Shown here: piece after piece, positions 1 through 64,000 of the stretch
How positions within the stretch are numbered: the stretch's first letter is position 1
Layout: each line of letters begins with the position of its first letter
The notes under the pieces: model-generated
What the model was told of the DNA's origin: nothing
The model's database searches: none
Seen by the model: only the letters and a program-made list of their open reading frames with translations
Made by a program: the position numbers and the translations under genes
Source: Daphnia pulex
Taxonomy: Eukaryota > Arthropoda > Branchiopoda > Diplostraca > Daphniidae
Direction of reading: 5' to 3'
Assembly (NCBI RefSeq): GCF_021134715.1
Contig: NC_060024.1
Span: forward strand, 12,152,001 to 12,216,000
DNA: 64,000 nt

Positions 1-1942
1 TTATAATATTCCTTTTTTTTCTTTTTCTTTTTCTTGTCTATTATATCTCCTTTTCACGCCCGTAATAGACGGCTGGTAGAGTACCACACTCATCTATAGA
101 CATTTAACACTGTATATACTGCACTGATGCTTCTAATCCCCCCCGCAACTCATCCAAGTTGTGATAGAGAGAAGGCGGCCCTAATATGCCCCGCTGATGA
201 TGGACTGTCTTCTTCTTCTTCTTCTCGGCTGCTGGTGTTCTATTTTCTATAGGACTATAGACTGGATCAGGACTCTCGAAGGCTTTCTAGCCTCGGCGCT
301 CTGTCTAATGATACGAGGCGCTCACGCCCCGCGCTCGCGCTCAATCGAATTTCCGACGGTCGTCGTCGTCGCTGGTGCTGTTGTGCTGTGGGACAAATTG
401 ATAATTACTGCCAGCCTCTCGGCTCGTCCTGCTCACGTGTGTGCCTTTTCTCCAATAGTTAGTACATGCACAGCACTGACAATTTATAAGGGCAGTTGGA
501 GAGGAGGCGCGACCTCTCCGTCCGGAAATCCCTCTCTCTTAGAGCCTTTCTTCCGCACTCCCGTCAAGTCACTCCAATTTTCGATCACGGCGGTTGTGGC
601 TGCTGCTCGGTCCATGTTGATGCGCCATCGCCCATCGCCCGTCGTCTATCTCTCGGCCCCTTTTCCCCTGTCTGATTCTCTCACGGACTCCATCCACTTC
701 TTCCACTTCTTGTTGTTATGTAGAAGGACACTGTCTACTACTGTGTAGCGGTTGATTCCTTCCAAGTCGACATGGACGCATGGACCATCTCTATAAGTAC
801 GAAGTTGTTGTTACATCTGATATAACTGGATGGATTCAAATATATAAAATAGAGCGCAGAGACCATCGTTATGAGTTGAAATATTTGACACAGAAAAGAT
901 AATATTCTATTAATTTTTTAGTTAGGAGGGGGTCTTACAGTATATTGGGGTGGTTTTAGCATCTGTGGGTTTTGTGCACATTTTTACTTTTATCGATTGA
1001 CTGTGGTATTAGTGGAGCTTAGTTTAATTTGTTGAGAGCAATTATTATATACTAAAATAATCCCGATCCATTCAGCGGATGTCGAGAGCGGGTGAGAAAA
1101 CTGCTTTAATCGTTTTATTTTTATTTGACTTGGTTTAAAAAGCTGATCGATTTTGATTTCTATCGATATCTTAAATGGCTAATTAGAATATTAGCGTCGT
1201 CTGTCGTCTTTCATTTGTCTTTTCATTTTCATTTTACACGTTTTGATAAAGAGACAAAGATTGCAATGGAAACGAAACTATTACTTTTTTTTAAACGTAC
1301 ATGCACGAAAAACAAGACAATAAATTAAAATTACAAATATGTGATCGTCGTGTGAGTTTTGGCATGTTCTGGTGTGAGGGTGTCACAGGCTCACAGCTCT
1401 CCATCCATTCTCAATACTCTCTACTCTATGCTGTTGGGCAGGTAAATAAAACCAAGAATATACAAATATAATGATTATGGGAGCTTAAATAGAAATACCT
1501 GTTCTAAATTAGTGAAATGCTTGTTTCTGACTATTAGCATTTATCATGTGAGCCCCATGTCGATAACATGGCAGTTTATTGTTTGCATAATGTAACCTTT
1601 TCTTTTCTGCAGATTTGAGGGCAGACGAGCCAGCCATCATTAATACAAGAAATGAAAGTTTTGCTTGTGCTGATATCCACCTGTCATCATCAACATTCTC
1701 TTTGCTTGGGTAATGCCTGGTAATGCTTACTTTTAATTCTTGTTACTTTTTAATTCTTGTCACCTGCTAGGTATTTTAATGCATGCGTGACATCCATAAC
1801 TGCAGTGTATTGCATGGACACCTTACATTTTTTTTGTTTATTAACAATTAGGGTTTACCCACTATTTTATTTTCAACTATCCCTTACTTGTTGTTTCTGT
1901 CAATTTCTTTTGTGACTCAAACTTTTCTTTTTTTAAATTTAG

Positions 1943-2186
1943 ATGAACAGCATCCCGTTCGATTGGGGAAACTACCAATGCCGGTCGACTACTCGAGTAG
2001 AAAGAAGAGATCTGGAATCTCTTCTTCCCCTTTCTTTAAATTTCCCCTGTCCTCGTGTACACCCATGTGAATGTGGGTGTATTCACGAGGCCCATTTTCC
2101 TATCTCACCTGGTGTCTTCAACTTTTCATCGGATGGATGGAGGAGCACTTGTGGATATGCCTGGCCGTATTTCCCAGGCACAAAGG
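1943..2186 (+). other. Exon-like open stretch of unknown function
   Basis: A T-rich tract ending in TTTAG immediately precedes ATG at 1943. The frame stays open to an AAAG|GTAGGA donor-like site near 2186. The encoded segment is Cys- and Trp-rich (for example CECGCIHEA and CGYAWPYFPG). No known family is recognised. It contains an inverted repeat (2051-2090). It could be a real exon of an unrecognised gene, a lncRNA exon, or chance; no partner exon with matching phase was found. Confidence 0.2.
2051..2090. repeat. Imperfect inverted repeat (hairpin)
   Basis: Left arm CCTCGTGTACACCC (2051-2064) pairs with GGGTGTATTCACGAGG (2075-2090), leaving a two-base bulge and a 10-base loop. The stem is 14 paired bases. 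The loop is too short for a typical miRNA precursor. It lies inside the exon-like open stretch. Confidence 0.55.
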
Positions 2187-5100
2187 TAGGAACAATTCAT
2201 CATTATTCTTCCTTTTTGACCATCTCTTGGCGTTGATTAATTGATAATCGTATTCCGTAACGATTATTCCTGAGCTAGGCGATTCACTGGAATTGTTTTC
2301 TCTGACCATTTTTGTAAACTCAGTAAGGTTTTTTTTTTTTTAACAACTCATTTGTTGAACAAATGCAGATTAGGCCTGTTTTTGTATCTCACAACTTTGT
2401 CTGTGGGTGAAAATCTTTTTACCAAGAGGGTCACCTTTGCCCGGCACCTTCTCATACGAAAGGTGATGCTATTTCCGATGAAAATCAACTTTTAAATCCG
2501 AATGATGTTTATCGATAACTCACAGATGTTCCTCACTTATCGTGAGGGCCACGTGCTGTCTCTACTTCGTTATACCATTGCACCCCTCCCTCTTTTTTGC
2601 ACGAAGTACAGAATCTATGGTAAATCAATCGAATGAAATGCGGATGCATTTCCGAGTGTAGCATCTACACAGACAGGCACATAAAGCTCTTCTTTCCCCC
2701 CTCTCTCTATCCTGTCTCTCCTCGTCGTGTATAGCCCACCGTGATTGGATTTGATCGAGTTATGTGTGTGTGTGTGTGTGACCTCCCTCCCCCCTTTTTT
2801 TATTCATTTATTTTCTTTCGTGAGAAAAAGAGACGGGAGAAAGAAATGCGCAGATGGATTCTATATCCAGCTGGACTGGTTCCTTCTGTGTCCTCCCCGT
2901 ATACATCTAGGACTCTTTAAAGAGACTCTTCTGCATAATCCAGCCATAGATATTAAAGAGGACCCCTTCGCCCCACCCAGAGAGTCTCTCGCCTATCTCA
3001 AATCACAGTGGAAACTCTCTCTCTCTCTCTCTATTCTATAACCGAGTTCTTTCAGCAGAGTCTGTCTCCCTTCTTCCCGTCGAGCTCAGGATCCATGAAT
3101 AATATATTCAGCCTATAACGACGTTATCAAAGTTGATGATTGAACATGTAAGCGAATCCGGCGGCAGGCGACTGCTGCTATACATAGAATTGTCCGTAAA
3201 CGGATTGATGATATAAACAGTGCGGAATCAAAGACATCCAGCGGATGCCTATGCCACCGCCGTCACTGCTGCTGCTGCTGACGTCCATTCCATTGGTTTG
3301 GAAAAAAAAGTTACTGCATTTTCCCTCCGCACCGGACAGTCATTGAGAGAGAGAGAGGATTATGTATATACTCTCCCGAGTCTAACAACTCAGATATAGT
3401 CATCAAGGCTCTGATGTGGCTGACTTCATTGGCGGTCTATGTGTATAGCCTGCAGTTGTACAAGCACAGATCTATAATAATACGTATGTAGGTAAACTAA
3501 ATAATATTACGAGAGAAGAAAAGAAGTAGTAAGAAATCCAGCGGATTTGGTGTACCGAGCAGTCTATATAGATAGAGAGTAGATGTGATACTATACTACT
3601 ACTTCTACACAGGGTGCGCTGTCTCTATTCATCGACTAACCCACCGCGACTTGGGAATTAATCAAGCGTAGGATCAATAGAAACATATACACACAGCACA
3701 CACCCGTGTCTGTTTGATGAAACGGAGTATATACGTATATATGTCTGTTTGTATACGATCGGAATTGGAAGAGAAGTTGAGATGGAATTTCGACGACGAC
3801 GACGCTGTGCTGTAGGTCATTAAAAGAGGATCAAAAGGAATAGTCAAGTTGCCGTCCTCCTCCCCATTTAATATACCAAAGTCAGTTGCGCTGCGAAAAG
3901 CTGCTGCTGGGAATCCCTATCCCAAAAAATCCGATGCGGAGGTTTTTGCTTGTTGCCCGCCCGTTCTCCAGCTCAGTCCGTAATCGGTTGGTTGCAATAT
4001 AAAGTGACATCAGTCGTGGATGACCCAATGAACCGGCGGCAGTGGGTAGGGAGGGAGAGAGTCGCCTAGTAAACACGAAACCAACGTTTCAAAATCTTGT
4101 TTTTTCTTCTTTTATTTCTTCTTTTGCCATTGCCAGCAGCGCCGAACCGATATTGCTTTTCGTCGTCTTTTAAGAAGTTGTCCAACCGTATCACGCGAGT
4201 CCAAATATGACTTGTCAAACTTGACTCACATCTCTCCACACACTTCTTTTGATTTTCTCCCTGCATCGTCGTCTTCTTCTCTATCTCGCGAGCCACAGAA
4301 ATGAGCTGAGATTTGAATTTTCTATTTGCATGGATTTCTCGTGTTTGTTCTTTGATTTCTCAACGAATGAAAAGGGTGGGGGGAAGAATAGCTGATCTGG
4401 CGTCTTAGCTGAAAAAGAATAAAAGGGAGCATCTAATAAATCAAATTCATCGCTGATGGTTTCCATCACTAGGGGCATTGCCCCCGCGACTTATCTCCTC
4501 ATCATCACCGGGCGACACACACTGTTCAAACTAAACGAGAGATAATAAATCCCAATTTAGCACAGGACGCAGACACGAAAAGTCCCGCTCGGCTTATCGA
4601 TTCAATCAAGCGCGTGAATAATAATAATAAAAAAAACCCACAACAGCAGAATCTTCTCTCTCTCTCTGTGCGCTGGCGTTATATTATCAGGTGGCTCTAA
4701 AGTCCGCAAAGGCTCTTTTTATGTCTGTGTGAACATCCAATAAGTTTCGATGTATATCCCTGCTCCGCCCTCCCGCGCTCTGATGTCCTTTCAAGTCCCG
4801 AAATTGGAATTCGACTTGCAAAGGCGCAAGAAGCTGATGGCTGATGTAGCATCTATTACGACGATGGCACTCTCAGACATTTATACACTTGCCTATCAAG
4901 AAAAAAAAGCTTATACAAGGACGGGTGGGGGGGGGGGACAGAAAAAAAAGACGTTTGTTATTTGAACGGATGGTTACACAATACGGTTGGCTGCTGACGC
5001 CCTTTTTCGAACCTTCTTTTCTCCCAATAGCTTCTCGGGTCTTTAAGGAGAAGTAGCGCACTTTGAATTTGTATACACAGGCTCATACAGGATAGTACTT

Positions 5101-8100
5101 AAGTGTGTATATACTATCCTTTCGCCTGATTTCGTTCACACAGATCTCATCTCTCTCTCTAGCATGTCAACTATATCGAGGGAGGGAGGAAAAAAGACAC
5201 CCTCAAAATCCTTTGGCTCTTTTTACTTCTTTTCCTCTCATTCCCGATCGGTCCCGCCAGTAACAGGACTGTCGTTTAAATACTTACATTCTCAACAGGA
5301 TGATGGCGCTCACTAGAGTGTGTGTGTAGAGCGTCTTAGAATCAGCAGAGAGAGCTACACACAGTAGATATAGTCGAATGTGTTTGGTTTGTGCCCGAGA
5401 GGAAGTTCCCAAAATAAATTGAAACGGATCACACAAAAATAAAAACTAAAATGAGGAAAAGGAAGAAATAGTTGACAATACTTGTATAGTTTATACGCTC
5501 TCATTCTCGCCGAAGGCCAGCCCTATATACGTGTCTATAAGTTTTGATATGCTCGGCATGGTTGTCCTGTGACTCTATTCAAATGTTTGTCCCGCGTTTT
5601 TGCCTTTTGCCGCCGCCTGCCGCGTTTGAACAGAAGAATCTTCGTGATGCCTCGATGGAGCCATTGTCAAGTTGCCAATCTTTTGCCATCGCCAGCACAA
5701 ATCAGAGAGAGAGAGGCCCAGCAGGTTGAGTTTCTATTTCAAGTGTCAGCCACTTTTTCCCCCCTCTGCGTGTGTGTGTTCTACACCGGCGCTTAGATTC
5801 TTCTCTTGTCGACGTTGACCCCATTATTTTGACAGACGTTGGACCTTGATATTATACCCTCGCGCTGGTTATTCATTCCGTAAAGAAATGTACGATAATC
5901 TGGTGAAATCATAATCTCGACTACATTTTTTTGGCTGCTGGCAATTTTATACGCGCTCAGCAGCTAGAAAAGTCGAAATCAAATCTTGATGGAAATGTAT
6001 CAAATACGTTCATGCCAAAAGGTTACGTATTCCACGACAACATTTTCGTATTATTTATAGAGAAAAAAGAATGAAAGAAAGAAGCTATTCCCTGCTACAT
6101 ATAGTAGAGTAAAGCAGGACCAGAAGGACGTGCCTGCTTCGTTGGGTCTAATCTGATTTATATCAAGGATTTTTCCATCCATACATACACACACATATCC
6201 ATATCCCTTTTCCACTATTTTTGTATTCTCTTTTTTGGGATTTTTTTTCGCTTCCTTTTGGGATGTTGGACGGCCGGAGAAAAGAGATGCGCGTTATTTA
6301 ATCAATCCGACCGAGGGGCCAGCAGCAACGGCGGTTGGTCTTGGAACACGATATTTCGATTGCGCTAGCATTTTTTTCTTGATTTCTTTTCTTCTTTATA
6401 TATGATATATCTATATGGCACATTTCATGAAGAAGGAAGTAAAGGACACACAGTCTTATTCCTTGCGGCTACAGAACATATTACTCGGCATATACGGGTG
6501 ATATGGAGCCCAGCGTGGGCGTGTGGTATTTATGATTATTACATGTGTATATACTGCACCTAATTTAGGCTTCCTAAATGCCCCGTGGTCTGTGTGTGCC
6601 AGTCCGACTTATATATTTTGTCGGCGGCCAATCATCTGAGGTTTCGTCCCCAAGGGCAGGTATAGGCATCACACACTCGTCTCTCTTTTTTTCGTTACGT
6701 GTTATTTTATTTGCAAGTTCTTTTAATATGTCAAAGCGGTGAGTCCTCTCTCTCTCTGCCGCAGCATCAGTAAAGCACCACGCCCTATAATATAGCCCCC
6801 CTCCTTCCTCCATGATATGATATATTGGCTCGACAATCTGATGACACGCATTCCATGTCAACATTGACTGTGAGAGAGCCGGATATTGCTGACCGCCGAT
6901 AGCTATTAAATACAACCGGGGTTATAACATCGTGTCCTCCACATACATACCACCCAAAACATGACACACACACACACTCACATCACACAGTGAGACGGGA
7001 AATCTCTCTGCGCAGCAGGATATGTCTCGTGATGCTGGTTATGGTTATTCTCTTTTTAGTTCCACTGCAGTGAACCTTTTTTTTCTACTTTTCCCCACAT
7101 CGCTTCTGTGGTGAGGTACCGCCAGGAGCTTAAATACATTGGCCCGATATCATTCCCGTTTTGGTCTGTGCTGTGTCATATCAAATGCTTTATTGTATAT
7201 ATGGGAAACAGTAATATAATATTGAAAGCAAACAGCCCATATAAGAGAGATAGAGAGAGAAGGACAAGGGTTTGGCGGGCAACTAGAGAAGAAAATCCAG
7301 CAAATCTATGTAACGCCAGAAGCGAAGAGCGTCAGGCAGTTATATAAATATATATACGGCAGTATATGCTACGGTGGGTAATAATGGCTATGGCTTTTTT
7401 TGAAAGGAAATAAATACACTTTTTTGGGAGACTTTATGGACGGTCGTATAACGAGGCCATAACAGCAGTTCCGCCAGGCGTTATATAGGTATTAGCAAAG
7501 CGCGCTTTTGATGTGTTGGCGACCGAGCGAGATGATGGTTATGGCCGTTCAAAGCTACACCGTTGCTGCATCTATCCCTTTTTCTCTCTTGAGTATAGCT
7601 CCTGCGATTCCATAACACGTCGGACCACCTCCCATGTTTTACGACACGCGTTCATCCCTCTCTAACGGTTCACCCCCAAACAATATAAGGACACATCCGA
7701 CGACGTCCGCCAACCATCAAGAGACGACACACTCTCTCTCTCGACTCTATATGGGGCGAGCGGAATTATTTAAACGCCACATCAGTCAGGCTCTCCCCCA
7801 AAAAGCGACCAAGTTCCATACGTGTTATGGTCGAGTTGACAGGATTAAGGGATTCCTTTATCAATTATACCTTTTTTGTGTGTGTGTGGAATGTTTTTTT
7901 ATTTCTTTGTTGGATGGGTGGGTGGCTGGGAGGTCTGACATATCACCTGAAAAGCTACGGATGGCGCGGGGCGTGTCAAGTACTAATCAGCAGTTTTGGT
8001 ATTAATTGTGTAATTTGGTTGTAACTATAATAATACGTAGCTCGGTATTTGAATGTGTCGCCTCTCTGAATATTTATTGGATAATATATTGGTGACGACA

Positions 8101-8838
8101 GTCAGGAGGCCATTGCGTGTGGAAACCCGTCACCACCACCGCCGCCGTCGCTCGCTTTTGTTTTCCTGACTTGTTACCGTGCTGATAGCAGCCGCGACAA
8201 TCAAACACACAGAGTATATATATAACACACACCCTTGGACGGGTTTCTCGGGTGTTTTATTGTCGTGTGTGGGACGGTTGACGGTCCAGCAGAGAGCGGG
8301 GCAGGTGTTGCTCTTCTCACGATACAAAAAACCGCGCCCGAGACGCGACTGGACTTTCATCGACGACGGTTTTTCTTGCTTTATTCTTTTTCTGTTTTAT
8401 ATTCCCCTAATAAATAATATGATATCAATACGAAACAGAGCAACTTGTCATTGTTTGCTTGATACGGCCAGCAGAGAGCCGAGCCAAAGCTGTTTATTTC
8501 CAAACGACTCATCGGTTATATTCTTGTGATGGGCGGTGAATTGCTGGGAGAACCCGTGGGATAGTCGACAGTCGGCCACGGTCTTGGTCTCTCCTTAGAC
8601 CGGATCTATAACGCCATCATTCGCCAACGATTTTCCATTACGAGGATAATTCTTACTGGACTGATCTCCTCTTAGACTCCTCTTTTATGTGTCGCCCAGA
8701 ATATTTTTCCACTCCGCAAACGGAAAAGCAATTGAATTGAATTATACCTCAATGTGTGAGGACGCATAATTCTCGAACGTCATTTGATAAAACGATCCTA
8801 ACTGTCAAACTTTTGAGTTGCGGCTCGACAGAACGTGC

Positions 8839-8878
8839 CTTTATTGAAAATTAAGGAAAAGTTGCCACTTCAATAAAG
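8839..8878. repeat. Short perfect hairpin
   Basis: CTTTATTGAA at 8839-8848 is the exact reverse complement of TTCAATAAAG at 8869-8878, with a 20-base spacer. A similar direct copy of the TTTATTGAA...TTAAGGAAA string follows about 70 bases later (near 8908). Such A/T-rich hairpins can arise by chance. Confidence 0.45.
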
Positions 8879-11800
8879 TTTGACGGTGCCTTCATCTAAT
8901 CTTTTTTTTATTGAACTTTAAGGAAACAATAAAAACTACGTCATTCTACCGCTCATTCGTTATCGGCTGTCATCTACGTACATATAGCCGCTGATGTCTT
9001 ACGTTACGAATGTGTGTTATGTAACAACGTAACCGTAGACCATCAGAAAGGAAAAGTGGGGGGTTTCTTTTTTACATGGAGGGGATTTATGGTTGGCAGA
9101 CTTAACCTACGAACTTTCGACAACTATTCTCGTTTTGCTTACTCACCCGTGGATTACGATAGCGCTCGTATTTAGGACAACTTACCAAAGTCGTGGGTGT
9201 TTTTTTGCATCACGCAATCGCCATAAAAGAATAAGTCGTGGCGGGTTATTTAGCCAAGCTTTTTTTCATTGAAAAGTTCCTAAATCCTCTCCAACCAAAT
9301 GGAGCCCTGTTTTATTATACCCTGAAAAATGCAAGGAAATTCATATAAAATGGGATTCGTTTTTTTTTTTCAATTGGCAAGATAAAAAATTGGCAAGAAA
9401 TTGAAATGCTCCGAAAGTTAATTCACGCCCGGGTACCCTCTCTCTCAATCACGTTCAAAATGAGCTCTGCCGGGAATATCGAATGAATGTTTAGCTATCC
9501 AATAAATAATCCCGAAAACACAGCGGTCAGGAAAATGTCAAACGGGTTTACCCATCATGGGTTCGTTGAGCAGCAGCCAAAGAAATCTCGGAAAAATCGC
9601 TGACGGGCCATCTTGTTAGTTATTTTCACGGTTGAATCAAGGTGTGAATGCGTGTTTTCTTCTTTTTCTTCTTATGATGTAACCGGCCGGGTTCTAGAGA
9701 TCCATCTCAATATGCCTCCGTGAAAGGCTCTCACGCGTCAGAGGAGACGGCCTGCTGACGTGAGCTAAAACCGCCGTGTCATCTGCGCTTCTCTCTTTCC
9801 GCAAAGGCCGTATATAGATAGATAGGGAGAAGGATCTATATCCATCGGGGCATTGTATCTGAGAGTCACGTGCGCTTGAATGTCGGATCCCTTTCGCTAT
9901 TATTATGTCGGCGGAGCGATGGGGGCCGGGAAGCAAGGGTGGCAATGTTGCTGACTGTCGCCCCCTCTTTGATATTCCTTCCGCATGCGTGTGGTCACTT
10001 CCCTAAGCCTAGTTGCTGTCTTGTTCAATCACGGCCGACATTATATATGTCTTCTTGAAATTGTAACAGACAGCAGTATATATATCGACTGTTAGAGCTT
10101 ATCCTGACAGACACAGCCATATAACCAGCAGTCTCAGTACAAGAAAATAATAAGCAGCAAACAGAATAATAAACCCACGTTCCATCTTGTTGAAGGCATT
10201 TAAAAAAAAAATGTTTTCTTTTCTTTTTTGGATGTCGAATTTCTATTGTTATTTATTTGATGGGCTGCTTTAAAGCCTGATTTTGGGGTTGTAAATCATT
10301 TGAAAAATTTATTTTTTTATCATTTTGTTAATAAGAGCGCTGGTGTAATGTCACTGTCTTTACGTAAGACTGCGTAAGGAGGCGTAGGTGAACTTATCAG
10401 TCCGGCGGAATGGTATAGGCTTATAATGGTTTAAATATTGTAGTCACACGTGCCAACTCTGATTGAGAATTGATCCTATAGAGCAGGTGGCCAACAAATC
10501 CATGGACTGAAGTTGGGGCCAGCTTTGTGTTATCGTTGCAACGAGATAGTCAACTTCAAAATATGAACTCGAGTTTATTGACGCATTTTACAGGAGATTA
10601 TTTATACAAAGTCATAGGCAGGTGCGTACAGTCTATCCATTTGGTTGACAGCTATACAGCAACAAAGGGAATTGCAACAATAAATACGAGGCCATTTTAA
10701 AGCCGGGAAAAACTTGTTGTTTGTAAATCCAAAACAGATGGGAGTTGCCCACCATGTCCACATACAAGTTTGACGGAATTTTCTCTTGAAAACTTCGTTG
10801 TGAAAACTTTGTTTCTTTTTAAAACCTACAGTTAAACAATGCTCTTGTGATAGCTGCAGTCGAACCGGTTATCCTTGTTTGAGAAAATTTCCATGCAGCC
10901 AGTTTGATGTAGCAAGGAGTCTTTGGTGTAACGCATGGATGACATTTCGTTAAAAAATAATTCTAACACACCTCTCCCTCATTCAAATTGTTAATCTATA
11001 AATGAACTATGACTATGCAATCATCCACTATCGATTCATTCCATCATTTTTCATAATATGAAGTGTTTTGCATGACAAATATCTGTGTTTAGAGCTATTG
11101 CTATGTTATTAGAAAGTGGTCGTGTAATGAGTATTTATTTCTGGTTAAATCCAGTTAATTTAATCAACTCTCACACTTGTCTTAACTTTTTCCAATGATT
11201 ATTTTTATGTTCGACATTTCGACACTGAAATTGAACAAAAAATTATCAAGGAATTGTAATAAGAGTAAGATGAGATGCACTGAAGAAGGAAAACTAACTG
11301 TGATATCAACGACTCACAATCGTATTTCCTCTTAGCGTTCGGTCATATGCGTCGTCATTGATAAACAGTGCTTAACTTAAAAGAAAGAACTCCAACCTAC
11401 GTGACTCGCAAATCGACATTTAACGACCAATGCTCATTTTTAATAATTATGACATTCGAAAATCGAACTAAGTTATTCAACGAAATAATTGAATTAGAAT
11501 ATATAGTAATGTGGCTAATCGGTAATCACAGCCACCGCCTTTGAGGAGCCGCTTTTTTACATATACGTATAGATTTCGGAATCCTTTTTAAATCTTCTCT
11601 GGCAAATTATATGGTTGCAAAGAAAAATTAGCAAGTAATTCAACTGGAATGAAGTTGTTCATAATCACCGCCTCTGAACAGCCGCATTCTTTTAGCCGTA
11701 GATAACTCGGACGTACTGTACTACCCCAAATCGATGTGACATATTTCGGACAGTTATTCGATCGAGACTGGGAAAAGAATTGCATTACAGCATTTAGGGG

Positions 11801-12390
11801 GCGGCTTCAAACTTTCTATTTCTAAATGAACGTTATTATTATTGATTTTGAAAGAAGGCGGATGGGACTTGATTCTTTAATAGCGCTCTAGACGTGCTGG
11901 GCATACGATTGATTCTAGCGATGCGGGACTTTCTATAGACACTTATAGATCTGTGAAAGGCCTTCCAGAGCGAGTCATCCCATTGCCTAACCAGCACAGA
12001 GCCATTCCAAGATAATAACATGCGTCCCATTGCAGTGCGTTATTGTTATCGCTAGGTGTATTTCTATCGAGTCAATATACATATTAATACGTCAATTAGA
12101 CGAAAGCATCGTCCACAACATGATACAACAACAAAAAAATGGTAATCTATATAACCTTCTCTTGTTGCGTAGCATTTCAGACTTGGTGCCCCTTTGCTGG
12201 TGCTCCGCCCATCATGTGTGTCGTCTTATCGCCGTTTCAATTGACTGCTGCCTTGTTAACGTCATTTGCCTGCTGCTACATATTGGGAAACGCGTAAATG
12301 TATACAGCATTTGCTGCCTGGACGCCTTCAGACGGTATAGCATCTTGCACGTCCTTCTGTGACGCAGCGGCACATTTTTTTCACATCACG

Positions 12391-15300
12391 ATGACCAAAG
12401 CCTTTTGTCTCTTCGCCATCACGTTGTTTTTGGCCAATGTTTTTTCGGTGAGTTTAATATTTCAACTGGTTTTTAGCAGAAACCCAACGGAGTAATGTTT
12501 TTTTAAAAATTTATGATTATGTATAAATCAGACTGACGTTCCAGCGGATGATGTGAACGATGCCGTCGAACATGGGCTGGCCCAGGTGGAGTCCATGTTG
12601 GATCTGGAACGCCAGTTGTTGGAAAAAGGGCTAACGGTTGACCGCGGGAGTTCGGCTCATCTCCACTCGCTGATGGTGGCCGCCTCTGGATCGGAGCAAC
12701 AAAAAGAATCCGCCCTGAACGCAGCCCGAATTCTGGCAGCCTCAACTCGTTTGAAAAACAAGTACGTATACTCTCAGCTTCTATATCTAAGAGTGAATAT
12801 ATGTGCAGACTTGTTATGCAGTCGACATCATCATTTCTCTATTGTAAACATCAACTTTACAATAGAAGCTGAGCATCAGTAGATGTGTACATTTGTAGAA
12901 ATGGAATAGATATTCTCAACACCTTGGGCAAAGAAAAGCCTTTTTTTCGATTAGAGAGCACGGTGAAGCACAAAAATAAAGTGCAATAGCGTAAAAGTGT
13001 GTGTGTGTGTGTGTGTCTGTGTGTAAGAATCGGGACTCATTTTTTAGTTGTTCCATCTTCTTGAAATAACAATCGATTCCGGGAGGGAACTTCTTTTTCA
13101 CTCCCGGAAGACATTTTGTGGATCAACACGGATGTTTTTTTTTAGGGGGCGGGGGGCAAAACACAAGTGATGAATCGATTCGCTTATGGATTGTGCTTGT
13201 ACTGTTTGTATATATAGATTGAACTGGAGCGCAGACGAGGCCCGACGCTCCCTACCTTTATTATCGTTAGATAACACGGCCCTGAAGAATTCCTGCCCCG
13301 AGTCCATCACCTGTCCATCAGCCGCCACCCTAAAGTACCGACCGATCGACGGCTCCTGCCACAACCTCGCCCGTCCCGACTGGGGCAAAGCAAACACGCC
13401 CTTTCAACGGGCATTGCCCAACGCCTATGCTGACGGTTAGTTTTTTTCCATGTTGCATGTTGTTCGTAACGTTTGGCAAACAAACCGCTCCGCTGGTGAT
13501 GAATTGATCGCCGGCTTGTTTGACAGTTCTTAATGATCGATTCAATCTTATATCCTGTGTGCATGTTTTCTGCTGCGCAATTCAGGGGTTTTTGAACCGA
13601 GGAATTCTTCCACCGAGCTCAAAAGTCCACGAGCCGTCAGCACTACGTTCATCAAGCCGGGCCTAACGACCGCAGCCGATTTCACTTTAATGTTGATGAC
13701 ATGGGGACAATTCATCACGCACGATCTCACCAAAGCTTCATCTTTTACTTCAGGTTATTCTTGCATTGGCCGCAACGGCATCACCGATATTGCAATCTTT
13801 TCTGTTCATCATGAAATGTTTTTTTTTTTTTTTTTTTTTATATTCAGCCGACGGCAAGACCCCTCAGTGTTGCAACGCTACCAGTGGACAACCACTGAAT
13901 CCAGACCTCCTTCACCCGTTTTGTTTGCCGATCGACATTCCGGCGAACGACACTTTTTACAGCCAGCACGGCCAGGCTTGCATGCAGTTCGTCCGGACTC
14001 AAATCGGAGCCGATTATGCCTGCACACTTGGACACGCTGAACAGGTAAAAAGCCAATTGCTCAAGTCAACCCTGATCATCTTTGCTAATTATTTTGTAAA
14101 CAGTTGAACAGCATCACCCATTGGCTAGACGGTTCCATGATCTACGGAAGCTCTTCATCCGAGCTGAATAATTTGCGACTTGGACAAGGAGGTGAACTGA
14201 AGAATTCGACCACTTCCGACGGCATGGAATTACTACCTCTGGCACCTAGCTGCTCAGACGCCACTTGTTATTACGCTGGTAATTGATTAATTATATAAGC
14301 AGTTAAGCACTCTGCCGAATAGTTTTATTCATTTTGCCTTTTCTCAGGTGACGTAAGGGCTCAGGAGAATCCGCAGCTGGCCATCGTTCACACTGTGATG
14401 ATGCGAGAGCACAACCGCATCGCCAGAGCGCTTAAACTACTCAATCCTCTGTGGACTGAAGAGGTTCTTTTCCAGGAGACTCGGCGCATTGTCATTGCAG
14501 AACTACATCACATTACCTACACCGAGTACCTGCCTGCCATGTTGGGTAAACACTGCCGCTTATTATTTCACAAGTCGATAGGTGTACACAAGGTAGGAGA
14601 TAGGACTCCATATAAATATGAACCTTTTCGTCCCAACAGGCGAACAGGCCATGAGGGACTACAACTTAAATCCAGCCGCCGTGGATACTTTCGCTACGTA
14701 CGACGAAACAACTGCCAAAGATCCGTCGATTTGGAACGAATTTGCTGCTTCAGTCTTCCGTGTTGGACATTCCCAAGTCCAGGGAACTTTAGTGTAATTA
14801 GCGAACTTAACTATCTCAATAACTATTGGGTCTCATTGCGTCTTTTACCTTGCAGACTTTACGACGCCAACGACGTACAGGATCAAACATTTACGCTGAG
14901 CAGTTACTTTTTTGACGCTTCTAAGCTGCCTGAACCGGGTTTCATCGACAGCGCCATCCGAGGTCTAACGAAACAAATGCCGCTCGCCGTCAACGCCGAG
15001 TACACTTCCCAGTTGACCAATTACCTATTCAAGTGAGTTTTCCCATGACGACAAATCCTACATATAGTCTAATGAAATAAAATAACACGGACAAAACAAC
15101 ACAGAGGGTCAAATCCCTACGGCATGGATCTGGTGGCACTCAATGTCCAGCGTGGCAGGGAACACGGGATCCCAGACTACAACACTGTCCGCGCCTTCTG
15201 CGGCTTGCCAAAAGCCAGTACCTTCGACGACCTGATTAACGAAATCGACCAAGCGGTATTACTAATATAAAGTTTGAATTTTCGCGCCACTATTTCAAAC

Positions 15301-15986
15301 AGTTAATTTTTCGTTTTAAATTGCGCAGACGATTGACAGTTTAAAGAACGCTTACAACTCTGTGGACGACATTGACCTGTACATTGGATGTCTGGCAGAG
15401 TCCGCCCGTCCAGTAAACGGATCTCTCCTTGGTCCCACTGGACTCTGCGTCGTGGCCAGGCAATTCGCCGTCACCAAGAACAACGATCGCTTCTTCTACG
15501 ACGTTGGCTCTCAGACTAATTCGTTTACCTTGGGTATAAATAGATATAATTGCTTCTTTTAGTATTTTAAGGAAAATATGTTGGCCTCTGTAACGTTTTA
15601 TCTTTTTTAACGGTTGCTTTGGGCTGGTGTGCAGTGCAATTGAACGAGATCAGGAAGACGAGTTTGGCTCGCATATTGTGCGACAACAACAACGGCGACG
15701 TATCGACTATGCAGCCAAAAGCTTTCAGAGCCCCTGATGCGGCAAGGTGAGGTCCCAACAGTTGACAGCACATATCACGACATAATCTCATTGTTTTTTT
15801 TTTCCCCGTTCTTTCCCAACGTTTTGTGTCAACAGCAATAACGGCAGAGGAGCGTGCAGTTCTATTCCATCGATTAACTTAGCCGCATGGAAGGACGCCA
15901 AAGCTTCAAACCCCAGTAAAGCTAGCATTGCTATTGCTGTGCCGTCGATTCTAACCTTGATCTTCATATCTTATTTGCTGGTGTAA
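12391..15986 (+). CDS. Animal heme peroxidase, 730 aa, signal peptide and hydrophobic C-tail
   Basis: Peroxidase of the animal heme-dependent (peroxidasin/chorion peroxidase-like) family, which uses H2O2 to oxidise or cross-link substrates outside the cell. Coding exons: 12391-12447, 12532-12761, 13218-13435, 13586-13753, 13848-14044, 14104-14278, 14348-14545, 14640-14793, 14856-15032, 15105-15255, 15329-15533, 15635-15746, 15836-15986; all phases join to one 730-aa frame. Exon 1 is a signal peptide ([19 protein letters not shown]). Visible motifs: [10 protein letters not shown] and a PNAYADG block before the core; WGQFITHDL with the distal His near 214; [20 protein letters not shown] (Arg region); FRVGHSQV with the proximal heme-ligand His near 458; [14 protein letters not shown]; and [16 protein letters not shown]. 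The C-terminus has a basic/polar stretch followed by about 20 hydrophobic residues ending at the stop. This suggests a GPI-attachment signal or membrane anchor rather than free secretion. A GT microsatellite lies in intron 2 and a long T-run in intron 4. Confidence 0.93.
12997..13015. repeat. GT dinucleotide microsatellite in peroxidase intron 2
   Basis: About nine GT repeats followed by a variant CTGTGTGT, within the second intron of the peroxidase gene. Likely length-variable; no function inferred. Confidence 0.7.
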
Positions 15987-18900
15987 AATTTTTATTGTTA
16001 CGCGCTCAAGACTATTTACTAAGGTGATCAACTTTATATTCGAAAAATAACTTTAATCGATTGACATCCCATCTAGAATAGACTTTGTTTTGACAACGAC
16101 ACTTCATTTGAGTCATCCAAGAGCATGGCATACGAAAAACCAATAGAATTAAGTGAAAGCACTTTGTCATGTCTCTACAGTTGTTTGGTGATTGCTTTTT
16201 CATGGTCATGATTCACTTTTTGTCACATTGGAAACGATCGATTTATTCCCTTTGTCACTTTCTTTGGGCTTGTCAGATCGAATGGCCCATAAAAATACGG
16301 GGGCTGATGAATGAGTTGGAGAAGCGAGTCAGAAATTCATTTAATAAGATCAGGATATTCTTTTTGCTTGTTCGATTCATGTCTCCTCGGGCCCCGACTG
16401 GGCCATAACGTATAGTCCATAGATATTAATCCAGCAGAAACTTGGGTCACATCATCAAAGTTGAGAAATGATCCCAGCAGCTGATTTCCCTGAATCCATT
16501 ACCGTTATTAATATATCTATAGAGTCATCGCAGTTTAAGGCTATTATAGTTCACACAGCACTAATCATTTGCAACGCTCAGGGTGACAGACGACGACGAC
16601 TTATCTTACACAGTGCCAGTAATCACACCGTGTGTTTTCTAATTAAGGATGACAGTGATTATAGTAGCAGCGCAGATCAGATCGTTTCTTCGGTATTACG
16701 TGTCGGTTGCGCATGACAACAGCAGCAGTCATCATCAGGCTCGTGATTGCTCATTCATTTTATAGCGAGCCTTTTGGCACCTCATTTTACGGCGCAATAC
16801 AACTTCGTTTAGGTTACCAGATTACCGCCATCAATGTGGGCGATTTGACGATCCAGCGGCGGCCAGTTCGGTAATCCTTCTGCTAGATGGCGATAGCCGA
16901 CCGATGGGGAAATAACAACTCTTAAGTCCTCGTCGACTCGTCCGTGTTTTTCCATTCGTTTGCAGACCTAACACAGCTGAGATGTACACTGGATATTTAT
17001 GAGAGTCTATCCCAGCACTATATATACGGATTATCGATTACTGAAATTCCCTGATTCTCAGCGGAGTGGGGCGCGCGCCCTGGAACATCGTCGTCAAATA
17101 GATGAGACTTTATGTACACACGCAGAGCGAGGGCCGGCAGCGGTGCTGTGTATAGGCGGGTCTATATAACGTACTATTATTATTACAGATGCGGATGCTA
17201 GATAGCGACGGTCTCATCTGCAGACATGATATGTCCTTTTTCAAATATGGAAAAACGGGAAAATAAAAATTGCAATGCATATTTCTATGCATGCCCAATA
17301 ATATTATTATTATTCGCTCAACTGCCGCCACTCGCTTAAGCTGAGCGAACAAACACGAACAAACATTTCTAAAGGAAAAGCTAGATAGCTAATATAATAA
17401 TATAATTCTTTCGGAGCTCTATTGTGCGATTTGAATGAAATGAAAAGAATATCAGAGTCGCATTTATGGAGTCGAAATGGCAGCTGTCGGTTGACAGGGG
17501 CATAAGATTGAGGAAACTGATATATATTATGGGATTTGACTATTATTAAGAAAATCGGTAATTTGCCGAAGAGAGCGAACAGGGTTCCTTCATTTTAGCC
17601 TCGGTAAATCGTCCTTTAACATGTCAGAAAACTAATTATATGTCGGGAGTCAGGACGAGCGCCCTATTCAGCGGGAGCAAGCCGCCAGACGAGCCGCAGC
17701 AGCTCAAGCTTCATTTTATGACGGGCCCCAAAGGTGAAACTGCGGGTGTACAAGCTTATCTGCTGCTCGGCCTTAATCAAGCCGATCCTTTTTGTAATTA
17801 GAAAACATTTTGCCTTTGTTCCGAGCACATAATGGCTTCCATCTAATATGGCAATGATTTACTCTCAATTCTTATAGAGCTTTACAGTTTTTCTTTTTCT
17901 ATAAAGAATTATTCACGAAAAGCTTTTCTTCTCAATAAAGGATGTGGGGCCATCTACACGTTGGAAAATCAGTTCCGTCTTCCGGACTGAATACATTGTT
18001 AGCTACATGTGATTCATTTTCGTGTTTACCGTCATGCGTTGTTCTGTAAAACAATTCCCTAAATTTATTTTATTTTTGCAAACTTTCTACCTTTTTCTAC
18101 AGTCGAGCTGGTGAAAGGGCAACACCGCTTACCAGTTCTCACTTAATAAGTTCGTCTGCACTCTACAGTGCAAAATGCCAAAATAGTTACAGTTACTGAT
18201 TAAGTGATTAGGCTGCTGGTGCTGGCTGCAGCAAATATGGTGTCAGTCTGGTCCGTGAAGGAAAGTTTCAATCACAGAATTATGTGTGTAGTGAGCATTT
18301 GACAAATGTGTCCCTTTAAGCAAAAGTTTGCTTTTGTTTCACGATTGTCTAAAATGTGTTACCCACGGGTGTCCTGTACGACACCCGTGGCAATTTCTGT
18401 CTTACACTTTAACGAAATTTTGGGTGATAACTGCCAGTTTCTGTTTCAGCAACAAAGCTCACTTGTTAGATTTTTAATAATGTGGGTTTTTTTTCTACTT
18501 CCGGTTTTCTCATTTCTGTCAGTAGTTTAGTAAATATTCATTCGACGCACAAAGTAACCACATATTCGTGATCCTCGTGAAATTTGTGGTAAAGTTCATG
18601 TTTTGTTTTGTACGTACGCGTACTTCCGGTTTCGAGAATTATCCTGAACTATAGGTCACGAAAAATCTCGATTTTGACCAAATTCTGGATTTCGTTTAAA
18701 TTACACTTAATCGACCCCAAATTTCACGTAGATCACGAATTTTTGGTTTATCTTGTCGACAGCTCAAAGGTTAAGGAGCTATCGCTTACTTCCGGTATAC
18801 TTCCGGAAAATTTGCATGAAACTTACAAGTGAGCTTTGTTCTCTGTAGAATTCTGAAGATTCCATGTTAATTTAAGCAAAGAGAGATGGTCTTTTTGATT

Positions 18901-20569
18901 ACTTTTATGACTTGTGACTATCTAAGGCCAGTCCTTTAGATATTGAGTTTTGAAGGTGTCAAATAGATGGCGTGAAAGAATGTTGTTTGTTGTGTCACAT
19001 ATGGGCTAATGGGGGTTCGTTGTCAAAAGTTCAGCTACAGCGATCTTCTTCGAAAATTACCAATGAATTCGTTGGTAAATTGAGTAGATTTCCTGTGCAA
19101 TTTGTTTGGCATGTGTTGTTTACCGAATATTTGTTTAATAACATCATTATTTCTCCTCCATTTCCAGGAAAAAATGTGAAAGGTGCATGAAGCCAGTACC
19201 CAGTACCGTCAACTATTGTGTTAAAAATCCTGGTATCCTACAGAATATGTCATCCAAATGACAGAGTGGTAACAACCAATGCTAGCTTTAGTAAAGTATT
19301 GCTGGAACATAGTCTTCTCATCTTTTATTAGGATTCATCACTATTATCGGCTGAATCATTCTATGGGACTTGCCAGATCGCCAACCCAAGCATGGACCAA
19401 TATCTCATTCCATCTTCTAGAGAACCTTACATAACCGATTGGTGGTTTAGTGTGTAAGTTTACTTGTCATGTCACTAAACTTATTTTGTTGCAGTCTTAT
19501 AGGTATTTAAAGTATTGTTCTGCACTTAAGTCTATCAATGTTTAAGTTTAATTATTCTTTTAGATCATAGACATCAAGCACATTGATGCCACAAATTATA
19601 GACAAGGTAACTTTATTTTTTATTTGCAGGTTTTAGGTTTCTAATGTAGCATGGTAGACTTTATGAGAAGTCATGTTGTTTGAAGAAAAAGGACTATACA
19701 GTCGACAAGGTTCTTTGCTAACCTGTTGGCTGCTACCCTTGAATCTCCCTGTTTACTTCCTTACACTGGTCCTCTTGATTAAGGGTACTGCTTTCTGTTG
19801 CTACAACCTTGTTTGAATATTATCCAAATAAATGTTCATTTTGCTTACAGGGTAATCCTTCGCTACTGATCATACACCCACTTGTGAAAACCGACGAGAG
19901 AATGCTGTAATCCAAGACTGATACATTGTGTAGTTGTTAGATAAATGACAAGTGCATATCTGGGCTCCCTTCTTTTCTGTGGCCCCGTTTCCCTAACTAA
20001 CCACTAACCAACGCCCGCCGGTGGTCACTCACCCGCTGTGAAACCAGGAGGAGGGGAGGGCTCTGGTCGAACGGGGACTTGGAAGGCGCATGATCCGATG
20101 AAAACTTTTGGAGGGTCATGAGTCTAACCCGGAAGCCTAGTATGACTACATCTCCCCGGAAAAACTTGCCTCGTACTTCTCTCTTCTTCTCGGTCCAGAT
20201 ACTATCTCTGGGGGCCGTAGACAAATCCTATAACAGCATGTGCGATTTAAACAATGCAACCCACTACCCAATGAAACAAAAAGCCATGGTTTATGTTTTG
20301 TGGAAATCTCCGTCAGTCAAGTTACAAAGACGATGCAGATTTCCGCAAAACAAAACATCGCTTTTTGTCTCATTGCCGCAGCGGTGGTGGCGGGTTGCGT
20401 TTAAACTCGTGCAGAAGAAAATCGTGTTGAACCGGACGCTCTGTTTATTCAATTTTTTGAACATTTTGAAAATAAAATAAAAATTATTTCATGTAGTGTT
20501 ATTTGTTTATTTATTATAGATATTGGATGGTTAAGGTTTAACATTGGTTTATAGGGTTAAGAGTATAGA
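15987..20569. other. Gene-poor region
   Basis: No gene with motifs or splice continuity was found. 16-18 kb is A/T-rich and unremarkable. Around 18.1-18.3 kb a short frame reads NYVCSEHL, resembling the VCSEHF end of a THAP zinc finger, but stops surround it. 18.4-18.8 kb has several ACTTCCGG strings. Near 20.0-20.2 kb a minus-strand stretch vaguely resembles the end of an Sm-D2 protein (KFFRGDVVIL) without supporting context. These look like decayed sequence. Confidence 0.5.
18363..18390. repeat. Perfect 11-bp inverted repeat
   Basis: CCACGGGTGTC (18363-18373) and GACACCCGTGG (18380-18390) are exact reverse complements around a six-base loop. A G/C-rich perfect stem stands out in this A/T-rich region. 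It may be a mobile-element end, a protein-binding site or a structured RNA element. Confidence 0.7.
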
Positions 20570-20968
20570 TTTAAGGGTTGGAAGGTGTGTGTTTACAGGG
20601 TTTGAAGGATTGGAAGGTATTTGTTTGTGGGGTTTGGAGATTAATTGGTAGGGATACGTTTGTAAGGTTATAGATTAACTGAATTTTTATCCAAACTTGA
20701 AATGTCCTCCCTCCCCCCTCCGACACTTTCCTTTCCCAATCCCGAAAACATGTTTATTATTCATTTATTTAAGGGTTGGTAGGTGTGTGTTTACAGGGTT
20801 TGAAGGATTGGAAGGTATATGTTTGTGGGGTTTGGAGATTAATTGGTAGGGATACGTTTGTAAGGTTATAGATTAACTGAATTTTTATCCAAACTTGAAA
20901 TATCCTCCCTCCCCCCTCCGACACTTTCCTTTCCCAATCCCGAAAACATGTTTATTATTCATTTATTT
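20570..20968. repeat. 198-bp tandem duplication
   Basis: Two almost identical head-to-tail copies, about 20570-20767 and 20768-20968, each starting TTTAAGGGTTGG and ending in ...GAAAACATGTTTATTATTC. Differences are a few substitutions only (for example GGAAGG/GGTAGG near the start and GTATTTG/GTATATG). The near-identity implies a recent duplication. Neither copy is coding. Confidence 0.9.
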
Positions 20969-21620
20969 GTTTGACATGAACATCCCATATGTTTTTGTTG
21001 CTTCTAAAGCTGAACTTATAAACGGTAAACTGCAAGTCACGATGACAATTTAACAAAATATGATGCAACTTCGCTAACACAACATCAGCACCAAGGAACG
21101 GCCAATTTAACTTGATGTAGAAAGATTTTTCACCAGCATAGGCTTCAACAACGTGCCACATCGGACAGCAACGAACATTAAACACTAAACCTATAACCAA
21201 AATGAAATGAATTAATCTAGACGAATAAATGTCACTTTACGTTATTTACCAGAGTTAAAGCCCTCAGCTGGCTTTTGGCTGCATCAAATCCATGTGTACG
21301 TTGGGCAGCAACAAAGAAGCTCATACTTTTACCAGACTGATAATCCTATCTATAAAAAAAAAAACTCAATTACTATCAACTATCAAGGAAACAATGTCTT
21401 AAATTACAAAAACAAAAATTACAGAAGTCAAAGTAAACTATGCAAACACAGTCCTTCAGAATAAAAGTTGCAAAAGAACCTACAGCTAGCAAGCATTTAC
21501 AAGGTAGGCAACTGAAAATTCTACAACAAATAAGTTAAGAGATAGTCACCGACTAACTAAGTCTGTAGTCTCACAGTTAGAAAGTTGAACATATTTACCT
21601 GAATAGTTCTCGAGTGCTTC
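20969..21620. other. No assignable gene; exon-like open blocks on minus strand
   Basis: Two exon-like minus-strand blocks occur: about 21253-21345 (contains SMSFFVAAQRTHGFDAAK) and about 20960-21195 (contains CCPMWHVVEAYAGEKSFYIK). Both have plausible splice sites, but the phases between them do not join. I do not recognise the sequence. They may be remnants of a duplicated gene next to the mS35 copy. Confidence 0.35.
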
Positions 21621-22271
21621 TTACAAAACGTACAGCCGGTACAGGAAAAAGAGGAATTTATCCTTGGCATGGTCGTCCAATTTCAAAGAGCTCAATTTCA
21701 CCTACATGAGGGAAGAGGAGTTACTTATAACAGGAAATCAAATGCGTTTTTTTTCCTTCTTTTCAGACCTGGAGTCTTACAATTCTGGCTTGGGCATCAC
21801 TCAATGAGGGGAAAGAATTGAGGTAATCACTAGTTGTGATTGTGATGGGTGTCAATCTTTTCGTTGATATCCAACTCTTACAGCACTCTGTGCAGAACTC
21901 TACAAACAAATAATGGTTAAAGGTTTATTAAAATATCTATTATACTGCAGGGATCTCACTTTTCCATGCTTGGCAATGTCTCTCAATAGTGGGTGGTGTC
22001 AAGTGAAAAAAGTTGGGGATCTTCATCAACTCTGCATTGGCAAATTTACTGGGTGGTGTTGCCCCCAGAACAACCCAGCCCTGATGCAAGGGCAGCAGGA
22101 CACTAGCTGGATGGAAAGACCTGGCAACTGGCCTGACTGAGTGCCAGTCTTGATCAAAAGCGCGTTATGTTGGAACATGAACTGCTGCTCTCTTGTATTC
22201 TTTACGGCCGTAAGATCTCATATTCAAAGACTTGTTGGGACTCAGATCCAGCGAACGGAATTCGTCATCTC
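21621..22271 (-). pseudogene. mRpS35: Broken copy of mitochondrial ribosomal protein mS35
   Basis: Three minus-strand blocks, 21960-22271, 21769-21899 and 21621-21701, splice in phase and match mitochondrial small-subunit protein mS35. Recognisable strings are DDEFRSLDL, a QDW...VARSFHPA block, KFANAELMKIPNFFHLTPP, FCTE, SDAQARIVRLQ, and VKLSSLKLDDHAKDKF. Introns are kept, so this is a segmental rather than a processed copy. It is broken: an in-frame TAA lies at 22165-22167, the transit-peptide 5' end is missing, and the last block leaves the family sequence after DKF and stops at 21621-21623, lacking the rest of the C-terminal domain. The functional gene is presumably elsewhere. Confidence 0.72.
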
Positions 22272-22741
22272 CTAATAAATTAAAACAGAAAGCAGGTTAC
22301 AGCACATGCCATTCACGTGTAAATAATCTATTGATACTAAGCGCCATTAAAAAAAAAAAATGTTTTAGAATTTCTTCGTTATCGTTATCCTGTAATAAAT
22401 CATGTTTGCTTAGTGTTATACTTTTATTACATATTACGCCGGATTGGCAGAAAAGGGTTTAGTTTAAATCAAATGATAAGCACATTAATCGAAAACCTAT
22501 CAAATGGTAACCGTTGAAAGTGCTGCTTACTTTTTGTGTTTGTATTTTATGAGACGAATGAAGAATTCCTTTATTCCCATAAGAGACAGAGTCAGTTCCG
22601 CCGCCGTTGACTGACAACGTGTTATGTCGCTATATAGGAGTTTGCTAACGTCTGCGAAAGTAAAAATGGGCACACACAAATAATAATAAAAGAAAAAATT
22701 CAAAATTGTATGGATTACAATAAAGCCTTCCTATATTTTAC

Positions 22742-22809
22742 CTTTCAACGTAAAGAGCCGCTGTCAGGATGTGAGATTGTCCAATCAGGGATCCATCACA
22801 AAGGTAATG
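22742..22809 (-). pseudogene. Trypsin-like serine protease fragment
   Basis: The minus strand reads LCDGSLIGQSHILTAALYVE, clearly reminiscent of the S1 protease block CGGSLI...VLTAAHCV around the catalytic His. Here the His-Cys is replaced by Leu-Tyr, so the piece would not be catalytic. A donor-like GTAAAA follows. No other protease exons (Asp, Ser motifs) were found nearby, so I treat it as an isolated decayed exon. Confidence 0.4.
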
Positions 22810-22861
22810 GTCTAAGGTTAAAACAACCTGATAGGAAGAAAAAATATAGGAGGAAATTTAC

Positions 22862-23010
22862 CAGCGACTGCCGAGATTCCATCGACGATTGAAATAGTCC
22901 GCTGATCAGCTTCTCAAAACCGAAATCCAACATTTTATCATAACACATTACAATACACTCGACGTAACGATTTAAAAGACCTCTAGCTTTAAACATGGCA
23001 TCTGTTGGCT
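22862..23010 (-). other. Unidentified exon-like open block
   Basis: An open minus-strand block ends at a GTAAAT donor-like site and contains RYVECIVMCYDKMLDFGFEK and LFQSSMESRQSL. The composition is protein-like, with upstream AACAG as a possible acceptor. Its phase does not match the trypsin-like piece downstream. Family unknown. Confidence 0.3.
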
Positions 23011-23790
23011 CACATTTTTCAACGCATAATTATAAAAAGGCTTACCACTGCTACGTTGAAATAAATTTGAACGTGAATTGGAATGCACGAACTCAATGAG
23101 GACAAACACGTTGAGAGCCTTTGAAGTTAAAAATAACATACACAAATTATTTAAACGGCAAAGTCTATGGTCTATAATGACAATTCACTAAAACAAAAAA
23201 AGTTAAAGATATTTAAATTTCTATTACCGATAAAGTGAAGCGCATCGTAGTCGACGTATATTGCTGAATGCTGAGCGGGATGAGATGTCACGTAATAGCA
23301 ATGGCGCTCAACTAATGATCACGATAATAAAACGACAAATTTTTCTATTATACATTTTCTCACAGTTCTGACTATAAAATGGTGTAACATTTTTTAAATT
23401 GTCAACACTCTGCGTGTCGTTTCGGGATTATTGAACCATTAATTGAAAAACTGTGGATGGACAATTAATGAGAAGTTCTCTGTAAACATGCGACGAAAAT
23501 TGTCCTTCTTTGGAAACTGATAGTACACTGAAAATGTTGATTCATTTCCGTCCATTTCTTTTCATTATGACTTTGCCTATCCACTTCCGTACTTATTTTA
23601 AAATCACTCGCTAAATTAAATGCCTAGTAATAATCTGTTGACAATTTTATTATTGGCAATATCTTCTAAAAGGTCCTATAACCCCATGTCTGTCCGTCTG
23701 ATATAATCATGCACGTCTAACTCTTACCCACCCGTCTACTAATACTAATGCACTGTAACATTTAAAAGAAAAAAATTCGAGATTAACAGT
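23011..23790. other. No gene recognised
   Basis: A/T-rich sequence with short exon-like scraps (for example SAIYVDYDALHF near 23245-23300 on the minus strand), none of which join into a frame. It may be the 3' flank of the unidentified minus-strand exons that follow. Confidence 0.4.
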
Positions 23791-24321
23791 TCAGCCAGAT
23801 GGATTATCACCGTACGCCGCTGTACTTGAGTAATTACTACTTCTGTAATAGACCGGAATAAAAGATGGCGAACCCTGAATCGAAAACGATTAGGCCTACG
23901 ACGAATATTTTACAAAGGGGGAAGGGATAAATCACACGAATAATGTCAATGCAATTACGGCAGGGTACTCTTACCATCAATAAAACTGGACGTGGACGCA
24001 CCATCGCCGCCAATCAGACTTTCTCCGGTGGCCATTGAACTGGAACCATTGTTACTTGTGCCCATGCCGTTGGCTACAATGGCTTCGGCTGGACAAATTC
24101 ATCAACTGCCTGACGCTTAACTCAGAAATGCGACTCTAGGTGCTACCTAACAGACGAAGAGCAGAAAACAAACCAAAAATAAATTCACGACAATTTCAAA
24201 TATTCAAAAAATATGATAAATTGATCTTTTACCGATTGCCGGAACACTGTCCATCAGATTGACTTGGACAACGATCACTTTTGGTACGACATTGGAACAT
24301 TTTGACGATTCTCCATCTCGT
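23791..24321 (-). CDS. Partial unidentified spliced gene (3' exons)
   Basis: Two well-formed minus-strand exons, about 24233-24321 and 23975-24088, join in phase. They read ...VVPKVIVVQVNLMDSVPAI then AEAIVANGMGTSNNGSSS and a Ser/Gly-rich run ending SFIDG. A terminal exon begins at 23874. In the spliced phase it gives a short end (FAIFYSGLLQK, stop), whereas an alternative frame gives a longer open end stopping at 23791. That conflict suggests either a misplaced splice site or a decayed gene. Upstream exons were not found with confidence; a separate open block at about 24640-24770 (LRSILQLNDNQQAMKPGSDD then stop) may be related. I do not recognise the family. Confidence 0.35.
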
Positions 24322-25366
24322 CTATGTTGAAGAAAGAAACCTTAATAAATAATCACGCAATTTGGAATGTTATGGCTGATTTATCTTATTATACTAAAAT
24401 AAGTAAAATTAGAATTTTGATGTAAAAAAATATTTGAAGCTTTTTTTATATGTTAATTTTAAGTTTGGAAGTGAGCTAGACTCGCAGATAGACTTTAAAT
24501 CAAGTAATCAACTCAAAATAAAAAAATAAAAATAAACTTAATCATTCCACATCCGGTCTTGATGTAGTCCTGAAGGAGAAACCAGGGAGAAACCATGCCC
24601 AACAACTCAAATGTTGTCACTCGACTCTCAGTGGTCACACTAATTCTTGCAGACATGCCAATGTAATCACATCAGTGTCTGATCTGCCTGATCATCTGAG
24701 CCTGGTTTCATTGCTTGTTGATTGTCGTTCAGTTGGAGGATAGATCTGAGACGATGTCCAGCCCTACAAAAAATAGCTTTAGCACTGCAGTAAGGTATAT
24801 TAAAGAAAGGAATGACAATCAATACAGTAAAATAGTGTTACCAGTTGAGATTGAATAAAACTGAAGGATGAAGCATTCCTTGTCAAGTTGGTCATGTTCA
24901 ATGTCCTTTTTTGAAATATTTGCACACACGGTAATGTGAACATGTGATGCATTCTATATTTCATTTCGTAGAACTTTAGATAAAAGAAAATTAGTAATAA
25001 TTATGTTCAACAAATTTTGGAAATCAGTGGATAAGCATAAATAAACCGATTCTGTCACAGTAATTGGAAATTCAAGGCAATTGTTGCACAGTTAAAAAAA
25101 AAATGTGTATCTGCAGTCTGCACGTTGTGCCCACTAAACCGACAAAATGTAATTCTTAAGAATAAAATGACTTTTTGTCTGCGTCCTCTCTATTCACATT
25201 GTCTAAATATAAAATACTTCATAAAACAGTCATAATAAGAAGATCAAAGCAGTGATTAATAAAATACCAAGAACAACATTCCCAGGTCGATCCAAGTCTA
25301 AGCTCCAAGCACATCCTCACCTCACCAAAAGCCATCTTCTGACTGACAAATGTGACAATAAGATAA

Positions 25367-25460
25367 GGCGCGAACCGCGAACAGAATAATTTCATTGAAC
25401 GCGATGCAACATTGCCAGATTTCTTTTATAACTCGTGTGAGTCGATAAAATTAACAAACG
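25367..25460. repeat. Copy of the LRR gene 5' flank
   Basis: This stretch matches 28359-28440. The shared core ATTGCCAGATTTCTTTTATA is followed in both copies by AACT and GTGAGTCGATAAAATTA, with a GGCGCGAA start in both. The 28.4-kb copy lies just upstream of the start codon of the LRR protein at 28205. This copy therefore marks the 5' end of a duplicate; a short MAFGE-like start follows it at about 25340. Confidence 0.7.
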
Positions 25461-25648
25461 AAAACGAAACGAACTTAATTTCTCACAACCACAACAAAGA
25501 AAAAAAGTAAATTATAAATACATCAGCAAATAATAAAAAAATAATGAACACATCCATTCCTTCTGTTGTTCAGTCTCACAGTTAAAGCGTATTAAATTAA
25601 AGTAGTAGGATCAGAGCCATTATCTGCCGGGTGATCCCGTTGAATCAT

Positions 25649-26154
25649 CCGTTGAAAACGATGCAAATATTTTTAACATCACTTAGAAAAAAGAGAAATT
25701 TAGTTTAATGTCCAAATTACTTCAACGGACATTAAAGCGAACTTACGAGTTATTGCAAATCATGTCCTAATTGAACAAAACGTAGTGTAAGATTTTTTAG
25801 CTTATTATTTTTAAAAATTTACAATTACATCCATTAAGAAGGTGTGGAATGAAGTTCAATTGTAAAATGAAACAGAGTAACAGACACATTGAATTCCGTA
25901 CACAACCTACCTTTCCAGCATCAAACGAAACACCAGTTTAGCAACGAATACCTTCACCAGTCCAGCACCAACAGAGCCCAGTCGAACTGTCAAAGTTGGA
26001 TCAGCAGAGAACGACGCCAATATTTCTAACATCAGCTTGAAGGAAGAGAAATCTAGTTTGACCAAATTAAACAGACATTTAAGCGAACTTACAACAAATT
26101 AATGAAAATCATGTCCTAAATAACATACAAAAACAAAATAAGATTTGTTTAGTT
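25649..26154 (-). repeat. Diverged tandem duplication with conserved splice sites
   Basis: Units 25649-25800 and 26008-26154 are clearly related. Each contains, on the minus strand, an acceptor, a mini-exon starting GACATGATTT, a GTAAGTTCGC donor, a roughly 55-base intron and a following exon. The second exon reads DVKNICIVFNG or DVRNIGVVLC before stops. One copy has an extra base that breaks the splice phase. Probably terminal exons of decayed LRR-gene paralogs. Confidence 0.5.
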
Positions 26155-26402
26155 TATCGGAATGAGTGTAGCCATCCCCTGAATTTAAACCTATAAAAAT
26201 TTGTGGAATATAGTATGAAAACATAGATGTTATTGAATTTCTTTAATATTTCTTGAGTACCACAGATAAAAAGAATTTTGACAAAAACAATATTCTTTTT
26301 AAAGCATATAAAACATAAAGAAAAAGTGTTCGAACAGGAAACGAAACTTTTAAAAGAAATTTTGGATCGCATTTTTGCCCGCCCATCTCACTGCGATCAC
26401 CT

Positions 26403-28205
26403 CTAATCTTCAACAGTTATTTTTACCGAATTCCAATGCTTCTCTTGAGCCATGGTTCTCATACGCTCAAGGTTCACATTTCCACAGTCTTTTAAAGAAA
26501 TTTCGTCCAAAGGATTCGCTTCGTTCAGAAAAAAATCGATTCCTTTCTGGCTCACATAAGAACAACCGTGAAACTTTAACTTGGTCAAATACTTGAAACT
26601 ATTTCTAGCGCAAGCTTCCTCAATGATCTCGTCATCAAGAGTAAAACACTTTTCTATGGAAACTGCTGTAAGAGCAGGGGAAGACAAAAGCAATAGCAAC
26701 AATTTGCGTGAAATAGGGAATCGAGGATAATAAGAAGACAGAGAGATGTCTTCCAGCATCTTTAACGGAAATACTTCCTTTGGGGAACAAAGAGAAGAGT
26801 GGACGCCATAATCTAACACCGGTTCGGGTATAGTATATAGATAGCAGTGCATAGCAAGTAGCAAACGGCGAATATTCGGGCAGCATTGGATGATGAGATA
26901 GACTTCTTCACTCGTTACTTCCACCGATAAATATAATTCTTCAAGTGTAAGGCCACGAGCTTGTAGAAGAGGAATTACTCCGCCAGGAATAGAGATGATC
27001 GACGGTAGGAAGGATATCCGAATTCCAAGATTTTGTATTTGTTTAAGTTTTTGAAAACCTGAAATAAAATTGCGTTTAGTTTCTCGACACATACGAACAC
27101 CAGCATTTCAGAATTTTTCTCACCTAATAACTCCTCATCGGTAAATCCTTCGTCGTTTACATGTATGAAAACATCAACAAGCGACGGACACATGTCAACC
27201 ATCAATGAAACGCTGCCTTTCTTATAGGAGACTTCGTCTGGCGGAGTCCACATAAGCCACTTGGTCAAAGAATATTTTTTTGATTCTCTGGTTTCTTTAC
27301 GAATTCTTCGAAAAGCTTTCAGATCAGACTCATTGTCGCAATTTAATTCTTTCAACTCTGGTAAATGTTCGATAGCAAATCGAATTCCGGAATGAGTCAC
27401 TTCCGTTCCATTAACTGATAATTTCTGAAGGGAACTTTGACCGTTGCAGAACACTTTAACTACGGTATCGGTCACACCAGGGCAGTAATTAACTATCAAC
27501 TCCCTAGGGGAAAAAATACGAAGTGTTATATACAGTAAATTTACTTCATTAAAGTAGAGTACATCCTACCTTATTTTTGGTTGATTGGTTGATCCAAGAT
27601 TGAGCATACTTATTGCACCATAAAATGTGAAAGATAAATCAAGGATCTGCAGGTGTTCAAAACGCTGAAAAATAGAAGTAAAAGTCTCTTCTAATTTGGA
27701 AGTTCTTTTATCATTGAAATAAGCAACACAGCAGCCATCATGAATCTTCAGTGTAGTAAGTTGCTGTTATTGCAAAGAGTTACACATAAATTTACTACAA
27801 TAATAATGCTGAATTAATTATTACCAAACATCTGACCGATGCCAAACGAACGATGCGAAAATTTCTGTTGGCATCATATCCAGTGCCCAGATAATCTTGT
27901 GATAAATCCAGAACTTTCATGTGTGGGCTTTTGAAAAGTAGATCAAACATGTCCTCTGTTATCGAGTAGTCTTTCAAGAGACATTCAGTCATGTACTCCA
28001 GACAATGCGAAGCTGTGTGTAGTCAAAATGGCATAATCAAATAAAAGCACACAATTATTCCAAAGAAAAGACACTCACGCAGAAGGTAAAAGAGGCTGGA
28101 AACGTGCTCCGAACTACGCAATGCCGTCCATTTCTCCATGTTATCGACGATACTGTCCATACACAATTCTGCCAGAGATTTGTGGTACCATTTTGGCTGA
28201 GGCAT
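26403..28205 (-). CDS. Leucine-rich repeat protein, 514 aa
   Basis: Five exons, 28079-28205, 27825-28012, 27570-27763, 27124-27503 and 26403-27058, join in phase to 514 aa. The N-terminus (KSLAELCMDSIVDNMEKW...) resembles the start of ZYG11/ZER1- or F-box-type LRR substrate receptors, but I see no clear F-box. It is followed by irregular leucine-rich repeats: MKVLDLSQDYL, LTTLKIHDGC, LQILDLSF, IRELIVNYCPGVTD, LQKLSVNG, LKELNCDN, and later LTKLKFHGCSYVSQKGIDFF and LDEISLKDCGNVNLERM. The CP-x-V pattern is typical of cysteine-containing LRRs. A role as a ubiquitin-ligase adaptor is inference. Upstream DNA (28359-28440) is duplicated at 25.4 kb, and decayed copies lie downstream, so this is a member of a small tandem family. 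Confidence 0.8.
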
Positions 28206-30078
28206 GTTGAAGATAACGGTTAGAGAACACAGTCTACCTAGCCAGGCCTACAAAACGATCATCAACGATCACACTAGAGATTTTTCTAAATGTTTCTCTC
28301 CGCCCCTGATCTCTAACAGAGTGACAGTATGGCGTCCATAAAGGATTAAAGATTTAAAGGCGCGAAATTGCATTGAAGGCGAGATGCACCATTGCCAGAT
28401 TTCTTTTATAACTAGCGTGAGTCGATAAAATTAGAAAAAAAAACGAACTAAATCAGAGTAATAGACAGTACGACATTCTCCCACTAGATGCCTGATTAAG
28501 AATAATGATTGCAGCTAAATGGTACCAAATTTGTAAAGTAATTTGTAAAAATATATATCAATTGAGTAGAGTTGAGTGACATTGACACACAGAAATGAAT
28601 AATTTAGTTGAGAAGAGGTGATGAGTTGAACATAAATGATGATTTTATAGAAGTTCATATGAGAACTTGAGAGTTCCTAGAATGGGAACTATTGATAATA
28701 AGTCCTTGTTCGGTTTCGCAAAAAGGCACCACAAGCGCAAAGCTTATGCAAAAGGCAATGGGAGGGAATTTCCATAGGGGTGGGGATACCAAGATATGAT
28801 GGTTATGATGATGACTTGGAAATGCTTTATCAGTTTAGTGATAAAGCACACTAGTCAATTAAAACAACATTTATTTCATAATTCCTCCCGATCTAAAGCC
28901 GAAGCATTCATTTTCCTCCCTATCTCAGGAAGCATAATGTACACAAGTACACGTGTACTTCATGAACCAACACGGTCTCCGCGTACGTAACAATCCCATA
29001 AATCCGGCAGTCTGTCAAGGCGCACTATCAACACGCTCGTTCGCGATATCGTAACCCTTCAGTCGTCTTTTATTAGATATTACGGGGTCATTCGATATGA
29101 AGTGCCTTTTATCCTTGTATAAATTACAAGGTGGTATTTACTTTAAAAAGAAAAAATGACAACAACAAAAAACTGGCTGAATTCGTCTATAATTACACCG
29201 TATAGCTTCAGTCAATAGCGACCATCTTCTTTTAGCATGTCAATGGCGACTATTTTTTAGAACAGCGAGTCCGTTTTGCATGTTTACATTTACCTTTTCG
29301 GGACGCTATTCTATTACCTGAAAGTCTGAACTAATCCCAAATAAGACCGTGTAGTTATGCGTATAGTAACTGAGCACTCGGGGTTCGATTGATAAAACAT
29401 AGGGTGTAGTAAGTAATTCTAAATAGCATGATTTTCCAAGATTTTTTAATATTATTCTCTATAGCAGGCATTGGGTTTCTTTCAATTTCAATCACTAAAC
29501 TGCCGACATCAGGAATAATAATAGTCTTTTCTTTTGTTTGTTTTTTTTTGCTTTTGCTTTTCATGGGTTTCAGAATAATGATAAGAGGACAGAAAAGAAT
29601 TGAATAACGACTAAAAATAATACTATACGCAGTTTGAGAATAGAAAGTGAAATAAACACACACACACAGGAGTCACAATCATGCACATATGACTTTATTC
29701 GGCTGTTACATTAAGTCTCCCTTCCCTCAAACGACACAGGATTCGATGCTTTTAATTTTAATTATTTTGTTAACTCGTTCTTCTTTTCACAAAAAAAGTT
29801 TTGTTTTTTCCACGATAAACAACGAAGCTGATCTGCTGATGACGTCGCCCTTCCCCTCGTTCCTACTCGATTCCCCTCCAAATCAAAAAAGAAAACAAAC
29901 AAAACAGAATTGGAGACATCATAATAAATCTGTTAAATCAATGAAAAAGAATCTCGTCTTTGTATGTTGTATTGGTTATTTGTGATAATTAATCCATTCT
30001 TTGGCAACTGGTGGTTGTGACAAGAAGAAATTTTTGCGGTTTTTCACGGTTGGGTGTGGGTGTTGTTGATGTTGATGT
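28206..30078. other. Intergenic, no gene recognised
   Basis: Between the LRR gene start and the Mlc1 stop codon. The first 240 bases hold the LRR gene 5' flank (duplicated at 25.4 kb). The remainder is A/T-rich with a short CA run near 29655 and no motif-bearing frame. The last few hundred bases are Mlc1 3' UTR or downstream DNA. Confidence 0.55.
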
Positions 30079-32432
30079 TTATTCCGCGTCCGGGAAAGGA
30101 CCAGCAATCATTTTCTCCAAGAAAGCTGTAAAAACCCCAAGGGAAATGATTAGAGCACCTCAATTGAAATAGAATTCGTAGACATGTAGAGAGCTCAAGC
30201 AGATAAGCGTTGAGAAAGTAATAAGCCATTTATAGCGTAATGCGAACAGCGTAAAGATGAGTTCCGGTTATCGTAATGAACCGACCACTTCGGTCTCGTT
30301 ACAAATGAAACAGTTTCTGCTGTTGAAATGACTATACGGAATCTTAATGACTAATAGTGATGGAAGCGCATGCATAGTTGCGGCGGTTAGGTGAAGGAGC
30401 AGCAGACGTGAATTGAATTGCACGACTTAGAGGATGACCACAAACCTGATGGATGTGTAACTGTTTGCGTTTTTTTGTTTTTTTTTGTTGAAGGGTAGGG
30501 TTGAAGAGGCGTAACACTTAAATATCTTATTGCTGACTGTCGGGGTAGGGTCCGGCCAAAAGTCGGTTAAGAAACGCTATGGCAAAGAAGACAAAGGGTA
30601 TATGATCGTAACGTTTTATACGATATGTCGATTGGTCGTGCAAAAATTTCTGTTTCAGCCTTCAGCGTATCGTCACTATATAACGACGAGTTGACGGCTG
30701 AGGATGTGAGGCTGTTGTGACTCTATTCTGACTTGCGGGTTGGTCATTCAACAACGAGGTTTTTGACAACCCGTTTTAAACACTCACTCATACTGTAGGT
30801 ATAAGTTGTATAATCACTAATCCACGCATCAATATTGTAATAACGAAGTACTATGAAAACTCGTCAAAAATTAAATTTCAAATTTGAAATTATTTAAAAG
30901 ATCTCAGGATGTATAATTGTGTGTGTAAGGTGCTCGAATGGGAATAACTCACGTTTGTAGGGGATCAAGCCATCCTCATCCTCGGGGTCGCAGCAGGCAG
31001 CCATGATGTCATCGACTTCCTTCTCTTCGAGGCGCTCGCCTAGTTGAATAGCAAACGCGATAGTCAAATATTTCCGCCAATTTCAAAATGAAAAAGTTGA
31101 TTTATCCCAGGTAAATATACCCAAAGCCATGAGGATGTGTTGGAGCTCTGCGAAAACCATGGTTCCGTTGTCGGACTTGTCGTAGAGTTTCATGCACTCA
31201 ATGAAATCTTCAATGGTGCCTTGATCCTTTTCTTTCTTGATCTGGCAGAAGATGGGCAAGAATTCGTCAGCCTTGATCTTCTTCTCTCCTGTTGGATGAA
31301 TGCGACATTTTAAAAATAACGTGTAAAGTAAACAGGAAATAATAATAAAAACAAAACAAAAACAAACATACCCTTCTTCTTTGTGCCACCCATTTTCTCG
31401 ATTTGAGCCAAGGTGGGGTTTAGGTTAAGAGCTCGGAGGCAGTCTCCCAAGTAGAACATGTCCATAGTCTCATTACCCTCAAAATCGTAGATGGAGAAGG
31501 CGAATTTCCCCCCTGTTAATCAATCGAAACAATTAGATTTGTAGAATAAACAATTAATAACGTCCGTGTTTCTCTAAAGCGTCGATAGGGGAGAGCGATA
31601 ACATTCTAAATCGGTTGCGATCGTTGAAATTCATCACCAGTAAAGAATTTGAAAGGAACGTTGGAATTGGCAATGGCAATATGTGGCAGCTGAAAATCGG
31701 GAAAAGAAATAAAACTGGAACGTCACGGAGTAATAGGGTGATATGGTCGTCTCACAATCGCATTTCTGGTGTAAGCAGCTAAACAGCAATAGCTCAGGAG
31801 CGTCGAGTAAGAGTAGAAGAAGAAGGCGTGTAAAAATAGATTGTGCAGACGGAATTCGGTCGACTCATCTATACGTGTGTATACTTCCCTTTCGCTCCCG
31901 CCACCCAACCACCACCCCGAACCACCCTCAAGTTCCTGTAGTGTAGTAACCTAATTCCTCCCGGCCAGTCCCTCTCCCTCGACTAAACTTAGCATCCCGT
32001 CCCAATCGGTGCCAAAGCAAACGCCAAGTCCTACACACTCCAATCCACACTGCGTATGTGTATAGGCTCTAAGCACACGGAACTGTTCTCGGCACCGAAT
32101 GATGATGACCATACTTGGACACGCTTCCGTTTCCCGTATATGTAGGTTAGAAAACCCTTTCACTGGGAGGAGCATTTAGCACACAACTCTATTAAACTAA
32201 AAAGCTCGTGTTACAATTAACCGCATTGTTTTTTTTTCTTTCTTTGCACTACTAAGGTAAACAGATGAGGTTTGAAAAAGGAAACTTACTTTCAATGTCG
32301 CGAGCACTCAGATCCTGCCATCGAAGAAAGAAGGCAAAGATGATTAAAAGGCTTCGTCAAATCAAATGTGAATATGAAATTTGCTTTGGGGTTTTTTTTA
32401 AAAAAAAGTTGGGGGTAATAGTGTCTCACCAT
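30079..32432 (-). CDS. Mlc1: Myosin alkali (essential) light chain
   Basis: EF-hand-fold light chain that clamps the lever arm of muscle myosin heavy chain. Exons: 32430-32432 (ATG only), 32290-32314, 31372-31512, 31121-31288, 30953-31039, then one of two last exons, 30079-30125 or 30527-30576. With the distal exon the protein is 156 aa; with the proximal exon 157 aa. It starts [10 protein letters not shown]. It contains [80 protein letters not shown] and [20 protein letters not shown]. All match arthropod Mlc1, with degenerate EF-hands as expected for an alkali chain. The isolated ATG exon precedes a strong TATA box. Intron 1 is 115 bp. An unused exon-like piece at about 31631-31690 would break the frame and was left out. 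Confidence 0.95.
30527..30576 (-). CDS. Mlc1: Alternative last coding exon of Mlc1
   Basis: Within the 827-bp last intron, TTTGCCATAG precedes an exon reading [16 protein letters not shown] and a TAA at 30527-30529. It enters in exactly the same phase (C| from the previous exon) as the distal exon [15 protein letters not shown]. The two exons are clearly homologous. Drosophila Mlc1 also makes two isoforms by alternative use of the 3' coding exon, so isoform switching between muscle types or stages is likely. Confidence 0.85.
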
Positions 32433-32538
32433 TTCTGCTGCTGGGGTTTTGTAAGGCTGAAGGAAGGAATCACAATCGAAATCCACAAAACGCGGGCACC
32501 GGAGAGACTAAGGCAATCGGGCAACATGTACCCGGCTC

Positions 32539-32545
32539 TTTTATA
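32539..32545 (-). promoter_or_regulatory. Mlc1: TATA box of Mlc1
   Basis: The minus strand reads GGGTATAAAAGAGCC, a consensus TATAAAA. Transcription would start roughly 30 bases downstream near 32510, leaving about an 80-base leader before the ATG. A strong TATA box suits a highly expressed muscle gene. Confidence 0.8.
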
Positions 32546-34307
32546 CCCGCAACTAGAGGGCCTTCCAATCGATCCCGCCTCCCTCTGATCCTCCTCGTTT
32601 GCTTGTTTTTTTTTTTCCTTTTTTTCTTTTTTAAAAAATGTCTTCTTCTTTCGTGCAGCACCTCCCTTTTTTTCTCTTCTATTCGTCTCTAAAAGTCGCA
32701 CACTTCCTTAACTGACATTGCATATTTAGGTCAATGCTAATTTCTGCTTCTCTCTCTCGTTCTCTATCTTTACTTGTGCTATTCGTAAGTTGGCAGTACC
32801 AACTCATGTCCCGTTACTGTCCTATCAGGCACATTATACGCTCTGCATGTGTACCCGATTAATAATCGACTTGTTATCCGTACAATACCTCGATCGAATG
32901 ACTCATACGAATGACCATATGGCGATGATTTTTATTTTTAAGTCTCCCCGTGACTTTATTTTGATTTGAATTCATTCGGGCGGTTAGTTTAGAAATGTGG
33001 TCAGACGCAAAATATCGCGGACCGATCGACAACGTTCAAAAAAGGGTAGAAAATAAACAAGGAAAAAGAAACAGAAATCGGACGCTAGACGGTAGAGAGA
33101 GAGAGGAAAAGATTGTAAGGCAAAGTTTTCGTTCGTTTTTTTCTTTTCCATTTCTTTCTCTCTCTCGTTCTTCGCTGCGCAGGCGATTTAATTTTAGTTC
33201 CAGCTAGAGGAGTCGAATGGACAAGTTGAGCTACTGCGGAAGCTTTTTGGCAACGCCTCTGTCGGTGACGGGAGACCATATACTGGGAAACTAGGCGGCG
33301 GCGGGTGGTGGTGGTGGTGGTGGAACGTCGGGGGAGCAAGAGAGTAAACGGAGGTTTTTCTTGCTCAGCATACGGGACAAAGATAGGACCCACTACCGTC
33401 ACGTTCTTGTGTATCTTCGACCCATGGTTGGACTTGTCCTTCTCTCCCCTGCTTGCCTCTCTCTCTCTCTCTTTCTTAGCTGCTCCAGTGTCTAGCAACA
33501 ACAAAATTCTCTTCAACATCGGCGGCTATTTTAGCCCGCCTGTACGGAGCCGCCGCCGAACCGGACATTCACTCGTATATGTTACGCCGGTACCCACATC
33601 GGGAACCATCAGCGCGTTGGCATGCCTTCAAATCAGCATCGGGTTGAGAAACACGAACCAACCAAATCTCCTTTGAGGTTCCGAATAAGCGAATTAACCA
33701 AATGATTTCAGACGACGAAATTACAAATTTTTCCTGGATTTCCAGGACAAAGTTCTGAAGTGACTCGCGGCTCTCTGGCGTTACTACGTACCGATTCATT
33801 CCAAATATAACCCTACGCGGGCAGAACAATATCCAATCACAGCCACGCATCGAGCAACCGAGCGCGGACGTTGCGGGAACGCAGAGAAAAAAAAGTCCAA
33901 TAGGTTTCAGAGTCGTTTCCCTGTATGGACTGAGAAGGTGGACACGTCATGTCAAGAGAGACATTCCCAGACTATTTGAGTGTTTTCAAGCCGATGGTGT
34001 GTGATGCTCTTTCAATGTGAAACTCTATAAAAGCAACACACAATGTTGGGAAGTTCGGTATTTAAATCTGTATAAAGTATAGATTATGATGACGTGGAGG
34101 AACAAATTAAATCCAAGGCTAGAACAATTAGAGAACACGTGGACAAATTAAGAATGGAAAAGGTGGGCGAACAAAGGCCGAGAAAATTTAGAGACAATAT
34201 CTCCCAAAACGGATCGATTATTAAAGATTATCAGCTGAGAAGGTGAAATTTGTGAGGCGAGACAGAATCACAGACGAGAGAACAGTTTTCAGCATATAAT
34301 CAGTTTC
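32546..34307. other. Region between Mlc1 promoter and SNX4 3' end
   Basis: No gene recognised. It holds the likely upstream control region of Mlc1, CT/GA-rich low-complexity stretches (33090-33190, 33450-33480), a GGT repeat near 33303-33323, and some open frames on both strands that look like composition artefacts. The last few hundred bases are SNX4 3' UTR or downstream sequence. Confidence 0.5.
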
Positions 34308-36288
34308 TCAAGGCAGATCCTCCAGGGCTTCCTTGACATGTTTCCAAGTTTGCAGACCCTGTAACATTCCAAAACGGAGGTGAGGCCAAATACAATACTT
34401 GTTACATTTATTTACGAGATATTTGTCCTTTTTCACGGGCTCACCCTTAAATTAAAGTACGATCTATTTTTCCAAGAATCAAAAATTCGATTGAAACATA
34501 CCATTTTGGACAATTTCATTTGAAGGATGACGTAATTGGCCAACGATTCCTGAAGATTTGCGTTTTTGTGCTGGTGGAAGCGCTCCACCTCATTAACGGC
34601 TTGCTTGGAAAACTGACTGTGTAATTAAAGAAAGTGCACCGTTAGATTTTTCTAACGACTTGAAAGGAATTAAGTTACACAAGTAAAAATATGCCTACCT
34701 AAGCTGGGTAGACGCTGTTTGTACTAGTACTTGAGCTTCGTCAATATTACGCTCGATTGTTTCGATTTTTGCCTGGCGATCATCTGGTGTTTCCGTTGTT
34801 CCAGTCCATTTCCCCCAAAGCTTGGTGAGATAACCATCCTGTCCCAGCGATCTGCTTTTGTTGTACTGCTGCAAATTCAGGTGCGATTCGGCTTTCTCGA
34901 CCTCAAGTTGAGCCATTTGGTGCCGGCTGCTAAGTCCTTGCAATGCATTACCAAAGAAAAGATATTCTTTCAGCTGATCTGCAACAATATCTTCCTCTTC
35001 CATGTGTGCGTCAATAGCTGCAGCGTAACAATCCATATAATGCCCAGCTTTCTGCAGGAATTTGATCAAAAAATTTCCAAATTCAAATCTGAAATAGTTT
35101 TAAGCATTTCAATACCTGCAAACCATCTCCCATTGTTTTCTCTAAGGCACTCCACTCACTAAAAACTCTTCCATAATTAGCATGTAGCTTGTGGATAGCA
35201 AAGAGTCGATCGGCTAGACGGACGCGAAGCCTTAACAGGTTCCCCAAACTTGACTAAAAGTAGTAAACAATCAAGTTATATTACCAACGACAGCCAACTA
35301 GCTTTTGCCCAGACACAAAACTACCTGTAGTTCTGAACTGTAATGGCGAATTTCTTCCATGTGATCATCGGGTTTTTTCAATCTCAAAGCGGTGCTGATA
35401 GATTTCAATTTGAACTCTGCTTGCTGAACATATTTCCCGCCATCTGCATTAACGTCGAGATCTGACCACTCGCGATCTGATTGAAGAAACTTGAGCAAGA
35501 CTTGGTCGTGGCATAAAATGGGATGGGCGGCAACACGCAAGAGGAAGTTCTAGGTAATTGTATAATGACTCACAAATATTGTTCTTGAATAAAATTTAGA
35601 TGAAATACCTCCAATCCTACTCTTCGACGATCAACAAATACAGGATCAATATTATCACTGCTTTGACTTTGGCGAGTGAATGACGCCTTTTTTTCAGGTA
35701 GAGGTGGGATAATTGCTTCAGGATACTTGTTCTCTAGTTGGAACCTCAGTAATTCGAACTCACTGTAGCGTCTCCAAACTGACCCAGTAGGGGAAAGCCC
35801 TCCTCTCCAGTTCTTATCAGTGGCCCTATTAAAAATAAAGCTTTATTAGAATACTATAAAAAGAGAACAATTTTAAAATAATACTTTGTTTCAATGAGAT
35901 AAACTGAATAGTATTCTTTCAAAGTTAGTGGACCATTAATTCGCTTTTCCGCTTCTACAATGCTTATATCCAAATGGTGAAGAAGCACATCCTAGAAAGG
36001 AAATCTTATTAATATTTGCATTTAAAGTGTTGATCCACATTTGAGACAATGATACAAATTGGGGTAATTTCCATTCCATCAAAGTAAGACAAATTCACTG
36101 AAATGAATATTTTGATTTCTACCAAATGTTATAAACCTATGAAAAACGAAAACAATGTTTCAGCTTACTTCTTTTCCGATCAAAATGTTTTCCTTTTTCC
36201 CGTTTGTTTCAGTTACCAGGTTTTTAATCTCTTTGCTATCCACTTCCTCCCAGTTATTTGAGACAATGTTAGAAGAAGACGATTGCAT
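34308..36288 (-). CDS. Snx4: Sorting nexin 4, 441 aa
   Basis: PX-BAR sorting nexin that binds PI3P on early endosomes and promotes recycling and autophagy-related traffic. Exons: 36169-36288, 35885-35991, 35609-35825, 35325-35549, 35116-35253, 34699-35051, 34502-34616, 34308-34358; phases all agree. The PX domain occupies about residues 40-150, beginning LLHHLDISIVEAEKRI with LKEYYSVYLIETK, and has the PI3P-binding SVWRRYSEFE motif (RRYSEF at 94-99) and the PPLPEKK proline loop. FLLRVAAHPILCHD follows, then the BAR region with LRLKKPDDHMEEIRHYSSEL, RLADRLFAIHKLHANYGRVF, EWSALEKTMGDGLQ, AGHYMDCYAAAID and ADQLKEYLFF. Length is close to the family norm (about 450). It is transcribed divergently from the selenoprotein gene. 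Confidence 0.95.
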
Positions 36289-36651
36289 GACTAAAACTTT
36301 GAAATGACTTGGTGGGAATTTGAGAAGGGCACCCTTTCGTAGCTCGTAGTATTTGCTGATAAGTGATTTGCAGTTCTAGTAAAAGCGTAACTCACAAAAT
36401 TCTTTGAATTGAGAATTGACAGGTGTCATTATCGTGGTCATGTGCATTCAAGGGTGGGAAGTAGGAGGGGGAGTCACATGATTCCCCATCTAGCGGCAAC
36501 CTTATAAATTGTGTGTCGTTGCCTGGCAACCATATCAAAACGCGTCTCAGCTGTCAAGTGCGAAGTTAATTAAGCAATCATTGCCACATTTAACCCAGTT
36601 GTTGCATGAGCATCATATTTGGTGTTGAACATCCGTGCATTTAGCAAAGAA
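36289..36651. promoter_or_regulatory. Probable bidirectional promoter, SNX4 / selenoprotein
   Basis: Only 363 bases separate the two start codons, which point away from each other, so both promoters and 5' UTRs must lie here. No TATA box is obvious. The shared spacing suggests co-expression of two housekeeping genes. Confidence 0.6.
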
Positions 36652-37075
36652 ATGGTGAAGATTAATATTGAATATTGGTATGTTACTATGTTTTAGTTAA
36701 GTAGTTTTCTTTCTTCACAAATATTTGATTATTATGTTTGTACAGCGGTGGGTGAGGGTATGGTCCCCGCTACGGGGAGCTTGCTGGAATGATTCGGCAA
36801 AAAGTTCCCTCTGCGGAGATTGAAGGCCACATTGGACGAAGAAGTATTAAATATCTAACTTATATATGTTGACAAATGCAAGTTATTTAATATTTTTTTG
36901 AATTTCTACAGCTTCGTTTGAGGTGACTGTGGATGATCAATTGATCCACTCCAAACTGAGCACAAATTCCTTTCCAGATTTTGAAGAGGTTGCTAGTATT
37001 GTGCAATCAGTCGCTGAGGGATCTAAGCCTCAGCAAGTAACGAAGACCCAATCTGCTGGATGCAACATCCTGTAG
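36652..37075 (+). CDS. SelW/MIEN1-type selenoprotein with in-frame UGA, 95 aa
   Basis: Thioredoxin-like Rdx-family protein (selenoprotein W / MIEN1 group). Exons: 36652-36677, 36746-36843 and 36912-37075. The N-terminus MVKINIEYCGG is followed by TGA at 36753-36755, then GYGPRYGELAGMIRQKVP. The UGA falls exactly at the second redox position of the CxxU motif (Cys9-Gly-Gly-Sec12), so it reads as selenocysteine rather than stop. The rest follows the family: EIEGHIGRR, SFEVTVDDQLIHSKLST, FPDFEEV. The protein ends CNIL, a CaaX box of the kind that allows prenylation in MIEN1. A candidate SECIS lies in the 3' UTR. Conventional annotation would truncate the gene at the UGA or start it after it. A vertebrate SELENOW2-like or MIEN1-like ortholog is likeliest. 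Confidence 0.9.
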
Positions 37076-37121
37076 ACACCCTTTTACCATGGCAATGAAT
37101 TTGGTTAGATTAAACATTTAC

Positions 37122-37187
37122 TGCTCACTTATGAAATGGACTCTTTGAAGCACTTTCGTGTTGGTGTCTGTTGATTTTTCTTGAGCT
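37122..37187 (+). promoter_or_regulatory. Candidate SECIS element in selenoprotein 3' UTR
   Basis: Features fit a eukaryotic SECIS. The lower stem GCTCA (37123-37127) pairs with TGAGC (37182-37186). The non-Watson-Crick quartet is ATGA (37131-37134) opposite TGAT (37172-37175). An unpaired AA (37148-37149) lies 13 bases above the quartet. Between them a helix can form using GGAC with GTCT. It sits 46 bases after the stop codon. Pairing was judged by eye only. Confidence 0.65.
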
Positions 37188-37225
37188 TGTATCTGATGCT
37201 ATCTGCAAATTCATGTATATGGAAT

Positions 37226-37231
37226 AATAAA
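37226..37231 (+). terminator. Polyadenylation signal of the selenoprotein gene
   Basis: AATAAA about 150 bases after the stop codon and 40 bases beyond the candidate SECIS, so the SECIS would be kept in the mature mRNA. Confidence 0.7.
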
Positions 37232-38539
37232 CCACATTCAAAATATTCTTATATATAATTAGAACTTCCAAGCCAAGAAGGGAATTAGCCAGTAATAATT
37301 AGTGAAGGTCAAGAAAGTTAAGCCATGTTAACAGATTACGTTCTTCTGAAAACTTAGTTGATAGGATGATAGTTATCAATTCCCAATGGTGTTCAATGGA
37401 AACCTAGATTCTATTTAAATAAGGCTACGCCGTACTGACCAGAGTGACTACCTCAACGATTTTGCAGTTGAGAAAAGAGAAACCTTAGAAATTTTATACC
37501 GCATCTAGTATCTGTAAGTCTACAACTTCGATTTGGGTGTCAAATGTCAATATCATGTGTCAATACTGTGAGAAAAAGGATACGTACATCATTTGCATGC
37601 TAAGAGCGATGAGAATCTTTTGGTATCCGGGCACGTGTAATAGTTTTGTAAAGGGTTATACTTTTAATTTTTAGAAATTTTTCAGTTTTGATCGATATTC
37701 TAAGAAAGCACAAACAGGTTCCATTTTATGTCGTATTTTATCCTTTTTTCACGTTGATAACGTTATTAGTCAATGCCATGGGACAGTCGTGTCCTGAATG
37801 ATCAGATTTCCTGCTATTCAGAAAAATAGATTTGAAAATTCCACTAAATTCGAATTTATCGACAACAGAACTGCTATGTTACAGTATTTTTAGACGAAAA
37901 AGCGTGATTCAAAACTCTCTACACGTTTCTTCCCCAGAAACTCGACGGATTTTCTTTAACCTGCAAAATGCAATCGGCCATTATAGGTCGACGAAATTTC
38001 TGGACGCACTAAGCAGTATCGCACATGGCGGGAAATCACTTGAACGCTTTCTTTCAATGTCGTCACTCGGTAAAGACTTTTTAGGTTGATAAAATTAAAA
38101 ATTAATACATATCTAGTAAGAAAAACACGATGATTTAATATTTTAATTTCATTAAGTATTTAAAACTGTGTGTTTAGTTTCGTGTGTGACCTAGGTTCTG
38201 TTTAAAACATTGCTGTCAAGGTCGCACACGCTGCGAAACCGGAAAGCTCGTCTTCCCAACCTCAAATTTGTTTGTGTATGATCTCCAGTCTTCCTTTTGC
38301 TAGCTCATTGCCCTCGTGCAAGTCCGATCGAAAGGTTGTCTTTCAGCAGTGTCCCTCTCACCCCCACCCCTTTTCTTCGTTTAACAGAGGTAAGAATTAA
38401 CTTAATGCGATTATACTATTCAGATAGATTTGCGCCTTTATTTATGTTTGCACGTGCTTTTGATATTCGATTATAATTTACATGGCTTGTTTGCTTTTCT
38501 GTTGCTTGCAGCTTCGTTCACGCCAGCTCACATTTTGGC
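37232..38539. other. Intergenic region and zinc-finger gene leader
   Basis: The first kilobase is A/T-rich. An 85-codon open frame at 37832-38089 has no recognisable motif or codon signature and is not called. The zinc-finger gene's 5' UTR is probably split here: CAGAG|GTAAGA donor at 38390 and a GCTTGCAG acceptor ending at 38511. Confidence 0.5.
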
Positions 38540-41500
38540 ATGAACAATGATAATTTTAACCGATACATTCCATCGCTTCATCATGGAAGTGATTTATTTT
38601 TCCCTCCATTGAGTAAGATTTTTTATATTAGATTTCATTTCACATTTTGGTTTGTTTTATTTTTACTGTTTTCTTCGTTGTGATTTGCAGTGGGTTTGGA
38701 GCAAGAAGAGTTTCCTTTTACTTCTTACTACTCGTCAATTCACAACAATTCTATGAGCAATAATAATCAAAACTTGTACCGGCCTTATGACATTGAAAGT
38801 TCTCAGAGCAGTAAGATCTGTGAAGTCACAAATGGCGTCGGTGTGGTCCACAGCAGTGCGGGGTCCTTGGGCAATCGCAACGTGCTCGGGAACAGCAGCA
38901 ATGCCTTCGCGGATTTTAACGAGACAACCTCTGCCTGGCCCCACTTTCCCGACCTCAGTTATTCTCACCATTCACATTTTGACAATGCCAACTACTGGCC
39001 TCAGCTCTTTCAGCACAATAGTAATATTTCAGAGCCAATAAATGTCCACAATCTGCGACATCCCTCACCACCTTCCAACGACCCTTTACTATTCTGTCTA
39101 TCTGAAGATGATAGCAGCGGATCTATGTACGAAATAGATGTTGAACGTTCACAATCAACCTCTCCTGAAGTCATCCAAGCTACTCCTATACCTCCTACAT
39201 TTACCAGCGATTTGTTTTTATCTCAACAAAATTACCAACAACCCGCGTCTGTCTCCAACGATAGTCATCAAAAGCGTCAACTCCCGATTCGGCCGATACC
39301 TCTACAAGCTAGCGTAGTACACCCAACTCAGAATTATCCCTTCATTTGTCCTGAATGCGGCCATTATTGTTGTTCCTCCGGTGGACTTAAACGACATTTG
39401 AAATTCTGCCATGTTGTTCGGGCAAAACTTAAAAACAAGAATAACGCTAATCATGCAGAAAGAACAGAAGAGTCTGAATCTACATTTCGTTATCCGTACC
39501 ACGTGGATTCAAGGCCAGACAGTAAGTTTTTCTTTTACAATAGTTTTGTATTTATAAATCGTCATGTATTATTTTGTCTTGGTTTACTTTTCAGATAACA
39601 TCGTAAGAGCTACACCACAGACAGCGACCGATGGAATTCAATGTGAACCAATGAACTTAGGCATGAATAATTTATTCACTGGAGGTCCTTCGTTATCTGA
39701 AGAAAACAACAACATTATTCAAAGGTAGTAATTGCTTACAATAGAAAATAATTGTTTTTAATCTTTCTGATTGTGTACAGCCAAAGTATCTCAGCATATC
39801 CCACTGTTTCGGAAACTGCCATGCCGACTTTGGTGCCGATAGTCCTGCCAATACCAGATGTTCAAGATCCTCTAGAATTGCCTATTATGAGTGATTTCGT
39901 TGCTAGCGGACGAGATCGAAAATGTTCCGAGTGCCCGGTTATTCTGCATAGCGAAAAAGCACTAGTCGAGCATCTCCTTTCTCACAATAGTAATTACTTC
40001 ACCTTTTAGTAATTTTTAGTTTAATGTTCCTTAATTAAGATTTTTATTTAGTTCGTCAACCTTATGAGTGCGAAACTTGCGGGAGCCGATTTAGTCGCAA
40101 ATTTCACAAGACTCGCCACATGAAGCAGCGAGGCTGTGATGGAACTCCCCGAAATCAGTTTAACTGCGAGGTGATTTTCTTATTAAATATTATATTCCTC
40201 GATCCTAAATGTCGATTTGTATTATTAGTTTTGCGGACAGCATTTTTCACGGAAGGACAACATGCTTGAACACGTTAAAAGTCACATGGGCCAAAAGAAA
40301 AAGAGGGTCAAGTTGTCCTGTCCTATCCCAAAATGCGAGAAAACGTTTAGTGGTAAACCCCAGTTGCAGGCTCATCTCAGCGTCCATTCTGGCTTGCGTC
40401 CTTACAATTGTAGTTTCGACGACTGTAAGAAAAACTTTCCTTCCCCTGCTGCTTTGAAGAGACATCTGCACAACCACAATCAAGAGAATCCGTTCCAATG
40501 CCCTCAGGTAAGATCAACCAAATGTTAAAATTTCCTGTCACAATTTTAGATGATACATATTGTTGAATTTGTCTTGTAACAGTGTGACGCCCGCTTCGTA
40601 GCCATACATTCTCTTAACCGTCATATCAAAATTCACGATGACAAAGGATCCATTAAGACGTATGAAAGCCAACAAAAGCCATTGGATGATCACATCAAAG
40701 CACATCTATGTAAGCTTTATTCATTGCATTAATTATTGAAATGATATCAATATTATTCTATGTTTCCTTAGCCGAGGAATCGTTTGAATGCGAAATCTGC
40801 TTTCGAACTTACAAGCGAATCTGGCGACTTAAAAATCACTATAGGCAAAAGCATCATGGATACCTCTATGACAAGCCGAATTCGATAGTTGCGGGTTCGT
40901 AATTTAATCTCAAGTGAAATATTATATTGTAGTTATTCTTTGATTCTCCTTTGTAGAATCAACCTTACCCAATGTGGAAGAAAATTCGCTCACTTATCCT
41001 CACGCGTGTGACAAATGTCCAAGGAAATTCGACAAGAAGCAGGCATTGCAAGCCCATTATGTGACCCACATTCAAGTGCGTCCATTCAGTTTATTAAGGG
41101 GTCTTCTCGTAAATGTTTTTTTTTTCTAATTAGGAAACTTCACTGATGTGCACCAAATGTTCTCGTGTCTACATTAGACGAGATTGTTTGTCACGTCACC
41201 TAAGATTTAAGCACCAGCTATCGTCCGAGGAGGCTTTAGAGGTAGCGTTAACACTGTTTTCGTATGTAAATTTATTTTGAAGTATGTAGGATTATCGTAT
41301 TATTGGTATTCTAATAGACTATAAAAAATATGAACCCGAGAATATTTCAAGATGAGCCAGTCGCCAGTCTTACTGATGTTAGCCTCGTGGACATGAGCGC
41401 TCGCAGTTCTAGCAATGAAATTGCTAATGAACCACAAAATGAAAGTTCTGCATTGGTTGGAGAAATTGATGCTGAAGGTAATTCCAGCATTTTAGAAGGT

Positions 41501-41956
41501 AATGAAAATCGTTCAATAAATAAATGTGAACATATCCATATTTGACTTCATCCTTCTTCCAAAGGTCACATCATTGAGCTGCTAAGTCTACTAGTTGATT
41601 CTGGCGTGTTGCGCAGCTTTGGTTGGCCGGATTACAGCGCCGATACAATACTTCAATCTGTGCTAGTGAAGTGTGGCAAGGTAAGTTTCTGTCTAAACGG
41701 TTAAGTATTAAAACTGATACGCGAATGGCAACTGAATCTTTTTGTTTCCAAGGAACCCTTGACGCAGCCTGACATTAGCCTTGTTCAGCGTTTACGAGAT
41801 AATACCAAAAGACTCTTTTCTTTCTTGGTGGACGATCAAATTGCCATGGAAAATCTATTCAGCCGTCGCCCTATTGAGCAGGTACTCCAGCAGGTTATCG
41901 AGTTAGCTAAAGATGCTAGAGGCAGCGCTAATAATATTGTTCAACTCCCTCTTTAA
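38540..41956 (+). CDS. C2H2 zinc-finger protein, 872 aa
   Basis: Thirteen coding exons: 38540-38612, 38691-39521, 39595-39724, 39781-39989, 40052-40170, 40229-40507, 40583-40709, 40772-40894, 40957-41075, 41134-41241, 41318-41498, 41565-41680, 41753-41956; all phases agree. The N-terminal 230 residues are Ser/Asn/His-rich and probably disordered. A lone finger (CPECGHYCCSSGGLKRHLKFCH) lies near 245-265. After a linker, a cluster of about nine fingers (residues roughly 395-706) includes CSECPVILHSEKALVEHLLSH, FCGQHFSRKDNMLEHVKSH, CPIPKCEKTFSGKPQLQAH, CSFDDCKKNFPSPAALKRH, CDARFVAIHSLNRHIKIH, CEICFRTYKRIWRLKNHY and CDKCPRKFDKKQALQAHY. The C-terminal 165 residues hold no finger and include ELLSLLVDSGVL...WPDYSADTIL. 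Two fingers have the CxxxxC spacing seen in TFIIIA-like proteins, but orthology is not established. Likely a DNA-binding transcription factor; target unknown. Confidence 0.88.
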
Positions 41957-42270
41957 GTTTATTGTTTTCCTCTCCATCAATTCTCAGTCAAATTAGTTTC
42001 TCTTGTTCAAAGTCAAGACCATGGTTGGTCTCCTTGTTTTGTTGTTCATTATTATTTTTTTCTTTAAATGGCTCAGTAATTTTTCTCTTGTCATAGTCGT
42101 ACAAAGATGAATTGTTCAGTTTCGTTCTATCAATATCTATCCTATCACCTTCGCAATTAAATACAATTAATTAACAGGTAAAATCACGTGTTTCATCAAC
42201 ACAAGTATAATCATTACATTTTGAACGAATAATAATTTTTTCTCGAATTAACAACATATGGAGTAATGAA

Positions 42271-45200
42271 TCACTTGTCACCGCCGAAAATACTGGAACC
42301 CCAGGTAGAACTCATAGCACCGAAAAAGGCAGCAGCACTTGATCGCGCCGTGCTTGCGGCGTTAGCAGCGGTTGTATCAGCCTTGTTTCGATTAGATTTT
42401 TTCTGAAGAAAAATTTATTTTTTAGGATGCATGTGAAATGCAAATCCCAACAAAATGTTTGAAGTACCTGATTGATTGATGCTGTGTCTACTTTGGCTGA
42501 GGACTCTGCTAACTTATTAGTGCTGCTATTGGTATCAATGCTAGATGGCCGTTGGTTAACCAGTGGCAAAGGAAGGAAACGTGGAGTCGAAGAAACTAGG
42601 CCTACTACAGAAGGTGTTTCTGGCTTCTTACTTCCAACTGGGTTGGCTAGGCGAGCAGCCCACAGGATGGCGTGTCGATCTGAGGTCAGTAGCGGACCAT
42701 ATACAAACTGCATGCGAAAAGAAACGATGAGAAATATAAACAGTTTTCTATTAATCAGATTACTCATGTCACCTGTAAACGTTGGACAGCTCGTTTCACA
42801 TGGTTTTGAATGTGTGGATTAAAGACATCGAGATCAAATGGATCCACACGCCCCTCTAGAGATTCACACAAACTTCGAGCTTTCTCCTGCATAGGCTGCA
42901 TACATAAAAAGTTACGATCCTTATCTAATTCAAATCATGGATGACTTTCTTAAATTCATACCCTATTGTCTCTTGCTAGGAGCAATGCCCCGACGAATCG
43001 AACGTCGAATAGCAACTGAAGCGCAACTGCTTGTGATAGTGCTGTCGAATGGCCAGTGATATAATTTTCATAACATTTCAAGACGGAGCTAGCAGTGTCC
43101 TCCATAAGAAATAGCTGAGCTTTTCTGTAAAACGTTAAAATAGTCCCATTAGACAACATTCTAAGTGTTGGAGAATTAACACGACTTTACTTCGGAATGG
43201 CGTGAGGTCCAATGTGATTGATCTCTTGGCAGACTTTGAAGAGACTCTGTTGAAGCGGGAAACTCGGATTCATTGGGACTCTGATCTGAGACTGTACTGC
43301 ACTGCCGCTTTCAGCTTCCTCTTGAATGGTGATTTCATCCCATAACTGAAAATAAAATTTAAATGCGTTGAAGGTAATATTCCCCTTTTGTCAGGGAAAG
43401 AAGTTGAACAAACCGGTGTCGATTTCAAAGTATCCGCAATCGAATTCATCCGTAGCTGAGCCTCCAGGTTTTTCCCCATTGTTGCGAGTAAGTCTGCATT
43501 CCAAAGATTAAAAAGATCCAGTGACGAGCAACGTAAAAAATCGACGAGGGAATTCCACGACTTTCCTTCTCCACCCTAAGGTCAACTCTTTGTAAGGTAA
43601 GAAACTCTCTATAAAAAAGCCTTTTATACCTGTTGGGTGTCGACGCAGAGTTTTAGCTGGGGACAAAGGTCACTCAGGCCCACAACAACTTTCATAGCAA
43701 AAATAATTCGGTTGTCGTCTTTTATGTTGAAAAAGGAGATAAATCTGTCATGAAATAAGGTTTTGGTCAAGTAATCAGGTAGAAAGAAAATATTGCTAAA
43801 AGACAATACTTGCGAACGCTCTGTACACAGCGCTTTTCCAGGGCCTCGTTGATTTGTGCATGTTTATCGAACTTATCGAAAGGTATAAATAATTCTCCTT
43901 CTTCAGTTTTTCCATCTTGGTAGTATGCTAAGTCTTCTCGCAGAAGTGCTAATTTTTGATCCCACAGACTGCATAATTGCTGGACAGTAGGCATGTAACA
44001 TCGCGTCTTCATGTACACACCTAAGGAAAAAAAAAATTCAAAATTTGGTAAAGATTTTATTGACACTTGGAAATCTTTTACCACTCGAATGTTGCGGGGC
44101 CGTAGTCGATTGGGGCAAGTCATTCGGTGATTCGGTCCATAACCAAGTCTTCAAGTCAAATTTAACGTAATTTTGCTCGATTGATTGTTTGACAGTATCC
44201 AGAGCATGATCCAGTTTCCCTTGAATAATTGCTCCTACTTTTTCAACGAATGCTGGTTCAAACAGTTCTTCCCAAAGTTTTACATCAGAGCCTATCAATC
44301 TTTGCGACAGTTCACTCCACTTGTTGGCAAAGGGTTCAGCCTTTTTTTTTTAAACGAAGAAAAACGTTTACTAGCGGACTTTACTTATTATACTGACAGC
44401 TTAATTTCTACAATACCTGGAGTGTAGTGAAAGCTAAATCTCGAAGGCTGGCTAAAGTTTTTATGTTGGAAACACAGCTGAGCATTTGATTTAGCTCTTT
44501 AGGAACCAAGTCACGAATAGTTTGAAACCAGTTTTGGAATTCATTACGAATTTGACTGATGGGCAACGGTGTCCAAACTTCTTTCGTTGATGGCCTAGAA
44601 TTGTTCCAATTGATAAATTTCGCTAGTAAATGCAGCAGAGAAGACTTTAAAATTCCGCAAAATTACCGAAATTCCGTTATGATAGGTGGCAACTGTCGAA
44701 GAAATCCGGGAGTAAGCGAAAGCAACTGCACAGTAGGAGGGGCAGGGGATTGGCAGGTGGTTTTGAGTTTTTCGGACAACAAACCTTGTGGCAAGCTTGA
44801 TTCTGGAAAGCCCTCTTTGGAAACGAAAAAGGAGTATTTAACCACAGTTCTTAAATAATTACCTTTAATGAGTTCCTTACCGACAAAAAGTGCATGAAGG
44901 GTGGCAAATGATGATATAATGAATTGAAGGAAGCTCTGCAGTTGTTGCTTGATGCCACTTTGTGAAACTATGCGACTAACAGCTTCCGAACGAAATTTTA
45001 GAAAGTCAGAAAGCATTTGGTTGGAACTACTTCCGCGAAACAGTATCAAAGCACAACAGCTGTCAACGGCCATCTGTAAATTAACAAAAATTTGTAAAGA
45101 TATGCTAATCATAAGAAACTCAAATAATCAAACCTCTAGTGTGAGCTGGATCTCTGTTAGGTGATTAGTGGATTCTTTAATGATTATTTCATTAAAGGAA

Positions 45201-45865
45201 GCTAATGAAACTTTTTGTTGGTTGATTACAGGAAACCATTTTTGAACATTTGCTGCACTTCCACAAACTCCACTTTCTACACTCAGACCAGTGTGAAGAT
45301 GATATCCAAGCTGCTGAATCTGTGCTGCCGGGCAGATACTTCCAGCTTCTATTTGCTTCCATATGATTTCAGGTAACTCCATTAAAAGTCTTATCTGAGC
45401 TGCCAGTATTCTGCATTCTTTTTTGGCTTCCAAAATTTCCCTATGATATATAATAGATAGAAACAACTAAGTATAACCATAAGTATGCAAAGTTAATACT
45501 TTTGTTTCTCTGTTGAATAGAGATCTGTCTGGAAACCAAGTAGTTGTCTATGTTTCAGTGAGCCTAACTTGTCTTCCATAGTATGAAGATGTTCTGACAC
45601 TTCCTCTGACGTTTTCTTCATTTCTGTGATAGTGTCAGCAGCCTCAATCAAATCTCGATAGCGACTCCTGCAAAAATAATCAAAACTTGTTGATTATTTA
45701 TTTATTAACATTTTTTATCGATGATACGTACCCGACAGTGACCCGAAGGTCTTCTCTTTTTTTCTCTACTTCAAGTCTCATCTTTCTTAAGACCTGCTGA
45801 ATCTCCTCAAGAGTCATTTTCTCAAACAACCCATCAATATTTGAAGATAACAACTCTTGCGCCAT
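42271..45865 (-). CDS. Cog1: Conserved oligomeric Golgi complex subunit 1 (COG1), about 895 aa
   Basis: Subunit of the COG tether, which captures vesicles recycling within the Golgi and maintains glycosyltransferases. Fifteen exons: 45732-45865, 45500-45667, 45134-45440, 44881-45073, 44667-44814, 44417-44594, 44082-44340, 43810-44020, 43630-43744, 43414-43575, 43191-43345, 42962-43124, 42773-42895, 42468-42707, 42271-42402. The diagnostic N-terminus is FEKMTLEEIQQVLRKMRLEV followed by VGSRYRDLIEAADTITEMK, the conserved COG1 signature. The body carries QIRLLMELPEIIW, MAVDSCCALILFRGSS, LPISQIRNEFQNWF and LVPKELNQMLSCVS, LWEELFEPAFVEKVGAII and LWNADLLATMGKNLE. The C-terminus ends AAFFGAMSSTWGSSIFGGDK, like other COG1 tails. 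The piece between exons 4 and 5 (44815-44880, 66 bases) is open in frame and could be retained. Confidence 0.94.
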
Positions 45866-46103
45866 AATTGTAGCTACTTTAATACGATGTATTTTTGGTT
45901 CAACTGTAACTCGTTAACTTTTTCTGTCACTCGTTAGACATCCAATCGTTTTGTGTGATTCTCTGTGTGTTTTGACAGGTTCCAAGTTCCCACGTCAACA
46001 TTTCAACAAACCGGCCATTGCTTTGGGTTATGCTATCATCTCATAGATGGCGTGACTAGTTGTTTCAACTGGAAACAACACAACATATGGTGATCTAAAA
46101 AAA
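45866..46103. promoter_or_regulatory. Probable bidirectional promoter, COG1 / CDK5RAP3
   Basis: The two divergent start codons are separated by 238 bases, with no room for separate large promoters. No TATA box is apparent. Both are housekeeping genes of the secretory pathway. Confidence 0.65.
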
Positions 46104-48172
46104 ATGCAGGTAAAACGCAATTACTTATTTGATTAAATTTAAATCTGGAAATGTGAAATTTCTAACATCTTTTATAATTATATGGTGTTGTATTTTCATA
46201 GGAACAAAATATTCCTATCGACATTCAGACCTCAAAGCTACTTGATTGGGTGATAAGTCGACGACATTGTACAAAAACATGGCCTCAACAGATCACTCTG
46301 GTTCGTGAAAAAATTAATTCTGCTATTCAGGATATGCCAGAACACAAAGGAATCACTAAGCTTTTGACAGGAACTTGTAAGGATCTAGAGTTTTTATTTT
46401 AATCATTTTTTCTTATAAACTTTGCCTAGGCCTATAGATATTTTTCAATCGGGTCATGCTTTACAGATATTAACTACTTTCACTGCCTCCAAATTGTTGA
46501 AATATTGAAAGAAACTGAAGCCGATACTAGAAGCTTATTTGGTCGTTATGGCTCCCAGAGAATGAAAGATTGGCAAGAAGTTGTTCGTTTGTATGAAAAG
46601 GATAATGTATATCTCGCAGAAGCTGCCCAAATTCTGATGAGAAATGTGGCCTATGAGATACCTGGAATTAAAAAATCCATAACAAAATATGAGCAAGTTC
46701 AACATGTAAGTTGGTATTAAGGTAAAAGTTTTAGTGCACACTTTCAACTTTTTTCTTGTAATCAGGAATCTGAAAAGAAAGAAAATGAATGTGTAAAGAA
46801 TGCACAAGATTTTAGGGATAAGTACAAGTCTCTTTCAAATCAACTTGGTATTGAAGGGAAAAACATCAAGAATGAGTTGGCTGATCTACTTTGCAGTTTA
46901 CCTGAGATGTACAAAGATGTGGCTCAACAAGGAAGAAAAACAAAGGAGGCTGCTGGTAGATATAATCCATAACATTTTTAGTAAATATTTATTTAATATC
47001 CTTTTTCAAATAGCTTTTTATCGAGAATTCCTTGGACAGATGATTACCGGTAACAGCGAAGTCTCATGTCTTCCGGTGTTGCAGTACATCATTGGTAAGA
47101 AATCATTTTTTTTTTAATTTTGTAAACGTAATTGTAATTTAAATGAGAAATCTCTAGAAAATGGCAATACTACTGTGTACGAGTGGCGTTATGGCGAACC
47201 TCCTTTGCGCATTGAAGAACCCTCAGTTTTGGTAGCTGAACCCGAGGCCCCCACTACGACTGATGATGCTGTAATATGAATTTTTTATAAATAAAATTAT
47301 GTAGTTAAAATTAATCGATCATTTCCGAACAGATTGACTTTGGAGATGCAGCTATTGACTTTGGAAGCGATGACGTGGAATTGGAAACCGGAGATATTGA
47401 CTGGGGACAAATCGACATGCTTCCAGATGCCCACGAAGCAACGATAGATTTTTCGACAACCGAAGATGCCGAATTGGGAATTGTCGTCCAGGAAGCCGGT
47501 GTTGAAGGCGGAGTGGCTAGAGATATTGAAGCTCTGACGGTTTTGGACTATCACAAAACTAGAAATATGTTTATCGACGATCTTGTAGAGGTGAAATTTC
47601 TTATAAATTACCCTCATCAAATAACCATTTCTGATCGATTTCTTCTGAATTTAGTTGGAAGCTTTCTTGAAGCAACGTCTAATGGAAATTCAAGCAACTT
47701 CCAAAGAGTCCAAGGGTTTCAGTTTCACACAGACACACTCCAGCACCGAAAAGTCTCCCCAACAACTCGAAGAGATGCTCAGCCAAGTGTTGAGTACGAT
47801 CGATGCTATAAACCGGCCGAAATTGAAAAATTTAGCTCTTATTCGGGAATCACCAAGGTAATTTCTGAAATGGCTGTAGCTTGTTTTAATTGATACATGT
47901 TTCAGACTGTTTGACGTGATTGGTTTAGGTACGTTGATCGCGTAGCGAATTCTTTGCAACAGCACTTGCGATTGGCCGACAAGATGGAGGCAAATCGAAC
48001 GATTTTAGCCGAGAGGCGCCGTTCTGCTGCAGCCGAACAGGTCGGTCTCCAACCGACTTTAAAGAAGCTGATTGAACGCACTAAAGAGTTGCAGGCAGAC
48101 CTCGAGAAAAACATTTCCAAGAAATATAACAATAGGCCCGTTCATATCACCGGTGGTGTCACCTCCCTCTGA
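46104..48172 (+). CDS. Cdk5rap3: CDK5RAP3, UFM1 ligase partner, 502 aa
   Basis: CDK5 regulatory subunit-associated protein 3, a partner of UFL1 and DDRGK1 in UFMylation at the ER and ribosome. Nine exons: 46104-46109, 46202-46376, 46467-46705, 46766-46955, 47014-47094, 47158-47270, 47333-47590, 47655-47857, 47929-48172. The start is MQEQNIPIDIQTSKLLDWVI, with the family's P-I-D-I and KLLDWL block. Further signatures are RRHCTKTW, FGRYGSQRMKDWQEVVRLYE, NVYLAEAAQILMRNVAYEIP, FYREFLGQM, the acidic repeats IDFGDAAIDFG and GDIDWG (the UFIM/shuffled LIR-like W/F motifs of the family), LTVLDYHKTRNMFIDDLVEL and the C-terminal coiled coil RVANSLQQHLRLADKMEANR. It ends GGVTSL. Length matches the human protein (about 506). 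Confidence 0.95.
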
Positions 48173-51100
48173 GAAGAAAAAGTTTAAGCAAACTTTTTGG
48201 GGTTTTTCTGTTTATTTTGATGGTGAGATTCTCTATAATAATACAATCTTTATCTTATTCAATTAAAACATTTCGTGTAATTCTCAAATTGAAATGTTAA
48301 CGCTAATGAGCTAATGGTTTCCTCCAAAATCCAAACCTTCCGTCCTCCCCTTATTTATTGTTTTTCTGCAAGTGTACCAGTTCCGGTGGGTGTGTGTGTG
48401 TGTGTGAAAACGAGGCAGGCAGCTGATCGAATGCCAAATCAATGGACAGTTTGTTTGCTTTGTGCACAGCGGCAGTCACGCTGTCGGGCCCTTTTTTATA
48501 TAAAAACTAAATGCCGTGGGTTACTGGGTAGACCCCTGAAGAAACACACACACACACTACTCTTTCCCTGTTTGAACCTGTATGTCTTTGCTAGTACTAT
48601 TGCTGTTGGTTCTCTTGTTTTCTTTTTCTTCTTCCCCAATAGGGTCGGAAGAATTTTAACAGATTTATTTATCTGAATTCGTTACAAACTTTCACTGCCT
48701 GGTCTCCTCCAAATTCTCCGGACTTTTGGGTGCTTCCTTTTCCCGCCATTTCCCAGAATAGCTCACGTGTGTCATGGTGATGTATTTCTTTTTCTTCAAC
48801 TTTTTTTTATTATTATTATTTCTAATCTTTCCTGATTCGCGAAAACAACAACAACATGTTTTTACTTCCACGAAAAAGGATCGTTTGGAATGGAAACGCG
48901 TCAACTTTGTGACGTCATTTTCTTACTTTTTGATTGTTTTCTTTTTGACAGCTAGGTAAATGAAGCAATCACGGAGAGGCATCAGAACGATGCAGTTTAT
49001 GCGATTCTCTTACGAGGGGCATCGTAAAAGAATCATGTGAGGGATCGTTTTACGGCCCGTCTAGTAAATCATCTTCAGTCGATGACTAACAGAATGGCCC
49101 GTTAACATAGCAGGGGTGTTGGTGGGCGACGGGAAATAACGTTGGGAGGAAGAAGAAGAAGAAGGTGGTACAGTGGGAGAGAGATTTCTGGCAATCTAGT
49201 GACGACGAGTGTTTTTTAAAACGGCCAATGAATTGACTTAAGGACGCCATTTGACAGTAGATTACAATAGCGGCGGCGGCTTTTCTTCAAGTGTCTTTAA
49301 GAGACAACCGGCCGCAATCGCCGGGCAGTGGAAGGGAGCGCGAGCTTGGGCGGGCCCCGTGTCAAAACACGATCACCTTTTAATAGTTGAGTCAAAGTGG
49401 TCATTTTATACTTGATGGGCACATAACACGACCCCTAAACAGCCGTAAACAGCCACCCAGCAGCAGGCCCCTATGGTTTTTCTCTCTGTTTCTTTTCTCT
49501 TCTACATACTTGTTTTTCTTTTTTTTATTTTCTTCTCTATGATGGCCCGATTCGAGCCTGTTCGACTTGGCTCAGCAGCAATCACAACAAACAAACCATT
49601 TCCCCTCCGGTTCGCAATACCCTTCTTCCCGTTTCTACCGAACATTTCTTTCAAAATTCATAACTGAAACGCCATTTTATAAATGTGTCCAACTATTGTG
49701 TGCAACTTCGAAATTCGTATTGGTATTTTAAGTTGGGATTTTCAAAAAAAATTTCTACCCAATTGGTAAGACTGAATTCAGAGGCCTTGTGTTATCCTTG
49801 TGCTTCTCTTTGTGCGTCCACGCCGACAGGGTTCTTCCTCTTCTCTGTATACATACACATTCACACACAGACGCTGCTAGGACACATGCAAGCAAAAGGC
49901 CTGCTGTCATTCCCAATTTTCTTGTTTCTTTTCAAAAAGAAGGAAATTCTTTTCCGTGCTCAATTTTATTGTCTAGTTAAGAAATTTCCAAGTTTGTATT
50001 TTTTTATTTTTCGAAATTTTTATTTTTTTCCCCTTTTTTGAAAAGAATTGAAACGAGTAGGAAAAAGGAGAGAAAAAAGATGAAATCATCCAGCCTAATC
50101 ACAACATAGTGGTGTTCATTAATTTTACAGCTAAGGTTATGGAGCCGCCGCTACCGCTGCTCCTGGGCTCCTACCACCGCCGACACACATACGCGCTCCG
50201 TCGTCGGGCGTTGTTCAGACCGCAGAAATCGCTAAAAATTCCTTTATGAGCTCGTTAAAGCATAAAATAAGCGCTTTAATGTGTCGTATAAGCAGAGAAG
50301 CCCGTCAAGAGGAGGTGGTGGTGGTGGTAGAAGAGAGAGAAGGTCAGAAGAAGAAGAAGAACTAAACAGCAGCAGCAGCAGCAGTAAGTTTGTGCTGCTT
50401 TTTCCTTCCTTTTCTGGTCTCTGAAAGTCGGCGCCCGAAATTTTTTATTTTTTATTACAGGGTCCCTTGCGTGTGTGTGTGTCTGTGTCTGTGTGTACGT
50501 ACGTGCGTTTGTGTTTGTTTAGTTTCGCGGATGCGCTTCAATGAGGGAAGGAAAAACAAGACACACACACAGAGAGAGGAGAAAAACCTTTTTTCTCCCC
50601 CCTTCTGGCCTCAAAAAAGAAAGAAGAAGAAGGAGGCAGTTGGTTACATTTGGTCGATGAGCGCTAACGAAACGTCCGGCCCACCCATCTCAAGAGTTGA
50701 CGTCCATTCAGTGTCGTTGTCAGACGTCAAAAAAGTACATCGCGATAATTACAGTGAGAAGAATTTGAAATTTTTTTCCGGATTTGGATGTGTCCACCGA
50801 AAAGGATCGTCGCAATTCAAGGTAAGCTCTAAACACTTTCTTTTTGAATTCTCTTTATATGGGGTTTTCGGACTGGTATAGAACTCACGTAGCGTCGATT
50901 CAAACAGTATTATAACGAGGCCTCCAAGTTCTTCTTTTGAATTTTTATGATTACGGTACAAGGTCGCTCTCAGTTTCGCTTTTTTCCTTTTTTTCTTTTA
51001 CGGTCGATTTTTCGGGTGTTTGAGTTTGTTCTCTGCCCCTTGTGAGATCAGGTAAAACCCGCTCGTAAGATCCAATAAAAACCAGAGGAATATTTGAAGT

Positions 51101-54100
51101 TTTTTTTTTTTTTCAAAAAAAGAGACATCTCAATTTGGCTCCTTGTTCCGACTCTTTCCCGCTTCCACCTCATACGCCGGTAATTTTCTTACCTTTTTTT
51201 ATGATTATTATTATCATCATTTCCACTAGTCGGTTGGAAATGACGCAGAAACGAGAAAAGAATACATAAAAAGGCCGCGTCGGCATTCGTTGAGTTTTTC
51301 TTTTTCCTAATCGCGGATAGGAACACCGAACTCACTCCCACCGACTCCTTAATAAGAACACGTATATATACTACGGGATAGGACAGTATTTATACGATAA
51401 CGACGGGAAATAAAAAGAAATAAAATAAAAGAAACGTATTAACTTTTGTTAATATTACGAACACCAGCCGACTGGGTAGGTAGGTTATAATTGAGTTGTA
51501 ATGCGTATACGAGCGCCGAGGTGTTAATTGCTGGTGACAAAAAGGTAAACGCCACAGCCGAGTGGGAGAGAGAGAGGAAATTTTTTTCCGTTAAGTCATG
51601 GCGAGACTCTTAACGAGATAGTTAAACAAGTTGTCTTTCGTTTAATGGCACCGTATATATATATATTTTTTTTTGTACATTTTTTTATGTTTACTGTCGA
51701 TTTTGACGACCTTGTTGATACACGAGCAGCAGTATATAGCGTATGCAAATGCTGGCATCCCTTTTCGGCCGATCGCTTCTAAGAAATTCGGTCGAGGGAA
51801 TATCTTCTTGTTCCAGGGGGTTAAAAAGAAGAAAAATTCACAGCAGATGGGGAAGAGGGGGTTAGACTGTTCGCCCTAGCCTTTGTTGTACAGGTCGAGT
51901 TTCACCCTCGTCATTGGTTAGTTTACCTGGCCGACGAGCCGCATAATCTGACGTCTGGGGCGGTACCTTCTTACCACCTCCTTTTTTTCCTCCCTCGGGA
52001 GCTTCTCTCTTCTTTCTCACTCGCCCTTATTTTGTTTTTCTCTTTTTCCTTTCCTTCACTCGCGACTCCCTGCGGAGACGTTGGTAATTACGGCACCAAA
52101 GAAGAAGTAACCGGAGGGCCGCCGCGCGGCTAGACTCACGCTGGCAGGAGGTGTAGTACGTACAAAAAGAAGCAGAGGATATAGGGGGGAGGCGGCCGGC
52201 GGGGAAATTATAAGTTATTAAAATAATTTTTTTTCTTTTCTTTCTTTCTTTCGTTTTTGGTTGAAAAATATATAATTCATCCTGCGCGTTCACTAGCGCA
52301 CGAACCTACACGAAATTGAAAAAATCGTAAAAGTTAAGAAGGAGGACGCGCGTCCGCACTGCGGTTAAGTTTTTTAAAAAATTCGAAAAAATTCTACTAC
52401 TACTCCAAGTTCTTTCGTCGCTAAAAAAAGAAGAAGAAGATAATCCAAAAGTGTCGTCAATTTCTTTTTCTCACGATTGAGCGCGCCACTTTTTTGATGT
52501 TTTTAATATCCCACGTCGAAAAAATCGGGGAATAAAATGCGGTTCACTGAATTTGTAAGCACGAATCAGTTGGGGAAAAAATGTATACGTGCAATATCTG
52601 CTGCCGGACTCAAAATAGATAGGCCTAGCGAGAGCGAAAAATGCAGGGGGGATCCCACACCCAAAGAGAGAGCAAAAGGATCTAGTGTGTAGTAGTGTAA
52701 CAACCTATAAAAGTATAGAGCAATAGTTACCCCAAACCGAGGGAAGAAGATAACTTACACAAAAGAGACTTAGAAAAACCGGTTATACACGCTCTGCAGT
52801 TGTGCGCATGTCGACAGTTTTTCAGTGTACCAAAAAAAAAAAAAAAAAAGAGAAATCATGTCGGAATAGAAAAACTCCACGGGACGACTTTTATTTTAAT
52901 TTAAAAAAGAAGTTTAAGTTTTTTTTTCGAAGCTACTTGGGGTCCGGTGTTTTGAGTCGCTGTCGTCGAAACGGTGCCGTCCAATTAGCTTTTTTTTTCT
53001 TTCAAGAAGGTGAAGGTGAACACAGGTTTTCAGGTCTCGCTATAAAAGATCATGAAATACGTTTCCCCCCTCCTAACAGTTAGTTAGTTAGTTTTTTTTT
53101 TGCAGGAGGAGGAAAAAGAAAAAAAGAGTTGAAGAAGTCAGTCAGAGGCTGGCCAAAGGTTAGTTTCTCTCTCGTTTGGGGGTATATCATTTGAAGCTGT
53201 TATAATATTTATTGGAAAAAAAAGGAGAGAGAAGAAATGCTTCTTTTCTTGTATGTGTGAGCCTTCTGGTCTTTATGGTGTGCCGTGGAAGTTTGGTTTC
53301 ATCGCGCCATAAAACTAAAGGAAATTTCCTACCCCGAGTCCGTGTGTGTGTTGTGTTTATCTCTACCAGTTGACCAGGGGGGCTTCTATCTTTTTCACCC
53401 CTTTTTCTTACCTAATAGAAAACCCCCTCTATTTTTTTTATCGTCTTGGGTTAGTTTTTTTTTAAGGAGCCAATATAAAATATAAAATCGAAACGATGAC
53501 ACCGAAACCAGCGAGACCCCCCTTTCTTCTAGACCCCTTTTTCTCTTCACCCCTCGTTTTTATTAGATCCTAATTTGGCTCCTAACTGAATGTAAATGAC
53601 TCGAATTATCAAATGTGTGTTTCGTTCAAGAATCGAATTGCGATTATTTCTCCCGTTTCACGGTATATACACATTTCCAGAGTTTGATTCAACGCCGTTA
53701 GATGGAGTGGGCATGGGTGTCGGAGAGTTTCTCCGTCGAAAAATTCCCGAGTCGAGCACAGAGTGAAGAGGAGAGAGGGTGGATTTTTGGGAGGTGAAAA
53801 GCACAAGAAGAAGAAGAAAAAAAGGGGAAAACAAAAAGTGGGCCGGGCTTTGCGCGTTACCAAGCCCGGCCTCCCCCCCGCCGAGTCTTAGGAGTGTATA
53901 TACCCGTAGTGTGGGTAGTAGTCGCACGTAACAGTGAGGAGAAAAGAGCCGCGCCGACTCCGTGTTGGAGAAAAGAAAAAAAAAATATTCTTTTTTCCCC
54001 TTTTATTTTTTCGTTTTCTTCTCTCCACCAGACGGCAGATATACCCAGACTGGAAGAAGTATAGGAGAATATCCTCCCTCCCACTTTTTGGACGGAGCTC

Positions 54101-57100
54101 CTCCTGCCCAGCCCCTCTCAAGGCACCAGGAGCTGCGGCATCGAAAGCCAAGGCGGCATTCTCGGTCCGACTTTACTCTCTCGACTGACGTTAGACTTTT
54201 CGCGTGCGCGGAGCTCCTTCTTGCACACACACACACAACACGCACACAAAGTTCTGTCCGTCCGTCGGGCTCGGCAGCACGTTTCGTCCCGTCTCGCATC
54301 TCCCGTCGTCCGACATAGTGACTCTTGTGTCTTCTACCGAGTGACGTTCAATTTCACATTCGACACACTTTTATTTGTTTGGTTGGAAAAGAACATTTAG
54401 AAACATATTTCGTGTCGACTGTGAACCGGCCGCGCAAAATAGTGCAGATACTTAATCGTCGTTTTGTTGTTGTTGAGACACTTTTTTATTTTCCCGATTG
54501 AATTATTGTTGCGGGAAAAAAAAATAATTTTGAAACCGATCGACCGAGTGAGGAGGACTTTCACGATTTCTCTTCAATATTTTGGCTCCAAGAAAAAAAG
54601 AAGGCGTTTTGTGGACTGCTGAGCTTCTACTTGCGTTCAGCCGTGAACGATTTTTCGAGAGTGAACACGAAAAATCGCAATTTCGGAATCACAACTGCAC
54701 GGGCGATTTGAAAAACGGAAGAAAAATATCGTCGAATCCAACTCTCGAATTCAATTTTTCCCCCCGTCTTCTCCAGGATCCAAAGGCAAGTTTTTCTACT
54801 CTTCTTTTCAACAAGTTTTTTTTTTTCAAACTAATTTATGGACACACTTGAGAGTTAGAAATTTAAACAAATTCTAGGCCGTCAAATTTTGGGAACCGCC
54901 AAATTTCAAAATTCGATCGGGAAAATTTAAAAACGGAAAGTGTTGCGCCGGTTTTTCCAAAGTTCGGGACTTTGGTTAAAAACCGAAGAAAAAAAAGTTG
55001 GTAGGGTCGTGAGTCGGTTAACACGGCACCAAGTCCCAGAATGGGTAGCTGCGGGAATCGTCCGCCGCTAGATGGATCTGTGCGTTCATTCCTAGTTGAA
55101 AAAAAAAAAACGAGAATTTTCTTTCCTTTCAGTTCGTTCTTTTTTTCTTTCTTTTTCTCCCGGCGGTCACACGACGGCGGTCTCTCCCCCCTTCTCCTTG
55201 AGGGGCAGAGCACTCGGCTCCTTACACCCCACACAAGAGAAAAAGGGGTCGGGCGGGCGAACGGGCGGAGACCGCGAGAGAGCAGCTCAGACTCCTGGCG
55301 CGACGAACCCGTTACATTATAAGATATAACATTTTCTCTCTCTCTTTCTCTCTTCATTCCTTCTTCGTCTCTTTTTGCGTTTGAGAAAAGAACTTTTTTT
55401 TTCTTCTTTCTTAGCCGCAGAGTCGATCCACCGTGTCTACTTTTTACTCCGTCTATACGCACCAATGCAAGACTGGAACAATTTTTCGGCCAGTCTTGTT
55501 ATTATCGCAGTTCGGGAGTCTAAGGTTTTATCTCTTTTTATATTTTCTACTTCTTTTTTTATGGAATCTACTTTTCAACAAAAAAAAAAAAAATTATATC
55601 GACACATAATATTGACCGTGAAAAAAAAAATTCATTTTTCGTTCCAACTCATTTTCTTCACCATTCCAGAAAGAAAAGAAAAAAACGTTTATTTTTGTTT
55701 AGCTTTTTTTTATCGTTATTGTTTGTTGAATTCATTAGGAGACTGTTAAATATTTTTAAGGCATTGAAATGTTTACCGAAATAACCACGGAAACGGTAAT
55801 ACTTTTTTGAGCCAGTTGATTTACTTCACGCATTTTGATAAAAAGAAGAAAAATTGTATAACCCATCAGGAGGGGGGATATTGTGTCGTAGTGTGGAGCC
55901 TCTTTTGTCGGCTCCTACGTCAAAATGTTTCATCATAGGATCTATACAAAAAGTTGTTTTGCTGTGGGAGGGCGGAGTGAAAAAGGTGTGTGTGGCGGGC
56001 GGCGATTCTGAGACTCGGCGGGATCGCCGTTTGGAAATTGTGTAATTTTGTTTTTGAAATTTTAACACCCGAGTCGCTATCATTCAAAATAGGAGGGAAG
56101 ACAGGTGCGAGGTTCATGAGAAAAAGTTGGGCCAGGTCAAAGAAGGAGGATCCTTGATCGTAACCCGATGAACAAAGTTTTCTTTCCCTCAATCAACTCC
56201 AGATCAGAGACTTTTTAATCTTCTTCCTGTATGCATATAATAGGGTAATGAGATCCCCCCCCCCATTCTAGTCGGTCTTAAAAGGCGCCAGTCTTATTTC
56301 TGCTATTTTGGGCAACGAACGTCAATTGGGTTTGAAAATCAGCCAGAAGGTTTAAAAGAAAGAAAGGAAAGGTCTTTCGTTAACGCCGATAGCCACACGA
56401 GCGATTTTTTAATGGCGCGACAACAGTCACCCGCACACACAGGAAACGTCAAGTTGAGTCGGACTCTTCTTATTTTTTTCTTTCTTCAGTTCTTTCGGTG
56501 TTTCCTTAATGATAATCGACTGGTAGAAGGAGAAAGAGGGCGGTCACGTGACTGGGTCTCGCCGACCAACAGCCTGGTCCAATCAGTGTTGAGGAACGGT
56601 GGCGAGCACACGGACCTCTCTCCACAAGGGGAAAACCTGTGGTGGGTTCTTCTCTTTTACTTCAGACCCTCGGGCATTTTCCAACTCTTTTCGGTTTCCC
56701 CTTCAACCAAAAAAAAACATTTCCTTCACTTTGGTGAATTTTTTTCGATCCAATATTTTTAATTCGTAAACGAATTTTAATTCAAACAATTGATAAGCCA
56801 AAAAATTCGAACTTTTAAACAAAATTTTTTCCTTTGCCGCATTTGGAAAGAGGGGGTTCATTTTATATGACGTGTATATTGAACACTCTTTTGTTATAAG
56901 ACTTAAAAAAAAAGAGAGAGAATGAGGCCTACGAGGAGTTTATAACAGTGAAGGGGGTACGTTAACCAAGAGAGGCCAACTTTGAAAAAAGAAAAACTAG
57001 GGGGGGAAGCAAAAAGGGGTTAGTATACAATATGCTATTAAGAGTCTCCGGGGGAAGAGGCAAAAGAGTTGCCATAAAAGTTTAGGGCCATTTTGAAATA

Positions 57101-57560
57101 ATACTTGCACCATCTCTTTATACAGTAGAGTTATCTGGCTGCTCTTTCTTGTGTCTCTTTTTAAACAACTATTACATGTACTTTTTCTCTTTTTTCGGCT
57201 TGACGCGTGTACTGTCCCCCCCTTTCTTTTATGACGAGATTTTTTGGGGTTCCTCTCGAAAAGTGTGCGACGAAATGCAATAAAAACTAGAAGGGGGTTG
57301 CCGCCGACAGGTTTCCGAAACTCTTTTTTTCTTCTTGAATCTGCTGCTCTCACTTGTTTTTTCCCTTTTTATTTTTTATTGGATTGTTACGTCGTTATGA
57401 CACAATCTGTTTAGACGTGAAGAGAATAGTCGTCATAAAATCGCTCTTTATGATTTCTTCCTACTATATACTACCTTCTTCCATTCAGAATTCATTATAC
57501 ACAGACGTAAACGTTTAATTTAATTTCCTTTTTTATTTTGTTTTTCATTAATTTTTTTAG
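48173..57560. other. Long non-coding region upstream of and within the Abd-B leader
   Basis: No convincing protein gene. T-rich, purine/pyrimidine-skewed and microsatellite DNA (GTGTGT near 48390 and 50470, GAAGAA near 49150 and 50350, CAG near 50370). A strong donor-like AAG|GTAAGC at 50821 closes an open stretch, and a TTTTTTTAG acceptor ends at 57560, so this probably contains Abd-B 5' exons, introns and regulatory DNA. Drosophila Abd-B also has several promoters and long leaders. Exact transcription starts cannot be fixed by eye. Confidence 0.55.
50657..50821 (+). other. Possible Abd-B 5' exon with open reading frame
   Basis: From ATG at 50657 a 55-codon frame (starts MSANETSGPPISRVDVHS) runs to an AAG|GTAAGC donor at 50821/50822 in phase 0. 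Joined to the acceptor at 57560 it would run on in frame into the short ORF that ends at 57692. Whether it is translated or simply leader is unknown. Confidence 0.3.
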
Positions 57561-57590
57561 AAAAGAGAAGAAAAGGAAGTTGGTCGCTCG

Positions 57591-57692
57591 ATGATCAGCA
57601 GCTTAGCGCCCGGACGTCAAAACGGCAGCCAAGGCTCATCCAGCGCTTCTCTCAGCGATTCCGGCATCGTCGCCGTGGAATCATGTCCTTGA
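57591..57692 (+). other. Upstream ORF in the Abd-B leader
   Basis: ATG at 57591 opens a 33-codon frame (MISSLAPGRQNGSQGSSSAS...) ending at TGA 57690-57692, 25 bases before the Abd-B start. It is in a different frame from Abd-B. Its codons are C/G-ending like the Abd-B coding exon. It could dampen Abd-B translation, or be the tail of a longer spliced upstream ORF. Confidence 0.4.
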
Positions 57693-57717
57693 GCCGCACT
57701 GTCGGCCGAGGACGACG

Positions 57718-57831
57718 ATGAACGGTTCGCTCTACGACGATAGTCCGGTGGTGGGGTCGGCAGCTGATCAGCACCGACGATCAGCGATTGCGTCAGCAGC
57801 TCAACAACAACAACAGCAACAACAACAACAG

Positions 57832-57866
<35 letters not shown>

Positions 57867-60548
57867 AGCGTCAGCGTCAGTAGGTCCAGCTTCGTCCACC
57901 AACGGAAACGTCCGAGGAGAACAAGACGATCCTAATCCGAATCACCAACTCTCACCGTCTGCCGGTGGTGGCAGTTCGAGCGGCGGAAGTTCCGGTCCGT
58001 TGCACATTCCGGCTAAAAGACTGGCGGTCGGTCAGACAGCGGCCGGTCCCGGAGCCTCATCCTATCCGGGACATCACACCCATCATCACGTGACTCATTC
58101 TCATCACGATCCAAACAGCGGAGGAGGCGGAGGCAGCGGCGGAGGCGGCGGAGGAGGTGGAATCAACGGCGACTCGAGCGGAACCAGCAGTCTACTAAGA
58201 GCCCAGCCTTGGCCGTACAGCGTTGGTGACGTCCAGGGTCATTCGGCCGGCTCGTTCGATCCTCAGTCGTACAGTCCCAGTTCGTTGGTACGCGACGGAA
58301 TGGCCGCAGCAGCTGCAGCCGCCTATTACGGCGCCGATCGGGCCAAAGCGGCGCTCAGTTTCTGGCCCAGCGACTACGGCAAATACGGGGCGGCCGCGGC
58401 GGCCGCCGCTGCCGGTCAAGGACCTTCAGCCGGTCTCCCCACCTCGGCCGAAGCGGCCGCTGCCAACGCCCAGTTCAACGCCCAAGCCGCTTGGTGCGGT
58501 TACGCCGGATACGGCGGACGCGTTCCCGAACCTCACGGGCATCCAGGACTCGGTCCGACTCCTGGACAACCTGGAATGGGCGTACCTGTGTCGGTGGCCG
58601 GTTATCTGGCCGCCGAAGCTCACGAAGCTCGTCGCGGCGCCATGGACGCCGCTGCCGCCGCCGCCTGCGGCTTCACCCACGACAGTTACGCCGGACTGCG
58701 AGGCTACGGACCCGGTCCCGATGGCATGCCGCCAAGCGTCTACGGCCCTGGTAAGTTTCTTTCAATTCCACAACCAATTGCAAAGTGGGCTGACAGAAGT
58801 TGAGAGTGTTTTGTGTGTGAATAGACGGCCCTTTTTCTCCCCACCCCACTCTTGTGCAACAGTAATGGGAAGTTCCAGTAGAGTAGAAATGGCACTCCCC
58901 TCATTCATATAATACTTGTCGTCGATGAAGGCCAAAAGGGCCTATCGATGTTTCTCATATCCGATCCACACCGCTCACTAGATGGAGTCGGTTGGTCCGA
59001 TAATATTAGGAGCTCAATGATGTCGTCGTCGTTGACGTCGTTTCTCATACTACGCACAGTATATATTGTAGAAAACTATGGCGCCGGGTGTACATATATA
59101 CAAACGCTTCCTTTTTTCTTCGAATCGTTGCATCACAAGTGCCTGCCAGACCGACAGTGACGAGGGGGAGGCTCTGGAGGGACGCCAAAAAGCTTCTTCT
59201 TCTTTACTTACGTTCGCCCAGCACATATAGGGTGGGGGGGGGGGGGAAGCGACAAACATTGAGGGGTTGCTTCACTTACCGTCTCTCCCCTCCAGCTCTC
59301 AAATAAACGACTATTTATCGATTGCATTCAGTCGATTCTGTTCAGAGCTTGTCCATTGATTTCCTCATTCGACACGGCCGTGTGTAATAGACACAAATCA
59401 TATCTTTCAAGCAACAGAGTCGACTTGTTTTTCTTCTTCTGAAATATATAACTAAATCCCCCGAAATCTTTTGAGATTAAGAGATAGAAAAGGAGCTGTA
59501 TTATGTTGAGTGCATTGTTGGGTTTAGAAGACAAGAGCCGCAAGTCTGAAACGAAAGGGGAGAGAGAAGAATTCCTCAGGTACTTGGTGGGAGGGAGAGA
59601 GTGCTGGATGAAAAAGTCAAAGTGATATTTCAATCGAGGTTAAAGTACCTGCGACTATATGTTCTAGAGTGAAACAATCGGTGGATATATACATCGGAAA
59701 CAAAACTGTTGAAAAGAAAAGTTAAGAAAGAAAAAAGGTTTAGACCAGATGTGATTTGACGGGGGCGGGTTGGGTTGAAAGAAAAGTTTCTGTTTTTCCT
59801 TGGTAACTTAACTCACCGAGGTGAAAGACTATTGGCTCTCATCAACCAAGAGGGGGAAGAAAAATGGGGAAAAAAAAAGTTCTTGTACTCTTCTCTTTTC
59901 GCCATTACCATACACGTCTAGCTCTTGCTAGCTAGATGGTAGGATCCCCCTTTTTTCCTCGTCATAAAGAATCCGGCGCATGTTTTTAACCCTCTCACCC
60001 CCTTGAGCTACGAAACCCCTTCAAAAAATTGTTCATTTCGTCCCTGCCTATATATTTCTCACGATGTCTTTATTTTCGTTCATGGAAATCTTATTCTTAT
60101 TATTTATTTATTTATTTCGCCAGGTTCTTTAGGGCCGAATCCGCTGGAATGGACGGGCCAAGTGACGGTGCGCAAGAAGCGGAAACCTTACTCGAAATTC
60201 CAGACGCTGGAGCTGGAAAAGGAGTTCCTGTTCAACGCCTACGTTTCCAAGCAGAAACGCTGGGAGCTGGCGCGCAATCTCAACCTGACGGAGCGTCAAG
60301 TCAAGATCTGGTTCCAGAACCGGCGGATGAAGAACAAGAAGAACAGCCAGAGGCAACAGGCCGGTGGCAACAGCAGCAACAACAGCGGCGGAGGCAATGC
60401 TAATGCTAACGCCAATGCCCATCACAACAGCAGCCATCATCACCATCATCATCATCACGGCCCGCCCGACGGTCACCACCACCATCACGCCGGACCCATC
60501 GGGCCCGTTGTCCACAACGGCGTTCACAACATTTGCTCGGCCAAGTGA
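57718..60548 (+). CDS. Abd-B: Abdominal-B homeodomain protein, 485 aa
   Basis: Hox transcription factor of the posterior class that specifies posterior body segments and genitalia. Two coding exons, 57718-58750 and 60124-60548, join in phase (G|GT). The ATG is the first Met in this frame after an in-frame TAG at 57604. The N-terminal half has a run of about 22 Gln (mixed CAA/CAG), Gly- and His-rich tracts, and Ala runs interspersed with conserved pieces such as [10 protein letters not shown] and [10 protein letters not shown]. Exon 2 begins [20 protein letters not shown]; the PLEWTG tryptophan motif and the homeodomain (about 361-421; [19 protein letters not shown], helix 3 [15 protein letters not shown]) are diagnostic of Abd-B. 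A His-rich C-terminus (eight consecutive His, then five) follows. The intron is 1373 bp. Its position at one end of the window, pointing away from unrelated housekeeping genes, fits the edge of a Hox cluster. Confidence 0.97.
58751..60123 (+). other. Abd-B: Abd-B intron between N-terminal and homeobox exons
   Basis: Donor G|GTAAGT at 58751 and acceptor TTTCGCCAG ending at 60123. Contains a long G run near 59230-59246. No coding or RNA gene was recognised within it. Confidence 0.85.
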
Positions 60549-63500
60549 CGCCATCCCTCATCCGCCACAGACAACAACAACCAATTTCTACTCTTGTGAA
60601 AAGCACACACACAAGGTCTTTATAAGGCTTGCGGAGAATCAAAGACGCAGAAAAATGGACTTGTCGTCTGTTGTTTCAACAAAAAAGGGAAAAAAACAAA
60701 ACAATTGTTTCTATTTTTTTTTTATCTCCCGAATTATTTTAGACACTTTTTTAATAGGCGCTACCTCGTTATAGAAAAAAAAAAAAACTTTCCTTTTCTT
60801 TTTTCACCTTGCTAAATATTATTAAACGTTTTATTTTATTTTTTTCCTTTGGTCCCCCTCTCATTTCTTTTTATCGTGTTTGTTTTTTGTTTGATTTCAA
60901 CAAATTTTTTCTTTTTTTGGTTTTAATTTGTGCGTGTTGCAATTGTCGCCGGTTATTGATCAGTGTAGTTTTTCTCTCTCTCAAAATTTAATCTCTGCAT
61001 TCATTTTATATACTCTTTTTACTTTTGAACTACCATATTCTCCTCTCTCTCTCCTTCTTCTTCAACTCTCTCAAAGATAAAAAAAGAGAGTTGATGATGA
61101 TGATGATAATGATGAGTGTATATATACACCTCAGGTAGTGTTCCTATAGGTAGCTGAAAGCCCAAGAATGTTATTTTTCATCCCACGTTTTCTTCTTCTT
61201 CTTCTCGTTATCCCCTCCTCCTACTTTTATCGGTAAGGTTTTTCGTTTTTTGGGCATCTTTTCTGTTTGTTTATTATTTTTTACCTTTTTACCTGATGAA
61301 AAAATATTATCCCCCCGCGTGTGTGTGTGTGTCTTTTCTCTGTTTGTAGTCCGCTATACTCTATTTCTCTATTATTACTATTATAAAGATTTGTGTGAGT
61401 GTGTGTGTGTGTACGTGTGTGTCGGTGACCGAGTCCCGACCGTTGGAGCAAAACGCGGACGAAACCATAAAATTTTTCTTTTAAGTTTTCCCCCCATCTT
61501 TCAGCCCCATTTTTCACCGGTTCATCCCCCCCCACTCTAAACTCATCAAAGTACCTCCCCAATGACAATCCCAAAGACGGAGGAGAGAATCCCAGTGGAA
61601 TGTTTTCAACACCCAGAAAACATTTTTTTTTTATTTTTTGGGGGTCCCTTTTGCAGTGAACCACAAAACTCACATCAACTCAAATTATCCGAATTATTAT
61701 TTTTCCCCTTTTTTTTCTCTCTATCGGGTGGGAGGTATTTCTCTCGTGGTTTTTAATTAAGTTCGCTGCTCAAAAAAAGAATTGAAATGGGGGGAATCGT
61801 GTGGGGTTACAAACGCCGCACGATTTTTCGTTCAAAAATCGGCAATTGTTCTTTTTTTATTTTTTCTCATTTTTTTTGCTTTGAATTGTTTTTTTGTGCG
61901 TGTGCGTGTTACTTTTACAAGACAAACAAAAAATGTGGAAATTCACTCAAAACTTATTTGATTCGGTTCTCTTTTGTACCGGTGAAGAGGAATCTCCCAA
62001 TGTGTTTCGATTATTATTCAATTTTCTTTGGAAATTTTGTTTGAATTAAAATCTACGCGTGTCTGTATTTGCGTGTATTAGTTACGTGAATGTGTGTGTA
62101 CATCAAAATGAATGTAAAACTTATCATTTCTGTTTTTGTTGGTGTTTTTTTTTACACGAAAAAAAAAAATAAGATTGACAGACATTCGCCAAAGATAATT
62201 TGTAGACAAGCACTTGCTGCAAAACACGACACACAAAAAATGCTTCACATGTTGATATGGAAATGGCAAAAACCCAAAACAAAACACACGCAAAAATAGA
62301 GAGGGGAAATTGAAAATGAGCGCGGAATTTAAACAAGTTATGTGTCCCCCCCCCCCTGTATAACTCGGTGATGAGTTGACTAGAAAAAGAAAATCCTCCT
62401 TAATAATGTTCTCTCTTCTCTGCTCGTTTTCTCGGAGTGGAGGAGAAGAAGAAGAAAAAACAACTTTTCCTTGTGTCATTCTATTATTATTATTACCTTC
62501 TCTCTCTCTAAACTGTGAAATGTCCCGATGAAAAAGAAAAAAACAGAAAAAAATGTTTTTGTCTCGTTGTTTTCGTTTATTTTGTTTTCATTTCACGACA
62601 CACACACACACACACAATTTCTTTCTCAGATTATGTAATCAGTTAGCGCCCCCAAACTTTATCTATTATTAAAATAATTAATAAAGTAAATTAATTATGG
62701 CCCCGATATTGATTGTCATCTCGTTGATATGAAAAAAATATGCGTGAATTTTGTTTTTTGTCTGTTCACACACAATTATATCCCCACACGATTTGTTAAT
62801 TTTAATTTGTTTGGCTTTCAAATCGTGTGATGTCAATGTTTGTTTGTTCCTTTTCATTTGAAAAACAAAAAATTCAAAAAAATATCTTCCTATATTCAAT
62901 TTTTTCTCTCTCTCTCTCTCTTATGAACCCCGTAAGAGCTGTTATGATTTTTGGTTCTCAACTGTGTGTGTGATTGTATTTAAGAAAAATTTTGCTGTCG
63001 GGAGAGAGATTTAAGGGAGAAGGAGAAATGGTTGTCATTTCAAAACAAACACCCAATTTTGTCTTTTTTTTTAGAATTTTTATTATTTTTCCGTCTTCTT
63101 CTTTATACTCCGACAAAACCAAGAAAGAAAAACAAAATACCCCGCGACTACTACCCACACAATAAGGAGAAGAAAAAACAAAATACAAAAAAGTTTCGTG
63201 TTGTTTCATTCGATCGTGGTTTTCTGACTCAATTTTCTCGGTGCCAAAAACACACGTTTCAATTCATTTCACCATCGGAATTCTTTTCGGTTTAGAGAAA
63301 AAGGGGTTCCTGCTCCCTGGTTATCGGTTCTTCTTGTTCCATCGACACAACCACAGACGCTTATTATGTACCCACCTCTAAGCGCAATCGATTTCAATCA
63401 TCGTGTTTGTAGTACGTGAACGTGTGTATAGTCGCCATGGGAACGTGAACACCTTTTGAAGGGTTGTGCCACCGTACCCCTCGCTAGCTCCTGCCTCTGG

Positions 63501-64000
63501 TGGAAAATGATCATAAAACGACAGCATTTCAAAAAGTGCTTTTTACACACACACACACATGTACAGAGTGTGTAAGAGTGTCGTAATGACGCAGGCGACT
63601 ACTCTAGGTACGCGGTTTTGCGGCTTTTTTCAGGCCGAGGAATCATCAGGAGCTCCAGTGAGCAATTCGAGACTCCCGTCGCTCTTCAATGGGTTTCTCT
63701 TCTCCGTCGTTTCCTTCTATTCGTGTGGAAAGAAAATAACGTTGAAATCGAACAAGTAGAAGTAGAAGGAGTAGATAGTCGGATTAATTAGATAACTGTG
63801 CGGTTGAGAGAGGATGTAAGCGAGAGTTGGGGCTCGATTATGAAAGACCGTGTTCTTTTTCTTTTCCTTTCATACGCCATTTAATGAAGTCGAATAAAAA
63901 TGGGGAAAATTTTTTATAATTTAAGGAATAAGAAACGCACAAAAAAAGAGAGAAATGCCGGGAGTCACGGAACCGTGTACACCCTGACGTCCTATGCAGC
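60549..64000 (+). other. Abd-B: Abd-B 3' UTR and downstream region
   Basis: Extremely A/T-rich with many homopolymer runs, GT microsatellites (61318-61330, 61396-61412), CA runs (62598-62616, 63546-63560) and CT runs. No open frame has protein-like composition. No miR-iab-4-like hairpin was spotted in these 3.4 kb. The next Hox gene on this strand (abd-A in the canonical order) would lie beyond the window. Confidence 0.55.

Follow-up and report, generated by a model that had tools for sequence, protein, structure and literature searches.

A probable selenocysteine-containing gene of the SelW2/Rdx12 (MIEN1-type) branch in Daphnia pulex

Results

In a stretch of 64,000 nucleotides of the Daphnia pulex genome (hereafter the window; C8:12152001-12216000 of an assembly searched over 133.19 Mb and 13 contigs), we identified a three-exon gene that carries an in-frame TGA at codon 12, and we propose, with a probability of about 0.88, that it is a selenocysteine (Sec)-containing SelW2/Rdx12 gene of the MIEN1 type whose UGA is read as Sec. 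Mammals keep this redox protein, MIEN1, only with cysteine. The features of the gene are collected in Table 1.

Table 1. Features of the Daphnia gene, in positions of the window.
Feature	Position	Strand	Remarks
Exon 1 (coding)	36652..36677	+	ATG at 36652; ends within the Cys9 codon (TG|C), phase 2
Intron 1	36678..36745	+	GT..AG; lies within the codon for the first Cys of CxxU
Exon 2 (coding)	36746..36843	+	contains the TGA
TGA, codon 12, inferred selenocysteine (C-G-G-U)	36753..36755	+	spliced frame; column of the second active-site Cys of MIEN1
Intron 2	36844..36911	+	GT..AG
Exon 3 (coding)	36912..37075	+	C-N-I-L-stop, CaaX-type tail; stop codon 37073-37075
SECIS candidate	37122..37187	+	Rfam RF00031 SECIS_1, 25.3 bits, short of the gathering score (35); pattern match
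AATAAA, likely poly(A) signal	37226..37231	+	read directly; downstream of the SECIS candidate

Joining the three exons gives a product of 95 residues (MVKINIEYCGGUGYGPRYGELAGMIRQKVPSAEIEGHIGRRTSFEVTVDDQLIHSKLSTNSFPDFEEVASIVQSVAEGSKPQQVTKTQSAGCNIL) in which the in-frame UGA occupies the redox-active Cys/Sec position, as in eukaryotic selenoproteins. A first-pass annotation, made from the DNA letters alone, had placed this TGA at the second redox residue of a C-G-G-U site and had predicted a CNIL end; the TGA assignment proves correct to the base, and CNIL lies directly before the stop codon, at residues 92-95. When five possible ends of exon 2 were tried (36841-36845), only 36843 gave a single frame to the CNIL-stop with the TGA as its sole internal stop. 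Five AG sites lie in exon 2 downstream of the TGA, four of which would shift the frame and the last of which falls 2 bases before the end of the exon. Neither a second copy nor a cysteine copy was listed in searches of the genome, the protein search returning just two of the gene's own exons and the DNA search only the gene itself.

Several other features of the window were recorded. An open reading frame on the minus strand (window:36022-36288, with its ATG at 36288), taken from a list of frames in which TGA was read through, points away from the selenoprotein gene and could contain exon 1 of a neighbour arranged head to head with it. Farther away lie an animal haem peroxidase domain (window:14395-15036, 100.3 bits), a match to CDK5RAP3 (window:47375-47893, 38.1 bits) and a homeodomain frame (window:60003-60548, 73.4 bits); to our eye the last of these looks like Abdominal-B, so that the Hox cluster may have its posterior end at the right-hand edge of the window.

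To place the product within its family, we compared it with domain models and with proteins of known structure. With cysteine at position 12, residues 3-73 matched the Pfam Rdx domain at 69.8 bits, and with X at that position the score was 62.6 bits, against a cut-off of 22.6; the NCBIfam model TIGR02174 (CXXU_selWTH) gave 68.7 bits against a cut-off of 34.2. The match extends across both sides of the TGA, as the first-pass annotation had held when it assigned the flanking stretches to the SelW/MIEN1 family. That family label stands, and we refine it to SelW2/Rdx12 because the product is closer to MIEN1 than to SelW in pairwise scores against one representative of each branch. In a phmmer search of PDB sequences, the best match was human MIEN1 (also Rdx12 or C17orf37; 2LJK), at 53.8 bits over 87 residues aligned without gaps, with the TGA-encoded residue 12 opposite the second active-site Cys of the MIEN1 redox site. 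Mouse SelW (SELENOW; 2NPB) belongs to the same Rdx family and has its redox site at the same place, but scored only 28.4 bits and required gaps, in an alignment ending at query residue 67. The C-terminal CNIL can be compared with the CaaX tail of MIEN1, which likewise ends in IL. The human protein differs from the Daphnia product in having Cys instead of Sec and a longer N-terminus, the alignment beginning at chain residue 25. On sequence similarity, the gene is thus placed in the SelW2/Rdx12/MIEN1 subfamily, nearer to MIEN1 than to SelW.

The closest competitor to this placement leaves the decoding unchanged and takes the gene for a Sec-decoded orthologue of SelW1 (SELENOW), on another branch of the family. 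The active site, C-G-G-U-G-Y, is similar to the G-A-C-G-Y of the SelW chain, and a search of the genome for Rdx domains listed three matches (the window gene, a SelT-like gene and a SelH-like gene) without a separate SelW1, but the higher score and gap-free alignment with MIEN1, together with a MIEN1-like CaaX tail that the SelW alignment stops short of reaching, make an orthologue of SelW1 improbable.

We then examined the 3' untranslated region (UTR) for the element that Sec insertion would require. The first-pass annotation had described here an ATGA...AA...TGAT structure with a GCTCA/TGAGC stem and had proposed running a SECIS model on it. All of these parts can be read: the stem is formed by GCTCA (37123-37127) and TGAGC (37182-37186), the quartet by ATGA (37131-37134) and TGAT (37172-37175), and the AA (37148-37149) sits within the internal loop beneath an apical mini-hairpin. 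The distance from quartet to AA is 13 bases, compared with 12 in the GPx SECIS recovered by our pattern scan. When run, the Rfam SECIS_1 model scored this site at 25.3 bits, which is under its gathering score of 35, with an E-value of 0.024 (calculated for 4,227 families and the two strands of 1,101 bases). When the 156-nt UTR was shuffled 20,000 times with its dinucleotides preserved, 12 shuffles gave an equally good pattern. A search of both strands of 239,290 genomic bases (14 stretches, two of which overlap others) gave two sites of this quality, that of the window gene and the SECIS_1 match behind a GPx-like gene. In a scan combining pattern and energy (at least 6 pairs, total energy of -10 or below, TGA required on the 3' side), the UTR site had the best total energy of the seven sites listed for the window. 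The unconstrained fold of 37105-37215 had only modest stability (z -1.33), equalled by 17 of 200 shuffles, and contained helix I, with helix II in a different register.

Scans of longer input did not list this element. With the Rfam gathering scores, nothing was listed for the whole window, and a whole-window scan admitting E-values up to 10 had no SECIS_1 row, where the scaled expectation for the UTR site was about 1.4; we attribute the missing row to stricter filters on longer input. A SECIS_1 search of the whole genome, in which 133 of 2,653 candidates were scored, listed two elements, both behind GPx-like genes, and not that of the window gene. Rfam listed SECIS_1 at three of the six Sec-type genes examined, the window gene included, and none at the SelT-, SelH- and SPS2-like genes; an absence from its lists is therefore uninformative in this genome. 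The pattern scan recovered one of the two GPx elements and had none among the sites listed at the SelT-, SelH- and SPS2-like genes. As both GPx matches also fall below 35 bits, these scores suggest that the SECIS_1 model under-scores Daphnia elements.

To assess if the genome could support decoding of this codon, we searched it for the components of the Sec pathway. In 14 control genomes, the tRNA-Sec and SelD searches produced matches in all 14 (exceeding the cut-off in 5 and 2, respectively), and we therefore counted only matches that exceeded their cut-off or were read by eye. Two tRNA-Sec genes exceeded the cut-off of the Infernal model (63.1 and 61.2 bits). Both carry insertions in the anticodon loop, or introns, of 25 bases (L001:1501-1611) and 16 bases (L002:1501-1602), and they differ at two positions that pair with each other in the T arm. 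ARAGORN reported no tRNA at these two loci, both of which Infernal matched. The pair is the one published for Daphnia pulex, for which the accessible part of one report describes two intron-bearing tRNA-Sec genes and 16 selenoproteins (PMC5330540).

The other 24 of the 26 tRNA-Sec matches fell under the cut-off, and the six that were inspected (L003-L008) are tRNA-Ser genes within a tRNA cluster. These six loci, on C5 and C9, are mixed clusters (Ser, Gln, Met, Arg, Lys and some His) on both strands, for the most part recurring about every 1.3 kb; further sub-cut-off matches lie on C12 and C2.

Among the protein components, a candidate for domain III of eEFSec (C12:5.11 Mb) exceeded the cut-off in two pieces, with a third match elsewhere below it, and a SepSecS candidate (C10:13.73 Mb) was also over the cut-off, with two stops in its longest matched stretch when read ignoring introns. 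An L7Ae domain of the SBP2 type at C5:7487001 (36% identity, E 1.1e-17), found with a manually entered query sequence, represents SBP2 or an SBP2-like paralogue. The SPS and PSTK models matched in pieces, each below its full-length cut-off: the best SPS piece (C7:5.605 Mb) scored 81.9 bits against 125, and the PSTK candidate (C6:1.98 Mb) 96.9 bits against 382. The SPS candidate contains the frame DLKG-TGA-GCKLPQ, whose TGA we take to be the Sec site of SPS, which would make it SPS2. The genome thus holds two tRNA-Sec genes and candidates for eEFSec and SepSecS over their cut-offs, together with candidates for SBP2, SPS and PSTK, so that the search for tRNA-Sec, SBP2 and eEFSec proposed in the first-pass annotation returned matches for all three, SBP2 as an SBP2-type domain. 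The same annotation had named the joint absence of a SECIS score and of tRNA-Sec and SBP2 as grounds for giving up its reading; what we find is a UTR site that scores with the SECIS model, two tRNA-Sec genes and an SBP2-type domain.

Other genes of this genome have a TGA at a Sec position. Those described here, like the SPS2 candidate, bear the labels SelT, SelH, GPx and SPS2 by our recognition of their motifs. The SelT-like gene has C-S-S-U (spliced CSSUGYRKVFEQY) and the SelH-like gene C-K-S-U (spliced CKSUSVFKRKA); both match the Rdx model weakly and below its cut-off (19.1 and 18.9 bits), and by their motifs belong to subfamilies other than that of the window gene. Two tandem GPx-like genes (L028:3549-6481) have a TGA at the Sec site, in NVASNUG at L028:3549 and NVASKUG at L028:5597, and each is followed by a SECIS_1 match (L028 4381-4446, 30.5 bits; 6416-6481, 29.5 bits). 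In all three Rdx genes found (the window gene and the SelT-like and SelH-like genes, L026/L027), a phase-2 intron follows the TG of the first Cys codon of CxxU.

These observations bear on two further explanations, in both of which the TGA would not encode Sec. A simple pseudogene would be expected to show a stop such as that at codon 12, and the TGA might be no more than a stop mutation in a gene that is decaying, with a truncated product. However, it is the sole in-frame stop in a gene that has kept its introns, its frame and its C-terminal motif, it falls at the redox position that also bears a TGA in the SelT-like and SelH-like genes, and the UTR contains a SECIS-like element; we consider decay very unlikely. 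Just as little weight attaches to readthrough of the UGA independent of a SECIS, with a standard amino acid inserted, as Sec is the simpler account given the CxxU position, the SECIS candidate and the Sec pathway candidates in the genome.

Discussion

From these data, we propose that the Daphnia gene is decoded as a selenoprotein of the SelW2/Rdx12 branch. The SECIS in its 3' UTR would recruit SBP2 and eEFSec with Sec-tRNA-Sec, so that the UGA at codon 12 would be decoded as selenocysteine instead of stop, and the product would be a thioredoxin-like protein of 95 residues with a C-G-G-U redox site. By analogy with MIEN1, which ends in the GGTase-I type CaaX tail CVIL and for which geranylgeranylation is reported in the accessible text of one study (PMC3527542) and tail prenylation is described in that of another (PMC6738349), Cys92 of CNIL is probably geranylgeranylated by GGTase-I. 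A prenylated tail may anchor the protein so that its redox site lies on the cytosolic side of a membrane, where CGGU could act as a thiol/selenol redox switch, as has been proposed for MIEN1 near the membrane (PMC3527542, in the portion available).

As far as the available portions of the literature go, Sec-containing SelW2 proteins are known from other animals. SelW2 has Sec in bony fishes, frog and elephant shark, with Rdx12 as its Cys relative (PMC3316567), and SelW2 selenoproteins are described in Ciona (PMC2874816) and in flatworms including planarian and Schistosoma (PMC3828610); the last source further mentions SelW2 for Trichoplax and, in a figure legend at odds with its text, for Lottia. 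The Daphnia gene resembles SelW2 (SelW2a/b/c of bony fishes, frog and elephant shark) in having Sec in CxxU, in its Rdx type and in its SelW2/Rdx12 branch, a likeness drawn from published descriptions and not from sequence (PMC3316567, PMC3828610, PMC2874816), and unlike those published hosts Daphnia is an arthropod. In the accessible text on the 16 D. pulex selenoproteins, SelW2 was not seen among the names given (PMC5330540); D. pulex is also covered in a second report seen in part (PMC2500217). Our literature search, whose reach did not extend to supplements and most subscription journals, found no paper on this Daphnia gene, which is perhaps already listed in a published supplementary table. 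The first-pass annotation had regarded the retention of the gene as informative. As SelW2 selenoproteins and Daphnia selenoproteins are already in print, it is less surprising than was first held; the gene, though well supported, is an ordinary addition to a family already known.

A broader proposal would make the Daphnia MIEN1 a true membrane-tethered selenoenzyme, with no other SelW-type protein found in the genome and with an ancestral Sec that tetrapod MIEN1 lost, and would have the phase-2 intron shared with the SelT-like and SelH-like genes predate the split of SelW2, SelT and SelH; we offer it tentatively, with odds a little short of even. With this gene, the SelW2/MIEN1 branch gains a Sec form from an arthropod, in keeping with an ancestral Sec in this branch and a derived Cys in tetrapod MIEN1. 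Standard annotation would tend to truncate such a gene at codon 12. In an animal suited to the laboratory, a prenylated selenoprotein would allow a test of what Sec, as against Cys, contributes to MIEN1-type signalling.
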